NCBI RefSeq assembly: GCF_004104055.1
Contig: NZ_QOVJ01000011.1
Coordinates: forward strand, 1-64,000
Length of the DNA: 64,000 nucleotides
Direction: 5' to 3'
DNA from: Leeuwenhoekiella aestuarii
Lineage (GTDB): Bacteria > Bacteroidota > Bacteroidia > Flavobacteriales > Flavobacteriaceae
Made by a program: the position numbers and the translations under genes. Shown piece by piece: positions 1 to 64,000 of this stretch (its first letter is position 1; every line of letters begins with the position of its first letter). The notes beneath the pieces were generated by a model. The model saw nothing but the letters and a program-made list of their open reading frames with translations. It had not been told where the DNA came from and did no database searches.

Positions 1-252
1 TTGGTCAAAATAGTTTTCCAAACTGATTGAGGTTTCTTCGTGTAAGTACATACGTGATATTTTAAATAGAACCTTTGATTCTAAAAATGCAGCTGTATTG
101 AGTTGATTAAAAAAGAGAGCCCAAATCTGATGATTCAAGCTCACTTCAAATTAAAGTCAACATACATTAAAAGTCTTTATTTAAAGGCTAATTCAAATAA
201 ATAAACCTATTCAAATGCTGCTTTTACGAGAATGAATGGGGTTATAATTATT

Positions 253-3048
253 TTATTCCACTGGCATCAATACACCTTCTACAATAGCCGCATTAGAATT
301 GATTAAGGCTGCTGTTGCTTTAAGGTTTGCCACCCTGATGCTTTCAATTAAAGCTATACTATCTGCCTCGTCAGAAACCGGCGTTCCTTTTTGAAGGTTG
401 TTGGCGATATTTCTTAACCAAAAGCCGTTTTGGCGTTGGTTTTCGGAAACACCCTTCTTGTAATTGCTTTTTATTTCAGTCAATTCCTCTGCATCGATAC
501 TGGTTTCCATCTTTTTTAATTCGGCATAAACAATCTTTAACAAGTCGTCTGCTTTATCAGGATTACAGTTAAAGCTTACGCTTAAATTATAGTTCCCAAC
601 AGGTTCCCAGCTTACAGAACCGCCTACTCGAACACCGTAAGACCCCCCTTCTTCCTCTCGTATACGCTCCATATAACGTTTATCAAGAAGTTGAGATAAT
701 ACATAAAGCTCCAGGTTATTTTTCTTAGAATACTCCATATCGCCGTTAAAACTCACATTGATGGTTGTCTGAGGAGTTTCCATCTCTTTGGTCAAATGAA
801 CCGGGGTTTTGCCTTGTGCAGGACGCATATTATGGTCTACAGCTTTTTCTGTTTTTGACGTGGATGGGATGCTTCCTAAATATTTTGTAGCAAGATCAAG
901 TAATTCTTTCTCTTCGAAATCCCCTACAAAAACAAAGGTGAAATCGTTAGCATTAGAAATTCGATCCCGGTATACTTTAGCAGCTCCCGCTAAGCTTACC
1001 TCATCTATGAGCTTCTGATCAAAAAGAACGGATCGCTTGCTGTGACCGGTAGATGCAAGTGTAAGCGAGTCTTGAAAAGCACTGGTTACCCGTTTTTCTT
1101 TAGCAATTAAATTAGTCGCCAGATTTTGTTTTATAATTTCAAAAGCCTGCTCATCAAAACGAGGAGCGGTAAATTGAAGGTAAATTTGCTTAAACAAAGT
1201 TTCCAGGTCTTTAGTTTTACTACTTCCATTAAGACTCTCGCTATAAGCATTTATAGAAGCGCCCACAGAGGTCTCTGTCCCGGCAAGTAATTTTTGAAGC
1301 TCAATTTTATTTAAATCCCCAATGCCAGATTGACCTACCAGATAAGAGGCGACAAACGTATTTGGTAATTCTTCTACTGAAAGTAGCGAACTACCCCCAG
1401 GACTGAAAGCCGTCATAAATACCTGCTCTTTATCAAAATCTGTAGGGTAAAGTGCCAGTTTTAATCCGTTTGCTAATGTGTATAATTTAGCTTCTATACC
1501 TTCGATAGCTTCCGTTTTTGTTACCGGGCTACCTTCAAGAGCTGTATTGATAAGTTTTTTATCTGAGGTGGTTTCTTCAAAAGGAATGCGTTTTTTTGCT
1601 TCAACCTGGTCAAGAGCGGTTTCAATTGCTTCCTGATCCGGATAGGTGTTTGTATCAGAACCCACAATACTTACCCCTCTGCCTGTATCACCTTTAAAAC
1701 GCTTTAGATATTCCAGTATGCTTTCATTGGTTACCCTATCTAAAAGACTTAATTGATAATCTAATTTCCAGGCATAATCAGTTACCGGCTCTTTATTAAA
1801 GAAATCCTGATAAATCTCACCTGCATAACTGTCGTTGCTGCGTTTTGCTATGTTTGCTTTTGAAGACTCCAGATTGGTTTTAAAAGCTGCTTTAGCTCTG
1901 GCTAATTCGCCCGGCGTTGCACCAAATTCTGCAAAACGGTTATACTCTGTCACTATATATTGAAGTCCGCTAAGTAGACTGTCTTTTTTAGGACGTGCAT
2001 TCAGACTTAGTACCTCCAGGGGACGCACAAATTGCTGTACTCCAAAACTTACTCCCAACACCGGACAATTCTCTTCTAAAATCAATTCAGAAAAACGATT
2101 GTTTAAAATATAGGAAGCAAAGCCCCCCGTAATACCTTCTTTAATTTCCTCAACCACACTTAAATCAAGAGGGGTGCGCTTTACAAAATATTGAAGGGAA
2201 GGTTCTCCCAATTCTTTGTCTGTAGAATTGATGTATATAAAATCTGCGGTGATGGGCACATCAAAAACAGGGCGCTCCGGCAGATCTTTTTTTAATGGAA
2301 TAGCTGAAAATACCTTCTTGATTTTAGCCTCAAGTTCCTTTACATCAACATCGCCAACAACCACTACGGCTTGCTGATCTGGGCGATACCAGCGCTTGTA
2401 ATAGTCACGCAGTTCATCGTATTCAAAATTATTCACTATATCCATCAGACCAATGGGCATTCTCTTACTATACTTAGAATCTTTTAAATACCCATCGAGC
2501 CAGACTTTAGAATTGGCTCGAAAACCTGCTGTATTACGCGACCGCCATTCTTCGTTAATCACACCGCGCTCGTTATCGATTTCAGCATCGGTTAACGATA
2601 AATAACCCGACCAGTCATGTAGGATCAATAAAACCGAATCCAGTAATTTTTCATTCGTAACCGGCACCTGATTGATGTTGTAAACCGTCTCATCAAAGCT
2701 GGTAAACGCATTGATTTCAGAACCGAATTTCATCCCGTTTTTCTCCAGATATTCCAGCATTTCTTTGTCTTTGAAATTCTGCGTCCCGTTGAAGGCCATA
2801 TGTTCTAAGAAATGCGCAAGACCCTGCTGGGTGTCGTTTTCTAAAACAGAACCTACATTTTGAGCAAAATAAAAAGAGGCCCGATCTTTAGGCTCCTCGT
2901 TATGAAACACATAATAATGCATCCCGTTTTCAAGAACCCCGCTTGCCAAATTTTCAGGTCTTACGGGAGTATCAGATACGTTTTGAGCACTTAGAGATGT
3001 GCTTAGAATTATAAAGAAGAGTAATAATCTGGTTGTTATTTTAGTCAT
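253..3048 (-). CDS. M16 family zinc metallopeptidase (insulinase/pitrilysin type)
   Basis: This is a full-length two-half M16 peptidase of 931 residues. The inverted zinc motif HxxEH is intact as HFLEH (H79, E82, H83), followed by the usual Glu-rich helix (NERGVINEEW, about residues 158-167). The second half is the inactive M16_C type lobe that closes the chamber. Residues 1-21 form a signal peptide ending SLSAQ, so the enzyme should act in the periplasm or at the outer membrane, degrading peptides. It is the last gene of the minus-strand block that carries SusC/SusD and thioredoxin genes, 312 bp downstream of dsbD, so it may be transcribed separately. Peptide processing after SusCD import is an inference from context. 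Confidence 0.93.
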   Translation of the reverse strand: MTKITTRLLLFFIILSTSLSAQNVSDTPVRPENLASGVLENGMHYYVFHNEEPKDRASFYFAQNVGSVLENDTQQGLAHFLEHMAFNGTQNFKDKEMLEYLEKNGMKFGSEINAFTSFDETVYNINQVPVTNEKLLDSVLLILHDWSGYLSLTDAEIDNERGVINEEWRSRNTAGFRANSKVWLDGYLKDSKYSKRMPIGLMDIVNNFEYDELRDYYKRWYRPDQQAVVVVGDVDVKELEAKIKKVFSAIPLKKDLPERPVFDVPITADFIYINSTDKELGEPSLQYFVKRTPLDLSVVEEIKEGITGGFASYILNNRFSELILEENCPVLGVSFGVQQFVRPLEVLSLNARPKKDSLLSGLQYIVTEYNRFAEFGATPGELARAKAAFKTNLESSKANIAKRSNDSYAGEIYQDFFNKEPVTDYAWKLDYQLSLLDRVTNESILEYLKRFKGDTGRGVSIVGSDTNTYPDQEAIETALDQVEAKKRIPFEETTSDKKLINTALEGSPVTKTEAIEGIEAKLYTLANGLKLALYPTDFDKEQVFMTAFSPGGSSLLSVEELPNTFVASYLVGQSGIGDLNKIELQKLLAGTETSVGASINAYSESLNGSSKTKDLETLFKQIYLQFTAPRFDEQAFEIIKQNLATNLIAKEKRVTSAFQDSLTLASTGHSKRSVLFDQKLIDEVSLAGAAKVYRDRISNANDFTFVFVGDFEEKELLDLATKYLGSIPSTSKTEKAVDHNMRPAQGKTPVHLTKEMETPQTTINVSFNGDMEYSKKNNLELYVLSQLLDKRYMERIREEEGGSYGVRVGGSVSWEPVGNYNLSVSFNCNPDKADDLLKIVYAELKKMETSIDAEELTEIKSNYKKGVSENQRQNGFWLRNIANNLQKGTPVSDEADSIALIESIRVANLKATAALINSNAAIVEGVLMPVE

Positions 3049-3360
3049 TGTTTTTTGATCTTAAGTAATTATAAAAGAGATATTTTAAAGTTCATTTAGC
3101 ATTACATAAATGGTAAAGAACTTGATTCAAGACTTTTAGATTTTAAAAAAGCTAATGCTTATCAAATTAGCGTAAAGCCTTTTAGTTTTATAAACAGTAT
3201 TCCTATTAAAGACGATTCTCGAAAGCAAAACCCTTAATGAGCTGGCGATTTATTTTATTTACTATTGAAAAAGACTTTTTTAAGCATAGAACGGAATTTT
3301 ATTAAATAATTGAGGCTATTTTACACCATGTTTTTTAATCTAGAGTGTGCTTCTCAAAAT
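3049..3360. other. intergenic gap, nothing recognised
   Basis: This is 312 bp of AT-rich sequence between the M16 peptidase start and the dsbD stop. I see no open frame, repeat or convincing hairpin with a U tract. It presumably holds the M16 promoter. Confidence 0.4.
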
Positions 3361-5310
3361 TTAATTCCTGTAATTTTCAATTCCTTCCTTTAACCAGTTT
3401 AAATACGAGTCGATATCAGGATCATAAGCTGTAGGCTCATTGAGGTTTTCTCCATTGTTATCGATCAGCACATAATACGGCTGAGCATTTGCTTTATAAT
3501 GTTTAATTTGAAAATCACTCCATTTGTTTCCTATAGTCTTAATCTTCTTACCGGTGGTTTCAGAAATATACTGTTCACTTTTGGGCAGGTCTTTTTTGTC
3601 GTCTACATAAAGTGAAATCAGTACCAGCTCATCCCGGAGTACCTGCTGAACCTGAGGCTCAGGCCAAACCCGTTCTTCCATCTTGCGGCAGTTTACACAA
3701 GCATAGCCCGTGAAATCGAGCATTACCGGCTTGTTCACCTTTTTAGCATGGGCCATTCCGGCTTCATATTCTTTAAACGTAATCAGATCTAAAGGTCCCA
3801 ATTCTGCATCAGTAGGAAGCTCTATTGAAGTACCTGAAACGCCTTTGGTATTCCCTACCCCATACGGAGACTCGCTATACTGCGATGGGGGCGGAAAACC
3901 ACTGATCCATTGCAGAGGTGCTCCCCAAAGACCGGGAATCATATACACTACAAATGCCAAAACAAATAATCCCAAACCGAGTCTTCCCACAGATATATGT
4001 GGCAATGGACTATCGTGTGGTAGCGTGATTTTTCCGAAGAGATAAAGCACCAGACCTCCAAAAATGGCAATCCAGATCGCCAAAAATGTCTCGCGTTCCA
4101 ATAGATGTAATTGCAACACCAAATCGGCATTACTTAAAAATTTAAAGGCAAATGCTAATTCCAGAAATCCTAAAACCACCTTTACTGTATTGAGCCAGCC
4201 GCCCGATTTAGGCAAAGAATTTAACCAACCTGGAAAGGCGGCAAACAAAGCAAATGGCAATGCAATCGCAAGAGAAAAGCCCAGCATACCCATAATAGGC
4301 CCTATGTGACCTCCACCCGAGGCAGCCTGTACAAGCAGAGTACCTACTATAGGTCCTGTACAGGAAAAAGAGACAATCGCCAGAGCTAGTGCCATAAAAA
4401 AGATCCCAATAAACCCGCCTTTATCAGCTTGAGAATCTACTTTGTTAGCCCATTTATTGGGCAACATAATTTCAAATGCACCCATAAATGATGCGGCAAA
4501 AACAATCAACAGTATAAAGAAAACCACATTGAACCATACGTTGGTAGACAAGGCATTTAAAGCATCTGCGCCAAAAACTACACTTACCAAAACCCCTAAC
4601 AATACATAAATTACAATGATGGAGGTTCCATAAATTATTGCGTTTTTTATACCCGCTATACGTGTTTTGCTTTGTTTGGTAAAAAAACTTACCGTCATAG
4701 GTATCATGGGAAATACGCAAGGCGTTAAAAGAGCGGCAAAACCTGAAAAAAAGGCAATAATGAATATAGACCAAAGCCCCAGTTTGCTATCATTATCCGC
4801 TTTATTTGCTGAGCTTTCTGTAGCCAGCACCTGCGAACTCGTATCTGATTTAGTGACTGTATCTGCAATTTCAAAGGTCAAATTCACTTCAGTCGGAGGC
4901 AGGTATTGATCAGTATCGCTTACTGCAAACTCTAAAAAAGCATCAATACGATCAATAGATTCTTTGATAGTGATTGTTTGGCGAAACTCAGCTTGCCCCT
5001 TAAAAACAGGGATATCCATATCAAAGACAGGATCATTAACAACCCTTCCTTTCTCTTCTATGGTATTGCCTACGATGACGAATTTTCCGTTACTATCATC
5101 ATATATAAAAGTTGTTGGTGTGGGACCTCCTTCAAGTACATTCTGAGCATAGAGGTACCATCCTTCATCTATTGTAGCTTTGGTTATCAGCTCATAATCG
5201 GTTTCTGAAATCTTTTCTACCGATGTCTCCCATTTTACGTGATTTACCACTTGAGCCTGAGCTGATATGGTCGCGGCTAGAACTGCTAATACTAAAAACA
5301 ATTTCTTCAA
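3361..5310 (-). CDS. dsbD: DsbD-type thiol:disulfide interchange protein with a cysteine-less alpha domain
   Basis: DsbD carries electrons from cytoplasmic thioredoxin across the inner membrane to periplasmic thioredoxin-fold proteins. The order here is signal peptide, alpha domain, an eight-helix beta domain with its two cysteines (in ALLTPCVFP and FSCTGP), and a C-terminal gamma thioredoxin domain with ACVNCRK. The alpha domain reads VSDTDQYLPP where redox-active relatives have Cys-x4/5-Cys-x-PP, so both of its cysteines are gone (Ser and Tyr). I place the start at a TTG (5308-5310), giving MKKLFLVLAVLAATISAQAQ, a clean signal peptide 11 bp after the upstream gene. The longer ATG frame to 5367 would add 19 odd residues and overlap that gene by 46 bp. 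The stand-alone alpha domain just upstream probably supplies the missing cysteines. Confidence 0.93.
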   Translation of the reverse strand: MKKLFLVLAVLAATISAQAQVVNHVKWETSVEKISETDYELITKATIDEGWYLYAQNVLEGGPTPTTFIYDDSNGKFVIVGNTIEEKGRVVNDPVFDMDIPVFKGQAEFRQTITIKESIDRIDAFLEFAVSDTDQYLPPTEVNLTFEIADTVTKSDTSSQVLATESSANKADNDSKLGLWSIFIIAFFSGFAALLTPCVFPMIPMTVSFFTKQSKTRIAGIKNAIIYGTSIIVIYVLLGVLVSVVFGADALNALSTNVWFNVVFFILLIVFAASFMGAFEIMLPNKWANKVDSQADKGGFIGIFFMALALAIVSFSCTGPIVGTLLVQAASGGGHIGPIMGMLGFSLAIALPFALFAAFPGWLNSLPKSGGWLNTVKVVLGFLELAFAFKFLSNADLVLQLHLLERETFLAIWIAIFGGLVLYLFGKITLPHDSPLPHISVGRLGLGLFVLAFVVYMIPGLWGAPLQWISGFPPPSQYSESPYGVGNTKGVSGTSIELPTDAELGPLDLITFKEYEAGMAHAKKVNKPVMLDFTGYACVNCRKMEERVWPEPQVQQVLRDELVLISLYVDDKKDLPKSEQYISETTGKKIKTIGNKWSDFQIKHYKANAQPYYVLIDNNGENLNEPTAYDPDIDSYLNWLKEGIENYRN

Positions 5311-5321
5311 TGTACCCTGAT

Positions 5322-5774
5322 TTATTTTAGCGTAAATACTAAATCTATTTCCGTTGGTGGCAGGCACCTGGTGTCATCACAAACCATGAACTCAACCTTT
5401 CCGTTAATAGATAAAGGCGTTTCATTTTTTAGTCTTACGGTTTGTCTAAAGGTGGCCTTGTTTTCAAAATATTTAATCTGCATTTCAAAAACGGGATCAT
5501 TGACCGTTAGACCTTTATCTTCTGAGGTGTTTCCTTTCTTGAGAAAACTGCCGTTGTTTATAAAGGTAAATACGGTTGGTACAGGACCATCTTCAGGAAC
5601 ATTTTGGGAATAGAGGTGCCAATGAGGCTCTATGATTGCCGTGGCTACCAAGACATACTCCTTATTTGAAACTTTTTCTACCGAGGTTGACCACTTAACT
5701 GGTTCCAATATTTGAGACTGTACAGCCCCAAAGAAAAATAAAGCGAAAGCTAAAATCGTATATTTCATAATCAA
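5322..5774 (-). CDS. stand-alone DsbD alpha (N-terminal) domain protein, exported
   Basis: A 150-residue protein with a signal peptide (ending GAVQSQ) and a single DsbD N-terminal immunoglobulin-like domain. It aligns along its whole length with the alpha domain of the DsbD encoded directly downstream (shared KWSTSVEK-like start, LYSQNVxEDGPxPTxF, NDPVFxM, LPPTEIDL). Unlike that domain it keeps the two redox cysteines as CDDTRC before LPP, matching the active-site pair of DsbD alpha (E. coli C103/C109). It lies 88 bp after a TlpA-like gene and 11 bp before dsbD, so the three are probably co-transcribed. Inferred role: the mobile periplasmic electron acceptor for DsbD, passing electrons to the TlpA proteins. 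Confidence 0.9.
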   Translation of the reverse strand: MIMKYTILAFALFFFGAVQSQILEPVKWSTSVEKVSNKEYVLVATAIIEPHWHLYSQNVPEDGPVPTVFTFINNGSFLKKGNTSEDKGLTVNDPVFEMQIKYFENKATFRQTVRLKNETPLSINGKVEFMVCDDTRCLPPTEIDLVFTLK

Positions 5775-5862
5775 TTATTAATTAAGCATGAGTCCATTTT
5801 ATAGAATCGAGTAAATGAATACTCTATTTATAAGTGGCCCATTATTATTTCATTTGATTGTT

Positions 5863-7293
5863 TTAGGGTGTTTTGATTTGTGCAGCTTCCTTAGCCATAG
5901 CAATCATTGCTGAAATTTCAGCGACTGCCGAATTTTCACCACCGGAGAATCCCGCGATGCGAAAACGTATTTGGCCGTTAGGATCTATAATCACCTTCGT
6001 AGGTATGGCATTAACTTCAAAAGCTACCGCCATAGGATTAAGCCTGGTTTCCTTATTTTGATAATCCATATACAACGGGAAGTCATAATCATTTTTGTCT
6101 AAATACTCTTGTGCTGCGGCCAAAGGAGCCTCATCCCTTTCAAAGGTGTGTACAAACAAAAACTGGACATCAAGATCTTTCTCGTATTTTTTAAGAGCTT
6201 TTTTCATAGCAGGAAATGATTTTTTGCAAGGACCACACCAGGTTGCCCAAAAGTCTATTACCAATACCTTGCCCATCAAATCCTCTGATGTTAAGGTATT
6301 TCCTTCACTGTCTGTCACCTTATAGGAGGGCGCTTTAGTATCTATAAATATTTTATCGAGATGCGTCTTAATACTATCAATCATTTTCGCTTCAATGGCT
6401 CCTAAAAATTTTTCGTAACCATTTTCATTCACCTTCTCATAGGACTTTTTAAGATACTCCATCACCAGGTCATCAGACTGGCCTTTTTTTACTGTGCTGG
6501 TTAAAATTGGTAATGCCTTATCATAATTACCGTTGTCTGCCTGTATTATGGCGTAACTGTTCAATAAGTTGTTACCTCTTCTTTCGTTCAAATCGTAAGC
6601 CCTCTGAATGATCTCTAAAGCAGCAGCATTGTCTCCGGCTTCCCGTTTATTCCACGCACGTTTCAATTGTAAACCAACAACTGTGCTTTTTATTTGTTCG
6701 GCACGCCTAATTCGGTCTGTAGCTTCGGCTATTTCATTCTTTAAAAACTCTTCTGGATCTTCACCGTTTTTTTTCATTACTTCTGCCACATAGCCTGTAG
6801 CTAAATAGCGATACATATCATCACTCTGAAAATTAGCATACCATTTTTTAGATTTTTCAAGATTTTCTGCTTGTGCATAAGAGGCAACGACGTCATAATA
6901 ATACATCCCCACATCACTCTTTTTATTGGGAAAACGCTTTATCATTTTTACTAGAAGTGCTTCCTTAGCTTTAGGATTTTTTTCACCAACCAAGGTATTC
7001 CCCGCACGAACGAATGAAAACCTTCCTTTAGGATATTTAGTAATAGCTTCTTCTACCAGAGCTTCTGCTTTAGCCCTTTGATTTTTTCGGTCATAATATT
7101 GAACAGCCAGTAAGTAGCCCTCTTCATCGTTACTTTTTAACATTTTGCTGATTTCCTTTTCAACAGCAATGGAATCTTTTGTATTTAATAAAGCCTGCAG
7201 GCGTGGATTGCCACCATAATTTTGAGCAAGCCCTTTATAGCAATACAGTAGCAGAAGGCATATTAAAACAGTATATCTTATAATTTTTTTCAT
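5863..7293 (-). CDS. TPR-containing TlpA-like thiol-disulfide oxidoreductase
   Basis: A 476-residue exported protein. Residues 1-23 are a signal peptide. A helical middle resembling tetratricopeptide repeats covers roughly residues 25-290, and a TlpA/AhpC-type thioredoxin domain occupies the last 160. The active site is WATWCGPC (C353, C356), and the cis-Pro loop (NAIPTKVIID) is present. Such proteins reduce or isomerise disulfides in the periplasm; the partner is not known. It is followed by the alpha-domain gene and dsbD, its likely electron source. An intrinsic terminator (7352-7386) lies just upstream, separating it from the SusCD operon. The helical domain could bind a dedicated client protein. 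Confidence 0.9.
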   Translation of the reverse strand: MKKIIRYTVLICLLLLYCYKGLAQNYGGNPRLQALLNTKDSIAVEKEISKMLKSNDEEGYLLAVQYYDRKNQRAKAEALVEEAITKYPKGRFSFVRAGNTLVGEKNPKAKEALLVKMIKRFPNKKSDVGMYYYDVVASYAQAENLEKSKKWYANFQSDDMYRYLATGYVAEVMKKNGEDPEEFLKNEIAEATDRIRRAEQIKSTVVGLQLKRAWNKREAGDNAAALEIIQRAYDLNERRGNNLLNSYAIIQADNGNYDKALPILTSTVKKGQSDDLVMEYLKKSYEKVNENGYEKFLGAIEAKMIDSIKTHLDKIFIDTKAPSYKVTDSEGNTLTSEDLMGKVLVIDFWATWCGPCKKSFPAMKKALKKYEKDLDVQFLFVHTFERDEAPLAAAQEYLDKNDYDFPLYMDYQNKETRLNPMAVAFEVNAIPTKVIIDPNGQIRFRIAGFSGGENSAVAEISAMIAMAKEAAQIKTP

Positions 7294-7351
7294 AATATAT
7301 TTTTATATGGAATAGTCGATTCAACCAGGTGTTAGAACCTGGCTCAATAAG

Positions 7352-7386
7352 GTATTGTGGGGTTTAAAAATTAAACCCCACAATAC
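7352..7386 (-). terminator. perfect 16-bp stem terminator-like hairpin
   Basis: The left arm GTATTGTGGGGTTTAA (7352-7367) and right arm TTAAACCCCACAATAC (7371-7386) are perfect inverted repeats around a 3-nt loop. It sits 13 bp downstream of the SusD-remnant stop codon and so looks like the terminator of that lost operon, now ending the SusCD-TlpA transcript. A weaker 6-bp stem (CCAGGT/ACCTGG, 7325-7342) follows. Confidence 0.75.
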
Positions 7387-7399
7387 GAGTTAGGAATAA

Positions 7400-7483
7400 T
7401 TAGTATCCAGGATTTTGATCCCCTGCGTTGATGTTCGGATTGAGGTTGATATCTGTAGGAATGGCCTTTTTAAACTTGAAAAT
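7400..7483 (-). pseudogene. C-terminal remnant of a second SusD/RagB gene
   Basis: Reading the minus strand, the last 27 codons before a TAA encode a peptide containing AIPTDINLNPNINAGDQNPGY. This is the signature C-terminus of SusD/RagB proteins (IPxxEINLNPNxxQNPGY). An in-frame TAG (7484-7486) precedes it and no SusD sequence remains upstream. The intact SusD of this locus (11187-12665) ends differently (PIPVREIEFGG), so this is the tail of another SusD. It suggests deletion of a neighbouring SusC/SusD pair, or arrival of the TlpA/DUF4369 end of the operon by recombination. Confidence 0.85.
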
Positions 7484-7562
7484 CTATTCTTCCAAAAAAT
7501 CCTGAGCATTTGAACTCTTAAAGAGTAATGCTTGAAATAAGAATTAGAATGATTTTGCCGAA

Positions 7563-8720
7563 CTACTTATCAAAGATTTCAGCTAATTTTTGATGCAGTC
7601 CTTCTTCCCGTAAATTTGTGGACACGATCACCCCATCTGGATCAATTAAAAAATTCTGAGGTATAGCAGAAACAGAATAATCCTCAGCAGCTTGATTTTT
7701 GAAGCCTTTTAAATCTGAAACATGTTCCCAGGGAAGACCGTCTTTATCAATGGCCTTCTCCCAAAGATCCCGCTTATCATCTAAGGAAATTGCTAAAATC
7801 TCAAGGCCTTTGTCGTGATAGGTATTATAGGCTTTTAAAACATTAGGATTTTCCTTGCGACAGGGTCCGCACCAGCTTGCCCAAAAATCTACTAACACAT
7901 ATTTGCCTTTATAATCTTCAAGGCCTATTTTTTTTCCTTCCAGATCAACCTGATTTTTAATAGCTGGAGCGATACTGCCTATAGCTACGGCTTTATAACC
8001 TTCTAAGGCTTCAGCAAGTTCAACTCCATAATAGGAATCCTTGACCGAAGGCTCAAGCAGGTCATACAACTCCTGAGCCTTTTCCGGATCTGGATATTGA
8101 ATATAGCGCTCTTTAATAATAATTGGAGCAGCCAGGCTGGTGTTGTTTTTGGAAACATACAATTTACTCAAGCTATCGCTGAGCATACCAAGATCCTCAA
8201 ATTGTTTATCTATCATCGTACGCTCATCTTTAGACAGTTCACGTTTTCCACCTTGGTTGAGTGAGTCCAGTAAACCATAAACTGGTCGAGCTTTGAGACG
8301 AACCTGATTAAAATAATTATCGTAATAGTCCTGATATTCAGCATTTACTATTGCCCCGGTTATTTTTCCTGTATATAAAGAATCTTTTACCGCCTTTATC
8401 GTAATGTCATCATTGGACAAAATAAAATACAGTGGCCGCTCTAATGTATCTGCTGTTTTTAGGGAGTACCACTTAGCAGCGTCTACTCTACCAGTAAAGG
8501 AAAAATAACCTTCTTGCAGTTCTACAGAATCTAACTTTGGGTCTGTTCCTTCGGGAGCATTAAGCTCTTTCAGGTAGACCATACCAGAAGATTTATCCTT
8601 AATGATTCCCGATATTTTGAACTGCTCCGTGGCTTCAGGTTTTTCTTCTGAACCTGTATTCTTACATTGTACTGCTGTCAATACAGCCAAGCACATTAAA
8701 GCTTTAATAGTATGTCTCAT
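7563..8720 (-). CDS. DUF4369/TlpA thiol-disulfide oxidoreductase lipoprotein
   Basis: A 385-residue protein with a lipoprotein signal (LTAVQC, Cys about 19), an N-terminal DUF4369-like beta domain (about residues 30-130), a helical linker and a C-terminal TlpA thioredoxin domain with WASWCGPC (C284, C287) and a cis-Pro loop SAIPQNF. This architecture is common in Bacteroidota SusCD-type operons. Minus-strand transcription would run from the PKD-like lipoprotein gene (188 bp gap) into this gene. The protein should be membrane-anchored and reduce disulfides in a substrate taken up by the neighbouring SusCD. The substrate cannot be read from sequence. Confidence 0.92.
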   Translation of the reverse strand: MRHTIKALMCLAVLTAVQCKNTGSEEKPEATEQFKISGIIKDKSSGMVYLKELNAPEGTDPKLDSVELQEGYFSFTGRVDAAKWYSLKTADTLERPLYFILSNDDITIKAVKDSLYTGKITGAIVNAEYQDYYDNYFNQVRLKARPVYGLLDSLNQGGKRELSKDERTMIDKQFEDLGMLSDSLSKLYVSKNNTSLAAPIIIKERYIQYPDPEKAQELYDLLEPSVKDSYYGVELAEALEGYKAVAIGSIAPAIKNQVDLEGKKIGLEDYKGKYVLVDFWASWCGPCRKENPNVLKAYNTYHDKGLEILAISLDDKRDLWEKAIDKDGLPWEHVSDLKGFKNQAAEDYSVSAIPQNFLIDPDGVIVSTNLREEGLHQKLAEIFDK

Positions 8721-8908
8721 TATAAATGTCTTATAGTTCTTTTTAATTAGTACTTAAATGCACCTGTTTTTAAGTTTTCTAGTGGCTCAGGTACGTTAGG
8801 AACTGATATGGCAGTCTTTCTCTCTTTAAATTAGATGGAAGTGCTTCGAATCTAAATCTTTTCCGTGCCACATCCTTTGAGCGATGATGGTATGCTCAAT
8901 CAACTTCT

Positions 8909-10378
8909 TTAATTTTTATAGGCCAGATCGATTATCTTACCAAAACCCTCATATTCATTTGAAATAGACATTTCACCAGTACCAGACAATGCAAGTTTGT
9001 AGACTCGACCTTCACTATTGTCCCAAGTGGTTACTAACATTACCGTAGGATCTAAGGAACTTATTTCCATTGCAGTTACGCTTTCCCCACCAGGCAGTGA
9101 GAAAGGGCTTCCTATAATAAGACCTGATGGAATATCATAAAGGTAAATTGTATTACCTGCACTATAATACACGCGATCTAGTGTCTTGGACGTTTCAAAG
9201 GCCGTATGATCTGCTATTTCCGGGGCCTCATCCATAACCCGGTAGCTTCTTGCAGGGTCTGCCTGATCCCCTTGAATCTGAAGCATAAAGTATTCATCAC
9301 TATCATCCTTCATTATAGCATTTATGAGGTTTTCTGTATTTCCTATTTCCATATAAACCATATCAAGACCTACATTATTCATATCGAACGGAGCATCATC
9401 CGGGGCTGGAGGAAAATTTTTCAGGGTTGGGGACAGCGCAATTGACAGATATACAAAATATTGTCCTTGTTCATCGTAAATTACAGCCGGATATGGTCCA
9501 TCATAGGGATTTGAACCCTGTGCAACAAAGGGAGCTGCGTGATAATCATCTCCTACTATCGGAAATGCCATAGCAGCGCCATACTTTGTCTCCCCGGGAA
9601 ACCCTCCACGAACCTGAATATGGACTTTACCATTGTTAATAACCCAACCATTAATTGCGTCATGCCAGGCGTGATATTCAGGTCTAAATGGGACCGGTGT
9701 CTCCCAAAAAAGATCTTGTAAATCAAAGACTTTGAGAAGTTCATTATAGTCTAATCTTACCCCGCTGGACTCTGATAGAATCACAATTTCATCTACCCCA
9801 TAAGAAAAATTGGTTACTACCAGCTGCCGTAATGGGGTTTCTAAAGGAGCATCTGGATTGATACTTGAATAAATATTACGGAAAATGTTACCGTCGGGAA
9901 GGATTATTGACAGATCACCCATCTCGTTCTTCTCTTCCAAAAGTAACCAGCCCTCACTAAACTGATTTTGTACCGTGATAAAGAATTGACCTGTAGCGGT
10001 TACTCCCGCATTGTCATCAGTTACCCGTAAAACAATTTTCCAATCCCCAGTTGTGAGATTGACCTGATACTGCAAATCCCGTTCTCTGGAAATGGTGGCC
10101 ACTACAGAATCTATGGGAGCATTGAGATACTGTTCATCGGTACGAAGGGTCCACTCATAAGACAAATTGCTCTCGCCAGACTGTTGACTTTGCGAAATTG
10201 AAGGAGTAATTTCCAAGGTCTCAAATTGAAGTATTGTAGAAGGAGCTTCACTCTCTTCCACATTTACCTGAACCTCATTAAAATTAGCATTGTCATAAAT
10301 ATTATCATTTTCCATTTCACAACTGGAAAAAAGCCAGATAAAAAGCCCAAAAAGGCAAAGTCCATAGAATCGTTTCAT
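8909..10378 (-). CDS. PKD-like family lipoprotein
   Basis: A 489-residue protein with a lipobox (LFSSC, Cys about 20). The N-terminal part (about residues 30-140) looks like a PKD/Ig-type beta domain (YEWTL, VTDDNAGVTATGQFFITV). The rest resembles a degenerate beta-propeller with repeated Tyr/Gly-rich strands. This family regularly follows SusC, SusD and DUF4843 in Bacteroidota operons and is taken to be a surface-exposed accessory binding lipoprotein. The 39-bp gap to the upstream DUF4843 gene supports co-transcription. The ligand is unknown. Confidence 0.82.
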   Translation of the reverse strand: MKRFYGLCLFGLFIWLFSSCEMENDNIYDNANFNEVQVNVEESEAPSTILQFETLEITPSISQSQQSGESNLSYEWTLRTDEQYLNAPIDSVVATISRERDLQYQVNLTTGDWKIVLRVTDDNAGVTATGQFFITVQNQFSEGWLLLEEKNEMGDLSIILPDGNIFRNIYSSINPDAPLETPLRQLVVTNFSYGVDEIVILSESSGVRLDYNELLKVFDLQDLFWETPVPFRPEYHAWHDAINGWVINNGKVHIQVRGGFPGETKYGAAMAFPIVGDDYHAAPFVAQGSNPYDGPYPAVIYDEQGQYFVYLSIALSPTLKNFPPAPDDAPFDMNNVGLDMVYMEIGNTENLINAIMKDDSDEYFMLQIQGDQADPARSYRVMDEAPEIADHTAFETSKTLDRVYYSAGNTIYLYDIPSGLIIGSPFSLPGGESVTAMEISSLDPTVMLVTTWDNSEGRVYKLALSGTGEMSISNEYEGFGKIIDLAYKN

Positions 10379-10417
10379 ATGTTTAGTTCTTTTTGTTAAT
10401 TATTAGTTGGTGATGAA

Positions 10418-11152
10418 TTAATTAGGAAACGAAACCCGGTTTCCGTTTTCATCTAACATTGGTCCGTTTTCCGCTTCATATTCCGCAAGAGCAACAAGCA
10501 TCTTTTGCTGAAAAGACATCATTTCAGAAATGAATGATCCTGTCCCCATGGTAATAGATACGGTCCCCAACGTCTGCACCATAAATTCGTGTTTCCTTTT
10601 TGAATAAGCCCCGTAAAAGACATCTGTAAGCCCACCTGTCCAATCTGAAGGACGGGTCAATTGATCTGTTACTGTTATGATATGCTGTAGATTATCAGTA
10701 TACCCAACATTAAAATATTCGGAACTCTTAAGTGTGAAATAAATTTTCTTTTCACTCTCCTTGAGGTCTTCAGTCCTGTACAGGTATAATGGGACATATA
10801 CCTCGTAGGCATCGGCAGGCATTACAATGGAATTCGGCAAATCAAAATGCTTCCCTTCTACAGCCGTTGAGGAATCTTCGACAGTAAGGTTAATCTCCCG
10901 GTCAAAAGAGGCAGCAGTTCCCATCACCCGGATTCTAAGCTCCTCTTCTAAGGTATCTTTGACTACAGATTCTGGATAAACAACAAAAGAGTAATTGAGA
11001 CTATCCAGATATTCATTACCGGCCAGTTTATAAAAGTATACACCTGGCTTTTCAAGATCAAACATCAGCTCTTCGCTTTCGGAGCAAGAGATTGCTAACA
11101 GTCCCACAAGGGTGAGAGCGCTTAACATTAAAGAATATATTTTCCTGTTCAT
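10418..11152 (-). CDS. DUF4843 family lipoprotein
   Basis: A 244-residue protein with a lipobox (LLAISC, Cys about 23) and the all-beta fold expected of DUF4843: VYFYKLAGNEY near the N-terminus, then Calx-beta-like strands (TVEDSSTAVEGKHFDLP). It sits 34 bp downstream of susD and 39 bp upstream of the PKD-like gene, the standard order of this operon type. It is probably a surface lipoprotein associated with the SusCD complex. No catalytic residues are recognisable. Confidence 0.87.
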   Translation of the reverse strand: MNRKIYSLMLSALTLVGLLAISCSESEELMFDLEKPGVYFYKLAGNEYLDSLNYSFVVYPESVVKDTLEEELRIRVMGTAASFDREINLTVEDSSTAVEGKHFDLPNSIVMPADAYEVYVPLYLYRTEDLKESEKKIYFTLKSSEYFNVGYTDNLQHIITVTDQLTRPSDWTGGLTDVFYGAYSKRKHEFMVQTLGTVSITMGTGSFISEMMSFQQKMLVALAEYEAENGPMLDENGNRVSFPN

Positions 11153-11186
11153 TTTTAAATTTTTAAAGTTGATAATTGATTAGGCA

Positions 11187-12665
11187 TTAACCTCCAAACT
11201 CGATTTCCCGCACAGGAATAGGCAATACGTATTCTGCATCGGTTATGGGAGATATCTGGGAATCAATTATATTTTGAGCACCTGTACGCTTGTAATAATA
11301 AAAGAGTTGGCCTTCACTGTAAAACTCCTTTCTATATTCTTTGAAAATTTCGTTTTGTAAAACTTCTGCATCAATAGTATCAGGAAGTTCAGGAATAAAG
11401 CGTTCCGGTCTCACTTTGTTTAGGAATCCTACTGCAGCCTGAGTATTGGTGGCAGTTTCTGCAGCTATATAATACATTTCGCTCAGGCGTACTATAGGAA
11501 CCAGATTCTTTAGGAGTGGAGATAATTCATCGTTCTGCCAAAATTTGGCGTGAACCAAAAACGACTGACTAAACTGCCATAACTTATCATAACGCGGATC
11601 ACTACTATAACCCTGTGAAACCTCATAAACATTTTTTACCTTGTTTTCCTCAACCAACAATTTTGTATCTGTTGATCCTGATTCACTACTGCTAAATCTG
11701 AAGTATTCATCTGAGGTATCTCTTAGATCGTATACACTTAATGAAAATACATGTTCATAAGAGAAGGTGCGGTCATTGAATTCTCCTGTCGTATTTAATT
11801 CTGCCTGAGACATAAACCTGAAATACCCACTGTCTATAACCTCATTTGCATATAAAAATGCCTGGGATTGATCTCCTTCATAGAGATATAAACGGGCAAG
11901 CAACCCCTTGACTGCCCAAAGATTCATACGATTTTGTCTAAAGGCTAAAAAATTATCAGTCCCTCCTAAACTTCCTTGCGGATTTCGGATTTTATCCATT
12001 TCGGGATAAGGTGCAAGCAAAGCCTCTGCCTCTTTAAAGTCTGTCTCGCATTTCTTAAGAATTTCCTCAATACTTAATCTGGCTTCGTTTTTAACTGAAA
12101 ACTCATCTCTATAAGGTATCGTCGCAGCACCGCTAGAAGTTATGGGAGCTTGGCCAAATAAGCGCACCAGATCAAAATGTAAAAAAGCACGTAACCCCAG
12201 AGCCTCACCTTTTACGGTACTATAAAGTTGATCAGAAGAAAAAACGTTACGGTCTGCATCTATATTCTCTAAAATAAAATTGATCTGGGCGATAGCGGTA
12301 TACATAGAACTCCAGATATCATAAATTCTGGACTCCACTGCATTGTCTTCATATCTATAAAGACCAGCATTATAAAACATATGGCTTGAAGATCTGGTAT
12401 TGTATTGTTGAGCCAAAACATCTACGAAACCCATTGTAAGGTTATCTCCATACAATGATTTATCTGAAACCATTTGATAAACTCCATAAAGTGCATCTTT
12501 ATAACCTTGTTCATCTTCAAATAATTCAACTTCCTTAACCTCAGAAGCCGGGTTTACGTCTAAATAATCTTCACAAGAAGTGAAAAGAAAAATGGCCATA
12601 ATTAGGGGCGTGATTCTGAGCTGTACTATGCTGAATGATCTAAACATACTTATTGTTTTTTTCAT
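11187..12665 (-). CDS. SusD/RagB family nutrient-binding lipoprotein
   Basis: A 492-residue protein with lipobox FLFTSC (Cys about 31) followed by EDYLDVNP, the classic mature N-terminus of SusD proteins. The TPR-like helical scaffold follows (FLHFDLVRLFGQAP, RLYLYEGDQSQA, YYIAAE, EIFKEYRKEFYSEGQLF), and it ends PIPVREIEFGG. SusD caps the SusC channel at the cell surface and captures substrate. It is only 2 bp from the SusC stop. With thioredoxin and peptidase genes nearby and no glycosidases, the substrate is more likely a peptide or metal-peptide than a glycan; this is inference. Confidence 0.95.
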   Translation of the reverse strand: MKKTISMFRSFSIVQLRITPLIMAIFLFTSCEDYLDVNPASEVKEVELFEDEQGYKDALYGVYQMVSDKSLYGDNLTMGFVDVLAQQYNTRSSSHMFYNAGLYRYEDNAVESRIYDIWSSMYTAIAQINFILENIDADRNVFSSDQLYSTVKGEALGLRAFLHFDLVRLFGQAPITSSGAATIPYRDEFSVKNEARLSIEEILKKCETDFKEAEALLAPYPEMDKIRNPQGSLGGTDNFLAFRQNRMNLWAVKGLLARLYLYEGDQSQAFLYANEVIDSGYFRFMSQAELNTTGEFNDRTFSYEHVFSLSVYDLRDTSDEYFRFSSSESGSTDTKLLVEENKVKNVYEVSQGYSSDPRYDKLWQFSQSFLVHAKFWQNDELSPLLKNLVPIVRLSEMYYIAAETATNTQAAVGFLNKVRPERFIPELPDTIDAEVLQNEIFKEYRKEFYSEGQLFYYYKRTGAQNIIDSQISPITDAEYVLPIPVREIEFGG

Positions 12666-12667
12666 AA

Positions 12668-15600
12668 TTAGAATGAGGTTTGAAGTTGAAGTGTAAAGGA
12701 GCGACTGTAGGGATAATCAAGTCCTCGCTCCCTTCTTACGGAAGAAAGAAAGAAAACATCGCTGGTATACAAGGTGATTTTAGTATTCTGTACTCCAAGC
12801 GTTTTATTCAGCTTTTCAGAAAACCTATAGTAGAGTGCAGCATTATTGAGACTTAGCCAATTGTAATCCTGTACAAACCGGGTACTGGCATAAGTGGTAG
12901 AATTAATTGTGAATCCTTCTGGGTCAATAACACCTTTAAAAAAAGTCTGATCTCCAGGTTGTCTCCAACGGTCATTAAATACCCGCTGATCTACATTAAA
13001 ATTAAGATCTGCTCCTTCAACACGTTCCACTAATGTTTGATTGTAAGTTTGTCCACCCAGTCTGTAACCAAAATAGAGATTAAGCCCAATCCCCTGGTAT
13101 TCCATACTGGTACCAAAAGTACCTTCAATATCTGACCTGCTATCGCCCGCGACGATTTGATTTGCAGGATCATAAACTGTAGTATACCTGCCATCACGGG
13201 TGAGAAAAGCTTCTCTTCCCGTTGAAGGGTCAATACCTAAAGAAGGTACGGCCCAGATTGCAGTGGTAGATCTACCCTCTACATATCTGGGCAATGGGGT
13301 TGTTGACAAAGCGTTTGCATTAGCCTCGTTAGCTTCTTCTAAAGCATTAGAAATTTTCTCAATAGTCCCATTAACATGAAAAGCATTTAAAAATAGGGAG
13401 ATCTGGTTTCGGGAATTGGGATCACTTAAAAGAGTATACCTGGTTTTGAGCTCCCATCCTTTATTGACAACGTCCCCTATATTCTCACTATACGTACTAA
13501 AACCGGTAGAAGGGGCTGTAGTAACACTAATGACGCTACCTTGTGTTTTTTCAGAAAAGTAGTCTAATGTAACACTTAGTTTTCTGTTGAAGAATTCCAT
13601 ATCCATACCAAAATTGCTCTTAATGGTACGTTGCCATTTTAAATCGTCATTTCCATAACCCAACAGGTAGGTACCAATATTATACCGATAGTCTCTGTCT
13701 GTATAATATTTGCTCGTAGTAATCCCCATATAACTGGGAAAGTTTTGAGAACCTGTATATCCATAAGAATAACGTAACTTCAAACGGTCTACTGATTTTA
13801 CCGCTTCCATAAAGGCTTCTTCGTGCACATTCCATCCCGCACCTAAAGACCAAAATGGCGCAAATCGTTTATTACTCCCGAATTGGGATGAACCGTCATA
13901 CCTGTAAGATGCATCAGCAAAATACCTGTTATCGTAAGCGTAGCCTCCATTGGCAAAATAACCAGCTGTACGGCTAATGCTTTCGTCACCCGTAGGGCTA
14001 AGACCTTCCGGATACCTATTACCGGCAAGTAATTGATCCAGACGTGAATTGGGAAACCCCTGAACTGTAATTAATTCTTCTGAAAATTTATTTTCAATAA
14101 TGTTCATACCTACCGAACCATACAAAACATGTTCTTCATAGGATTTGTTTACATTTCCTATCAACGAACCATCCATTCGGGTCATCCTTCCATAGCCTTT
14201 TAGATACGAACCACGTTCATAAAAACGCTCCAAAGGTATCGTTGCAAAATCGGTATGTTGCGCAGGTTTAAAATTATCACTCTCATCATTTTGAACCTGA
14301 TACGAGAATCTTCCTGTAAACCTTAGCCAGTCAAGAGCCTTCCATTCGGCTACAAAATTATTAGAGAAGTTTCGGTATTTGCTTTCATCAACCGTATTAA
14401 GTGTCGTATTATATACTGGGTTTATTTGTGAATTCAAAAAAACATCCCGATTGGGAGACCTTACGTTTTCTAAAAAAAACTTGGTTTCTCCAAATTCATC
14501 ATAAGGAGCCCAATATGGATTCATAAGTGCATAATTGCGAAAAGAACCATAAGGAGAGTTGACAGCCTTATTGAAAATAAAAACCAGTTCGTTACGAAAG
14601 CGCACATCTTTTACCCGATAAGAGAGATAACTGTTAACGGAAAGGTTTTCCCGACTAGAGCCTTTCATCGCACCAGTATTTTCCTGATAATTTAAACCCA
14701 GACCATAAAGCACGTTATCTGAAGAGCCACCATCTATATAAACATTTTGTTGGGTACCTATACCGTTACGTACCGGTATTTTTAGCCAATCGGTATCGAC
14801 TCCACTTCTGGCTGAGGCCAGGCGTTGATTGTATAAGAAGTCATTCTCTTCCCTGAAAAATGGAAAGTTTGAACGGTAAATTCCCGCTGCTTGCTCTATT
14901 TCGAGCTTCTGTTCTGCATTTAGCAGATCATAACTACCAAGGTCAGGATTTTCCCAGGTAACGCCACCGGTATAACTTACTCTAAAAGTCCCACCTTTTG
15001 GAACGATGGTCTCAATGACCACAATACCATTAGCTGCCCGAGAACCATAAAGAGCCGTTGCGGCAGCGTCTTTAAGGATGGTCACACTTTTTATGCGGTT
15101 CATGTTGATGTCATTGATGCGTTGCAAGTTCACCTCAAACCCGTTTAAAATAAAAAGTGGGACATTAGGATCATTATTGTAATTAAAAACATCTCCATTG
15201 TTTGCTCTGGTTAAATCAGGAAGGCTATTACCACCTCTTATGACCACACTAGGAGTAACATTAGGGTCAGAGCCCAAATTGATATTTTCAGTAAGCTGAA
15301 AAGAAGGCTCCAGTACCTGAATAGCAGCCAACACGTTGTCATTGTTTACACCCTGCAATTGCTCCTGAGAAATAGATACGGCTGAACCGGTATACGTCTT
15401 TTCCGATCGTTCAAACAAGCCCGTTATTACTACCTCTTCAAGGCTTTCAACACTAGGCTGAAGAACGACATTTAGTAATTTCCTATCGTCTACTGCAACT
15501 TCTTGATCTTTAAACCCAAAAAATGAGAATTTTAAGATTGCATCGGTCTCCACCTTCAGCGTATAAAGCCCATCCAAATCGGTCATGGTTCCTTTAGAGC

Positions 15601-16069
15601 TACCTTGAACAGTTATGTTGGCACCTGGTAGAGGCACACCATCCTGATCTGTAACTTTTCCGGTAACATCTATCAGGTTTTGATTTGTAGGAGCGTCCTT
15701 AATTACGGGCCTTATTATAATGGTGTTGCCTTCCGATAATGAAAACTCGATGTTGTTATTTGGAATAGATGTTTTCAAAAGTTCAGACACTTTCGTTTTT
15801 CCTTTATGAATTTTGACCGAAGGGTAATCCTTAAACATATCAGATTGATAGAGGAATACAATATCGGTTTGCTTCATAATTAATTTAAAAACCTCATCTA
15901 CTGAAACTATTTTGTCTTCATCAATAATAATCTGAGCATCTTGAGAAAGAGCAGAGTTGGGTGTAAAAGCAGAAACAGTAATACAAAAGAAGAAAATGAA
16001 AGCTTTCATAAGAACAGGGATAACCCTTCTTTTAAAAATCAGTAGGGCATTAGTAAAGTTTATTTCCAT
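12668..16069 (-). CDS. SusC/RagA TonB-linked outer-membrane transporter with STN domain
   Basis: A 1133-residue SusC. An N-terminal signal is followed by a secretin/TonB N-terminal (STN) domain (about residues 50-115), a carboxypeptidase-regulatory-like domain (DVTGKVTDQDGVPLPGANITV, about 133-215), a plug (VTILKDAAATALYGSRAANG) and a 22-strand barrel ending in Phe (LQLQTSF). The STN domain marks transporters that signal through a FecR anti-sigma factor, and the FecR/ECF sigma pair lies directly upstream. An internal Met21 (MKAFIFFFCITVSAF) gives a more conventional signal peptide and may be the true start. Substrate binding should induce the operon via FecR. Confidence 0.96.
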   Translation of the reverse strand: MEINFTNALLIFKRRVIPVLMKAFIFFFCITVSAFTPNSALSQDAQIIIDEDKIVSVDEVFKLIMKQTDIVFLYQSDMFKDYPSVKIHKGKTKVSELLKTSIPNNNIEFSLSEGNTIIIRPVIKDAPTNQNLIDVTGKVTDQDGVPLPGANITVQGSSKGTMTDLDGLYTLKVETDAILKFSFFGFKDQEVAVDDRKLLNVVLQPSVESLEEVVITGLFERSEKTYTGSAVSISQEQLQGVNNDNVLAAIQVLEPSFQLTENINLGSDPNVTPSVVIRGGNSLPDLTRANNGDVFNYNNDPNVPLFILNGFEVNLQRINDINMNRIKSVTILKDAAATALYGSRAANGIVVIETIVPKGGTFRVSYTGGVTWENPDLGSYDLLNAEQKLEIEQAAGIYRSNFPFFREENDFLYNQRLASARSGVDTDWLKIPVRNGIGTQQNVYIDGGSSDNVLYGLGLNYQENTGAMKGSSRENLSVNSYLSYRVKDVRFRNELVFIFNKAVNSPYGSFRNYALMNPYWAPYDEFGETKFFLENVRSPNRDVFLNSQINPVYNTTLNTVDESKYRNFSNNFVAEWKALDWLRFTGRFSYQVQNDESDNFKPAQHTDFATIPLERFYERGSYLKGYGRMTRMDGSLIGNVNKSYEEHVLYGSVGMNIIENKFSEELITVQGFPNSRLDQLLAGNRYPEGLSPTGDESISRTAGYFANGGYAYDNRYFADASYRYDGSSQFGSNKRFAPFWSLGAGWNVHEEAFMEAVKSVDRLKLRYSYGYTGSQNFPSYMGITTSKYYTDRDYRYNIGTYLLGYGNDDLKWQRTIKSNFGMDMEFFNRKLSVTLDYFSEKTQGSVISVTTAPSTGFSTYSENIGDVVNKGWELKTRYTLLSDPNSRNQISLFLNAFHVNGTIEKISNALEEANEANANALSTTPLPRYVEGRSTTAIWAVPSLGIDPSTGREAFLTRDGRYTTVYDPANQIVAGDSRSDIEGTFGTSMEYQGIGLNLYFGYRLGGQTYNQTLVERVEGADLNFNVDQRVFNDRWRQPGDQTFFKGVIDPEGFTINSTTYASTRFVQDYNWLSLNNAALYYRFSEKLNKTLGVQNTKITLYTSDVFFLSSVRRERGLDYPYSRSFTLQLQTSF

Positions 16070-16123
16070 AAATTTGAAAGTCGTTAATAAGTTAATTTCA
16101 TTAACTGTTAATGATTGATTAAT

Positions 16124-16165
16124 AAGGGTAAGGCGTATTACTTTGGCGAGTGAAACCTTACCCTT
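16124..16165 (-). terminator. hairpin between fecR and susC
   Basis: Ten-base perfect arms, AAGGGTAAGG (16124-16133) and CCTTACCCTT (16156-16165), enclose a 22-nt loop 2 bp after the fecR stop codon. The U-rich run is better on the plus strand than on the minus strand, so termination may be partial. It would separate sigma/fecR expression from the sigma-dependent susC operon. Confidence 0.55.
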
Positions 16166-16167
16166 TT

Positions 16168-17304
16168 TTATTTTAAAATGATTGTGTTGTTTTTTATCTC
16201 ATAGTCTGTAATAAAATTGGTGTTTTTGATTAATTTTAGAATGCTTGACAATTCTTGATTCTTTTTGAGTTGTCCATTAAAGGTGACCTCTTTTAGCGTT
16301 TCGTCCTCAAAATTTACATCTACATCATACCACCGGGACAATACCTTCATAATTTCAAGTAAAGATTTATCATTAAAGCTGAACAATCCGTTTCTCCAGG
16401 CGATTTCAGAGTCGGTATCAACCTTACTGACAAGGAGGTTACCATTCTGCTTGTTAAGTACAGATTGCTGTCCTGGTTTTAATACCTCAGCTTTTTGATG
16501 ATGTGTGTTGAGTTGAATAGTTCCTTCAATAAGAGTTGTAAGAACGTTAGCCTCCTCTTTATAAGCTTTGACATTAAATTCGGTTCCCAATACCTCTACC
16601 TCCTGGTTGTTGGTATTGACCTTAAAGCGAGTCCCATTATGGGCTGAGCTGGGTGAAGCTTCAAAAAACGCCTCACCATATACCAATTCTACGGTACGGG
16701 GTTCTCCTACAGCAAAAGACTCAGGATATTTAAGCTGAGAATCAGAATTGAGCCACACTTTGGTTCCATCTGCAAGCTCTACATAAAACTGTCCTCCTCG
16801 CGGTATCGTTAATGTATTGTAGGATAGTTGAGTCGATGAGGCCGGTGTCTTTTCATAAATCAGTTCTTTTCCGTTACTCTTTGCAGTATTGAATAGAAAG
16901 TCTTTTTCCCCTGCTAAAAAAATTTCCTCCCCACTGCTCAAAGTCAGTGTCGCCTTAGAACTCCCTATTTCAATTTGATTCTCCTGGATTGATGTTGTTA
17001 TAGGGAGATTTACTTTGTAAAAAATATTTATCATTACCAGCAAAACCAGCGAGGCTGCGACACCATAGGTGAACCAATTAGTTCTGTAAAAAGGTATACG
17101 TTTTACCTTCCCGGTATCTTCAATACGCTCTAGGATAGAGATTAGCATTTTAGTTTTTAGGGTCTCCTCTGAGCCTAATTCCTCAACCCACTCATGCTCT
17201 TCCTGAAAACTCTCATAATAATTAATGAGGCGTTGTAGTTCTGTAAGATCTGCTTCCCCTTTCAGGTATTTCTTTATTAAAATTTGAAAATCTTCTTTGT
17301 TCAT
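16168..17304 (-). CDS. FecR family anti-sigma factor
   Basis: A 378-residue inner-membrane anti-sigma factor. A short cytoplasmic N-terminal region (about 1-80) should bind the sigma factor. One membrane helix follows (about 83-102, FTYGVAASLVLLVMINIFY), then a periplasmic FecR domain (TIPRGGQFYVELADGTKVWLN, GEAFFEA, GTEFNVKAY) and a C-terminal DUF4974-type domain (LLEIMKVLSRWYDVDVNFE). It receives the signal from the STN domain of the neighbouring SusC and releases the ECF sigma factor encoded 175 bp upstream. The family and the gene order agree. Confidence 0.95.
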   Translation of the reverse strand: MNKEDFQILIKKYLKGEADLTELQRLINYYESFQEEHEWVEELGSEETLKTKMLISILERIEDTGKVKRIPFYRTNWFTYGVAASLVLLVMINIFYKVNLPITTSIQENQIEIGSSKATLTLSSGEEIFLAGEKDFLFNTAKSNGKELIYEKTPASSTQLSYNTLTIPRGGQFYVELADGTKVWLNSDSQLKYPESFAVGEPRTVELVYGEAFFEASPSSAHNGTRFKVNTNNQEVEVLGTEFNVKAYKEEANVLTTLIEGTIQLNTHHQKAEVLKPGQQSVLNKQNGNLLVSKVDTDSEIAWRNGLFSFNDKSLLEIMKVLSRWYDVDVNFEDETLKEVTFNGQLKKNQELSSILKLIKNTNFITDYEIKNNTIILK

Positions 17305-17479
17305 ACTAAAAGCAATTAATGAGTGCCTTTATATATGAAGTGTATGAAAATTCACTTATCCCCTAATAAAAACTTAACTATTTGCTAATTTTAACATAAA
17401 AAACGTTGTATAATGAACTTTTATCCATCGAAATCGTAATGTAAAGCGAGCGTCTCTGTCGAGAAGAAAAGAACTAATT

Positions 17480-18049
17480 TTACTCAAAAAGGAGAAGTAA
17501 TAAGCTAATACCTAAGGAGGCTCGAAGAGCATTAAGAGCAATGGTTATGTGATTTTCAACCGTTTTTGTGGAAATATTCAGCTTTTGAGCTATCTCCTTA
17601 TGTGTTAAACGTTCGTTTCTGCTTAATTTGTAAACCGTTCGGCATTTATCTGGAAGATTATTTACTACGAGTCGTATCTGTTTTCGAAGTTCTTTATGGA
17701 TCAACTCAGTTTCCGGGGTCGTATTTTGAAGACGCTCTTCTATATTTTCAAAAAGCTCAAAACGTAAATTTTTATTTTTCCTAAATTCAGCAAACACCTT
17801 GTAACGAACACATGCAAAAAGATATGCCTTCAAAGATGTTTGAATTTGAAGTTTATCGCGCTTATTCCATAAGTCAATAAAAACATCCTGAATGATTTCC
17901 TCACAGGTTTCCTTATCGTGCAATAGGTTATAGGAAGAAAGATATAAAGGTTTCCAATAGAGATCGTAGAGCACACTAAGAGCCTTCTTGTTCCCTGCTT
18001 TGAGGGAGACAACTAATTCAAGATCTCTATTGCTCATTTTACTTCCCAT
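17480..18049 (-). CDS. ECF RNA polymerase sigma factor (FecI/RagA-linked type)
   Basis: A 189-residue sigma-70 ECF protein. Region 2 (LYDLYWKPLYLSSYNLL, EEIIQDVFIDLWNKRD) and region 4 with its helix-turn-helix (HKEIAQKLNISTKTVENHITIALNALR) are clear. The family normally drives the adjacent SusC/SusD operon and is held inactive by the FecR protein encoded downstream. A Met at residue 5 could be the start, without changing the conserved regions. Confidence 0.95.
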   Translation of the reverse strand: MGSKMSNRDLELVVSLKAGNKKALSVLYDLYWKPLYLSSYNLLHDKETCEEIIQDVFIDLWNKRDKLQIQTSLKAYLFACVRYKVFAEFRKNKNLRFELFENIEERLQNTTPETELIHKELRKQIRLVVNNLPDKCRTVYKLSRNERLTHKEIAQKLNISTKTVENHITIALNALRASLGISLLLLLFE

Positions 18050-18543
18050 TGATACGTTAAAATTATACTAAATTTAACATGTAAAAAAATTTGAACTCGC
18101 TGAAAATTAATTCCTAATAGCTTTTCTTTTCAAAAATTAATATATTTATTACATTTTATAGATTAAGGTTTGCTTTTCTGCGAAACAAATAAAATAAAGC
18201 AGTTTATTTTCACAATTCTTTAATTAATATTTTAAGAAAAATCCTATTTATAGATAGATTTCGCTTGCTTTTATTCAAATTTTCTATTCAAAATTTCAAA
18301 TAATTTTTAAGGCTACGGTTTCAAAAGAGCCGAGCTCAATATAAGACTAGGCCTATTTAAAAAGATAAGATATAAACCTCATCGCTTTTTATTTAAAGAC
18401 TTACAATTAAACCCTTTTATAAAAGGGAAAAAGGTGTTTATAATTAAAAAAAACGTGAATAAACCCAAGGATTATTCAGAATGATTTTTACAAATCGCTT
18501 ACTCTAAAGTGACAAACTCTTTATATTTCCCATTATCTATAAT
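18050..18543. other. intergenic gap with a 16-bp palindrome
   Basis: This 494-bp AT-rich gap separates the sigma factor gene from the tautomerase gene. The one notable element is a perfect palindrome CCCTTTTATAAAAGGG (18412-18427). No coding remnant was recognised. The minus-strand promoter of the sigma gene should lie near 18060-18120. Confidence 0.4.
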
Positions 18544-18978
18544 TTAAACAGGTTTTGCATTGACAGGGGCATTTTTTAAATCCTCCAGTTGAATTGTGTT
18601 TCCAAAAACTCCCCAATTATATGTTTCTACATCTCTAAATATTATATAAACGGGCGAAACTTCATTGGTATCTAAACCTGCATATTTGTGGATACAATTT
18701 GTAAATTGAATTATAAAGTCTTTTTTCTGTGTTTGATCGAGTCCGCCTTTAAAAGCATTTACTTCTAAACTGATTACGCTAGTTCCGGCATTAGAACCGC
18801 CGTGATATACATTTTCTTTTGAATAATCGTTAAAGTAAATCCAACACGTACTTTTCACAAAATCTGTTTTAGGAAGTTTTTCGATGTCGAGTGCTATCTT
18901 AGTTAACTCATTAGCCATTTTTGTTTTAGCTTGCTGATTAAAAGTTCCCTCCGGACAGTTGAAATATATAAGTGGCAT
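18544..18978 (-). CDS. tautomerase superfamily protein
   Basis: A 144-residue protein beginning Met-Pro-Leu-Ile, which after Met removal exposes the N-terminal Pro used as catalytic base in the 4-oxalocrotonate tautomerase superfamily. Two beta-alpha-beta halves are visible (MPLIYFNCPEGTF; AGTSVISLEVNAFKGGLDQTQKKDF), giving about twice the length of 4-OT, as in MIF/cis-CaaD-like members. Pro1 and the fold support the family. The substrate is unknown. It stands at the edge of a run of oxidoreductase genes, so a role in processing reactive carbonyl compounds is plausible. A terminator hairpin separates it from the upstream SDR gene. Confidence 0.75.
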   Translation of the reverse strand: MPLIYFNCPEGTFNQQAKTKMANELTKIALDIEKLPKTDFVKSTCWIYFNDYSKENVYHGGSNAGTSVISLEVNAFKGGLDQTQKKDFIIQFTNCIHKYAGLDTNEVSPVYIIFRDVETYNWGVFGNTIQLEDLKNAPVNAKPV

Positions 18979-18987
18979 ATCTTTAAA

Positions 18988-19036
18988 TTAAAAAGCCTCT
19001 TACAATTGTTTAACAAAACAACAGTGTAGAGGCTTT
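18988..19036 (-). terminator. intrinsic terminator after the SDR gene
   Basis: Read on the minus strand, AAAGCCTCT (19036-19028) pairs with AGAGGCTTT (19000-18992) and is followed directly by a T-rich run. It lies 26 bp after the SDR stop codon and 10 bp before the tautomerase start, so it should end the SDR transcript. It could also act as a leader attenuator for the tautomerase gene. Confidence 0.75.
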
Positions 19037-19061
19037 ATTATATAAGTGGATTATAAACTAA

Positions 19062-19904
19062 CTATGATGCAAAATCGGTAGAAAGCGTGATTTCTTTATT
19101 AGCCTCAAAGCCTTCTTTTAACATCTGCACTTTGTAGTTTGCAAACTCTAATGCATCGCTTCCCAGTAATACACGCATAGGTGCTTCTTTTTGTTTAGAG
19201 AGTTCAATGATGGCATCTGCAATTTTTTGGGGATCGCCCAACTGTTTTCCTGGAATCTCCTCTAAATGTTTACGCTTTTCTTCCTGAATTGCTGCGTAGG
19301 CATTAATAGGATTAGCCGGTTTAACAATAGATCCACTTTCTAGGAAATTGGTGCGCACATACCCAGGCTCAATAATTGTTGTATTAATTCCAAAAGGTTT
19401 TACTTCCTGTGCAAGTGCTTCGGAAATTCCTTCAACAGCAAACTTACTACCACAATAGACACCCCACCCGGCTCCGGCTATCAGCCCAAAAACGGAGGAC
19501 AAATTGAATATATGACCCGTTCCTTGTTCACGAAAATGTGGTAACAAAGCTCTGGTTGTATTCAATACACCAAAGACGTTAACATCAAAGCTATTTCGAA
19601 CTTCTTTATCGCCAGCTTCTTCTATACCTCCAATGAGACCATAACCCGCATTGTTAACCAATACATTAATACTTCCAAATTTTTCGATTCCCGCCTTTAC
19701 AGCTATTGAGATATTTTCTTCATTAACAAGATCAACTTCGGTAGCCAAAAAATTATCAAAGTTTCCTACAGCTTCTTGAAGTGCATTTTTGCTTCGACTG
19801 GTTGCCACAACATTATAACCTTGAGATACTAATTCTTTTGTGAGTACCAGTCCAATACCTTTTGATGCACCAGTCACAAACCATGTTTTTCGATTCTTAT
19901 CCAT
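19062..19904 (-). CDS. short-chain dehydrogenase/reductase (SDR)
   Basis: A 280-residue classical SDR with a Rossmann cofactor motif TGASKGIG (residues 11-18), NNAG (84-87), active-site Ser137 and Tyr150-x3-Lys154 (YCGSK). The basic residue after beta-strand 2 (ATSRSK) favours NADP(H). It resembles the genes at 25421 and 33255 closely in layout, including a C-terminal segment with VLLGSDAL, so these three form one subgroup. The AraC regulator gene lies 96 bp upstream on the same strand. The substrate is unknown; a small aldehyde or ketone is likely. Confidence 0.93.
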   Translation of the reverse strand: MDKNRKTWFVTGASKGIGLVLTKELVSQGYNVVATSRSKNALQEAVGNFDNFLATEVDLVNEENISIAVKAGIEKFGSINVLVNNAGYGLIGGIEEAGDKEVRNSFDVNVFGVLNTTRALLPHFREQGTGHIFNLSSVFGLIAGAGWGVYCGSKFAVEGISEALAQEVKPFGINTTIIEPGYVRTNFLESGSIVKPANPINAYAAIQEEKRKHLEEIPGKQLGDPQKIADAIIELSKQKEAPMRVLLGSDALEFANYKVQMLKEGFEANKEITLSTDFAS

Positions 19905-20000
19905 AATTATTTAGTTATTATTATGGTGCAAAATAACAGTGAGTTATAACCTAACTCTTTATGTGTACGAAAGAAGAATTTATGAATATCAAATATTCGT

Positions 20001-20933
20001 CTAAGAGAGCATGTTTTTTCGGAAACGGGATGGTGTAATACGCTCCATTCTTTTAAAGGATGAAGTGAAAGCTGCCTGGTTTGAAAAACCTAAACTATAA
20101 CTAATGGAGCTAATATCCCAGTCTGTTTTAATCAAAAGTGCCTTCGCCTCATACATCAATCGTTCCTGAATATGATTACTCAGCGTTTTTCCTGTTTGAG
20201 TTTTAACTAAATTGTTTAAATAGTTAGGATGTAGGTGTAATTCTTCAGCAAATTCGGAAGCAGTTTTTAGACGAACCACCGTGTTTTTGTGATGTATCTG
20301 AAAATTCGTCTCTAATAACGAAAGAAAATTATGGATATAGCTATACGATTCGGAAACAGGCGTATTAGCTATATTCTTACCTGCCCGTTTTGCCTCTAAT
20401 AATAGCATCTGAAGATGTATTATAATAGCATCTTTCTTGTCTTCATTCGTACTCCGCTCTTCTGAGAGTATTCTTGAGAAATTCGTATTTATCGATACTG
20501 AAACGTTATTGGGTAATTTAATTACTGCATTATCTTCTAGAAAAAAAGGATATGTTCTGAATAGTTTTGCAACGTGAGAATATCCTTCAAAATAATTAGG
20601 ATGTATTAAACAAAAATGACCTCCTGCTTCTTCCGAAGTGGTTTGCCAAGACATAATCTCATCAGGGTGAACAAAAGCGATTTGATTGGTTTGCATCTCA
20701 TACTTATGTAATCCCACCGTTAAAATACCTGTACCGGATGAAATGTGAAAGACCTTGTAAAAATCCCTTCTCCCGGGTGAAATATAATCTTCGATAGGAT
20801 AGTTATTTCTATTTTCCACTACAAAAAGCTTACTATCGAGGGGATATTGATTTACAGAGAAAAATGGTAAATCAAAGTTTTGCTCAGCGAAATCAATCAA
20901 ATTATGACGAGGTATTTTTGCCGTTCTTTCCAT
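20001..20933 (-). CDS. AraC family transcriptional regulator
   Basis: A 310-residue regulator with an N-terminal cupin-like sensing domain (about 20-170, with VFHISSGTGILTVG and HPDEIMSWQ) and a C-terminal double helix-turn-helix (about 200-308, ending SLGFSNQAAFTSSFKRMERITPSRFRK). It lies upstream of and co-directional with the SDR gene at 19062, which it probably controls. It belongs to a different AraC subgroup from the four FRQ(S/L)FN-ending paralogues nearby and is closer to the gene at 26333. Confidence 0.93.
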   Translation of the reverse strand: MERTAKIPRHNLIDFAEQNFDLPFFSVNQYPLDSKLFVVENRNNYPIEDYISPGRRDFYKVFHISSGTGILTVGLHKYEMQTNQIAFVHPDEIMSWQTTSEEAGGHFCLIHPNYFEGYSHVAKLFRTYPFFLEDNAVIKLPNNVSVSINTNFSRILSEERSTNEDKKDAIIIHLQMLLLEAKRAGKNIANTPVSESYSYIHNFLSLLETNFQIHHKNTVVRLKTASEFAEELHLHPNYLNNLVKTQTGKTLSNHIQERLMYEAKALLIKTDWDISSISYSLGFSNQAAFTSSFKRMERITPSRFRKNMLS

Positions 20934-21195
20934 CAGAATAAAGTTAAAAAATTATTCTCTTTCACTTATTATAGAAAACATTTAGTGTTCAATTGCTTCA
21001 ATTACAGTATTTGTGAATGACACACTGTCTTTGATCAATTTACCTTTTGTGCTTTTTATAAGCTTATGAAAACAATACCAATATTAGAAAATTTACTAGT
21101 GCACAGAAAATTAATGTATCAAATGTAATACAGATGCAACATCGGTTCTCACATAAGTTCGCTATAGATTATAATGCTTTTTTACGGCAGTCGAT

Positions 21196-22107
21196 TCAAT
21201 TAAAAGACTGTCTGAATTCCAAAGGTGAACGGTTGGTTTTTTTCTTGAAAAGCTTACTAAATGATTGTGAATGTTCAAAACCCAATTCATAGGCAATTTC
21301 GCTCACCGTCAAATCTGTAGTAGATAATTTTTCCTTTGCTTTCTCAATCATTTTACTATGGATATATTGCTTTGCACTTTGCCCAATTAAAGCACGTAAA
21401 AGGTCGCTTAAATAACTTGGTGAAATATTGAGTTTTTCCGCCAGAAGCTGTACAGTTGGAATTCCTTGCGTTAATGATTTTTCCTTGTTGAAATAGTCGT
21501 CCACAATTTCTTCCAAACTTTGTAACAAGTCGTTATTTATCGCTTTTCGGGTAATGAATTGTCGCTTATAAAAACGGTTGCTATAATTTAATAATACTTC
21601 CAATTGAGAGATGATTACATCTTGACTAAAATCATCAATTCTACTTTGTAATTCATCGTCGATAATTTTAAAAATTGAAAATATAGCTTCTTTTTCTTTA
21701 TCTGAAACATGCAATGCCTCATTGGTTGCATACCCAAAGAATCCAAACTGTTTGATTTTTTTTGCCAATGAATAGCCTAACAAAAAATCGGGATGAATGA
21801 GCACTAAAAAACCAGTGCTTGGTTTGTGATTTAATTCAAAAAGTTGATTGGGTGCGGTATAAACCAAACCGCCTTCGCCAAAATCATAATAATGCTGCCC
21901 GTATTTAGCCTGACCGCAAAGATCTGTCTTATAGGCAATTTTGTAGAAGTTAAGGATGTAAGCATTGCCTAATTCTTCAGGTAAGATTTTGACATCTTTA
22001 ATGTCTGTAAAACTTATCATCGGGTGCAGAGGCTTTGGTAAGCCAAGCACCCGATGTAAGTCAGATAAAGATTGGAATATTTGAAAATTCTCCTCTGATC
22101 TTTTCAT
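21196..22107 (-). CDS. AraC family transcriptional regulator (paralogue group of four)
   Basis: A 303-residue AraC regulator. It shares a distinctive pattern with those at 32064, 35178 and 41090: LxKPLHPMIS near residue 25, KYGQHYYDFGEGG, LIHPDFLLGYSLAKKIK, FFGYATNEALHVSDKE, RFYKRQFITRK, and the C-terminal HTH ending SPLEFRQSFN. The N-terminal half is the effector domain and the last 100 residues bind DNA. It is 32 bp downstream of the SDR gene at 22140, probably in one transcript. Confidence 0.94.
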   Translation of the reverse strand: MKRSEENFQIFQSLSDLHRVLGLPKPLHPMISFTDIKDVKILPEELGNAYILNFYKIAYKTDLCGQAKYGQHYYDFGEGGLVYTAPNQLFELNHKPSTGFLVLIHPDFLLGYSLAKKIKQFGFFGYATNEALHVSDKEKEAIFSIFKIIDDELQSRIDDFSQDVIISQLEVLLNYSNRFYKRQFITRKAINNDLLQSLEEIVDDYFNKEKSLTQGIPTVQLLAEKLNISPSYLSDLLRALIGQSAKQYIHSKMIEKAKEKLSTTDLTVSEIAYELGFEHSQSFSKLFKKKTNRSPLEFRQSFN

Positions 22108-22139
22108 ACTATAAATTTATGGTATATCTGATTGACACT

Positions 22140-22877
22140 TTACCAAGGACATTCGCCGGTTTCTGGATTGTATTCTTCACTAAAAAATTTTCCAGTTGGC
22201 CCATCTTCACCAATGGTGGTATATTTTACAATACGCGTTCCGGCTTCTTGAACCGTCCCAGTGCCACGATGCCCATTAAAATCTGTAGCAACAAAACCGG
22301 GACAAACAGCATTTACTTTAAAATTTGTATCCTTCAATTCATAAGCCAATGCAATGGTGTACATATTCATCGCTGCTTTGGAAGGTGCATATACTGCAGA
22401 TTTATGGTCATAATATTTCCAGGTTGGGTCGCTATGCAAAGTTAATGAACAACCACTTGAGGATACATTGACAATGCGAGGCTGTTCTGATTTACGCATT
22501 AAATCTATGAATGCCTGTGTAACCCGCACTACCCCATACAAGTTGGTATTAAACACATTTTGCAATTGTTCTATAGTTGCGCTCAGTGCTTCCTGAGGCA
22601 TACCACCATTAACCCCTGCATTGTTGATGAGAACATCCAGCACCTCTGTTTTTTTCCCCAATGCAAGTCTTGCGGCTTTTACCGAGGTGCTATCGTTTAC
22701 ATCCAATTGTATGAACTCTACATTTGTAAACCCTTCACTTTTCAGTTTTTCTACGGCAAGATTTCCTCTTTCAACACTACGGCTCCCTAAGTACACAAAA
22801 TATCCTTGTTGTAATAGCTGTCGAGCTGTTTCAAAGCCAATACTTTTATTAGCCCCGGTAATTAATACCTTCTTCAT
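22140..22877 (-). CDS. short-chain dehydrogenase/reductase (SDR)
   Basis: A 245-residue SDR with TGANKSIG (residues 7-14), where the usual second Gly is Ser, then NNAG (85-88) and Tyr163-x3-Lys167 (YAPSK). GSRS after beta-2 suggests NADP(H). It is paralogous to the SDR at 23142: both have LHSDPxxKYYDxKxAVY before the active-site Tyr and end in NPETGExPW. It heads a two-gene operon with the AraC gene at 21196. The substrate is unknown. Confidence 0.93.
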   Translation of the reverse strand: MKKVLITGANKSIGFETARQLLQQGYFVYLGSRSVERGNLAVEKLKSEGFTNVEFIQLDVNDSTSVKAARLALGKKTEVLDVLINNAGVNGGMPQEALSATIEQLQNVFNTNLYGVVRVTQAFIDLMRKSEQPRIVNVSSSGCSLTLHSDPTWKYYDHKSAVYAPSKAAMNMYTIALAYELKDTNFKVNAVCPGFVATDFNGHRGTGTVQEAGTRIVKYTTIGEDGPTGKFFSEEYNPETGECPW

Positions 22878-23141
22878 ATTTCTTATTTTTTAAAATTCTG
22901 AACTACAAAGGTCGTATGCATAAGCTTGCTGTATGTGTTCTAATTGAGGAATCCTGTAGTCAAAATGAGAATGAAATCAGGAATATTTAGATTTTCTTAC
23001 ATTACCGATGCTGTGTCTGTATATGAAAAGTAGCGCAATCAAATACACTATTTTTGGATCAACTAATAGAATAAAAAACTTAAACCTTAGGGCTTGAGCT
23101 TATCTAGATATTTTTTATACAGTATTAGTATTTTGTTGTTT

Positions 23142-23885
23142 TTACCACGGAATTTCCCCTGTTTCTGGATTAGTTTCTTCACAGAAAAATTTACCTGTAG
23201 GTCCATCTTGACCAATTAAAGCATATTTTACAATTCTGCTACCAGCATCTTTAACTGTACCGGTTCCCATATTGTTAGTAAAATCTGTTTTTGTAAAACC
23301 CGGACTTACTGCATTTATCTTAAATAATGAATCTTTAAGTTCATATGCTAGATTTACCGTATACATATTTAAAGCAGATTTAGACGAAAGATATACAGCT
23401 CCTTTGTAATCGTAATATTTATAGTCATAAGATGGATCACTATGTAAGGTAATAGAACCTTGACTGGAACTGACCATAACAATTCTCGGTTCATCAGCGT
23501 GTTTCATCAAATCAATGAATGCTTGCGTAACACTCACCACTCCGAAAACATTTGTTTCATAAGTCTGTCTAAATTGATTAAGAGTTGCACCAACAGCTGT
23601 TTGTGGCTGTCCTCCACTAATTCCTGCATTATTAATTAGTATATCTAGAATTTCAAATTTTTCGCCAATTTTTTTTCGAGCTAATTTTACAGAATTATCG
23701 TCAGTTACATTTAATTCGATAACTTCAACATTTGTTAATCCTTCTGCTTTTAATTTTTCTGCCGCTTGCTGACCCTTCTCTAAATTGCGACTTCCTATAA
23801 AAACATAGATCCCCTTTTCGGCAAGTTGTTTGACTATTTCAAAGCCAATACCTTTGTTTGCTCCTGTTACTAACGCTGTTTTCAT
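23142..23885 (-). CDS. short-chain dehydrogenase/reductase (SDR)
   Basis: An SDR of 247 residues from the ATG at 23885. A longer frame to 23924 adds 13 residues unlike the family, so I reject that start. The cofactor motif TGANKGIG is near the N-terminus, NNAG is present, and the catalytic Tyr-x3-Lys is in YLSSK. It ends NPETGEIPW like its paralogue at 22140. The upstream neighbour on the same strand is a Crp/Fnr-type regulator (76 bp), not an AraC. The duplicate pair probably arose by tandem duplication; substrate unknown. Confidence 0.92.
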   Translation of the reverse strand: MKTALVTGANKGIGFEIVKQLAEKGIYVFIGSRNLEKGQQAAEKLKAEGLTNVEVIELNVTDDNSVKLARKKIGEKFEILDILINNAGISGGQPQTAVGATLNQFRQTYETNVFGVVSVTQAFIDLMKHADEPRIVMVSSSQGSITLHSDPSYDYKYYDYKGAVYLSSKSALNMYTVNLAYELKDSLFKINAVSPGFTKTDFTNNMGTGTVKDAGSRIVKYALIGQDGPTGKFFCEETNPETGEIPW

Positions 23886-23961
23886 TTTATTGTTTTTAAA
23901 ATTAATACAGCAAAATTGTCTCATTTAAAAAGAACAATGTTTACCATTTGGTAAAAAGCAA

Positions 23962-24522
23962 TCAGGATATATTTTTTCTTATCCTACTGAGGGACTGTTG
24001 AGTAATTCCTAAATAAGAAGCTATATATGATAGGGGTACATGGTTAACGAGATTGGGAAATTTTTCTAAAAAAGTCAAATAACGTGTTGTGGCATTTTCT
24101 GAAACTAAAGAACTTCTCCTATCCATTTTTTCTACTATTCCCTTTTGAAGTATTTTATTCAAAATACTGTCCCAATTAAGAATTGTATTGGAAAGTTCTT
24201 CCCAATTCTTTTGAGTTATTATGATGAGTTTACAATCTGTTATTGCTTGTAAATATTCGGTTAGGGGTTCATCTTTATAGGGGTTGGAAAAAAGGTGTTT
24301 TTCGTCAGCAAAGTATTTTGTGATTTCTTCACCATCTTTATTGTAATAATAAATACGCAGAACGCCTTCCGAAACAAATACAATTTCATTAAATAATTTT
24401 CCTGCTTCTACAAAATAGTCATCTTTACTCAGCGTGATTTCTGTTGCCTTATCTGAAATCAAACGGATTTGTTGTTTGTTCAAATCACCAAATTGTAAAA
24501 TATATTCTATCATTTCTTCCAT
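23962..24522 (-). CDS. Crp/Fnr family regulator
   Basis: A 186-residue protein. A cyclic-nucleotide-binding-type jelly roll (about 20-115, DYFVEAGKLFNEIVFVSEGVLRIYYYNKDGEE) is followed by a short helical C-terminal HTH (YLGITQQSLSRIRK). The canonical cAMP-contacting residues are not evident. Such short Crp-like proteins are common in Bacteroidota next to oxidoreductase genes. It probably regulates the SDR gene 76 bp downstream. Confidence 0.88.
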   Translation of the reverse strand: MEEMIEYILQFGDLNKQQIRLISDKATEITLSKDDYFVEAGKLFNEIVFVSEGVLRIYYYNKDGEEITKYFADEKHLFSNPYKDEPLTEYLQAITDCKLIIITQKNWEELSNTILNWDSILNKILQKGIVEKMDRRSSLVSENATTRYLTFLEKFPNLVNHVPLSYIASYLGITQQSLSRIRKNIS

Positions 24523-24829
24523 TAGTGAAAGTTAGTAATAAGTAAATTCAGAAAAATTATCATTTGGTAAAAAAGTTTAGTTGCAATGATCGCTAATGTG
24601 TTTTTAGATGCTTTGTTGCGTGTTTAAGCATTTAATTCAACCAATTAAACACAGATAAAAATCTGCGAGGATTTTTGTAAGTAAGCTAGTACTAGCAATA
24701 AATTATATACGTATTAAGTTTGATTCTCTTTAAATTAATGTATTAATCCGAAAGAACAAAAGAGAGGGCTGAGGTTAATATATATATATTATACACGCGA
24801 GCCGGCATTTTCAAGTACATCAAAATGAA
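24523..24829. other. intergenic gap between Crp gene and IS3 remnant
   Basis: About 300 bp of AT-rich sequence with a TATATATATAT run near 24780. No gene was recognised. An open frame over 24743-24946 continues the decayed transposase described next and is not counted as a gene. Confidence 0.35.
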
Positions 24830-25215
24830 AAAAATTGAGGTTAATTCGCGCTTTTTTAGAGCGTTATCATCGTTTTTTAGTACTGATTTATAGCCGAGCT
24901 GTTCTACAGCCACTTCAAGATAAAAGTCAACTGTAAGGATATTCATATACTTTTCAAAAGGAGTTTCTTAAGCTCTTCAATTTGTTTTTGAAGCTGTTTG
25001 ATACGTTTATTCTCATCTTTGGTCTTCACGCTTACTCTGGTATTCATAAGGTCTTTAAGATTGCATTTTCTGATCCACTCGTCAGTGGTGGTTGGTGCAA
25101 TACCTTAAGCTTTCCCTAGTTAATACTTGTTTAGTTTTCCTGCAGTAAGTCCTTCTAAAATCTTTAGTTTGAAAGATTCGGAATACCATCTTACTACTTT
25201 TTCATTTTTGTACAT
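24830..25215 (-). pseudogene. decayed IS3-family OrfA transposase
   Basis: From an ATG at 25215 the minus strand encodes RWYSESFKLKILEGL, then TDEWIRKCNLKDLMNTRV and a Lys/Gln-rich leucine-zipper-like stretch. This is the helix-turn-helix plus coiled-coil layout of IS3-type OrfA. There are two in-frame stops (in GKLNKY*LGKA*G) and a frameshift near 24950, after which the C-terminal part (DFYLEVAVEQLGYKS, ALKKRELTS) continues in another frame. No OrfB or terminal repeats were found, so this is a dead fragment. Confidence 0.8.
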
Positions 25216-25420
25216 AATGTTTGAAGTTAAGTAGCCTTTATTAAGCACGGGACATAATTATGCTTAACGGTATCATGTATGCCCGATAGTGATTTTTAAC
25301 TCACAAATCTTACGGTTTTTAATTGTCCTTTGTTTTATGATTATACTTTGATTTTATTACTTTAGCCACTATTGCTTATAGACAATATTATCGGCTCGTC
25401 TTTATTTCATTGCAACTTGC

Positions 25421-26251
25421 TTATTCGTCAAAGTCTGTTGATAAAGAAAGAATTTTCCATCCATCAATTTGTTGTGATAATTGAGCAATTTTTTCTTTTG
25501 CTCTTGTGTGGGCATCACTTCCTAAAAACAATAGTGCTGGAGGATTTTGACTATTTACTAATTCAATAAAAGCGTTAGCAACTTTGTCGGGGTTGCCTAG
25601 TTGTTTTCCGTCTATTTCATTCATTTTTTGGTGTGCAGCTCTCAAAAAACTGTAATCGTCAATTTGTTTTTTGCCGAAACTAATCGAGTCTGGTTTTGCA
25701 AAATTTGTGCGAAAACAACCGGGTAAAACCGCTGTAACGTTTATACCTAATGGTTTTAAATCATTTGCCAATGCTTCAGACAAACCAGTTACCGCAAATT
25801 TTGCTGCGGAATAAATACTCCAACCAAGTCCTGGTGCAAAACCTGCGATTGATGAAATATTAATAATATGTCCCGAACGCTGATTGCGTAGGTATGGCAA
25901 TACTTGCTGAATGACTTTTACAACAGCAAAAAAATTGACATTGAAATTGTCGTTTATTTCTTCGTCAGATAATTCTTCTACTGCTCCGCCAATTCCGTAA
26001 CCTGCATTGTTTATAACGACATCTATTTTTCCGAAGGAAGACTTAGTCTTTTCGAATGATGTTGCAATTGATTTTTCGTCTGTTAAATCAACTTCCAAAG
26101 GCAAAAAATTTTCATTCGTGATGCTCGAAAAAGCAGAAATTTTTCGTGAAGTTGCAGCAACTTTTTTTCCTTCTAATAATAATTGTTCTACTAAAGAACG
26201 CCCAATACCTTTGGATGCTCCCGTGATGTACCAAACTTTTGAATTTTCCAT
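25421..26251 (-). CDS. short-chain dehydrogenase/reductase (SDR)
   Basis: A 276-residue SDR with GASKGIG (residues 11-17), NNAG and a catalytic Tyr-x3-Lys in YSAAK. It belongs to the same subgroup as 19062 and 33255, with a FLGSDAH motif near the C-terminus. The AraC gene at 26333 lies 81 bp upstream on the same strand. The coding sequence is noticeably AT-rich. Substrate unknown. Confidence 0.93.
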   Translation of the reverse strand: MENSKVWYITGASKGIGRSLVEQLLLEGKKVAATSRKISAFSSITNENFLPLEVDLTDEKSIATSFEKTKSSFGKIDVVINNAGYGIGGAVEELSDEEINDNFNVNFFAVVKVIQQVLPYLRNQRSGHIINISSIAGFAPGLGWSIYSAAKFAVTGLSEALANDLKPLGINVTAVLPGCFRTNFAKPDSISFGKKQIDDYSFLRAAHQKMNEIDGKQLGNPDKVANAFIELVNSQNPPALLFLGSDAHTRAKEKIAQLSQQIDGWKILSLSTDFDE

Positions 26252-26332
26252 TTTTATACTTTTTTGTGGTTACAAAATTAGAATGGATTTCTTGGGGGTG
26301 GGAAGTAGGATAGAAATCAATATTTGTAAAAA

Positions 26333-27226
26333 TCAAACCAATCTAAAAGAAGTCGGGTTTATTCCTGTTTGTTTTTTAAAGAATTTATTAAAATGTGCAG
26401 GGTCGCCAAAACCCAAAGTTTCACTTATTTCCGAAATTGTCCAATCGGTATGTTTGAGCAAAATTTTTGCTTCTGTACCTATTCGTTCAAATAGGTGTTG
26501 GCTCGTTGTTTTACCTGTTACTTTTTTTACACATCTATTTAGATAATTAACGTGAACAAACATTTTCTCTGCGTATTCATTAGGCAAGCGAATTTTTAGC
26601 TTGTCAGACTTGTATTGAATAGGGAATTGTTGTTCCAATAATTCTGTAAAGATCATTGTAATCCGTTTGCTTGCATCCCCATATTGAAAAAAATTTTCTG
26701 GCGGGATCCATTTCATTGCCAAAAAATATAATTCGCTCACATAATTTCTAATCAAATCATACTTGTAAATGTAATCTCCCTGCACTTCTCGAAGCATTTT
26801 TGAGAATAAATTTTCTACCTCTTGAAAGCTGGTTTTTGATAACTTAAAAATAGGTGGATTTGATGATTTGAAAAGAGAAAGATTGTCTAAATCCAACTTG
26901 TAATTGCTTTGAAAAAATTCACTTTTAAAAACGCAGAAAGCACCTTTTGTTATCGCTGATAAAGGTTGATACGAATAAGGAATATTCGGGTGGAAAAACA
27001 TTAAAGTGTTACCGCTTACTTTTATATTTTGATTTCCATATCTAAAAGTATTTTCGCCTGAAAAAAGCATTATTTTAAAGAAATTTCTACGAATGTGAAT
27101 TGGAAATTCTTCGCTTTTTCTCATTCGGTTTTCAATCTGAAACACATTAAATTGTCCTATTGTATTGTGAAGATTTTCAGGATATTTATTGAACTTGTAC
27201 TTATAAAATTCTTCTATTGATTCCAT
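26333..27226 (-). CDS. AraC family transcriptional regulator
   Basis: A 297-residue regulator from the ATG at 27226 (a start at 27253 would add nine residues). The N-terminal sensing domain includes FKIMLFSGENTFRYGNQN and FFHPNIPYSYQP. The C-terminal double HTH ends TLGFGDPAHFNKFFKKQTGINPTSFR. It is most like the gene at 20001 among the AraC genes here. It lies upstream of and co-directional with an SDR, repeating the regulator-SDR pairing seen along this region. Confidence 0.92.
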   Translation of the reverse strand: MESIEEFYKYKFNKYPENLHNTIGQFNVFQIENRMRKSEEFPIHIRRNFFKIMLFSGENTFRYGNQNIKVSGNTLMFFHPNIPYSYQPLSAITKGAFCVFKSEFFQSNYKLDLDNLSLFKSSNPPIFKLSKTSFQEVENLFSKMLREVQGDYIYKYDLIRNYVSELYFLAMKWIPPENFFQYGDASKRITMIFTELLEQQFPIQYKSDKLKIRLPNEYAEKMFVHVNYLNRCVKKVTGKTTSQHLFERIGTEAKILLKHTDWTISEISETLGFGDPAHFNKFFKKQTGINPTSFRLV

Positions 27227-27579
27227 TTTAACTATTTGGATAAACGAAACCAAAGTACAATATCTTTTCCGAATGGATTTTTAGTCGACCTGGACTTGCA
27301 ACAAAAAACGGGACTTTAAGATGAGTGATTATGCTGCTAGTTTTTTATTAAAGAACTAATTTAAATACTTTGATACTTCTATTCTACAGTAAAAGTATTC
27401 TCTTCTGGTTTCATACTAAATTTTAATCAACTAAAAAATAGATAACTCTCCCTCTTTGCTTATTTGCATAGGCTACATATTTTAAACCTCTTTTAAGTCA
27501 GCTAAACACTTAACCCAACCCGAAGGCAGTTTAACAAATTATCATTGAGTAAAACTTAATGATAATTTGAAATACTAAT
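27227..27579. other. intergenic gap, nothing recognised
   Basis: This 353-bp gap lies between the AraC start and the end of the DNA polymerase gene. It probably contains the AraC promoter. An imperfect inverted repeat near 27535-27570 (around TTATCATTGAGTAAAACTTAATGATAA) could end the dnaE2 transcript, but it lacks a clear U run. Confidence 0.4.
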
Positions 27580-30567
27580 TTACCCCACCACTCTCTTAAA
27601 ATCGCTTGCATCAGAAAACCGGGGATCTGACTTTCTGGGAAGCCGAATCACCCGATCTACGATGATGCTGCAAAGCTCATACTCCTGAGTCACCTTACCG
27701 ATAACCTGATAGACTTCTTTACCACTCATAAACGAATGGGCTGCAGAATCTGGGAAATGTACCGTATCAAAGAACACACTTTCCCTGTCTAAAAAAGTAC
27801 CAAAAAACATGGTTCGTCCGCCATCGAGCGGTACCCGTTTGACCGTGACCACCACTCCGCAGATACTTATCGTTTGACCGATATGATCCTGGAGTTCGCG
27901 TGTCACTATGCTTTTAGGAAGTTCAGCTTCCAATAAGTCAAAACGCGAACACAGGGGAAACTCCAGCAATTCGACCTCATCGTAGGCATTCTCGATACCT
28001 GTAGATTTAAAATCAGGTAATCGATACGCGACAGGTTTTGTGCTGAACAGCCTAGGAGCATCATAAGCGGTTTTAGGGTTTGTCAGCAGGTGGGCTTTCC
28101 AAAGCAATTCCTTTTTGTCCTTTCCCGTAAAGCGCAAGGCCCCGATGCGTATTAACAGCACCAGCTGTTCCAGACCTAAGGGAACACGCTCTACAAAATC
28201 TTCCAGACTGGTAAATCTCCCATACAACTGCCGCTGGGTAAGCAATTTTTCAATCCCCCGCGCTTCTAAACCCTTGATCATCCCGAGGCCTAAGTAAATT
28301 TTTGTCCCTATGATGCTATTAGGATGATCACTGGTATTGATGCAGGGAAGTTCGAGCTGACCGCCACATTTACGAATTTCGTTTAGATAATCTTCAACCC
28401 GATAAAAACCACCCCCATTGTTGAGTACTGCGGTCATAAATTCAAGAGGGAAATAATGCTTTAAGTACAAGCTCTGGTAACTTTCTACAGCGTAAGAAGC
28501 AGAATGCCCCTTAGCAAAAGCGTAGCCGGCAAAAGCCTTTACCTGATCCCAAACGCTTTGAATAACATCTTCGGGGTAACCTTTTTCCCTACAGTTCTTT
28601 AAAAATTTACCTTCTAATATTGCAAACTGCATCTTTGAACGGCCTTTACCGCTCATTCCGCGTCGCAGTACATCGGCTTCAGCGAGGCTTAAACCAGCAA
28701 AATAATGCGCGACCTTCAAGACGTCTTCCTGGTAGACCATAATCCCATGAGTCTCGTGCAGGATTTCAGCTAATACCGGATGAGCTTCCGTTCTGGTTTC
28801 GGGGAAACGCTCGCGTTTGATAAACTCTTCTTTCATCCCTCCATTGCCCACCCCCGGGCGTATAATGGAGCTGGCTGCCACCAGGCCGATGTAATTGTGG
28901 GTACGCAGCTTAGTCATAAGTCCGCGCATCGCAGGACTTTCCACATAAAACACGCCCATACAATCGCCGGTTGCTAAAAGATTATTGAGTTGTGTATCCT
29001 TCTTAAACTGATAAACCTGATCGATATCAAGAATCTTGGCCTCCGGCTGATTTTGAGCGATAAGAGCTAAAGCATCCTTGATCTTGGAGAGGCCTCGCTG
29101 CGCCAGGATATCAAACTTATAGATGCCTACCGCTTCGGCGATATTCATATCAAACTGTACAGTAGCAAAACCTTTAGGGGGCAAAAAGGTTCCTCCGTAA
29201 TAATGCACCGGTTTGTGGGTAATGAGAATTCCCCCGGAATGCACCGAAAGGTAATTGGGAAAACCGTGAATCAATTCTCCATATTTTTGAACCAGTTGCA
29301 GGTAGGTATCGTGATTTTTGTTCCCCTTGGTATTGCCGTTTAAAAAGGCGTCGGTTTCGTATTTTGGAATACCAAAGACCTTACTCAATTCCCGCACCAC
29401 CGCTTTGTATTGAAAGGTTACATAGGTACCCATCAAGGCGCAATGGGGAAAACGCTCAAAGATGTAGCGGGTCACATCGTCACGGTCTTTCCACGAGAAA
29501 TCAATATCAAAGTCTGGGGGTGAACTGCGGTAGACATTGATAAACCGCTCAAAATACAGATCCAGCTCAATGGGATCCACATTGGTAATCCCCAAAATAT
29601 AAGCCACCATACTATTGGCCCCCGATCCCCTGCCGATATAGGGATAGTCCTTAGATCGCCCATAGCTTACAATATCATAATTGATCAGGAAATACCCGGT
29701 AAACCCTAAATCTTCTATCGACTTAAGTTCACGTTGCAGGCGCTCTGTGATCACGGTATTAACCTGCGGATACCGCATGCCTATACGCTCCCGGCATAAG
29801 GCTCTCAAATATTCTTTATCCTCTTGTACACTGCCCAAATACGTTTGTTGATTCTGATTCTCGCGTTGAGCATCGAATTTAAATCGCACTTTACAAGCAG
29901 TAAACAGCTTCTTCGTATTTTCAACAATATGGGGGTAATCTCTAAAAGCTTCTTCCAATTCGCTTAAAGGCTGCATTTGATGCTGTAGGTTCCCTTCTTG
30001 TTCCTGAGGCAACTGGCTCAATAAAATATTCAGATCTATGGCGCGCAGTAACCGGTGTGCATTAAAATCTTTTTTACTGCGAAAGCTAACGGGCTGCTGT
30101 ATAACCAGACGATCTTTAAGTTGTTTGAGTTTATTAAACGGAAGCCGGTTTAAATCCCGAACCGAAATCCCGATGTATTCAAATTCAGCAAAAGATTCCT
30201 TATCTAAGAACAATGCCTGTTCAAAGGGATAGATCACAAAACAGTCTTTCAGTTGTGGGGCAGTCAAAGGAAACTCCTTCTTCTGGTGCAGATGTGCACT
30301 CAGAAAGCTATTGAGCTCCTGAAAACCGGTGTTCGTTTTAGCCAATAGGATGTAGAGCTGCTTGGGCATATTGCGCACATCCACTCCCACGGTAATGTGA
30401 AGTTCTGTTTCACATGCTTCCCTAATAAACTGCATGGCCGCACTGGTCGAATTGATATCGGTTAAGGCCAGGTATTTTATATTATTTTTCAATGCTAGGT
30501 TGATGAGCTCCGTTTCTGAGAACGTGCCGTAGCGCAGGGAAAAGTAGGTATGGCAATTGAGATACAC
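27580..30567 (-). CDS. dnaE2: error-prone DNA polymerase III alpha subunit (DnaE2-like)
   Basis: At 995 residues it is shorter than a replicative DnaE (about 1160). It has an N-terminal PHP domain (MYLNCHTYFSLRYGTFS, ALTDINSTS), the C-family polymerase palm with PDFDIDF (the two catalytic Asp residues), fingers and a helix-hairpin-helix region (GLEARGIEKLL), and a shortened OB-fold C-terminus (ISICGVVVTVKRV). It follows dinB by 27 bp. The pairing of a Y-family polymerase with a short DnaE is the Bacteroidota counterpart of the SOS mutagenesis cassette and implies translesion synthesis. No ImuA-like partner is present. Confidence 0.92.
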   Translation of the reverse strand: MYLNCHTYFSLRYGTFSETELINLALKNNIKYLALTDINSTSAAMQFIREACETELHITVGVDVRNMPKQLYILLAKTNTGFQELNSFLSAHLHQKKEFPLTAPQLKDCFVIYPFEQALFLDKESFAEFEYIGISVRDLNRLPFNKLKQLKDRLVIQQPVSFRSKKDFNAHRLLRAIDLNILLSQLPQEQEGNLQHQMQPLSELEEAFRDYPHIVENTKKLFTACKVRFKFDAQRENQNQQTYLGSVQEDKEYLRALCRERIGMRYPQVNTVITERLQRELKSIEDLGFTGYFLINYDIVSYGRSKDYPYIGRGSGANSMVAYILGITNVDPIELDLYFERFINVYRSSPPDFDIDFSWKDRDDVTRYIFERFPHCALMGTYVTFQYKAVVRELSKVFGIPKYETDAFLNGNTKGNKNHDTYLQLVQKYGELIHGFPNYLSVHSGGILITHKPVHYYGGTFLPPKGFATVQFDMNIAEAVGIYKFDILAQRGLSKIKDALALIAQNQPEAKILDIDQVYQFKKDTQLNNLLATGDCMGVFYVESPAMRGLMTKLRTHNYIGLVAASSIIRPGVGNGGMKEEFIKRERFPETRTEAHPVLAEILHETHGIMVYQEDVLKVAHYFAGLSLAEADVLRRGMSGKGRSKMQFAILEGKFLKNCREKGYPEDVIQSVWDQVKAFAGYAFAKGHSASYAVESYQSLYLKHYFPLEFMTAVLNNGGGFYRVEDYLNEIRKCGGQLELPCINTSDHPNSIIGTKIYLGLGMIKGLEARGIEKLLTQRQLYGRFTSLEDFVERVPLGLEQLVLLIRIGALRFTGKDKKELLWKAHLLTNPKTAYDAPRLFSTKPVAYRLPDFKSTGIENAYDEVELLEFPLCSRFDLLEAELPKSIVTRELQDHIGQTISICGVVVTVKRVPLDGGRTMFFGTFLDRESVFFDTVHFPDSAAHSFMSGKEVYQVIGKVTQEYELCSIIVDRVIRLPRKSDPRFSDASDFKRVVG

Positions 30568-30594
30568 TTTATTAGGGAATTTGAAGTTTACAAG

Positions 30595-31809
30595 CTAGGC
30601 TTTGCGGTGTGCCAATAGCAGCGGCGGACTGCCATCAAAAGGATTGTGACCAGAGCGAATGGTCTTTACGTCTAATGTAGATGCCCGCATCACACTGGAG
30701 GCCCCAAAGCGTTTCCTTAAATGATCCATAGCTTTATACAGGTTCAGTTCCTTTTCATTATCATCAAACAGATCGATCTGGTAATGACCCGAAACGATAT
30801 CACTAAAGTGAATCCCGATAAGTCTCACCAGAATACGCCGCTGGTAGAGGGACTTAAAAAGCGCTTCTACTACCGGTAGAATGATATGCTCAGCACTGGT
30901 ATAGGGAATCTTACACTGTTTGGTATGCGTCTGAAAATCGGAATACCGAATTTTCAGAGAGACGCAACCGATCATTTTATTGGCCTGACGCAGTTGAAAA
31001 CACAGGGTATCTACCATAGTAGTGACCGTATTTTTGAGCCGGGTGATGTCTATGGTATCCAGATTAAAGGTACGTTCGCTAGAGATCGATTTACGCTCAG
31101 AGTAAGGCTTGACCAGGCTATCATCAATACCTTGTGCCCGTTGCCATATTTTTTGACCATTTTTACCTAAGACCGCTGTAAGCATCTCTACAGGCATTTG
31201 CTGTATGGTTTTAATACGTTCAACGCCCATAGCGATCAGTTTCTGACCGGTAACCTTCCCAACACTGGGGATTTTGCGAATAGAGAGGGGGGCTAAAAAA
31301 AGTTTTTCAAAACCTGCGTCTACCCGCATTTGGTTATTGGGTTTGGCCTCACCTGTAGCTACTTTACTCACGGTCTTATTTGGAGAAAGGCCGAAGGATA
31401 TGGGAAGTCCAGATTCTTTTATAATACGCTGGCGCAGCTCTGTAGCAAAAGCATAGTTACCAAAAAAACGGTCCATCCCGGTCAGGTCTACATAGAACTC
31501 ATCAACACTGGTTTTTTCAAAGATGGGTACCGACTCGTTGATGATCTCGGTAATCAGATCTGAGTATTTCATATAGGTACTCGAGTTGCCTTTAATACAG
31601 ATCGCTTCCGGGCACAGCTGCCGCGCTAATTTCATGGAAATTCCGGAATGCACCCCAAACTTGCGGGTCTCATAACTGCAAGCGGCAACAACGCCCCTAC
31701 CCCCTGTTCCCCCTACCAGTACTGGCTTTTTGAGTAATTCTGGGCTTAAAAGTCGTTCTACAGATACAAAAAAAGTATCCAGATCGAGATGTAATATAGA
31801 TCGTTCCAT
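30595..31809 (-). CDS. dinB: DNA polymerase IV (Y family, DinB)
   Basis: A 404-residue Y-family polymerase with catalytic acids intact: Asp9 in HLDLDTFF and Asp103-Glu104 in SVDEFYVDL. An HhH region (IPSVGKVTGQKLIAMGV) and a little-finger domain follow. The intact acids argue for a true polymerase, not a catalytically dead ImuB. The C-terminus ends without an obvious clamp-binding motif. It heads a two-gene operon with the short dnaE. Two short palindromes directly upstream could bind a damage-responsive repressor. Confidence 0.94.
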   Translation of the reverse strand: MERSILHLDLDTFFVSVERLLSPELLKKPVLVGGTGGRGVVAACSYETRKFGVHSGISMKLARQLCPEAICIKGNSSTYMKYSDLITEIINESVPIFEKTSVDEFYVDLTGMDRFFGNYAFATELRQRIIKESGLPISFGLSPNKTVSKVATGEAKPNNQMRVDAGFEKLFLAPLSIRKIPSVGKVTGQKLIAMGVERIKTIQQMPVEMLTAVLGKNGQKIWQRAQGIDDSLVKPYSERKSISSERTFNLDTIDITRLKNTVTTMVDTLCFQLRQANKMIGCVSLKIRYSDFQTHTKQCKIPYTSAEHIILPVVEALFKSLYQRRILVRLIGIHFSDIVSGHYQIDLFDDNEKELNLYKAMDHLRKRFGASSVMRASTLDVKTIRSGHNPFDGSPPLLLAHRKA

Positions 31810-31821
31810 ACCTCAAAAATA

Positions 31822-31852
31822 TGGAATTATTCCAATTTAAAGGATATAATCC
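31822..31852 (-). promoter_or_regulatory. two short palindromes upstream of dinB
   Basis: TGGAATTATTCCA (31822-31834, arms TGGAA/TTCCA) and GGATATAATCC (31842-31852, arms GGAT/ATCC) lie 13-43 bp upstream of the dinB start. Their position over the expected promoter suggests operators for an SOS-type repressor. Neither matches a LexA box I could name. Confidence 0.4.
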
Positions 31853-32063
31853 ATATTAAATATGACTTGAATGTCTAATACTAATGATACGAGGCATTGT
31901 ATCTATTAATCTCCAATTTAAATATAAAAGAATCCGTAAATGACTAGCGCAATAATTAGTTGTGTTTAGATAGTTGATCCAATTGCTACTGTCTTGATGA
32001 ATGTGTGTCGGTTTTTAAATCGATTCTGATCGACTATCCTTATAAATATTGTAGAATATTTAG

Positions 32064-32978
32064 TCAATTAAAAGATTGCCTAAATTCAAGAGGAGAACTA
32101 TTGGTTTTATTTTTAAAAAGTTTACTAAATGAAGCAGGATATTCAAATCCAAGTTCATAGGCAATTTCACTAATAGTTAAATTTGTAGTAGATAATTTTT
32201 CTTTAGCCTTTTCAATTAATTTATTCTGAATGTGTTGCTGTGTACTTTGTCCACTAATTATTTTTAAAGTACTGCTTAAGTAATTAGGAGAAAGATTTAA
32301 ATCATTTGCAATTTGGCTAACTGTCGGAATTCCGTTAGCTAGAATCTTCGAGTTGTTGAAATAATAATTTAAGCGTTCTTCCAATCTGGTGAGGATTTGG
32401 TGATTTGTAATTTTCCTAGTTATAAACTGTCTTTCGTAATAACGTTCCGCATAATTCAATAGTAGCTCAATCTGTGAAATAATGATATTCTGACTAAATT
32501 TATCAATATTCGATTGATATTCTTTTTGAATGTTTTTAAATAGTGTTACTAAATTATGTTCTTCTTTTTCTGATAGAAATAGCGCCTCATTAACGGCATA
32601 ACCAAAGAAGTCGTACTTTTTAATACCTGTAGCCAAAGGTGTATTCCATAAAAAATCTGGGTGGATTAATAATAACCACCCAGATGCATTTACTTTCACG
32701 TTTTGATTTATTTGAATATTCAGGGTTTGTTGGGGTGCAACAAAAGACAACACACCTTCGTCAAAATCATAGTTTTGCTGTCCGTAATTGAACTTTTCGC
32801 TTACATTTCGCTTTAAACCAATAGAATAAAAATCTTGTATCCATTTAATTTCACTGACATCTGTTGCATAACTAACTTTACTATAATCAACTAAACTAAT
32901 TAAGGGATGCTCTGGCTTGGCTAAATTGCTATAGTTATGAAATTCATTAAGGGATTTAAATCGAAGTATGGTTTTCAT
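32064..32978 (-). CDS. AraC family transcriptional regulator (paralogue group of four)
   Basis: A 304-residue protein with the group pattern: LAKPEHPLISLVDY, NYGQQNYDFDEG, LLIHPDFLWNTPLATGIK, FFGYAVNEALFLSEKEE, RYYERQFITRK, and HTH end SSPLEFRQSFN. It is especially close to the gene at 35178, which lies only 2.2 kb away on the other strand. It is last in a tight minus-strand operon: SDR (33255), Atu4866-like gene (32995), this gene. Confidence 0.94.
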   Translation of the reverse strand: MKTILRFKSLNEFHNYSNLAKPEHPLISLVDYSKVSYATDVSEIKWIQDFYSIGLKRNVSEKFNYGQQNYDFDEGVLSFVAPQQTLNIQINQNVKVNASGWLLLIHPDFLWNTPLATGIKKYDFFGYAVNEALFLSEKEEHNLVTLFKNIQKEYQSNIDKFSQNIIISQIELLLNYAERYYERQFITRKITNHQILTRLEERLNYYFNNSKILANGIPTVSQIANDLNLSPNYLSSTLKIISGQSTQQHIQNKLIEKAKEKLSTTNLTISEIAYELGFEYPASFSKLFKNKTNSSPLEFRQSFN

Positions 32979-32994
32979 TCTTTAAAAGTAAGCA

Positions 32995-33243
32995 TTAAAT
33001 TTCTTTGTATAAGACCATTCCTGCGTGATACAGGATTCCATTTCTGAATTCCCCATCTGCCGTAAATCCTGTATCATCCTTATAATCAATATGATTTCCT
33101 GAAACTTTATAAACTCCCTGATACGCGCTTTTTCTAGTACCTCGTGCTTCATCATATCGGTTATTAGGCGATAATTCGTGACGAATGTTTCCATCCTCTG
33201 TTACCCAAATTCCAACATATTCCTTTGATTCTTCTATAGTCAT
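32995..33243 (-). CDS. Atu4866 family small protein
   Basis: An 82-residue protein whose pattern YVGIWVTEDGNIRHELSPN, YDEARGTRKSAYQG, DYKDDTGFTADGEF and LYHAGMVLY matches the Agrobacterium Atu4866 family, a small beta-barrel (streptavidin/lipocalin-like) of unknown function. Members are often found beside SDR and AraC genes. Here it lies 11 bp after an SDR and 16 bp before an AraC gene, so it is an operon member. No signal peptide, so it is cytoplasmic. Confidence 0.87.
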   Translation of the reverse strand: MTIEESKEYVGIWVTEDGNIRHELSPNNRYDEARGTRKSAYQGVYKVSGNHIDYKDDTGFTADGEFRNGILYHAGMVLYKEI

Positions 33244-33254
33244 TCCTTCAAAAT

Positions 33255-34100
33255 TTAATTTTTAAATCCTGTAGATGTTCCTAAGGCTTTATTCTCTGCC
33301 ATAGCTTCTTGAATGGTCTCAATTTTGAGAGTTGCATAATGGTAGGCATCTTCTCCCATAAAGAAATGTACTGGTGGATTTTCTTGTTCACTTAATGAAA
33401 TAAATACGTCTGCTGCTTTTTCGGGGTCATTGGGTTGATTACCGTTAATGTCGTTTAAATGGGCTTGTTCCATTTCACGAGCAGCTTTGTACTCTTCAAT
33501 TTGGCGTGCTGGGGTTTGAACAGAACCTTCTGATAAAAAATTAGTTCTAAAATATCCAGGATACACTAAAGTGGTATGAACGCCAAAGGATTTCATTTCT
33601 TCCGCCAATGCTTCTGTAAACCCGGCAACAGCAAACTTCGTTGAACAGTATATCCCAAAACCGGCAAAATTTCCGGTGTATCCGCCTACAGACGAAATGT
33701 TGAAAATATGCCCAGATTGTTGCTTTCGTAAATAGGGAGCAGCGTTTCTAATCACATTCAGTGAACCAAATACATTTACTTTAAAATTATTTTCTACTTC
33801 GGTTGCAGAAAGTTCTTCTAAAGTTCCTATTTGACTGTAACCTGCATTATTGACTATCACATCAATTTTACCAAAATGCGCATTGGTGGTCTCAATAGCT
33901 TTTTTGACGTTTTCATTATGGGTCAAATCCATCTCCAAGGCTAGGAACTTTTCATTTTCTTCACCTATTTCTTGAATCAGGGATTGTTTGTTTCTTGAAG
34001 TAGCAGCAACACTAAAACCATTAGCCAGTAATTTTTTAGTTAGGCTTAGCCCTAATCCTTTTGAGGCACCTGTAATAAACCATACTTTTTTTGTATTCAT
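33255..34100 (-). CDS. short-chain dehydrogenase/reductase (SDR)
   Basis: A 281-residue SDR from the ATG at 34100 (MNTKKVWFITGASKGLG); the ATG at 34127 would add nine unlikely residues. It has TGASKGLG, NNAG and a catalytic Tyr-x3-Lys in YCSTK. It groups with the SDRs at 19062 and 25421 and keeps the near-C-terminal FFMGEDAYH segment. It heads the operon with the Atu4866-like and AraC genes. It is divergent from the SDR-AraC pair starting at 34380. Confidence 0.93.
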   Translation of the reverse strand: MNTKKVWFITGASKGLGLSLTKKLLANGFSVAATSRNKQSLIQEIGEENEKFLALEMDLTHNENVKKAIETTNAHFGKIDVIVNNAGYSQIGTLEELSATEVENNFKVNVFGSLNVIRNAAPYLRKQQSGHIFNISSVGGYTGNFAGFGIYCSTKFAVAGFTEALAEEMKSFGVHTTLVYPGYFRTNFLSEGSVQTPARQIEEYKAAREMEQAHLNDINGNQPNDPEKAADVFISLSEQENPPVHFFMGEDAYHYATLKIETIQEAMAENKALGTSTGFKN

Positions 34101-34379
34101 TTTCTTTAATTTTAAATTAGGATACAAAATTGGTACTATAAGAAGTTTATCGCTGTTCCATATCTCCGGAAGGTTTAGTCAAATCTATTTTATTGAATGA
34201 TTTCAATCCTTTTCTACCCTTTCCTAGTTAGCACCGCTTAGATATTTATCTTAAAAAAGGCTTAATCACCAATGAGACCGTTTTAAACATCATCCGTTTT
34301 TTGACTAACACAAAAGTCGTTTTGACTAAATAAGTGTCTCTAATTCGCAGCAATTTTGAAACACTAAAAAACACAGAAG

Positions 34380-35162
34380 ATGGAATTAAAAAACAGCACG
34401 ATCCTTATCACAGGTGGAACAAGCGGAATTGGTTTAGAATTTGTAAAACAACTTACTGAACAAGGTGGAACTATTATCGTTACAGGTCGTAATCTTGACA
34501 AGTTAAACGCAACTAAAAAACAGTTTCCGAATGTTCAAATTTTTCAAAGCGATGTAAGCAATCCGAATGACATTGAACAACTTTACCAGCAAGTAACAAA
34601 GGCGTTTCCTGACTTAAATATGGTCATCAATAATGCCGGTATTATGCGTAACCTTTTCTTAGTAAACACACATTTGGATATTGAAAGCATTACCAGTGAA
34701 ATAGATATAAACTTATCGGGTGTAATTAGAATGAATCACCAATTTCTACCACATCTCAGAACAAAAAAATCAGCTGCAATTGTCAATATTTCTTCAGGTT
34801 TAGCATTCTTACCTTTTCCACTCTCACCAGTGTATAGCGCAGCAAAATCAGGTATACACGCCTATTCGCAAGTTTTGAGGTTACAACTGAAAAACACCCC
34901 TGTTAAGGTTTTTGAAATTGCACCACCAGCAACAGCAACAGATTTGATGGATGATTTTACAGACGATTTAGGCTCGGATGGTGGTCCAGTTATGAAAGTT
35001 GAAAAAATGGTGCAGGTAGCCATTAACGGACTTTTAAAAGATAAATTTGAAATCAAACCAGGAATGTCAAAAGCACTGAAGTTAATGGGCAGGATTGCAC
35101 CTAAGTTCTTTCTGAATTTTATGGATAAAACGCTTGAAAAAGGAAAATTAAAGAATAAATAA
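34380..35162 (+). CDS. short-chain dehydrogenase/reductase (DltE-like SDR)
   Basis: A 260-residue SDR with TGGTSGIG (residues 11-18), NNAG and a catalytic YSAAK. The motif set (ILITGGTSGIGLE, IMRNLFLVN, EIDINLSGVIRMNHQFLP) and the short basic C-terminus (KTLEKGKLKNK) resemble DltE-type oxidoreductases. That likeness is to a subfamily name and does not imply a role in teichoic acid synthesis here. The AraC gene starts 15 bp downstream on the same strand. The 279-bp divergent gap to the SDR at 33255 should contain both promoters. Confidence 0.92.
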   Translation: MELKNSTILITGGTSGIGLEFVKQLTEQGGTIIVTGRNLDKLNATKKQFPNVQIFQSDVSNPNDIEQLYQQVTKAFPDLNMVINNAGIMRNLFLVNTHLDIESITSEIDINLSGVIRMNHQFLPHLRTKKSAAIVNISSGLAFLPFPLSPVYSAAKSGIHAYSQVLRLQLKNTPVKVFEIAPPATATDLMDDFTDDLGSDGGPVMKVEKMVQVAINGLLKDKFEIKPGMSKALKLMGRIAPKFFLNFMDKTLEKGKLKNK

Positions 35163-35177
35163 ATTAAATTTCCATAT

Positions 35178-36095
35178 ATGAAGCCTATTAGAATAAAAAG
35201 CATTTCTGAATTTCATCGGTTGCGAAATCTACCTAAGCCGGAACACCCCTTGATTAGTATTATTGATTATGCTAATTTAAAATTCAGCGATGAAGAAAAG
35301 GGACAAAAATTAAGAGCAACTTTTGACTTTTACTCAATTTCTATAAAACGTAATTTAAGTGGGAAGTTGCAATATGGGCAACAATTGTACGACTTTGACG
35401 AAGGTCTAATGGCATTTCTTGCACCCAACCAGGTGTTTGGCATTGAAATTTTCAAAGAAGAAATAACAAATCAATCGGGTTGGATTCTAATGATACATCC
35501 CGATTTTCTTTGGAATACCTCTTTAGCAAAGAACATTAAAAATTACGAATACTTTAACTATTCGGTAAATGAAGCTCTTTTTCTTTCGGAAAACGATGAA
35601 ATAATCATTAACAACATTGTTAAAAATATTGAACAAGAATACCATTCAAATATTGACAAGTTTAGCAAACAAATCATCGTTACACATCTTGAAAACTTAT
35701 TGAGCTATGCCGAGCGTTTTTATAATCGTCAGTTTATCACCCGCGAAAAAGCAAATCATCAAATTTTAGAACGCTTAGAAAAATTTTTGACTGACTATTT
35801 TGAAAGCAATAATTTAGCAACCACAGGGTTGCCGACAGTTCAATACATTTCAGACCAGTTAAATATTTCATCAACCTACTTACTTACTTTGCTAAAAACC
35901 CTCACTGGTCGAACAACACAGCAACACATACACGATAAGTTGATAGCTAATGCCAAAGAAAAATTATCAACGACAGACTTATCAGTTAGCGAAATTGCTT
36001 ACAAACTTGGCTTTGAACATTTGCAGTCGTTCAGCAAGTTTTTTAAAACAAAAACCAAACTCTCGCCAATGGCATTTAGACAATCATTTAATTGA
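35178..36095 (+). CDS. AraC family transcriptional regulator (paralogue group of four)
   Basis: A 305-residue protein with the group pattern LPKPEHPLISIIDY, QYGQQLYDFDEG, LMIHPDFLWNTSLAKNIK, YSVNEALFLSENDE, RFYNRQFITRE and HTH end SPMAFRQSFN. It is translationally linked to the SDR at 34380 (15-bp gap). It is closest to the regulator at 32064, which lies in the neighbouring divergent operon, suggesting that the two SDR-AraC units arose by duplication and inversion or by parallel acquisition. Confidence 0.94.
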   Translation: MKPIRIKSISEFHRLRNLPKPEHPLISIIDYANLKFSDEEKGQKLRATFDFYSISIKRNLSGKLQYGQQLYDFDEGLMAFLAPNQVFGIEIFKEEITNQSGWILMIHPDFLWNTSLAKNIKNYEYFNYSVNEALFLSENDEIIINNIVKNIEQEYHSNIDKFSKQIIVTHLENLLSYAERFYNRQFITREKANHQILERLEKFLTDYFESNNLATTGLPTVQYISDQLNISSTYLLTLLKTLTGRTTQQHIHDKLIANAKEKLSTTDLSVSEIAYKLGFEHLQSFSKFFKTKTKLSPMAFRQSFN

Positions 36096-36248
36096 AAAAA
36101 AAGAAAATAGCCAGTTCATAAAAAAGATGCATAAACGCAATTACGGCGGATTCGAATACGCCAAATACACTCGGAATTGCTAACGCCTGTACTTAACCGA
36201 AAATAATCATAATTTAATCCATAGCCATATTTCTGTACAACACCTAAT

Positions 36249-37612
36249 TTACCTTAATAAAACACTATTATTGATTAGGTTATTTAGCTCTTCTCTGTTT
36301 AAACATAGACTACGGATATTCTTCTGAGCCTGCTTAATTCGCTTCCATCTATATTTCTCATTTTCAACTTGGATTCTAAGTGAAGAGTAAATTTCCTTTT
36401 TAAAAATCATGTTCCAGATAATTATAGCTAGTTTTCTTGCCGTAGCAGTGATTGCAGCGACCCTCCCTTTTCTAAACGCTATCCGTTTGAAAAAGGGCAA
36501 CAGATCATATTCCTTTTGGTTTCCAATAGAGTTTGCTACATGCCATAAGGCTATGGATATTGAATTTTTCCCTCGCTTTACCCAACTGCTTAATATTCTA
36601 CCACCACTGATTTTGTTATTAGGAACTAATCTTAACCAAGAAGCAAAACTTTTAGCTGTAGGAAATTTGTGAATATCATTGCCTAGATTAGTCATAAAGC
36701 ACAGTACTGTATTGTGACTAACACCTTTAATAGCAAAAAGATCAGTGCCAAAAAACTGATAGGCTGTTCTTGCGATATTAAAACTTGGTGCATTTTTAGC
36801 TTTCTTTCAATTATAACTCTTGAACAATTTCTCTTTTTCTTTAGATACAACTGCAGTAGGAGTGTACTGAAGTAAAAGCTTTTCTATAACCTGATCACAC
36901 TCTTTTAAAGCACTATTAAAATATCGATAAATATCCAGGCAAGACTTGAGTTCAAATAATAGTTCTGCTCTCCAATTTCCTTGTAAAGAACTGGCTATTT
37001 CCTCTGTTGATTTCTTAGTCCTTATATCGACAATACTAGCTAAATAGTACGGGTCTCGCTTACCAGCTAGTATTGCTTCAATTATAGTAAGACCTGATTT
37101 ACCGGTAACATCGCGTAAGGCGACGTCAAGTCTTACATTCATAAGCCTAAGTGATTTCTGGATTTTAAGTGTATAGCGAGCTATCTGCTCTGTTAAATGT
37201 TGACGATGGTTATAATAACATCTTAACTCCTGCATCATATCATTAGGTAAAAAACTTCCTGAATGAAGACCAAATCAAGCTTTTGAATCCAAATAGCATC
37301 AATTACATCGGTTTTTTTTCCTTTAACATTTTTTGTTTGACTACCAAAAGTGAGTATAACTTCAAAACAAGACCTCTGAAAATCACTAAAAAGACTCTGC
37401 CAATAACTACCAGTACTTTCCATTGCTACTGTGGTAATCCCGTGCAAGTTTAAATAAGAGATGATGTCATGATGAACTTTTGTGTAAACACCAAAAGAAC
37501 GAACATTATCTGTATTTTGATCAACAGCAACCACATGCATACGTGAACCTATATCAATTCCAGCAGCCTTAGGATTGATCATAGGTAATAACATTTTTTT
37601 ATCTTTCATCAT
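36249..37612 (-). pseudogene. IS110 family transposase, broken by a frameshift and a stop
   Basis: The N-terminal DEDD/RuvC-like domain (NPKAAGIDIGSRMHVVAV, TTVAMESTGSYW, KTDVIDA) covers 37235-37612. A one-base deletion near 37269-37272 shifts the frame; the continuing protein (LHSGSFLPND, MMQELRCYYNHRQHL) is open to an in-frame TGA at 36807-36809. It then resumes in the same frame (TAYQFFGTDLFAIKG) into the C-terminal Transposase_20 region (FASWLRLVPNNKISGG, TARKLAIIIWNMI). Two lesions make it non-functional. IS110 elements lack terminal inverted repeats, so the ends cannot be fixed here. The region upstream of the start (37613 onward) is where a bridge-RNA would be encoded. Confidence 0.92.
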
Positions 37613-38366
37613 TTATTGGGTTTAGAAACTTCAGAGAGATACATTTATATCTATAAAAGTTTTCTGTTCGGGATTCCTTAAAAGGATCACCAAATTATTC
37701 GTCAAATGTCCCAACTAAAAAGTGTAGACTTTATGTATCTGCACTAGATTTTAGGAAGGACTAAAATAAGTGCCATTTAGTATTCCGGTTTCGTTCTGAA
37801 GTTATATCCCAATTTACAAAATGATCAATCTAGTTGTCATCTATATTCGATTTCTCAGTCGGAAATATTGTAATTTTAGGACGGGTAAAAGTGGCCTTAA
37901 GTTTATTTTTGATACAACTTTTATCAATATATGCATCATAATTCTCGAGTCTTGTAAATCACATCCCAAAACTCTTTGATATGCTTAAATAACCTCTTGT
38001 AACACTTCGTTTAGGTTATATAAAACTATTTCTTTCTGAAGTAGCAATATGTCCACTTTCTCTTAAGTCATCAAAATTGAATTACTACTAATAGTTTTCC
38101 GGCAAATCAGTACCAAACATCGATTATTAGATTGAATCTAAGTTTTGAATACAACAATCATAGATTTGATTATGCCTTACTTTTCATTTATCCCAATCTT
38201 TGCTTCATAAAAACAAAAGAGCTCTAGAACATAGGTTCAAGATATTATTTGTTAGGCCTACGCAACATTTTTCTACGGCCACCACGGCACTTGAAAATAC
38301 GCACTGCTCTTTAATTCAGTCTCTGGCAACACCAATAATGAGACTTTAATTATAAACATTCAAAAT
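37613..38366. other. intergenic gap with a decayed coding remnant
   Basis: This 754-bp stretch lies between the IS110 start and a plus-strand hydrolase. Minus-strand 37761-37960 reads as an open stretch with one stop, containing LENYDAYIDKSCIKNKLKA and IDHFVNWDITSERN. It looks like the tail of a decayed gene, but I cannot name the family. The first 200 bp may belong to the IS110 left end. The last 100 bp should hold the hydrolase promoter. Confidence 0.4.
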
Positions 38367-39311
38367 ATGTCTGGTTCAAAAAAAGAAAATCTATCTGATT
38401 CTCAAATAGATGAAATTCTGGAAAATATGAGTGATGCATTTAAAGAACTGCCCCGCTCACCAATTCTACACAAACCTACTGAAGTGGGATTATTTTACGA
38501 AGATATTACATTCCCATCTATAGATGGAGTTCCGATTGAAGGATGGTTTATACCGGCTGAGGGTTCAGATAAAATTATTATAATCAATCATCCCATGGGC
38601 TTTACCCGCTCTGGTCTTCCTTCACATCTGGAACCTTGGAAATCTATCTGGCAGGCTAGTGGAAATGATATGGAAGTTAATTTTATACCTGATTTAAAAA
38701 TACTTCATGAGGCGGGATTCAATATACTAGCGTATGACCTGAGAAACCATGGCCATAGTGGTACAGGTAATGGAGGACTTATCTCTACCGGAATTTTTGA
38801 ATCTAGAGATGTTTTGGGTTCCATTCGATATGTACGCGAAAGGCATGAAACCAAATCCATGAGAATCGCCCTGTTTAGTCGTTGTTTGGGTGCTGATGCT
38901 ACGTTATACGCAATGAAGCACAATCCTAAGGATTTTGAACACATACGATGTCTTGTGGCGGTACAACCTTTGAGCGAAGAATATATTCTCACTAAACAAT
39001 TAGAGCTGGCACATATTCCTAAAAACCGCATTAAAGATCTAGATCATAAGATCATCATGAAAACAAGCTTTAGCATTGAAGATAGAAATGCAGGGAAATG
39101 GGCCAAAGCTGTATGTATACCCACTTTTATTTATCAGGTAAACGATGACTTGCTTACGGATCCTGCAGATGTACAGGGCATGTACGATGACATCCCCCTA
39201 AAGGATAAAAAACTTCAATGGATTTATGATACTACTGCCCGTTGGGATGGTTACCTGGAGTTTCAAAGAAGGCCTGAACCGATGTTAAAATGGTTCGATC
39301 AGCACATGTAA
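38367..39311 (+). CDS. alpha/beta hydrolase with a Cys nucleophile elbow
   Basis: A 314-residue alpha/beta-hydrolase fold protein without a signal peptide. Recognisable parts are the oxyanion strand (IIIINHPMGFTRSG), LAYDLRNHGHSGTG, and a nucleophile elbow reading SRCLG (C173) in place of GxSxG. An Asp-bearing segment (YQVNDDLLTDP) follows, but I see no His in the usual position near the C-terminus (ARWDGYLEFQRRP). A Cys nucleophile is known in dienelactone hydrolases. The missing His means it may be a weak or non-classical hydrolase. It starts an apparent operon with the SnoaL-like gene 60 bp downstream. Confidence 0.82.
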   Translation: MSGSKKENLSDSQIDEILENMSDAFKELPRSPILHKPTEVGLFYEDITFPSIDGVPIEGWFIPAEGSDKIIIINHPMGFTRSGLPSHLEPWKSIWQASGNDMEVNFIPDLKILHEAGFNILAYDLRNHGHSGTGNGGLISTGIFESRDVLGSIRYVRERHETKSMRIALFSRCLGADATLYAMKHNPKDFEHIRCLVAVQPLSEEYILTKQLELAHIPKNRIKDLDHKIIMKTSFSIEDRNAGKWAKAVCIPTFIYQVNDDLLTDPADVQGMYDDIPLKDKKLQWIYDTTARWDGYLEFQRRPEPMLKWFDQHM

Positions 39312-39371
39312 TTAATAAATCGCTAAATCTTATACCAACAAAACAAATTCAAATAAGTAAAATTTAATAGT

Positions 39372-39890
39372 ATGAAAGAAGTAAAGAAAGAAGTATCAAA
39401 TTTTAAGGATAACAACATTTCCCAACCTCCAAGCATTAATGGCTTCGTAGCAAGTGAAGAGGAAAAGAAAATCATCCTAGAAAAGCGCGAAAAGTGGAGA
39501 CAGGATTTTGAGGCCAGAGACGTAGAGGCTATTATGTCTTATTATGTTGATGACATTTTATCGTATGACTTGATGGCTCCAATACAGTTTGAAGGTGAGA
39601 AAATGTGGAGAGATAACTGGATTAACTTTTTTAAATTCTTCCCAGCTGAAATTAAGATAACGCTAGAAGATCTAACCGTATTTCAGGAGGGAAATCTAGC
39701 AGCACTTCGTGGTCTTACCAGACTTACGGCCACAACCATGGATGGAAATGAAGTTGATATGTGGGCTCGGGAATCTAATGTACTGCGTAAAATAGATGGT
39801 GAATGGCTAATCGTTCACGATCATATTTCTGTACCTATGGATTTTGAGAACGGTATGGCTTTAACAGACCTAAAACCCATTGGGGTTTAA
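39372..39890 (+). CDS. SnoaL/NTF2-like (ketosteroid isomerase fold) protein
   Basis: A 172-residue cytoplasmic protein. The NTF2-like cone fold is visible in EKWRQDFEARDVEAIMSYYVDDILSYD, FEGEKMWRDNWINFF and the final strands LRKIDGEWLIVHDHISVPMDF. Such proteins bind small hydrophobic ligands, and some are isomerases or hydrolases. The polar pocket residues cannot be assigned confidently. It follows the Cys-type hydrolase, and a strong terminator comes 26 bp after its stop. Confidence 0.82.
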   Translation: MKEVKKEVSNFKDNNISQPPSINGFVASEEEKKIILEKREKWRQDFEARDVEAIMSYYVDDILSYDLMAPIQFEGEKMWRDNWINFFKFFPAEIKITLEDLTVFQEGNLAALRGLTRLTATTMDGNEVDMWARESNVLRKIDGEWLIVHDHISVPMDFENGMALTDLKPIGV

Positions 39891-39916
39891 CGAAGTTAAG
39901 AAAGGAGTCTTAAAAT

Positions 39917-39944
39917 AACTGCCCCAATATGACGGGGCAGTTTT
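39917..39944 (+). terminator. intrinsic terminator
   Basis: AACTGCCCC (39917-39925) pairs perfectly with GGGGCAGTT (39934-39942) around an 8-nt loop, followed by T residues. It should end the hydrolase/SnoaL-like transcript just before the next SDR gene. Confidence 0.85.
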
Positions 39945-39986
39945 AAAACATACATGTTTTATTTTACTAATTAGCACCATATAAAG

Positions 39987-40760
39987 ATGAAGAAAGTATT
40001 TATTACGGGAGCAACTGATGGTCTGGGTTTTATGGCTGCCGAAAAACTTATAGAAAAGGGACACCAAGTAATTTTACATGCCAGGAATAATGCCAAGGGT
40101 GAAATTGTTCTTCAAAAACTTCCTAATGCAAAAGCTGTTGTAATCGGGGATCTTTCAAGTATATCTCAAACCTATGAAATAGCAGAAGCTGTAAACCAGT
40201 TGGGAACAATGGATAGTGTAATCCATAATGCAGGGGTTGGTTTTCAGGAACCATACCAAGAAACAGAAGACGCACTCCCGTACGTATTTGCAATAAATAG
40301 TCTTGCACCTTACATTTTGACGTGTTTGATAAATAAACCTAAACGTTTAATCTATACCAGTTCAGGTATGCATCAACAGGGAGATGCAGAGCTGAAGGAC
40401 TTGTTTTGGAAAGTGAAAAAGTGGAATGCTGCGCAAGCTTATTCCGATACCAAACTACAGAATATTTTATTAGCATTTGCAATATCTAAACGCTGGCCTG
40501 ATGTATTTTGCAATGTAGTATCCCCTGGATGGGTTGCCACTAAAATGGGTGGTCCGCATGCTCCCGATGATTTGGAAAAAGCTACTGAAACACAAGTTTG
40601 GTTATCATCATCCGAGGAAAAAGAGGCTAAAATTTCTGGTAATTTTTTGTACCATAAACGCCCAAAAAGCTATCTTTTAGCTGCTAACGATATCCAATTA
40701 CAGAATCGATTTATGGACTATTGTGAATCATTAACGAATATAAAACTACCTAACGGATAA
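39987..40760 (+). CDS. short-chain dehydrogenase/reductase (divergent SDR)
   Basis: A 257-residue SDR with TGATDGLG (residues 7-14), HNAG in place of NNAG, and a catalytic YSDTK. The C-terminal half (VSPGWVATKMGGPHAPDDLEKATETQVWL) is of the type seen in SDRs of the WW-domain/retinol-dehydrogenase-like group. It is more divergent than the other six SDRs here. It is followed at 10 bp by a DUF3861 gene and then by an AraC gene, probably one operon. Confidence 0.9.
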   Translation: MKKVFITGATDGLGFMAAEKLIEKGHQVILHARNNAKGEIVLQKLPNAKAVVIGDLSSISQTYEIAEAVNQLGTMDSVIHNAGVGFQEPYQETEDALPYVFAINSLAPYILTCLINKPKRLIYTSSGMHQQGDAELKDLFWKVKKWNAAQAYSDTKLQNILLAFAISKRWPDVFCNVVSPGWVATKMGGPHAPDDLEKATETQVWLSSSEEKEAKISGNFLYHKRPKSYLLAANDIQLQNRFMDYCESLTNIKLPNG

Positions 40761-40770
40761 GCTATTAGTT

Positions 40771-41052
40771 ATGTTAAAACGAAATAACACCTATAGACTT
40801 AGTCTCGAGTCACTTTCTCTAAAAGACGAATTAGCCCAGAGTTCTACTATCAAATTAGCGTTTGAAAATCACGATGATATATTTATTATAATAGAAAGTC
40901 TGAAAGAGAAAAATCCTTTTGGGGATAAAAATCAGGCTGTTGAATTTGCTATCGGAATTAAGTTATTTACCGAAGTTATGATTAGAAACAGAAAACATCC
41001 ACTGTTTGAAGATTTTTTTTCCAGAGGTCCAGACCTTTATGAAAAAAATTAA
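40771..41052 (+). CDS. DUF3861 domain protein
   Basis: A 93-residue protein with the family pattern YRLSLESLSLKDE, FENHDDIFIIIESL and AIGIKLFTEVMIRNRKHPLFEDF. DUF3861 proteins are small cytoplasmic proteins of unknown function, often beside oxidoreductases. It lies 10 bp after the SDR and 37 bp before the AraC gene. No catalytic residue can be assigned. Confidence 0.88.
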   Translation: MLKRNNTYRLSLESLSLKDELAQSSTIKLAFENHDDIFIIIESLKEKNPFGDKNQAVEFAIGIKLFTEVMIRNRKHPLFEDFFSRGPDLYEKN

Positions 41053-41089
41053 AACTATTTAGATTATATATCTATTATCTTAAGTTATT

Positions 41090-42013
41090 ATGTCAAGAGA
41101 ACTTCATCATATAAATACAATTCATCAATATCATAAAGTTCGTGGTTTGAGTAAACCGCTACATCCACTCATCAGCATTGTAGATTATAGTCAATTAAAA
41201 GTGTTTAAAGAGGATAATTTGAAAAGTTGGACCTACAATTTTTACACCATCGCATTGAAGCGGAATTTTGAATCTGCGATCAAAATGAACTATGGTCAGC
41301 AGGAATATGATTACGATGAAGGCGTTATGTTCTTTATGGCACCAGGACAGCTTTTTAGTTTCGATGTAAATGAGGAAACTTCACACGAAAAATCCGGTTG
41401 GATGATCCTAATCCATCCTGATTTTTTATTGGGCACCACATTGGCTAAAGCAATTAGAAAATATGATTTTTTTAGTTATGCCACCCATGAGGCCCTTTTT
41501 TTATCCGAAAAAGAAGAACAGCTTTTAAATACCATCACCGCTAATTTAGAAACAGAGTATCAATCTGTTATAGACAAGCACAGTCAGCAAATTATTGTGA
41601 CACAACTCGAAACACTCTTAGCATATTCAAGTCGTTTTTATGAACGTCAATTTGCAACCAGAATACCAATGAGCCACCATATTCTGGAAAGGTTTGAAGA
41701 AATTATCAACGCTTATTTTAAGGATGAAAAATATATTGAACAAGGACTTCCATCGGTAAAGAATATTGCAGATCAATTGTGTTTAACTCCAACCTATTTA
41801 AGTTCCTTATTGAGGCACTTAACCGGGCAGACTACACAACAGCATATCCACGATAAATTAATTACCATTGCTAAACAAAAGCTCTCTACAACAGATTTGT
41901 CTATAAGTCAAATTGCTTATGAATTGGGCTTTGATTATCCGCAATCATTTAGCAATCTCTTCAAGAAAAAGACCAATCAGTCACCTATTAAATTCAGGCA
42001 ATTATTCAATTGA
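41090..42013 (+). CDS. AraC family transcriptional regulator (paralogue group of four)
   Basis: A 307-residue protein with the group pattern LSKPLHPLISIVDY, NYGQQEYDYDEG, LIHPDFLLGTTLAKAIR, FFSYATHEALFLSEKEE, RFYERQFATR and the HTH end SPIKFRQLFN. It is the most distal of the four related regulators and closes the SDR-DUF3861-AraC operon. It converges with the RidA-like gene across a repeat-rich 335-bp gap. Confidence 0.94.
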   Translation: MSRELHHINTIHQYHKVRGLSKPLHPLISIVDYSQLKVFKEDNLKSWTYNFYTIALKRNFESAIKMNYGQQEYDYDEGVMFFMAPGQLFSFDVNEETSHEKSGWMILIHPDFLLGTTLAKAIRKYDFFSYATHEALFLSEKEEQLLNTITANLETEYQSVIDKHSQQIIVTQLETLLAYSSRFYERQFATRIPMSHHILERFEEIINAYFKDEKYIEQGLPSVKNIADQLCLTPTYLSSLLRHLTGQTTQQHIHDKLITIAKQKLSTTDLSISQIAYELGFDYPQSFSNLFKKKTNQSPIKFRQLFN

Positions 42014-42187
42014 GTTTTGTGTTCTAAGGGGGGAGCAAATTTGGTCGTTAGAAAATAAATAAGGCAAGAATAGAGAATTTTATAAAAAAGCGAGAGAATA
42101 TTAAATAGTCTGCATGTCCATCATTTAAGCTTATTTTACGAATTATTTTTTTTTATTCCGGCAAATAACGGGTTCAGACCACACATT

Positions 42188-42213
42188 TCATTGGGTGACA
42201 TGTCACCCAATGA
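42188..42213. promoter_or_regulatory. 26-bp perfect palindrome
   Basis: TCATTGGGTGACA followed immediately by its exact reverse complement TGTCACCCAATGA, with no spacer. It lies in the gap between the convergent AraC and RidA-like genes. It has no adjacent U run, so it does not look like a normal terminator. It could be an operator for a dimeric regulator or a cruciform-forming recombination site. Confidence 0.6.
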
Positions 42214-42232
42214 GTACATTGAAATCAATGAA

Positions 42233-42334
42233 AATAGCCCAGATTCTCTAGTTATTACTAGTACCTAAAGATGGGAGGAGGTCAATAGCCCTGATTCTCT
42301 AGTTATTACTAGTACCTAAAGATGGGAGGAGGTC
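42233..42334. repeat. 51-bp tandem duplication
   Basis: Two head-to-tail copies (42233-42283 and 42284-42334) differ at one base (A/T in GCCC[A/T]GATTCTC). Each contains CTAGT-TATT-ACTAG, a small hairpin, and ends ATGGGAGGAGGTC. The second copy ends 15 bp before the RidA-like stop codon. The duplication looks recent; each hairpin might act in transcript ending. Confidence 0.9.
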
Positions 42335-42348
42335 ACCTTAATCAAATA

Positions 42349-42738
42349 CTATTTTACTACTGTAACTTCTAATTCTATTTTTAATGTTTCAAAGAGACTT
42401 TTAACTTCCAATACAGTACTTGCCTGTTTTATATTATGCTCAGTTACCCAATTTTGGAAAACATCAAAACAATTAAATAGCTCTTCAGATGAAGTTGTAT
42501 AAATATTTAATCTCACAATATTTTTACATTCATATCCAGCTTCCTTTATAACTCTTTCCAAATTCTCTATAGCTTGAATTAATTGGGCTTTCATATCGGA
42601 AGTACTTGATTTTCCATCATCATCTATAGCTGTTTGCCCAGAAATATAGAGGGTGCCCTCTGGCTTTGTAACTTCAACCGCTTGTACATAACTTCTTTCA
42701 TTTTGCCATTTCCACGGATTAATTATTCGTTTTTCCAT
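42349..42738 (-). CDS. RidA family protein
   Basis: A Rid/YjgF family protein of 129 residues from the ATG at 42738 (MEKRIINPWKW). Family markers are TLYISGQTAID, MKAQLIQAIENLERVIKEAG and NIVRLNIYTTS. RidA proteins deaminate reactive enamines/imines; the Arg that binds the carboxylate in true RidA is not clearly in place, so the exact subfamily is open. Upstream sequence carries what looks like a frameshifted signal peptide (see findings). A GTG at 42774 would add TLAQNIKEEK-type residues. Confidence 0.88.
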   Translation of the reverse strand: MEKRIINPWKWQNERSYVQAVEVTKPEGTLYISGQTAIDDDGKSSTSDMKAQLIQAIENLERVIKEAGYECKNIVRLNIYTTSSEELFNCFDVFQNWVTEHNIKQASTVLEVKSLFETLKIELEVTVVK

Positions 42739-42902
42739 TTTTTCTTCTTTTATATTTTGTGCTAATGTTGACACAGTAGTTCATACTATAATTGCCACTA
42801 TTTTAATTCTCATAATTGCAATTTTGTATTACACTACAAATATTGGAATCATAGCATTAGTCGCGTGTGACATACATCACTAATTGTAAAGAAGTTTAAA
42901 TA

Positions 42903-43469
42903 TTAAGAGGAAAGTCGACTAAGTGTCTCGCGCGAAACACCTAAATAAGAAGCCAAAAGAGTTTTGGGAACTCGTTGAAATAATAAAGGGTACTGTTTCA
43001 ATAGTTGCTCATATTTTTCTTTAGCGTTTGATGTTAAAAAAGATAAAATTCTATTTTGTGAAGCAATATGACCTGAGTTAGATTTTTCCAGAAAGAAACA
43101 ATTCATTTTGGGTAATTCAGCTGATAGTTTTTGATAATTTTTAAAACTTAAGGAAAATACTATAGTGTCTTCAATGCACTGCAAAGACATTTTAGCTTTA
43201 GTTTGTGAAAAATAAGCTGAAAAGTCACTTTCCCACCAGTCTTCCATTGCAAATGACACAATATGTTGTTTTCCGTTTTTGTCATCGTAAACTAATTTCA
43301 GAAGTCCGCTAACAACTAAATAACAGTTCTTTACCTGTTCTCCTTCTTGAATAAGAAAATCATTTTTTTTATAGTTTTCGAATGAGAAATGTGATAGAAT
43401 ATGTAAGAACTCATCATCAGTAAGAGCTATTAAATTTTCAATATGTTCTTTTAATTTTTCTTTCATCAA
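42903..43469 (-). CDS. Crp/Fnr family regulator
   Basis: A 188-residue protein with a cupin-like effector domain (FLIQEGEQVKNCYLVVSGLLKLVYDDKNGKQ) and a short HTH (LLASYLGVSRETLSRL). It is related to the regulator at 23962 in size and plan. It lies 128 bp upstream of the RidA-like gene on the same strand, a likely target. A copy of the intergenic repeat lies 39 bp upstream of its start. Confidence 0.9.
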   Translation of the reverse strand: MMKEKLKEHIENLIALTDDEFLHILSHFSFENYKKNDFLIQEGEQVKNCYLVVSGLLKLVYDDKNGKQHIVSFAMEDWWESDFSAYFSQTKAKMSLQCIEDTIVFSLSFKNYQKLSAELPKMNCFFLEKSNSGHIASQNRILSFLTSNAKEKYEQLLKQYPLLFQRVPKTLLASYLGVSRETLSRLSS

Positions 43470-44054
43470 ACAAGAATTCTAATTTGGATGCCACGAGTGA
43501 CAATGACGCACAATTTGTTATATCAATACATAGTGGATACCTATTCCCTCAAAATTTACGGGATATAATCACGTTTGAGTTGTGTTTATAAATCTAAGCA
43601 TTTGTTTAAGAATTACTTTACGAAAATAAATAACCACACCAAAAAGGATATGAATATTTTAGCATTATGGCATATAAATTTCTAAGAGTTATGTTTCTTA
43701 AAAAGGTAGCCTTGCATCCAAAACTACTGGATCAGAACCTCAGCCTTATACCTTCAATAATATTAGAATACCGTTACACCTCTTTTGCTACGTGCTGTCC
43801 TCGGGTGAACTACAGGTAAACCTTGGGTGGATGGAGCTCAGGGAATGTTTAAAATGAACTACCTAGAATAAATATAAGTGGATTATGACTTTTATGGCAA
43901 GAAAATAGCTTTTTGGGTGGCTGTGTTTTGTTTGAACCAGAACATTTATTTTCTTTTTGGACAATTATTTAAAAATCAAGGGGAAAACAAATTGTTAGGC
44001 TAATTATAATTCAGATGATCGTAAGCGTTTTAAAGTCTTCTAGAAAAGAATTTG
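43470..44054. other. intergenic gap with repeat copy A
   Basis: This 585-bp gap contains the first copy of a three-copy repeat (43508-43566). The rest gives no recognisable protein in any frame, only scattered stops. Confidence 0.4.
43508..43566. repeat. intergenic repeat copy A
   Basis: It shares CTATTCCCTCAAAATTTAC (43541-43559) exactly with copies B and C. The looser flank reads GCACAA...TATATCAATAC on one side and GGGATAT on the other. It is 39 bp upstream of a minus-strand gene start. Confidence 0.8.
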
Positions 44055-44585
44055 TCATAACTTTTGTTCAAGTTTTTTTAGAATTTTCAATTGTAACTCT
44101 TGAGTTTCAAATAAGGTTTGAACTTGTTCTTGAATGAGAAGATCAATTTTCTGATTCAGTGCTTTTATTTCCAGTTCAGCTTTTAAATTGACTAAGTAAT
44201 CATTTTCAGCTCTTTTTCTGTCTTTTTCCTCTTGTCGATTTTGACTCATCATTATAACCGGAGCTTGTAATGCTGCAATACAGGAAAGAATGAGGTTCAT
44301 CAGTATAAATGGGTATGGATCAAAATTGTCCTTTACGGGGGTTAATGTATTGAACAGCACCCATACTACTAGAATTGTAAAAAAGGAAATGATAAAAGCC
44401 CAACTACCTCCAAATTTGGCAACCTTATCAGATATGGTTTGTCCTCTAGTAAGTATTTCTTTAGGGGGATTTAAAAGATTGTTCGTAATTAAAGTTTCTT
44501 CCTCAATTGCTTTCTTAACAATTTCTTGCAGTTTTTTTACCTGCTCAGATTTGGCAGTTAAAAGTTTATTTATGTCTTTGTCCAT
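44055..44585 (-). CDS. DUF1003 family membrane protein
   Basis: A 176-residue protein with a central DUF1003 region: GQTISDKVAKFGGSWAFI, two membrane helices (about 72-90 and 100-120, IISFFTILVVWVLFN; PFILMNLILSCIAALQAPVIMM), then SQNRQEEKDRKRAENDY. A helical cytoplasmic C-terminus (about 130-176) may form a coiled coil. The function of the family is not established; some members sit with cation transporters. It is bracketed by repeat copies A and B in direct orientation. Confidence 0.9.
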   Translation of the reverse strand: MDKDINKLLTAKSEQVKKLQEIVKKAIEEETLITNNLLNPPKEILTRGQTISDKVAKFGGSWAFIISFFTILVVWVLFNTLTPVKDNFDPYPFILMNLILSCIAALQAPVIMMSQNRQEEKDRKRAENDYLVNLKAELEIKALNQKIDLLIQEQVQTLFETQELQLKILKKLEQKL

Positions 44586-44614
44586 TTTCTATCATTAATC
44601 CATTTTATTTAAAT

Positions 44615-44676
44615 GCACCACAACTCGATATATCAACACTAAATATATATCTATTCCCTCAAAATTTACAGGATAT
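44615..44676. repeat. intergenic repeat copy B
   Basis: It is nearly identical to copy C across ATCAACACTAAATATATA and the shared 19-base core (44651-44669), ending CAGGATATC. Patchy similarity to copy C continues about 120 bp further (TTGAG-TCT-ATAAG, TCAAA-CTGAC). It lies 30 bp upstream of the DUF1003 gene start. Confidence 0.85.
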
Positions 44677-44805
44677 CAACACTTTTTGTCGCTCATACAC
44701 ATTGAGCTCTAATAAGAACTTGGTTCTTTAAAATACCATAGAATCAAAACTGACACGCCTTACTTTAGTACCTGAACCATTCCCCTACTTCTATATTACA
44801 TCCAT

Positions 44806-45165
44806 TCACCTTTTTATCAAATACGGCTTTACCTCCCACGCCTCAAAACCCCGGGTTTCGATCAGGTAGTTAAAACTGTTTTGCAATTGGGCGATCCCTT
44901 TTATTTCCAAGTATCAAAAGCGTGATTTCCCAAAAGAGCGACCTGAATTTCTTTTTAAAGTGTTTTGTTGATGCACGTAGAGCAGTTCCCAGGATTCCAG
45001 TATTGTATCTCACTGTCGCTCTATAAGCTGGGGAGATGGGGTCTTATCGCTTTTAGCAACGTATACATTTTTGGCGGCATGTAAAAGATTCCAAAGGTCA
45101 TTGTTTTTCCCTACTTGGTCTAGTGCGTGCCGCGCAATGCGTTTCCCGGTCCATAGGCACTATAC
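44806..45165 (-). pseudogene. decayed unidentified coding remnant
   Basis: One minus-strand frame stays open except for two or three stops and reads like protein: ALDQVGKNNDLWNLLHAAKN, then LIERQ*DTILESWELLYVHQQ, and near the end SFNYLIETRGFEAWEV before a TGA at 44806-44808. I do not recognise the family. It is probably the C-terminal part of a dead gene. Confidence 0.45.
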
Positions 45166-45276
45166 CTGAACCAAGGGTGTTGAGTAGCTCCTAGTAATAG
45201 ATCAATGATGCTATCAATACCACGTTTATATTTTATCGATAAATTTTAAAATACTAAAATCTTATGGCTTCTTTTG

Positions 45277-45292
45277 GTGTGTGTGTGTGTGT
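45277..45292. repeat. (GT)8 dinucleotide repeat
   Basis: Eight uninterrupted GT units lie 131 bp upstream of the split transporter gene. Simple repeats of this length are prone to slippage; here it is outside any open frame. Confidence 0.9.
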
Positions 45293-45422
45293 GCTGATTG
45301 AGAATTTCTGTATTTAAAATCAGAAGATAATATTTCAATAGGGTATTTTTATAAATTCTTTTAGCAAAGGAGAACAGCCTTCTGAAAAAACATCATCTTA
45401 GCACTAAAATCAATTAATCCTT

Positions 45423-46319
45423 ATGAGTTTTAAAAACACCAAGCAATTAGGCTTCTTAGCTGCCTTATTCTCTGCATTGGCTTGGTCAACTACAGGTATA
45501 TTCGTTCGATTTTTAAAGGGTTTCTCTGCCTTGGAAATTATAGCCGGACGTTGTTGTATTGGTCTGCTATTTATTCTTTTATTTTTCCTAATTCGCCATT
45601 ATTCATTGGGTGAAAAATTATGGAAGTCTAAACAAGCCTGGGGATTGGGAACCCTGATGGCCTGCTATTTTATGCTGGTAGTGATTTCTTATCAGATTGC
45701 TCCGGTAGCAGAAGTCTCCATACTTACCAATACAACCCCTTTATTTGCGTTGATTTACAAAAGAAGTAAAGGGCTTTCCATTTCATCTCAGGAGATGTGG
45801 GGTATATCTTTGGGAATGATTGGTGTGATCTTAGTGGTGATCTCTGGAAATTCCTCTCCGTAATTTTCTTCTGGTCCGTTGCATTTATTGGGTGATTTTA
45901 TGGCATTAATTGCAGGGGCAGCAATGGCCTTATATTCTATTATCTATAGGAACATTCCCCTAGAGAAAAAGCCTTCTTCACAACTGGCAAGCTTTTTTAC
46001 ATTCTTTGTCGGCAGTACCATAAGTATTCTTATCATTGGTTTTTCCGGAGATAGTGGTGCTTTTATTAATTCTCTTGATATTAATGCTTTGTATCTCTTC
46101 CTGGCCTTAGGAATCTTAGCTACCCTTTTACCGACATTGTGTTACGCCTATGCTTCTTCGGTTTTGGCTTCAGTCACAGTTACCTCATTGAGGTTACTTA
46201 CGCCATTATTGGCCGCATTTTTAGCTATTATATTTCTAGCTGAAATTCCCGATTTCTTATTTTGGCCAGGAGCTTTAATTCTTTTGATGGGATTGTTCCT
46301 GATTATTAAATCCAAATAA
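45423..46319 (+). pseudogene. DMT/EamA family transporter split by one in-frame stop
   Basis: Two EamA halves of about five helices each are in the same frame: 45423-45860 (FLAALFSALAWSTTGIFVRF ... GVILVVISGNSSP) and from 45864 (FSSGPLHLLGDFMALIAG ... FLIIKSK). They are separated by a single TAA at 45861-45863. With that codon read as sense, the product is 298 residues, the normal length. The stop falls in the inter-domain loop. Either this is a recent nonsense mutation, or the halves are made separately, the second from the TTG at 45879 or the ATG at 45900. Metabolite/drug export is the family role. Confidence 0.88.
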
Positions 46320-46691
46320 AGTATTAAGACTTTTTATAGCACATTCTACAAATGTGGACTGATTTGGAAAAGGTGAGAAAATAAGCAGGAATACCTATCT
46401 CACGACCTCGTCCATTGATTACCGCCGCAGCCTTTTAAAGACCTATTTAGCTACCAGATTGCTGGCAGTTAACAGGCAGACAAAGTCGAGGTGCTACCTC
46501 ACTCCTACCAAACTTTACCACAGTTTTTGTGGTTGAATACAGTATCAACGTGGTTATAAATTAGTAGCGCTCAGACTGATCTCAGGAGGATACTCTTAGT
46601 TGTAAAGAACTACACTAGAAAGGGAGGTTATACCATTTTGCGATCAGGGAACTTTATGCACTCTCAATTATCTATAATTCAGACAGATCTC
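46320..46691. other. intergenic gap, nothing recognised
   Basis: A 372-bp gap between convergent genes. Base composition is less AT-rich than other gaps, which suggests former coding sequence, but no frame gives a recognisable protein. A small hairpin CCACAGTTTTTGTGG is at about 46520-46534. Confidence 0.35.
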
Positions 46692-48095
46692 CTAAATCTC
46701 ATTTAAAATCCAACGGCTGATTTTCTCAAGAACGATGGGGCTTATGGTTTGTTCAATTTGTGGGTATTCTGCAATTTGACCCGTTTCACTTTCCTGAAAT
46801 AAATGGTTTAATTCAGGTATCAATACCACTTGGTTATTTTTAGATTTACTATTTTCTAAAGCTTCTTTCACTGGCTGTAGATGGTATTTAGGTGGAACCT
46901 GCGTATCCTTACTCCCGTATAAAGCCAGAACGGGAACAGTAATTTTCAGCAATTCATCAGCTGGATTATACTTATAAAAATTGCGGATCCATGGATTTGT
47001 TCTGCTGCTTACCAGATTTTCGATAAATGCTGCTTTGTCCAGATGTTGAGGAAGCAGGGAAGCCAAAACTTCAGAATTTTGATAAAAGGCTCTTAATTCT
47101 GTTTTTATCTCGTCTTCCTCCCGACCGGAAGATGCGATCGCAATGGCCCGTTCTACATAGGCTTTATAGTTTTCTTCCTCATCCACAGCAAAATTCCGGA
47201 GGTCTAAAGCCTGCTGTAGCGAAACTTGTTTTCCGGTCATTCCAGTGCCTGCCAGCATAATGACAAAGGAAACAGCTTTTGTGCTGTTAGCCACTTTTGG
47301 CGCAATAATAGCGCCCTCGCTATGCCCAATTAAACCTATGTTCTGAAAATCTAAATCTGTTCTATTTTTTAAATAGGTTACTAGGTGTCGTACATCATCA
47401 GCAAAGTCTGCAGTTGTGGCCTTATTAAAATCTCCCGTTGATGCTCCAACCCCTCTTTCATCAAATCGTAAAACGGCAATTCCCTTACGGGTAAGATAGT
47501 CTGACAGCACCAGAAAAGGCTTGTGCCCCATATAGGTCTCGTCCCGATCCTGAGGTCCGCTTCCTGAAATCAATATGACTACCGTACGATCCGCATTCGG
47601 GTTTACAGGTAAGGTAAGGCTTGCGGCAAGGTTTACTTTGGCGTCTGCATTGTATATGGTCACCTCTTCAACCGCGTATGGATACGGTTTACTTGGCTCC
47701 TGGGGCCTTTTTGGAGTTGCTACAGGTTCAACGGCATCTTTCTTTATAAGGATTAAAGGTTTGCTTTTTAAACCCTCTTGAAAAGTACCCGTAATGGTAT
47801 TGGCTTGCTGATCCCAGATTCCATTAAATTTAAAACCGAGGTTTGACCCGTCTATTACAAAATCGTTTGGAGTAACCCGTGTAGCCAGAGGTTCAAGTTC
47901 TTTTAAGCCCTGACTGGGAATATCGATTGTTGTAATCAGTTTTTCATCCTTTTCAGTGATGTGGAAAATAAAAAGCAGGGTTTTACCGGGTTGTACTTCC
48001 AGATCAGCCTGCCAGGTTCCTTCTAAATTCTGAGCGGACAGCGCAATGACAAGAGCTGTTAAAACAAATAAAAGCGTAGCGATAATGAGTTTCAT
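46692..48095 (-). CDS. exported alpha/beta hydrolase (serine esterase/aminopeptidase type)
   Basis: A 467-residue protein with a signal peptide (about 1-21, ending ALSAQ) and an N-terminal beta domain (about 22-125, LEGTWQADLEVQPGKTLLFIFHI). The C-terminal alpha/beta-hydrolase domain has nucleophile Ser259 in GHSEGA, an acid in YGSKDTQVPP and a His in ELNHLFQ. Relatives are annotated as serine aminopeptidases or esterases; specificity is unknown. It follows the membrane protein gene at 48172 by 76 bp and the ECF sigma gene, so the three may form one regulon. Confidence 0.92.
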   Translation of the reverse strand: MKLIIATLLFVLTALVIALSAQNLEGTWQADLEVQPGKTLLFIFHITEKDEKLITTIDIPSQGLKELEPLATRVTPNDFVIDGSNLGFKFNGIWDQQANTITGTFQEGLKSKPLILIKKDAVEPVATPKRPQEPSKPYPYAVEEVTIYNADAKVNLAASLTLPVNPNADRTVVILISGSGPQDRDETYMGHKPFLVLSDYLTRKGIAVLRFDERGVGASTGDFNKATTADFADDVRHLVTYLKNRTDLDFQNIGLIGHSEGAIIAPKVANSTKAVSFVIMLAGTGMTGKQVSLQQALDLRNFAVDEEENYKAYVERAIAIASSGREEDEIKTELRAFYQNSEVLASLLPQHLDKAAFIENLVSSRTNPWIRNFYKYNPADELLKITVPVLALYGSKDTQVPPKYHLQPVKEALENSKSKNNQVVLIPELNHLFQESETGQIAEYPQIEQTISPIVLEKISRWILNEI

Positions 48096-48171
48096 AATTT
48101 ACGTGATATATAGGCATACTTATCCCATCCATCTAAATGACAGCGGGGAATAGCCTGATTTTAAAATGTGT

Positions 48172-48765
48172 TTAGTTTTTGATTTCGGAGAGCAGCTGCT
48201 CTGTAGCTTTTAGCGTTTTGGTGTAGGATCTTAATACCCAAAAGCCAAAGCCTAAAAATGCGATAATCCCAATAGGAAAGGTCAGCGTCCAAAAGTGTTC
48301 AGTTTCACTCAGGTCAATTCCCTTGATTGCTGCAAGTACCGGAATGGCTATGACAACTAGAAAAAGCCCAAGTGATACCGTTAATCTTTGAAACTTGATG
48401 AATTGAACTCTGGACTTTCTAAAGTTCGTTAAGGTCTCTAAGTAGGTTTTTGAGGATACCGGCATCTGTTGCATCGCTTTTAAGCTCCTTAAAGAAATTA
48501 CAGGAAGGGAAAAGAGCAAAACAATAGCTATTATCGCGAAGATTTGTTCCGCCAGAGGTTCTATTTTTTGAAAATTGAGAATGAGGTATAGCGCGCCCAG
48601 ATAACAGATTACGGCTCCAAGTGTTTCTGAGGTCTTTATCGTACGCAGTTTAGAATGGTATTTGTGTTCGGTTACTTCTTCCAATAGCTTTTTGGTATGC
48701 TGCTCCTGTTGTTGCAGTTTATCGCTCATACCTTCCCATAAATTTTTAAGTTCTTCCAATTCCAT
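48172..48765 (-). CDS. four-helix membrane protein, probable anti-sigma partner
   Basis: A 197-residue protein. A soluble N-terminus (MELEELKNLWEGMSDKL, helical) is followed by two pairs of membrane helices (about 52-70, 78-96, 127-147, 158-178). It starts 6 bp after the ECF sigma stop. N-terminal ELKNLW plus membrane helices is a pattern of small membrane proteins that pair with ECF sigma factors, so an anti-sigma role is inferred. It parallels 50477-51073 in size, topology and partner. Confidence 0.72.
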   Translation of the reverse strand: MELEELKNLWEGMSDKLQQQEQHTKKLLEEVTEHKYHSKLRTIKTSETLGAVICYLGALYLILNFQKIEPLAEQIFAIIAIVLLFSLPVISLRSLKAMQQMPVSSKTYLETLTNFRKSRVQFIKFQRLTVSLGLFLVVIAIPVLAAIKGIDLSETEHFWTLTFPIGIIAFLGFGFWVLRSYTKTLKATEQLLSEIKN

Positions 48766-48771
48766 AACACG

Positions 48772-49257
48772 TTAATTAGTGAGTTGTGTTTTTAATTTTT
48801 CTTTTATTCTTGATATTCGGGTTCCCACATTACTTTTGCTTATACCGATTATTTCTGAAATTTCCTCGTGGCTTTTTCCCTCCAGATAGAGCAGTATAAG
48901 CCCTTTTTCTAAGAGGTTTAATTTCTGAATCTGGGTGTAAATGCGTTTTAGGTTTTCTTCATCAGCCTGATCCCTGTGTTCTGCAATGTGATACATCTGA
49001 GGATCTATAGCAGTAGTTGCTAGTGTTCGCTTGCTTTTTTTAAGCTGATAGATTGCGGTATTCAATGCTACCCGATACATCCAGGTACTCAATTTTGAAA
49101 GGGCATTAAAGCTATCGTAGGATTTCCAGAGTTGATAAACTATTTCCTGATACAAGTCTTCCCGATCCTGCGGATTCTCTGTATACATAAGGCTTACTTT
49201 AAAAAGTAACCCCCGATGGGCTAAAATGGCTTTTGTAAAGTCCTCTTTACGATTCAT
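48772..49257 (-). CDS. ECF RNA polymerase sigma factor
   Basis: A 161-residue sigma-70 ECF factor from the ATG at 49257 (MNRKEDFTKAIL); an upstream frame reaches 49308 but adds residues unlike the family. Region 2 is YTENPQDREDLYQEIVYQLWKSYDSF and region 4 is LEGKSHEEISEIIGISKSNVGTRISRIKEKLK. It is related to the sigma factor at 51057, with the same module partners. No FecR is nearby. Confidence 0.93.
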   Translation of the reverse strand: MNRKEDFTKAILAHRGLLFKVSLMYTENPQDREDLYQEIVYQLWKSYDSFNALSKLSTWMYRVALNTAIYQLKKSKRTLATTAIDPQMYHIAEHRDQADEENLKRIYTQIQKLNLLEKGLILLYLEGKSHEEISEIIGISKSNVGTRISRIKEKLKTQLTN

Positions 49258-49468
49258 ATTAAAATTTAAACTTCCCTTTATTAGTGTATCGTAGGTGTTA
49301 AAAATCACACTTTATAAGGATTTTTTTTAGGAAAGCTTGAGGATTTAGCCTAACACCCTTTATGACAATTAGTTATACAAAAAGAGCTTTTATAAGCTCC
49401 TGAATGTTTTATGAGTAGTCTCGTAATACCATCACCAGCTAACCGGTTGTAAGCCTTGGTAGTTTCAA

Positions 49469-49870
49469 TTAAACTTTTAAAACCGATTTTATAATGCCTT
49501 CGACACAGGCCGAGGTTGTAGAGCTAACTCTTTTATCAGCTAAAAAGGATCTGAGACTTTCGAGTCCTTCGTAATTATCTACAATACTAAAGCCGGTTTG
49601 ATAATCTTTAAAAACACGAACACTTTCCTTACTGAAAAGTGTAATTACGTGGCTATGTCTAGTATCTTTTTTTATTTTTTCAAATAAAGAAGTCAGAGTT
49701 TATTGCTCACCCTCAAGAATTTGAAAGAAACTTCCATCCTTATAGATGAGCACTCCGGTTACTTGTGATCTGTAATTATTTTGAACCGTTTGTTCATAGA
49801 GCGGTATGATATCTTCATTTTTTAACTCCTTACTCGCATCGCTTACATAACAGATAGCGTAGGTTATTAG
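49469..49870 (-). pseudogene. BLUF-domain blue-light sensor, nonsense-interrupted
   Basis: The minus strand encodes a complete BLUF domain: AICYVSDASKELKNEDI, NNYRSQVTGVLIYKDG, SFFQILEGEQ, then TLTSLFEKIKKDTRHSHV and DYQTGFSIV, ending at a TAA (49469-49471). The flavin-linked Tyr (ICYVS) and Gln (FFQ) are conserved. An in-frame TAA at 49700-49702 follows GEQ. No ATG is visible at the N-terminus, which reads through CKKPLITYAIC. The frame is otherwise intact, so inactivation looks recent. BLUF proteins bind FAD and signal blue light. Confidence 0.88.
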
Positions 49871-50318
49871 CGGCTTTTTGCAAGAATTTTTAAAATTGTG
49901 CTACTCTTTTCCTCGTAACAAATACAGAGGTATTCCTAATAGATCGCATCCAATTGGGTTTTAAGAATTGATGCAGAGCGATTAAAGGGGAAAGAATCCA
50001 CCACACCAAACTCCAAATATATTATAATTAAAAACAATTTATTTTCATTTTACACTACTCAAGTGAATTATCTAATTTTTTTCTGCAAATAGCTTACCGA
50101 TGGTAAGGTAAATGATTGCAGGCCTATGGAAAATCGAATTTTAAGTTTGAAAAAATGATATCGGTCAATGACCTAATTCACCGGGTCTCATCTTTTGAGA
50201 GCCTTGCCATTTAAAACAGCCTATTCTATCGAGAATTTTAGGATTTATGGTAGGTTTTTGTGTTATTTATAAAAAATTGTAGCTATTTGTCTCCTACGAT
50301 TGAGTTAAGAAAGAGCCG
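49871..50318. other. intergenic gap, nothing recognised
   Basis: About 450 bp between the BLUF remnant and an IS110 tail. It is AT-rich with scattered stops. It may include decayed upstream parts of the IS110 transposase, but the sequence is too worn to show it. Confidence 0.3.
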
Positions 50319-50433
50319 AAGACACGAGCAAAAAACTAACATTGATTGCAATGGCCAACAAGCTCTAAAACAGACCTTCACAATTGCAGAAACCGGAATG
50401 CCCTATGAAGGTTTTATTTCGAAATTGAGCTAA
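50319..50433 (+). pseudogene. C-terminal scrap of an IS110 family transposase
   Basis: Three frames together give KTRAKN, LIAMANKL and KQTFTIAETGMPYEGFISKL before a TAA at 50431-50433. This matches the conserved C-terminus of IS110-type transposases (NKLLKQTFAIA...GxPY). Two frameshifts within 60 bp show it is long dead. It is on the opposite strand to, and different in sequence from, the IS110 gene at 36249. Confidence 0.72.
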
Positions 50434-50476
50434 AACGATTTGATTTTTAACTAGGATATTTGTTTTATTATGCCTT

Positions 50477-51073
50477 CTACTTCTCTTGTTGGTATTGTGA
50501 GTTAATCTTTTCAATTTTTTGAATAACTATATCTAATTTATCATTTTCCTTTTGAATTATTTTTGGTCTAAAATAAAACCAATTAAATCCAATCCAAATT
50601 AGAGTTAAAGAGTATGCTATAATTGTCCAAGTTAAAGTCATCATAGAAACATACTCAAATAAATAAAGACAAATACCAACTGAAAGTGTCATAAAATATA
50701 TACCTAACATTTTTGTCTGAATATATTTTTGTCGCTTTTTGATTTTTAAAAGAGTTTTTAAAAAGTCGTTAGTACATTTATCATTACTAATTTTCATCAA
50801 ATTTGGTAATATTTGGTTGTATGCATACAAATAGAGAATTATTCCAACTATTGTAATGATGATTCCAATTTTGGTTGTAATAAACTTAGGTTCAAAATAC
50901 AGCCAAATAATAATAATAACGCCAATTGTTACTACCATTAAAATATTAATAGCAATTAAAACTGCTATTTTATTTCTTTTGAGTTTCTTCAGTTTTACAA
51001 ATACATCATCCATTTGAGGTGGTTCTGTGGTTTGTTTTAACCATAATTCTTTTAGATTATATTTTTCGCTCAT
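50477..51073 (-). CDS. four-helix membrane protein, probable anti-sigma partner
   Basis: A 198-residue protein. The N-terminus (MSEKYNLKELWLKQTTEPPQ) and two pairs of membrane helices (about 35-58, 65-85, 117-137, 141-162) mirror the protein at 48172. It overlaps the ECF sigma gene by 17 bp, so translation is coupled. The inferred role is control of that sigma factor. Codon use is very AT-rich, unlike the 48172 copy. Confidence 0.72.
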   Translation of the reverse strand: MSEKYNLKELWLKQTTEPPQMDDVFVKLKKLKRNKIAVLIAINILMVVTIGVIIIIWLYFEPKFITTKIGIIITIVGIILYLYAYNQILPNLMKISNDKCTNDFLKTLLKIKKRQKYIQTKMLGIYFMTLSVGICLYLFEYVSMMTLTWTIIAYSLTLIWIGFNWFYFRPKIIQKENDKLDIVIQKIEKINSQYQQEK

Positions 51074-51530
51074 AATTTTTAAATTTTGCCTGTAGCTTTT
51101 CCTTTATTCGATGAATTCTAACACGAACATTACTGTTTGAAAGACCAACTATATTTGCGATTTCTTCCTGATGGATATTCTCTAATTCAAGCGAAATAAT
51201 AATTCTGTCTACTTCTTTAAGTTCTGATATACATTTGTATAAAAATGCTATTTCACTTTCAATTTCAGGTTCATTTTCTTCTGTAACGTGCTTTGGAAGT
51301 TGAACTTTTCTATATCGCTTTTGTCGTTCGATTTGGCGCAAACAATTATTAGAAGCAATGCGAAAAATCCAAGTTCCTATTTTTGATTCGCTTCTAAATT
51401 CAGGAAGTTTATTTAATACAATCACAAATGTTTCTTGAGCTAAGTCTTTTGCTAAGTCCACATCGTTGACATACCCCATACACAACCGAAAGACTTTTTG
51501 CCAATGATTTTGATAAATATGTTCAAACAC
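51057..51530 (-). CDS. ECF RNA polymerase sigma factor
   Basis: A 157-residue ECF sigma factor. Region 2 is YVNDVDLAKDLAQETFVIVLNKL and TWIFRIASNNCLRQIERQKR; region 4 is LENIHQEEIANIVGLSNSNVRVRIHRIKEKL. It lies 2 bp after the hydrolase stop and overlaps the membrane protein gene. The arrangement is a permuted version of the 46692-49257 module. Confidence 0.93.
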   Translation of the reverse strand: MFEHIYQNHWQKVFRLCMGYVNDVDLAKDLAQETFVIVLNKLPEFRSESKIGTWIFRIASNNCLRQIERQKRYRKVQLPKHVTEENEPEIESEIAFLYKCISELKEVDRIIISLELENIHQEEIANIVGLSNSNVRVRIHRIKEKLQAKFKNYERKI

Positions 51531-51532
51531 AA

Positions 51533-52378
51533 TTAGTTATTTTCTATAAAATTTGATAACTGTTCAAAATACCATTCTTTATCATCATACATTATAAAAT
51601 GAAGGCCTTTGTTAGCATATTCCAAATTTGCGGTTTTAAGATGCTTATATTGTTTTTCAATAGCAGGCTTAAAATTTTTAAAATATGACTCTAAGAGAAT
51701 TAACGTTGGGCATTGAATATTTTCAATTTTTTCTCTTAAATCAGTATTTGAAAAATAGCAATACATTTCTGCAAAGGTTTTTCGGTCAGACTTAACACTC
51801 CATTCGACAATTGTTTTTACCATTTCTTGATTGGTTGTAAGTTGTGGAATTGTATTTTTTTGCATTTGATAAAACTGGTCTTCAGACATAGCTGTAATTT
51901 GTTCTATTGAAGCTGAGCAATCCACGTTTTCTTGATGTTCGAAACTTGGGTTTGACAACGCTGCTAAACAGGGTAAAGCATCGACAATAACTATTTTTTT
52001 AAGAAGTTTAGGATAATCTGCTGCAATAGCCATAGCCAAACCACCACCCATACTATGTCCTATTATAATGGGGTTTTCTATATTTTTTTCTTTAATAAAG
52101 TCTACTATTCTATTTTTCCAATTGTCAAAAGTTTTATTTTCACTAGGTTCAACGCCTGCAAATCCTGCCATAGTGAGCGTGTAACAGGTATAATTTTCTT
52201 TATAAGTTTTTACAGTTGCATCCCATACTTCGCCTGAAGAAGCAAATCCCGGAATAAGTAGAATACTCTGATTTCCGGCTCCGCTTTTTTCGACTTTAAA
52301 TGGATAATCTAAAGATTTTTGTCCAAAAGCATAGGTTGAGGTCATAATTAAGATACTGCATAAAAAAATATTTTTCAT
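51533..52378 (-). CDS. exported alpha/beta hydrolase
   Basis: A 281-residue protein with a signal peptide (about 1-20, ending YAFGQ). The alpha/beta fold includes LLIPGFASSGEVWD, nucleophile Ser109 in GHSMGG, and a C-terminal His in LHFIMYDDKEW. It is the first gene of a tight three-gene operon with the sigma factor and the membrane protein. It is not a close relative of the hydrolase at 46692 (no N-terminal beta domain), though it belongs to the same fold. Substrate unknown. Confidence 0.9.
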   Translation of the reverse strand: MKNIFLCSILIMTSTYAFGQKSLDYPFKVEKSGAGNQSILLIPGFASSGEVWDATVKTYKENYTCYTLTMAGFAGVEPSENKTFDNWKNRIVDFIKEKNIENPIIIGHSMGGGLAMAIAADYPKLLKKIVIVDALPCLAALSNPSFEHQENVDCSASIEQITAMSEDQFYQMQKNTIPQLTTNQEMVKTIVEWSVKSDRKTFAEMYCYFSNTDLREKIENIQCPTLILLESYFKNFKPAIEKQYKHLKTANLEYANKGLHFIMYDDKEWYFEQLSNFIENN

Positions 52379-52476
52379 TTTGTAGAATTTTTAATGTTCA
52401 CCCTTTGGATACGAAGGACTACAAAATGTTACAAAATTTTTCTGTTTTCTTTACTAGCAGGATTTTTATTTGAGTT

Positions 52477-52536
52477 GCACAAAACTCATTACATCAACAC
52501 TAAATATATACCTATTCCCTCAAAATTTACAGGATA
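52477..52536. repeat. intergenic repeat copy C
   Basis: It matches copy B across ATCAACACTAAATATATA and the 19-base core (52512-52530), ending CAGGATATC. It lies 98 bp upstream of the hydrolase start. All three copies have the same orientation relative to a downstream minus-strand gene. Confidence 0.85.
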
Positions 52537-52873
52537 TCACTGCTTTGTGACGATGCTATCCGTTGAGATCTGATAAGACTTGAGGCTGTAATGTAAGATC
52601 GTGTGTAATCAAACCTGACTCACCTCGCAAACCATCCAGCCACTACCCTATCTCCATATCACATGAAGTTTCTTTTTGTTTTAGGACTGCTTTCTTTCAT
52701 AGCGCGGGCTTCTCAACAATATGCAATCTCTGCTCTCTGACATCGCTTATAATCTTAAGAAGTACCTCAAAACTTAAAAGCCGGTAGAAAGCGGATTAAG
52801 ATACCCAGCTTGTTTTTTAAATTTCGCACTGACTTTAAATCCGGATTACAAGTCCAGTTTAAAGACTTCATAA
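52537..52873. other. intergenic gap with worn repeat flank
   Basis: The first 120 bp continue the weak similarity between repeat copies B and C. Beyond that, no protein family is recognisable. Confidence 0.35.
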
Positions 52874-53031
52874 TTAAAAATGTATATACTTAAGCTTATT
52901 TTCATGTGAACAGTCATGACATTGGCATATTTCACAGAACCATCACTATTGGTAACTTGATGTATACGTTTTTCTTCCAATAAGCGATCAAGAACTCTGT
53001 AAATGGTGACTCGGTTACAAAATCCGTCAGG
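52874..53031 (-). pseudogene. Fur/Zur family regulator remnant
   Basis: The minus strand encodes NRVTIYRVLDRLLEEKRIHQ and VTNSDGSVKYA, the DNA-recognition helix and wing of Fur-type regulators. A one-base frameshift then leads to QCHDCSHENKLKYIHF, carrying the Cys-x2-Cys zinc motif region, before a TAA at 52874-52876. Stops also precede the conserved part. The gene is dead. Its position beside a zinc-type operon suggests it was the local Zur. Confidence 0.82.
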
Positions 53032-53133
53032 TTACGTTGCTTGTATTTATGCCTGAGATCATGCGACCTCAGATGAATTTATACTCTTTAAAATTGCTTT
53101 ATAGCTACGGCCTTTCTTATCAGTAAAATTTAT

Positions 53134-53217
53134 TGCAACAATGTTGCTTAAACAAAAATAGAAATTATATGTTTGCAACATTGTTGCTTTATTACCAATT
53201 TAAGCAACATCAAATTG
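53134..53217. promoter_or_regulatory. three phased palindromes, probable Zur/Fur-type operators
   Basis: GCAACA-A-TGTTGC (53134-53146) and GCAACA-T-TGTTGC (53174-53186) are perfect 13-bp palindromes with centres 40 bp apart. A weaker GCAAC-n5-ATTGC site (53203-53217) is centred 30 bp further. The spacings are whole helical turns. They lie 31-114 bp upstream of the first gene of the putative zinc operon, where a repressor would block its promoter. That the regulator is Zur is inferred from gene content. Confidence 0.72.
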
Positions 53218-53247
53218 CTCTCAGCCATTTTTACAAGTTAACAATAA

Positions 53248-53550
53248 ATGATGACCGCACGAATAAAACAGAGTATTTCGCTTTTATTCTTGGCCTTTTT
53301 TCTCACTACGAAATTGGCCGGTCTTCACGTATTTACGCATGACGATACCGATGTAAATGACGACTGTGCTATTTGCCACGTCTGGGTTACCGAGCAGCAG
53401 ACTGCAATAATTCTACAAAAAGCAGCTGAATTTGTTCCTGAAGCCTGCTATCCTGTATTTCTAGAAAGGCAGCACGTAAACCGAACTATAGTTTACAAAG
53501 GAAGTTCACACTCCTACCATCTATTCTCGCGGCCTCCTCCACAGATTTAG
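53248..53550 (+). CDS. small exported CxxCH protein at the head of the zinc-type operon
   Basis: A 100-residue protein with a signal-like hydrophobic N-terminus (about 8-25). It continues FTHDDTDVNDDCAICHVW, a cluster of His, Asp and Cys (DDCAICH) able to bind a metal. The C-terminus is Pro-rich (RPPPQI). I do not know a named family. Small proteins of this kind precede TonB receptors in related bacteria. The palindromic operators end 31 bp upstream, so it should be the first gene controlled by them. ATG ATG at the start leaves one codon uncertain. Confidence 0.7.
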   Translation: MMTARIKQSISLLFLAFFLTTKLAGLHVFTHDDTDVNDDCAICHVWVTEQQTAIILQKAAEFVPEACYPVFLERQHVNRTIVYKGSSHSYHLFSRPPPQI

Positions 53551-53746
53551 ATTTTCATTTCATTATTGCAGGGCTAGGCCCTCCAAAGCAATCGTATGTA
53601 TTTCATTTGATTTAGCCGTTAAAAGAATTAACGTATGTATTAATATGTCTTCGGCTGACCCCTGCAATTCTACCAAATAAGCTTTACTCTCTAGTAAGGC
53701 TCTTGTAAAAAACATTTTTCTACTTACTACTTTTTTGTAAAACCTT
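53551..53746. other. short leader before the TonB receptor
   Basis: A 196-bp AT-rich spacer. GGGCTAGGCCC (53571-53581) is a short inverted repeat just after the preceding stop codon and may reduce read-through. A second promoter for the receptor is possible. Confidence 0.35.
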
Positions 53747-56110
53747 ATGGTTATTAGATTGTTAATGCTGTCTCTTGTCCTGAACTTGAGCGTATGCGCT
53801 ATTGCCCAACAAACTTCAATTATAGAAGGTTCTGTTGTAGATTCAGTTTCCTTAAAGCCACTTTCGGGAGTCACAATTCTAGGAACTGATTCCTATGCTG
53901 TTACCAATGATTTAGGCGAGTTTCAACTGAAATTACCTGAAAAATCGCAGGTTTTTGAGGTTTCGCATTTGGGTTACGCTTCTGCAAAATTTACCCTTAT
54001 CGCTTCCCGGAATGCACCGCTGGTCATCAAACTTAAACCCAGCAGCACCGCTCTTGACGAGGTTTCTGTAAACGGAAAAACCAATATGCGCCTCCAAAAG
54101 GAATCGGCAACGGTTTCAGTATCGGTAGATGAAGCATTTCTTAATGCCAATCGCGAAAACAGCCTGATGCAAACACTTAGAAAAATTCCTGGGGTAAGCA
54201 CGATGACTATTGGCTCCGGGCAATCTAAACCTACGATCAGGGGATTAGGATTTAATCGGGTTAGTGTGGTTCAAAACGGGATCAAGCACGAGGCGCAACA
54301 ATGGGGCAGCGATCATGGACTCGAAATTGACCAATACGGTATTCAGGATATTCGCATTATAAAAGGTCCGGCCTCTTTAATGTATGGCTCTGATGCCATT
54401 GCGGGTGTCGTTGATATTCAACCTTCAAAAGCACCTGCGATCAATTCGTTTGGTGGAGAAGTCAATATTCTGGGGGAAACCAATAACGACCTTCTCGCAG
54501 TCTCAGCAGGCGTGCAAGGCAGAAAGAAAAAATGGTATTATCGTGCACGGCTCACCTATCGTGATTATGCTGACTTTAAAGTGCCTACTGACCGCATCAA
54601 TTATGAGAATTATGTTTTTAAGTTATATGACAACGATTTAAGAAATACCGCGGGTCGCGAAGCAAATGGAAGTTTCAGCTTTGGATATGTGAGCGCCAAT
54701 TTCAGGTCTGAAACCTTTGTAAGCAATGTCAATGCAAAAAATGGATTTTTCGCCAACGCACATGGACTTGAGGTACGTTCTTCAAGAATTGATTATGACG
54801 CCTCAAACCGGGATATTGATCTACCTTTTCACCAGGTAAATCACCTTAAAGTCACTAATAATACCACGGTAAATCTAGATGAGCATACGTTGCATTTTGA
54901 TCTGGGCTATCAAAACAATCAGCGGGAAGAACATTCAGAACCGGTGCCGCACGGGTATATGCCTACGCCGCCCAACAGCAGAGAACGCGTATTTACCAAG
55001 AACACGTATTCGCTAAATGTTAAGGATATTTTTAAAATTGAAAAGCATACGCTTTCCGCAGGTATCAATACCGAATTGCAAAACAACAACATTGGCGGTT
55101 GGGGATTTTTGATCCCTGCATACGACCGTTATACTGCCGGCGCCTATTTGTTTGATCATTTTGAACTTACTGAAGACCTGCACCTGCAAGGCGGGTTGCG
55201 TTTTGACGCAGGCCGCGTAAATACCAAATCACATTACGACTGGTACCGCTCTCCACGCAATAATCCTGATGGATCAACTTCTAACGTGTATTTGCAACGC
55301 GCAGAAAACAGAACGCTTGATTTTGGAAGTTTTAGCGGTTCGGTTGGCATTAGCTATATCCACGGAAATACCACCTATAAACTGAATGCTGGCAAGAGTT
55401 TTAGAATGCCACTTGCGCACGAACTTGCTTCAGACGGGGTGAATTACCATATGTATCGCTACGAGCGCGGAAATCTTGACCTAGAGCCTGAAGCCTCATA
55501 CCAATTAGACGCCGAAGTGACTCATACGAGTGGCAGGTTCAATTTTGGAGTAAGTCCGTTTCTCAACTACTTTGAAAATTACATCTACCTCAACCCTACT
55601 TCAAACTATTTTGAAACGCTTCAGATCTATGAATACACACAAGCCAAGGTATTCAGAACCGGTGGTGAAGTCGCTGCAGGAATGCAGGTAACGGAAGATT
55701 TTCGTTTAGACGCCACCGCAGAATATGTGTACTCAAGACAAACCAGCGGTCCTAAAGAGGGATTTACGATTCCGTTTTCTCCGCCATTAATCGGAATGCT
55801 TTCCGCAAATTATAATCTGGGCAATTGGAGTCTTTTTAAAGATGTGAATCTTAATGCAGATTTACGCGTCGCAGCAGCACAAACAGACATTGTTCCTCCG
55901 GAAGAGATCACAGCGGGTTACCAAATGCTCAACCTAGCCGTGATGAGTAAGCTCAACCTGTTTAATAATCAAAACAACCCCACCTTGTTGCGAATAAAAC
56001 TCAACAATGTGTTCAATACCGAATATTACGATCATACCAGCTTTTACAGGCTCATCGATGTCCCTGAAGCCGGTAGAAACCTATCGGTTTCATTAACCAT
56101 GCCTTTTTAA
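53747..56110 (+). CDS. TonB-dependent outer-membrane receptor, ZnuD-like
   Basis: A 787-residue receptor with a signal peptide (about 1-21, CAIAQQ), a carboxypeptidase-regulatory-like domain (about 27-105, IIEGSVVDSVSLKPLSGVTI), a plug (MQTLRKIPGVSTM, IIKGPASLMYGSDAIAG) and a barrel ending SVSLTMPF. His/Asp-rich stretches occur in the plug (QQWGSDHGLEID) and in an extracellular-loop position (NQREEHSEPVPHGYMP), consistent with zinc-binding ZnuD-type receptors. It belongs to one operon with His-rich lipoproteins and an AztD-like protein. Metal specificity is inferred, not proven. Confidence 0.9.
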   Translation: MVIRLLMLSLVLNLSVCAIAQQTSIIEGSVVDSVSLKPLSGVTILGTDSYAVTNDLGEFQLKLPEKSQVFEVSHLGYASAKFTLIASRNAPLVIKLKPSSTALDEVSVNGKTNMRLQKESATVSVSVDEAFLNANRENSLMQTLRKIPGVSTMTIGSGQSKPTIRGLGFNRVSVVQNGIKHEAQQWGSDHGLEIDQYGIQDIRIIKGPASLMYGSDAIAGVVDIQPSKAPAINSFGGEVNILGETNNDLLAVSAGVQGRKKKWYYRARLTYRDYADFKVPTDRINYENYVFKLYDNDLRNTAGREANGSFSFGYVSANFRSETFVSNVNAKNGFFANAHGLEVRSSRIDYDASNRDIDLPFHQVNHLKVTNNTTVNLDEHTLHFDLGYQNNQREEHSEPVPHGYMPTPPNSRERVFTKNTYSLNVKDIFKIEKHTLSAGINTELQNNNIGGWGFLIPAYDRYTAGAYLFDHFELTEDLHLQGGLRFDAGRVNTKSHYDWYRSPRNNPDGSTSNVYLQRAENRTLDFGSFSGSVGISYIHGNTTYKLNAGKSFRMPLAHELASDGVNYHMYRYERGNLDLEPEASYQLDAEVTHTSGRFNFGVSPFLNYFENYIYLNPTSNYFETLQIYEYTQAKVFRTGGEVAAGMQVTEDFRLDATAEYVYSRQTSGPKEGFTIPFSPPLIGMLSANYNLGNWSLFKDVNLNADLRVAAAQTDIVPPEEITAGYQMLNLAVMSKLNLFNNQNNPTLLRIKLNNVFNTEYYDHTSFYRLIDVPEAGRNLSVSLTMPF

Positions 56111-56148
56111 ACTCTTTTATTAATTAATAAACACTAAATCTAAATTTT

Positions 56149-56925
56149 ATGAAACTAAACATTAAACACTTAGCCTTTTTTGTACTATCGGGCATCACTT
56201 TGAGCTCGTGTAGCGATGACGACAATGAACTTGTCGTAGAAGAAGCTCCTGTTATCTCAAACTTTGAGTTTGGAGAAGGAAGCTCACACGGTGATGAGCA
56301 GGTAGCTTATAAAGGATCTGACATTCACTTAGAAGCAGAGATTGTTGCTGAAGCAACGGTAAGCAGCATTGCTCTTGACATTCATGCACACGACCTTGAA
56401 GTAGGTGAAGGTGAAGAAGAATGGGATTTTGAGCAAATCTGGGATGATGCCGAATATCAGGCCATTAATCCTACTTTTCATGAGCATATAGATGTTCCTG
56501 CAACTGCACCAGCTGGTGAATACCACATCACTTTGACGGTAACTGATGCCAATGGAAACAGCACCGAAGTAGAAGGTCATATTCATATAGAGGACCCGAT
56601 CTCAATTAGCGATATTTCCATAGACGAAAGTGTAGCGCGTGGTAATGATTTTCACGCTGAATTTATGATCGAAGCAATACATGGCGTGCATCACGTAGTG
56701 GTTGACATCCACGCACACGGATTGACTGTAGGTGCCGGTGAAGTAGAATGGGATTTTGAGCAGGAATTTGAAGAAGGTCTTCATGAGGAAACTTCAGTAG
56801 AATTTCACGAGCATATTGATGTTCCTGCTACTGCGCCAGTAGGTGAATACCACATGCTTATCACTATTGAAGATGAAGAGGGTAATACGCAGGAGATCGA
56901 CACGCATATTGACGTAACAGCATAA
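56149..56925 (+). CDS. His-rich lipoprotein with two DUF4625 domains
   Basis: A 258-residue lipoprotein (lipobox LSSC, Cys about 21). It contains two tandem repeats of one domain, roughly residues 35-148 and 149-258. Both carry DIHAHxL, then EWDFEQ, then FHEHIDVPATAPxGEYH. The alternating His and acidic residues form plausible metal sites. DUF4625 is a Bacteroidota beta-sandwich family of unknown function. It follows the TonB receptor by 38 bp and probably works as a surface or periplasmic metal-binding partner. Confidence 0.88.
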   Translation: MKLNIKHLAFFVLSGITLSSCSDDDNELVVEEAPVISNFEFGEGSSHGDEQVAYKGSDIHLEAEIVAEATVSSIALDIHAHDLEVGEGEEEWDFEQIWDDAEYQAINPTFHEHIDVPATAPAGEYHITLTVTDANGNSTEVEGHIHIEDPISISDISIDESVARGNDFHAEFMIEAIHGVHHVVVDIHAHGLTVGAGEVEWDFEQEFEEGLHEETSVEFHEHIDVPATAPVGEYHMLITIEDEEGNTQEIDTHIDVTA

Positions 56926-56937
56926 TCTTATAATAAT

Positions 56938-56970
56938 AGCCAGATGCCTGCGATGTGTAGGCATCTGGCT
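56938..56970 (+). terminator. 11-bp stem hairpin inside the operon
   Basis: AGCCAGATGCC (56938-56948) pairs perfectly with GGCATCTGGCT (56960-56970) around an 11-nt loop, 12 bp after the stop codon. The following run is A-rich, not U-rich, so it may act as a partial terminator or an mRNA stabiliser that sets the ratio of upstream to downstream products. Confidence 0.55.
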
Positions 56971-56988
56971 TTAAGCCAAATAAAAAAA

Positions 56989-57462
56989 ATGAGAAGAATT
57001 ATAATCGCCACAGTAGCTTTTATCGCATTGCTTACCAGTGCATGTTCCTCTGACAGCGACACTACTACAGATGAGATTAAACCTACGATCACCATTAACT
57101 ATGCTGAAGGTTTTCCGCAGGCATGCGCCACCTTAAAGCGTGGTGAGATCTACACCTTTAAAGCGAAGATAACAGATAATGTTGCCCTTGCCGCATACAG
57201 TCTTAATCTGCACCACAACTTTGACCATCATACGCATGATGATCAAGGCGCACAATGTGATCTTGAAGAAATCAAGCAAGCTATAAATCCGCTTATTTAT
57301 ATGGAAAACTTTAGCCTAAGCGGGCAAACTGAATATGAGATCGAGATCTCGGTAAGCATACCTAATGATATTGACACAGGCGATTACCACTGTTCATACT
57401 CCGTAACAGATGAAACCGGATGGCAAAGCAGAACTTCTAGTGATATTAAAATCATTGAGTAA
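56989..57462 (+). CDS. DUF4625 lipoprotein, His-rich
   Basis: A 157-residue lipoprotein from the ATG at 56989 (MRRIIIATVAFIALLTSAC); an upstream ATG at 56944 lies inside the hairpin and is rejected. One DUF4625-like domain follows, with HHNFDHHTHDD as a dense His cluster and two extra cysteines (ACATLKR, QCDLEE). The C-terminal IPNDIDTGDYHCSYSVTDETG is the family strand. A metal-binding role is inferred from the His cluster and the neighbours. Confidence 0.85.
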   Translation: MRRIIIATVAFIALLTSACSSDSDTTTDEIKPTITINYAEGFPQACATLKRGEIYTFKAKITDNVALAAYSLNLHHNFDHHTHDDQGAQCDLEEIKQAINPLIYMENFSLSGQTEYEIEISVSIPNDIDTGDYHCSYSVTDETGWQSRTSSDIKIIE

Positions 57463-57504
57463 TTCACCACTCTATAAACACATACCTTTAATCAATTCAA
57501 CACT

Positions 57505-58731
57505 ATGAAAACCAAACAATTAAAATTTTTAGTCCTTTTATTCCTTTTTATATCAGCAGTATCCTGCTCAAATGACGATGATATGAACCAGGAGGACCAA
57601 GAAAATCACAATCCCGAATATCACGGGAATGTATCCCTATTAGTTTCTGATGCGAATTCGACGGCACTCAATTTCATCAATCCATTTAATTCAGAAATTC
57701 AAACCTTCCAGGCATCTTTCCCCAAAGGGGTCGTTTATGTTACCCAATCTGGTCTTTATGGAATAATCACACATAGAGAACACGATTTTACTGAAACTTT
57801 TAATTTAGGAGGTGAGATAGATCACGGCGATCATAGTCATAGTCTCGGTGAAACCGGATTGACAGACACTAATTTTGAAAGTATGAAACCAACACATTTT
57901 AAATCTGAACAGGGTTACGTGGCGGTTTATAATGATGGAGATGCAACGCTTAGTTTATTCAAAGAAAATGATATAAACGGAGGAGCAAGCGTTTCTAATA
58001 TCGCTACAGGAACAGCGGCACATCACGGTGCAATGGTGATCTTTGATAATGGTAACATCGCCGTTACCAACCTTGGTTCTGGAATAAGTCTACCTGAAAA
58101 AGTTCATATCATTAATCAGCAGGGAGAAGTGATCTCTCAGGAAGAGCAAAGTTTAAGTACTTCTGGAATTCATGGAAGTGCAGGTAATGATGATACGGCT
58201 ATTTTTGGAGCAGCTTCAGGCATTTTAGTGGTGCAGGATAATGGAGACCAGCGCATCATTGATTACCCTGAAAGTTTTGAAGAAGGAGTATGGTTTGGAA
58301 GTATACTTGCTACAAACGAGCCTGATCTATTCATAGGATATACGGCCGCAAAAGGAGTATATTTTATCGATATATCTACTGAAGAGGTTACGCCTTTATT
58401 AGAAACTTCAGATTTATTCAAATGCATGGTTTCTTTGGATGGAAACGAAGTGGTGAGCTTAACGAAAACTGGATCATTTACAATTACTGAAGTTTCTACC
58501 CAAGAACATGTATATACCGGAACTATGGGGATCACTCTGGATACTGAATCTGCTGATCATAGCTCAATAACCAGCAATGTTGATTATTTTGAAGACTATT
58601 TATTTGTCTCTATTCCTACTTCAAATAAGATCATACAGTATAACCTTTCAGAAATGAATATTGAAAAGGAATATGATCTTGACATAACCCCCTACCAATT
58701 CAAGGTGTTATCCTATGATATCGCTCATTAA
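57505..58731 (+). CDS. AztD-like zinc metallochaperone lipoprotein (beta-propeller)
   Basis: A 408-residue lipoprotein (lipobox AVSC, Cys about 21). A His-rich loop (EIDHGDHSHSLGE) is followed by repeated beta-propeller blades. Blades with AAHHGAMVIFDNGNIAVT, then GIHGSAGNDDTAIFG and GILVVQDNG, match the layout of the AztD zinc metallochaperone (HHG...; HGE...; FGC.DGV). The cysteines AztD has near those motifs are absent. AztD delivers zinc to a periplasmic binding protein. Here the protein is lipid-anchored and tied to a TonB receptor, so it may capture zinc at the outer membrane. The assignment rests on motifs recognised by eye. Confidence 0.78.
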   Translation: MKTKQLKFLVLLFLFISAVSCSNDDDMNQEDQENHNPEYHGNVSLLVSDANSTALNFINPFNSEIQTFQASFPKGVVYVTQSGLYGIITHREHDFTETFNLGGEIDHGDHSHSLGETGLTDTNFESMKPTHFKSEQGYVAVYNDGDATLSLFKENDINGGASVSNIATGTAAHHGAMVIFDNGNIAVTNLGSGISLPEKVHIINQQGEVISQEEQSLSTSGIHGSAGNDDTAIFGAASGILVVQDNGDQRIIDYPESFEEGVWFGSILATNEPDLFIGYTAAKGVYFIDISTEEVTPLLETSDLFKCMVSLDGNEVVSLTKTGSFTITEVSTQEHVYTGTMGITLDTESADHSSITSNVDYFEDYLFVSIPTSNKIIQYNLSEMNIEKEYDLDITPYQFKVLSYDIAH

Positions 58732-58749
58732 ACTATTTGTTGTAAATCA

Positions 58750-59640
58750 ATGAAAACAACAAAATTTTTAGCCCTGCTCTTCGTGAGCCTGTTTACCATT
58801 ACTGCCTGTACTAACGATGACGACGAGATAATTCTTGAAGAACCCACCATAAGTGATGTTGAAGTAGGTTTAAACAACAATGAGATTGGGGTAATTGGAC
58901 GGGATTTTCACCTGAATGCAGAACTAATTGCTGGTGATAAAATTGATTTGGTAAAAGTCAGCATAACACCTAAAATAGGCGAAGCTTACACCTCGGATTG
59001 GTCCTTTGAAATCACATTTGATGAGTTTAAAGGTGCCAAAAATGCTACGGTACATAAGCACTTTGACATTCCGGAAGATGCGCCGGAAGGCGTATTTGAT
59101 TTTATCATTACCGTTACCGATGAGAATGGGACTTCTCTAGAAGAAACACGAGATATTAAAATTTATGCTCCAGAGAATCTCCCGGTGGATCCCCAATTAT
59201 ATGCTATGTACACCTATAAAAATGAGATGTACATAGAAGTTCCTTCAGAAACTAAATTTACAAAAAAGGATACCCTAAAATCACAATCATTCATTAGCGG
59301 GGTAAAAGGAGATGGTAAAATGTATCTTTTACTAATTAATAAAAAGCATAATCACCGTCCGGAAAGCATTGATAACATTGATTTCTCTAAGGCCATTGTT
59401 TATGATGTTTCAGAACATAAAAATGAAGAAGAGGTATTTACTGCTAACAATCATCTTTATTATGAAGTTCCAAGTTTAATAATTGGGGCCACCAATGATA
59501 ATGATGCACCACAACCTAATTCTATTGAAGGTGATAAAAGCTGGGACAACGGGGAATATTATTTTGGTGTAGTTTACACTAATACTACCTATAATATCAG
59601 TGTTTATCACTACACAGAAATAACACTTACAGGTTTCTAG
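58750..59640 (+). CDS. DUF4625 lipoprotein with C-terminal extension
   Basis: A 296-residue lipoprotein (lipobox ITAC, Cys about 20) with an N-terminal DUF4625 domain (about 30-145; TVHKHFDIPEDAPEGVFDF is the family hallmark). A distinct C-terminal domain of about 150 residues follows (MYTYKNEMYIEVPSETKF, YYFGVVYTNTTYNISVY), unlike the other two DUF4625 proteins. It is not His-rich. It starts 18 bp after the AztD-like gene and is the last gene before a strong terminator. Confidence 0.85.
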   Translation: MKTTKFLALLFVSLFTITACTNDDDEIILEEPTISDVEVGLNNNEIGVIGRDFHLNAELIAGDKIDLVKVSITPKIGEAYTSDWSFEITFDEFKGAKNATVHKHFDIPEDAPEGVFDFIITVTDENGTSLEETRDIKIYAPENLPVDPQLYAMYTYKNEMYIEVPSETKFTKKDTLKSQSFISGVKGDGKMYLLLINKKHNHRPESIDNIDFSKAIVYDVSEHKNEEEVFTANNHLYYEVPSLIIGATNDNDAPQPNSIEGDKSWDNGEYYFGVVYTNTTYNISVYHYTEITLTGF

Positions 59641-59661
59641 ATTCCTTTAATATTTCAAAGA

Positions 59662-59688
59662 AAAAAGCCCGCTCATCGCGGGCTTTTT
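59662..59688 (+). terminator. intrinsic terminator of the zinc-type operon
   Basis: AAAAAGCCCGC (59662-59672) pairs with GCGGGCTTTTT (59678-59688) around a 5-nt loop, ending in a T run. It is a textbook rho-independent terminator 21 bp after the last stop codon. Confidence 0.93.
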
Positions 59689-60094
59689 CCATAAAATTAA
59701 ATAATTCACTGTTTACAATTCACTAAGAAGGTAGTCACCCAGGCATTGGGTTGATAGCCCTAACCAAAGACATTAAGTGAAATGTGTTTCCTTTTAATTT
59801 TAAATATAATTCACTATAAATGGAATAAGCTACTTTAACAAAATAAAGTAGCCTATTCCTTATTTAGATCTAGCTTGCGAGCGTTTTTTAGATTCTCTCA
59901 TACATCAGTCAAAACTAACCTCTTCCCTTTAAAACGGACTGATTAATGTTAGCATACTATCTTAAAGTAAATTTTTAATTTAAAGAGCTAACGTACATGT
60001 ATACCAATAACCAAGTAAGAGACTAATATGTATAACGATATTAGAGGAATATTCCATTCCTAGTTAGGAGCGGACCAGTTTACTCGACTCTAAT
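59689..60094. other. intergenic gap, nothing recognised
   Basis: A 406-bp AT-rich gap between the operon terminator and the convergent VOC gene. No coding remnant or further hairpin is convincing. Confidence 0.4.
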
Positions 60095-60511
60095 CTAATG
60101 CTTATTTTTACTTTCAAATTTTTTGATTGTTTCAGGAGTTACTGGTGTAAATAAATTAACCAAATTACCATCAGGATCCCGGAATAAAAGCGATTTATTT
60201 CCCCAAGGCATTGTAGTTGGTTTCTGAACCATGTAAGGTTTTAAGAAATCAGCCAATCTTTTATAATCTTTTTCTACATCATCTACTAAAAACTCAATAA
60301 TAGCACTGCGATTTTGTGAAGCCTGTGCAACATCTTCTCCTCCAAAAAAATGTAATGTTCTTGTGCTTCCTATAGCTAAGGTTGCTGTTTTTGTTTGTAG
60401 CTCAGCAAAATCAGGTGTGAATTGCACTACCGGCATACCTGTAATATGCTCATAAAATTTCACTAAGCCATTTAAATCGGCAGTAATAATGCGAATGGAT
60501 ACTAAATTCAT
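60095..60511 (-). CDS. VOC (glyoxalase/bleomycin-resistance fold) protein
   Basis: A 138-residue protein with two beta-alpha-beta-beta-beta units: IRIITADLNGLVKFYEHITGMP and IEFLVDDVEKDYKRLADFL. The end LLFRDPDGNLVNLFTP carries the typical FRDPDGN motif. Metal ligands cannot be assigned, and it may be a binding protein or a dioxygenase-like enzyme. It lies 39 bp downstream of a WYL regulator gene on the same strand, probably an operon. Confidence 0.9.
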   Translation of the reverse strand: MNLVSIRIITADLNGLVKFYEHITGMPVVQFTPDFAELQTKTATLAIGSTRTLHFFGGEDVAQASQNRSAIIEFLVDDVEKDYKRLADFLKPYMVQKPTTMPWGNKSLLFRDPDGNLVNLFTPVTPETIKKFESKNKH

Positions 60512-60550
60512 TTTTTTAGATTTTAAATTATGAGCAAAAGTAATTTCGGT

Positions 60551-61282
60551 TTATGACAATGGTGTGTCAGGGGTCTTGAACTTTTTTTCTTTTTCGGCCA
60601 AATACTCCTGTAATGTGAGCGTATGAGGATTAAATTTTAATTTTGTTTGCTCAATTTTCAGCATTCTGTCCAACCTAAACATTCTGTAATCCTTTCTTAA
60701 CCTGCAATACGCAATAAGTGTCCAATTCTCTTGTAAACTGTAATAAAACGCAAAAGGCTCTATTAGCCTTTCGGTTGTTTTGTTTGCACCTTCACTTTGA
60801 TAGGTAATCGTAAGCGCTTGAAAGTTTGTCAACGCATTTTGAATTAACATGAGCGAATTACTTGTATTTACGCTTGATATTACGGGACTAACAGCAACAC
60901 GTTTAGCTATCAATTCTGTTTTTTCTCTGGTGGAATATTGCAGAACTGCCTTTATCTTACTGATGGCTTTTATGTATTCATTGATAAGTGAACTGTCCCT
61001 GTTTTTAAGTACCAATTGTTCAACTGTAATTAAAGCATTTGCCTCATTTTCAGAAAACATTATTGGTGGAATTTTATATCCCTCCATCAGGGAATATCCT
61101 TTTCCTTCTTCAGTCAATACAGGCACTCCAGCTTTTTCTAAAACTCTAATGTCACGATAAATTGTTCGAACACTTACCCCAAATTTTTCAGCAAGACTTG
61201 TAGAAGTAATAATTTGTTTTGTTTGGAGTTGGGTTAAAATTGCAGTCAGTCTTGAAATTCTCTTAATGTCATTATCTTTCAT
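60551..61282 (-). CDS. YafY-type HTH/WYL regulator
   Basis: A 243-residue regulator. An HTH_11 domain (about 8-60, ISRLTAILTQLQTKQIITSTSLAEKFGVSVRTIYRDIRVL) is followed by a WYL domain (about 135-215, LIEPFAFYYSLQENWTLIAYCRLRKDYRMFRLDRM). WYL regulators often sense ligands or DNA damage. It is co-directional with the VOC gene and probably controls it. A palindrome lies about 40 bp upstream. Confidence 0.92.
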   Translation of the reverse strand: MKDNDIKRISRLTAILTQLQTKQIITSTSLAEKFGVSVRTIYRDIRVLEKAGVPVLTEEGKGYSLMEGYKIPPIMFSENEANALITVEQLVLKNRDSSLINEYIKAISKIKAVLQYSTREKTELIAKRVAVSPVISSVNTSNSLMLIQNALTNFQALTITYQSEGANKTTERLIEPFAFYYSLQENWTLIAYCRLRKDYRMFRLDRMLKIEQTKLKFNPHTLTLQEYLAEKEKKFKTPDTPLS

Positions 61283-61807
61283 TGTAGGTGTGACGTTTTT
61301 GGGGTATGTTCAAATCCACCACAACTGTTGTGAGTATGGGAATGCGGGAGGGATGGTCCCAAATTTCACCCTGAAATTGCCAAATCAAAAGATTTGACGG
61401 ACTATCCAAAAATAAGGTACTTTCGGTTAAGCAATTTTCCATGCATTTCTTATACGTGTAGTGGCCGTTGCACAACCCTTTTTAAATGAAAACTATTAAT
61501 TACCAGGAGCTTTGATGAGTGATATACACTTAAAAAACAACTGCTTACAAATTCTTAAAAATCAAAAATATCCTCTTTTCTTTGAAATATTGACTTGCGA
61601 AACAGCTACTGTAATTGTGCACCGTATTTTTTATTTGTTTCTTAAATATAAAATTTTATAGTTTTTTTGGTAATAGTTGAATATCCATATAGCATTAAGG
61701 TGTCATTAGAAACACTTAACTTTTCACATCTTTTTGATTCCGGTAAGTTCAAAATTATATTAGATATTTCAATATTTTGAATGTTGTTATTGCTGTTATT
61801 TTTATAA
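61283..61807. other. intergenic gap with a 13-bp palindrome
   Basis: This 525-bp gap contains CACAAC-T-GTTGTG (61320-61332), centred about 45 bp upstream of the WYL regulator start and possibly its autoregulatory site. I see no gene; a 67-codon open frame (61272-61475) overlapping the regulator start has no family features. Confidence 0.45.
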
Positions 61808-62776
61808 TCAATCAGATATTGATTTTACAAAATATGGAGAGTCGTCCCACCTAATTTTTTTATGATTAGTTTTTTGCTTTAATTCTTCTGGAAGACAATC
61901 ATAAATCACTTTACTTATTTTTTTTATTAATAGTTTTTTTGAAAACGTGTCAGAAGTTACCAAACTTATTTCCCTAACTGGAATAGGAGAATCAAAAGGA
62001 AGCCCAATGGCATTGTTATAATCTTTTTCACCACTTGTCGATAGCCAAGGTAAAATCGCAAACCCAAAATCTGCTTTTACCATTCTTTTTAAGGATTCAA
62101 TAGAGTTAATTTGATAAGAAAATTTAGGCGTAGATTTTGAAGATTCTAATTCACAAATATTCAATAGTTGGGAGTTATAGCAAAATTCACTTTCTAGAAG
62201 CATCAAATTATTAACATCATCTCCCTCCAATTTATAATATTCATTTTTGGCCTGTGGGTGTTTTTTGTTGAGATACGCTATAAAAGGTTCTTCGAAGATT
62301 GGAAACTCCCTTAGAAATTTTTCTCCTGTTGGAGTTGCCATAATAGCAATATCTAGTTCTCCATTATCAAGGTTTCTTACTAAATCTACTGTGGTTGCTT
62401 CTTTGATAATATAGCGAATGTCTGGTGTAACTTTTTGCAATTCACCTAAACATAATGGTATTAAGTAGGGAGATAAAGTAGAAACGACACCTATTTTAAT
62501 TGTACCCTTTAATTCATTCTTTTTTGAAATCACATAATTGCGAATCTCATTAGTTTCCTTTAAAACCCGCTTTGCTTTTTCTATTATTTCTTCCCCAAGT
62601 TCTGTTGGTTTTAATGGAACCTTGGAACGATCGAAAATTTTAATTCCAATTTCTTCTTCTAATTTTTTTAATTGAATGGTTAAACCAGGCTGACTTACTA
62701 AACACTTTTCTGCTGCCTTTGCGAAATGCCTTTCTTCACTTAACGCAATCACATATTTAAGTTGTTGAATCGTCAT
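61808..62776 (-). CDS. OxyR-like LysR family regulator
   Basis: A 322-residue LysR regulator with an N-terminal winged HTH (about 1-60, AAEKCLVSQPGLTIQLKKLEEEIG) and an effector domain. In the effector domain, Cys199 and Cys208 (EFCYNSQLLNIC) have the Cys-x8-Cys spacing, and by chance of length even the same numbering, of the peroxide-sensing disulfide of E. coli OxyR. The His usually before the first Cys is not there (Phe). It is divergent from the esterase at 62884 and probably controls it and itself. Confidence 0.88.
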   Translation of the reverse strand: MTIQQLKYVIALSEERHFAKAAEKCLVSQPGLTIQLKKLEEEIGIKIFDRSKVPLKPTELGEEIIEKAKRVLKETNEIRNYVISKKNELKGTIKIGVVSTLSPYLIPLCLGELQKVTPDIRYIIKEATTVDLVRNLDNGELDIAIMATPTGEKFLREFPIFEEPFIAYLNKKHPQAKNEYYKLEGDDVNNLMLLESEFCYNSQLLNICELESSKSTPKFSYQINSIESLKRMVKADFGFAILPWLSTSGEKDYNNAIGLPFDSPIPVREISLVTSDTFSKKLLIKKISKVIYDCLPEELKQKTNHKKIRWDDSPYFVKSISD

Positions 62777-62799
62777 GCTTATAAATATAATTAATTAAT

Positions 62800-62821
62800 A
62801 ATCAAATTTATTTATTTGATT
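62800..62821. promoter_or_regulatory. inverted repeat in the LysR/esterase divergent promoter
   Basis: AATCAAAT (62800-62807) and ATTTGATT (62814-62821) are perfect 8-base arms with a 6-bp spacer in the 107-bp region between the two divergent starts. An A/T-rich dyad of this kind fits a LysR-type binding site. Confidence 0.55.
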
Positions 62822-62883
62822 TATAATAAGCAAATTTTCACCTTTGAACCATCAAATACTGTATAAATCAAAAACAAAAAATC

Positions 62884-63915
62884 ATGAAAACAATTTTTAA
62901 ATTTTTAATTCTAATTATTATGAGTACAAATGTAAATGCACAAGTAAAAAATTATGCAACAGATTCAAATTTGGATCAAGGAACAAAAGGATTTTTAAAA
63001 GTTTTGAACTCTTCAGGTGGACCTGCGTTAGAAACTTTATCAAAGGAAGACGCTCGTCAAGTATTAATTGGCGCACAAGCCTCAGTAGTGGTTGATTTAT
63101 CAGGAATTGAAGAATCGGAAAAGACAATTAACGCCGATGGGTATGAAATCAAACTTAACATTGTAAGACCAGAAGGCGTAAAAGAAGCGTTACCTGTTTT
63201 TATGTTCATTCATGGTGGTGGATGGATTTTAGGAGACTACCCAACTCATCAGCGATTGGTTAGAGATTTAGTAGTACGTTCTGGAGCTGTAGCTGTTTTT
63301 GTTAATTATACACCATCACCAGAGGCGCAATATCCAAGCGCTATTAATGAAATTTACGCAGCTACCAAATGGGTTTATCAAAATAGTTCTGAAATTAATG
63401 TAGATGGAAACAGACTGGCGATTGTTGGAAACAGCGTTGGCGGAAATATGAGTGCTGTTACAGCGCTTAGAGCTAAAGACGATGCTGATTTAGATATCAA
63501 AGCGCAAATTCTACTTTGGCCGGTAACTGACGCTACTTTTTCCCAAGAATCATACAAATCTTATGCAAAAGATAGATTCCTTACTACCAATATTATGAAA
63601 TGGATGTGGGATCAATACACTACTGATGCCAAAGAACGTGCTTCAATTTATGCATCACCTTTGCAAGCAAGCATTGACCAGCTTAAAGGATTAGCTCCAG
63701 CTGTAATAGTAGTAGCTGAAAATGATATACTAAGAGATGAAGCAGAAGCATATGGAAGAAAGCTCGACCAAGCTGGTGTTGAAGTTAGTACGGTTCGCTT
63801 TAATGGAACCATTCACGATTTTGGATTACTTAATGTTCTCGCATATTTGCCATCAACTCAAAATATGCTTGATTTTGCGGGGAATCAAATCAAAAAATAT
63901 TTAAATCAGGAATAG
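62884..63915 (+). CDS. exported alpha/beta hydrolase (HSL/esterase type)
   Basis: A 343-residue protein with a signal peptide (about 1-20, NVNAQ). The oxyanion motif HGGGW is at 110-114, the nucleophile Ser184 is in GNSVGG (GDSAGG in most relatives), and the acid and His lie in VVAENDILRDEAE and GTIHDFG. It is a carboxylesterase of the hormone-sensitive-lipase family acting in the periplasm or outside. Divergent from the OxyR-like gene. Substrate unknown. Confidence 0.92.
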   Translation: MKTIFKFLILIIMSTNVNAQVKNYATDSNLDQGTKGFLKVLNSSGGPALETLSKEDARQVLIGAQASVVVDLSGIEESEKTINADGYEIKLNIVRPEGVKEALPVFMFIHGGGWILGDYPTHQRLVRDLVVRSGAVAVFVNYTPSPEAQYPSAINEIYAATKWVYQNSSEINVDGNRLAIVGNSVGGNMSAVTALRAKDDADLDIKAQILLWPVTDATFSQESYKSYAKDRFLTTNIMKWMWDQYTTDAKERASIYASPLQASIDQLKGLAPAVIVVAENDILRDEAEAYGRKLDQAGVEVSTVRFNGTIHDFGLLNVLAYLPSTQNMLDFAGNQIKKYLNQE

Positions 63916-63951
63916 AAAATGGTTCCAAACCAGTAATAAATCTTTTTATAG

Positions 63952-63982
63952 AAGCTCAGCATTGTTTGTCATTGTTGAGCTT
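63952..63982 (+). terminator. possible terminator after the esterase
   Basis: AAGCTCA (63952-63958) pairs with TGAGCTT (63976-63982), extendable by two or three pairs including a G-T. The T run after it is weak, and the window ends soon after. Confidence 0.45.
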
Positions 63983-64000
63983 AATTGCGAACAATAAGTT

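Follow-up and report, generated by a model that had tools for sequence, protein, structure and literature searches.

Within the window, by which we mean the whole 64,000 nt stretch of DNA analyzed, six genes form an operon on the forward (+) strand, and the list of open reading frames contains all six where the initial annotation had placed them. The operon and its surroundings comprise the following features:

52865–53120 (approximate boundaries), − strand: remains of a decayed gene for a Zur-like (Fur-family) regulator, oriented divergently from the operon; its translation has stops and looks, on visual comparison, like the intact Fur-family protein from contig C4
53133–53149, unstranded: operator 1, TTGCAACAATGTTGCTT, containing the exact core
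53168–53175, + strand: TATGTTTG, matching TANNTTTG (putative −7 element) and overlapping operator 2
53173–53189, unstranded: operator 2, TTGCAACATTGTTGCTT, from the box scan and the exact core
53248–53550, + strand: small exported protein with an invariant HxxxH...CxxC and a C-terminal RPPP
53747–56110, + strand: TonB-dependent receptor, ZnuD-like (Pfam, NCBIfam and solved-structure comparison)
56149–56925, + strand: tandem DUF4625 lipoprotein, strongly His-rich (Pfam), with SDDDN after the Cys
56938–56970, + strand: RNA hairpin of 14 bp in the gap that separates the tandem from the single DUF4625 gene (fold −26.7 kcal/mol)
56989–57462, + strand: single-domain DUF4625 lipoprotein (Pfam), with H-x3-D-x-H-x-H ... 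DYHC
57505–58731, + strand: AztD-like lipoprotein, a predicted propeller by its relation to AztD (NCBIfam; zinc-ligand positions)
58750–59640, + strand: DUF4625 lipoprotein with an extra C-terminal region (Pfam)
59662–59688, + strand: rho-independent terminator-like hairpin, visible in the sequence

The start of the single-domain DUF4625 gene was set at its lipoprotein signal, where the list of open reading frames has 56944, and the query used in searches began one or two codons past 56989. The terminator claimed previously is visible as a hairpin, in a region (59645–59700) that folds with −17.5 kcal/mol, although it is absent from the output of a terminator consensus scan. We also looked for an RNA element in the 196-nt gap preceding the receptor gene, and discarded it because there was no Rfam match in 52500–60200 and the gap shows little conservation among four relatives.

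We confirm that the operon exists and is conserved. Of the best 80 DUF4625 loci from a scan of named genomes, 78 contain the receptor, 73 the small H2C2 exported protein, 72 the tandem DUF4625 and 39 a Zur-like gene. Four order-level relatives (L065, L066, L067, and L070), whose receptors are 29–32% identical, and two more distant ones (L202 and L203) likewise group DUF4625 with a related receptor and a Zur-like gene. Conversely, the weak DUF4625 matches of distant genomes (L069, L071, L072, L074, L075, L076, L078, L084, L205, and L206) frequently lack such a receptor or Zur-like gene among the adjoining matches, and DUF4625 occurs without an adjoining receptor of this type in L061, L068, and L201.

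The first gene of the operon had been described as coding for a CxxCH exported protein. The motif is there, but in 74 of 74 aligned small exported proteins the invariant residues are H27, H31, C40, C43, and the RPPP sequence, so that the conserved part is CxxC and the final H varies; a reading as a haem site was dropped for this reason. No Pfam family scored over its cut-off for this protein.

The receptor contains the Pfam plug and barrel domains, and its best solved relative is ZnuD (1.1e-20), followed by the copper receptor OprC, from which it is separated by more than 11 orders of magnitude in E-value. In a comparison with the zinc site of Neisseria ZnuD (PMC4557270), whose ligands include E340 and H499, the part covered was the plug stretch, where residues D189-H190 of the receptor (SDH) align with SPDH of ZnuD. 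Unlike ZnuD, it carries an extra N-terminal CarbopepD_reg_2 domain, is accompanied by lipoproteins and scores 144.2 bits (E 5.7e-42) against the ZnuD model NF038289, below the curated cut-off of 950; the protein is thus ZnuD-like by its closest structure, as had been proposed, and its membership in ZnuD proper is not supported. As for the His loops attributed to it, the overall His content (19/787, binomial p 0.11) is not enriched, though all 85 aligned sequences agree in having H190, H366, H402, and H763. A visibly His-rich loop belongs to a different receptor, encoded just beyond the end of the window.

Three genes of the operon encode DUF4625 (PF15418) lipoproteins with four domains in total, two of them in the tandem protein; Pfam matches have E-values of 2.6e-57 (the two-domain protein), 2.1e-39 and 1.9e-25, and scores of 193.2, 135.3, and 90.1 bits against a cut-off of 27. 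The initial annotation was right in counting three but considered two of them strongly His-rich, which applies to the tandem protein only (21 H in 258 aa, binomial 1e-8); against a background of 1.8%, His amounts to 3.8% (p 0.06) and 2.7% (p 0.16) in the other two, and to 3.7% (p 0.007) in the AztD-like lipoprotein. All 65 single-domain DUF4625 proteins in the set show the pattern H-x3-D-x-H-x-H, as do 13 of 14 others examined, and the single-domain proteins have two invariant Cys besides the lipid-bearing one. A His-rich tandem protein, together with the three genomes containing DUF4625 without such a receptor alongside, would fit lipoproteins acting in zinc storage or sequestration, as a protection from toxicity or competitors, without passing the metal to the receptor; we consider this very unlikely, given that starvation control of the Zur type and a receptor next to DUF4625 in 78 of the 80 loci point to uptake.

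Comparison of the DUF4625 profile with solved structures gave no match below E 0.1, and fold comparison of DUF4625 models retrieved generic Ig-like fold matches only. An Ig-like fold is typical of protein binding, and the ZnuD model bears the name zinc piracy receptor, from which it could be argued that the lipoproteins acquire their zinc by stripping it off foreign proteins or ligands, and not as the free ion. There is little probability in this proposal, with no candidate donor and with the named genomes of the scan being largely those of free-living marine bacteria.

The fifth gene encodes a lipoprotein related to AztD (2.1e-13 to the solved structure 6cmk), with 83.7 bits (E 1e-23) against the AztD model NF038015, whose cut-off is 400. 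As in AztD of AztABCD, whose zinc sites 1 and 2 we took from its crystal structure (PMC6689063), the positions of both sites are kept in 12 of 12 aligned proteins, the Asp104 position being H or D, and the position of the C-terminal His408 is kept in the lipoprotein. The AztD-like lipoprotein noted initially is present, and its membership in AztD proper is not supported. Unlike AztD, it is a lipoprotein encoded beside a TonB receptor in a genome with no PF01297 (ZnuA/AztC-type) match that it could serve; likewise, none of ten genomes with an operon-borne AztD-like gene has a PF01297 protein, so the known partner of AztD is missing. The gene resides inside the operon in eight of the nine sampled genomes with DUF4625 from another genus (g156) as well as in G314, and G033 encodes a DUF4625/AztD-like fusion. 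It is, however, not a general part of these loci, because none of the best 80 contains it and, of 299 family genomes, 7 gave a match, in two cases a weak one.

The absence of ZnuA could suggest that DUF4625 operons replace ZnuABC. We rejected this idea, since ZnuA is missing from g156 genomes both with (9/9) and without (10/10 among the genomes listed, of which there may be more) a DUF4625 match, and from all 13 genomes of the genus of the window, indicating a lineage trait and not a sign of replacement; additionally, DUF4625 and ZnuA coexist in 8 of 119 relatives, near the chance expectation of 10.

After the lipobox Cys, the four lipoproteins continue with SDDDN, SSDSD, SNDDD, and TNDDD, resembling the lipoprotein surface-export signals SDDDD and SDDFE published in PMC5080379. 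A lipobox alone leaves the leaflet unfixed, and Gram-negative AztD is described as predominantly periplasmic in PMC6689063, so the same zinc system might operate with its lipoproteins facing the periplasm, where they would receive zinc from the receptor and, like AztD or ZinT, act as a buffer for it. We regard this arrangement as rather unlikely, because the Cys is directly followed by Ser/Thr/Asn and acidic residues and because a periplasmic PF01297-type partner is lacking.

Upstream of the operon there are two 17-nt operator boxes with a spacing of 40 nt, in agreement with the operators noticed initially. In the 4.43-Mb genome their exact core occurs five times, and never in the reversed control; with three mismatches allowed, the contrast is weaker (25 sites vs. 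11 in the control). Besides the two copies preceding the operon, the third adjoins the Zur-like (Fur-family) gene and a small CxxC gene, another precedes the MerC and CobW/ZigA-like genes (505.6 bits for the latter product with the ZigA model, below the cut-off of 600), and the remaining one is flanked by a ZIP gene and a secreted-protein gene. Clustering with FolE is also conserved, with FolE over the model cut-off in the cluster of one relative. These candidate sites would place the operon in a Zur regulon together with zinc-homeostasis genes. The palindrome GCAAC-N3-GTTGC appears 16 times in the best 80 DUF4625 loci, spread over 15 of them, and 13 copies are located at small-exported-protein, MerC or Zur-like genes or in the 400 nt preceding them; in the same loci, the counts for eight control palindromes were 0, 0, 0, 0, 0, 2, 1, and 0. 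The box consensus from the own genome, with up to two mismatches, was found in 8 of the 80 loci and is too strict for relatives. The exact core is missing in 8 of the 13 genomes of the genus, and the two further matches, in L183 and L185, fall within other open frames. The overlap of a box with the Bacteroidota −7 element, TANNTTTG, recurs at 4 of 13 further box-like sites (C4, C15, L058, and L067). Predicted sigma-70 promoters were disregarded, their counts not being above those in shuffled sequence.

The intact Fur-family regulator gene is on contig C4, away from the operon. Its product passes the Pfam FUR family (37.3 against a cut-off of 23.1) and reaches 28.9 bits with the Zur model NF008646 (cut-off 167), slightly less than with the Fur and PerR models (37.8 and 34.4 bits), all far under their cut-offs. 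The models do not place it as Zur and, considering also OprC as the next solved relative, the MerC gene with the same operator and the two extra invariant Cys of single-domain DUF4625, the operon might serve another metal, such as copper or cobalt. This is improbable in view of the ZigA-like and FolE genes that share the regulon or the clusters, the distance by which ZnuD precedes OprC and the conserved AztD ligands. Operator sharing, FolE clustering, the kept ligands and the lack of PF01297 thus form a context that supports a zinc-type regulation of the operon, a role in zinc, putatively by binding it, for DUF4625, and a tie of the AztD-like protein to the receptor and not to an ABC importer.

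We consider it likely that the locus of this marine bacterium is a Zur-repressed, outer-membrane zinc-starvation operon in which a ZnuD-like receptor would be fed by lipoproteins predicted to bind zinc. When zinc is plentiful, the Zur-type repressor from contig C4 would occupy the two palindromes, one of them overlapping the likely −7 element; when scarce, the receptor and the DUF4625 and AztD-like lipoproteins would be made. The lipoproteins would probably be flipped to the cell surface by virtue of the acidic stretch after the Cys, where their conserved His/Asp/Cys clusters could bind zinc and pass it to the plug site of the receptor, possibly in a complex with it, and TonB energy would then pull the metal inward. 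The AztD-like protein may use the AztD transfer site to give zinc to the receptor, as no ZnuA/AztC-type binding protein was found. More tentatively, and with somewhat less than even confidence, we propose that a surface AztD-type propeller acts as the zinc-loaded lid of the receptor, with DUF4625 as a zinc-binding relay.

SusC–SusD pairs combine a receptor with a surface lipoprotein, and the initial annotation likened the lipid-anchored zinc chaperones to SusD. Unlike SusC–SusD, however, the operon has no SusD-like Pfam match and the receptor scores 16.4 bits for the SusC signature (cut-off 46.2). A closer parallel would be BtuB–BtuG, compared with SusC–SusD in PMC10404256, in which a TonB receptor for B12 uptake in Bacteroides is co-encoded with a substrate-binding beta-propeller lipoprotein as its lid and helpers such as BtuH. 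Our operon similarly joins a TonB receptor to a putatively lipid-anchored propeller and helper lipoproteins; it differs in the probable substrate, zinc, in a propeller that is of the AztD kind by sequence, in DUF4625 helpers and in that the receptor–lipoprotein relation is here one of gene adjacency. Searches of the open-licence literature retrieved no paper on DUF4625, nor any joining zinc uptake, TonB-dependent, Bacteroidota and surface lipoprotein, or Zur, zinc, Bacteroides, TonB-dependent receptor and transcriptomics.

The locus presents a relative of AztD that lacks the ABC partner and, as a candidate for zinc control in these bacteria, an operator motif from which the regulon becomes predictable. 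If the propeller is indeed a lid, a metallochaperone that feeds ABC importers would have been re-used one membrane further out. The results suggest that a bare metal ion joins glycans and B12 among the substrates whose uptake is assisted by lipoproteins, and DUF4625, an unexplained family, would gain a first likely and testable function.

Gene calling and Pfam/NCBIfam profile searches placed six genes on the + strand within 53248-59640, and every part that the initial annotation had named for this operon was found (six genes, DUF4625 proteins, receptor, AztD-like lipoprotein and hairpin):

53133-53149 and 53173-53189: operators 1 and 2, palindromes with a spacing of 40 nt, 5′ of the operon
53248-53550, + strand: small exported protein
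next, + strand: TonB-dependent receptor
next, + strand: tandem DUF4625 lipoprotein
56989 (start as set here), + strand: single DUF4625 lipoprotein
next, + strand: AztD-like lipoprotein
last, + strand: third DUF4625 lipoprotein, with an additional C-terminal region
after the last gene: terminator-like hairpin

The first intergenic gap is 196 nt and the others range from 18 to 63 nt. Between the tandem gene and the single DUF4625 gene stands a perfect 14-bp hairpin (56938-56970; -26.7 kcal/mol) with only three T after it, a possible partial terminator or mRNA stabiliser. The Pfam search gave no above-cut-off family for the small exported protein; its HxxxH, CxxC and C-terminal RPPP are invariant in 74 of 74 aligned proteins.

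Among solved structures, the closest relative of the receptor is the zinc receptor ZnuD (1.1e-20), followed by the copper receptor OprC (4.7e-9). The available text of PMC4557270 places the zinc site of ZnuD at D90, H100, E340 and H499. In the alignment with ZnuD, the receptor stretch around D189-H190 falls opposite SPDH, and on our reading the His aligned there would correspond to H100. Residues H190, H366, H402 and H763 are invariant in all 85 aligned receptors, eight of them distant. A second ZnuD-like receptor of 822 aa (G000:C11:66156-68653; L081 4157-6654), bearing an HSHDHGHNHDH loop, lies 2 kb beyond the window end, with a looser operator-like box (two mismatches) just upstream.

The genome (4.43 Mb, completeness 99.96%) has five copies of the exact operator core, GCAACAWTGTTGC, and none of the reversed pattern; sites with up to three mismatches are less certain, since 25 are found versus 11 for the reversed pattern. 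Two cores are upstream of the operon. Another lies ahead of genes for MerC and for a GTPase of the CobW type, whose top model is ZigA (505.6 bits, cut-off 600). A fourth separates a ZIP gene from a secreted-protein gene; because this box is 3′ of the ZIP gene, which stands behind Nramp and DtxR-type genes, ZIP is possibly outside its control. The fifth, on contig C4, has an intact Fur-family gene on one side and, on the other, a second small CxxC gene with a DUF4625 remnant behind it. The Fur-family regulator is weakly placed by protein models (Fur 37.8, PerR 34.4 and Zur 28.9 bits, all far under cut-off), and we named it Zur-like because of its regulon. An apparent decayed copy of its gene (52865-53120, - strand) adjoins the operators, divergent from the operon; it is as if two copies of one locus had each shed different parts. 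Sequence TANNTTTG, which we take to be a match to the Bacteroidota -7 promoter element, overlaps operator 2, and four of the 13 other box-like sites listed show a similar overlap, a pattern that fits repression. The exact core is present in 5 of 13 genomes of the genus and missing from the other eight; two of these genus-level matches (G004 and G006; L183, L185) fall within other open frames.

DUF4625 matches were found in 36 of 119 relatives and, at phylum level, in 22 of 395 genomes. Among named genomes, a scan retrieved at least 543 proteins confirmed as related to the single-domain protein, of which only the best 80 loci were used, so that this set, with 11 loci shorter than 18 kb, is tilted toward close relatives. 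As raw neighbour counts among these best 80, the receptor gene is present in 78, the small exported protein gene in 73, the tandem DUF4625 gene in 72, MerC-like in 20, FolE in nine and CobW/ZigA-like in eight. A Zur-like gene was tagged in 39, a count that may include other Fur-family genes because tagging relied on blastp (E up to 1e-5) against several Fur-family exemplars. Genes that we presume to encode an ABC-type ATPase (23/80) and an FtsX-like permease (18/80) are frequent in or near the zinc clusters (e.g., L052, L055 and L082). A diverged two-domain lipoprotein distantly resembling the tandem protein (L051 8012-8845, with NPHIHYH; L055 9425-10267) has relatives tagged in 10 of the 80 loci, partly beside or replacing tandem DUF4625. 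The palindrome GCAAC-N3-GTTGC occurs 16 times in 15 of the 80 loci. For 13 of these copies, a gene for a small exported protein, MerC or a Zur-like regulator lies at the site or within 400 nt downstream of it. Eight control palindromes of similar composition have 0, 0, 0, 0, 0, 2, 1 and 0 copies. Six loci from beyond the family (L065, L066, L067, L070, L202 and L203) combine DUF4625 with a related receptor and a Zur-like gene; L079 has DUF4625, a Zur-like gene and a box at one mismatch, with the receptor absent among the matches. Neither a receptor of this type nor a Zur-like gene was found among the neighbouring matches at ten loci (L069, L071, L072, L074, L075, L076, L078, L084, L205 and L206), whose DUF4625 matches are mostly weak.

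Across 53 aligned single-domain DUF4625 proteins, the invariant residues are a His/Asp cluster, the DYH His and, in addition to the lipid Cys, two more Cys. All 65 proteins with a recognised lipobox (from 76 loci carrying the gene) have the motif H-x3-D-x-H-x-H, as do 13 of 14 further proteins, order-level relatives included, the exception being that of L079. Of the 258 residues of the tandem protein, 21 are His (binomial, 1e-8); a content of 3% His was reached by 0 of 25 background lipoproteins. Confidently predicted DUF4625 models (pLDDT 87.7 and 88.9) retrieved generic Ig-like and similar sandwich folds. The zinc role proposed initially is probably right, the link of DUF4625 to zinc being backed by the shared operator and wide conservation.

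Of the expected co-occurrence of DUF4625, receptor and AztD-like genes, the first two are together in 78 of the best 80 named loci (of at least 543) and an AztD-like gene is found in 0 of them; it is operon-borne in 8 of 9 genomes of another genus, g156, with a DUF4625 match (exception, G712), as well as in this genome and G314. Adjoining receptors in g156 are 43-47% identical. Of 299 family genomes, seven gave a match to the AztD-like protein, two of these matches being short and weak; G271 and G286 have a lone AztD-like gene, in G286 with a box-like site (three mismatches) about 56 nt upstream. The protein matches solved AztD (6cmk, 2.1e-13; 6ck1, 2e-6), for which the available text of PMC6689063 gives His124, His167 and His218 as site 1 and His99, His102, Asp104 and the C-terminal His408 as site 2. 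The window protein has H131, H173/H174 and H223 at site 1 positions and H107, H110, H112 and terminal H408 at those of site 2. The ligand positions are kept, with H or D for Asp104 and a terminal His, in all 12 aligned AztD-like proteins (window, L094-L097 and L192-L198; two weak matches and a fusion excluded). That fusion, in G033 (L051 9398-10990), is a 530-aa protein in which a DUF4625 domain is fused with an AztD-like region (E 3e-5; AztD model, 0.0012); the latter region retains His residues at site 2 and misses two of site 1. No match to PF01297 (ZnuA/AztC-type binding proteins) was found in the ten genomes with an operon-borne AztD-like gene, G033 or G712, so the AztD-like protein there has no binding protein of this kind to serve; G271 and G286 do have a match. 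The absence is a lineage trait, because PF01297 is also missing from 10 of 10 listed g156 genomes without DUF4625 and from 13 of 13 genomes of the window's genus.

Most likely, zinc depletion would free the promoter, the receptor and lipoproteins would then be produced, and the lipoproteins would take up zinc and hand it to the receptor. Residues of the kind that follow each lipobox Cys here are common across the phylum in any case. They are similar to the surface export signals in the available text of PMC5080379. The template is BtuB-BtuG, in which, according to the part of PMC10404256 available, a propeller lipoprotein caps the receptor. Zinc could then cross the inner membrane via the ZIP protein, and we hypothesize that the lipoproteins are physical partners of the receptor.
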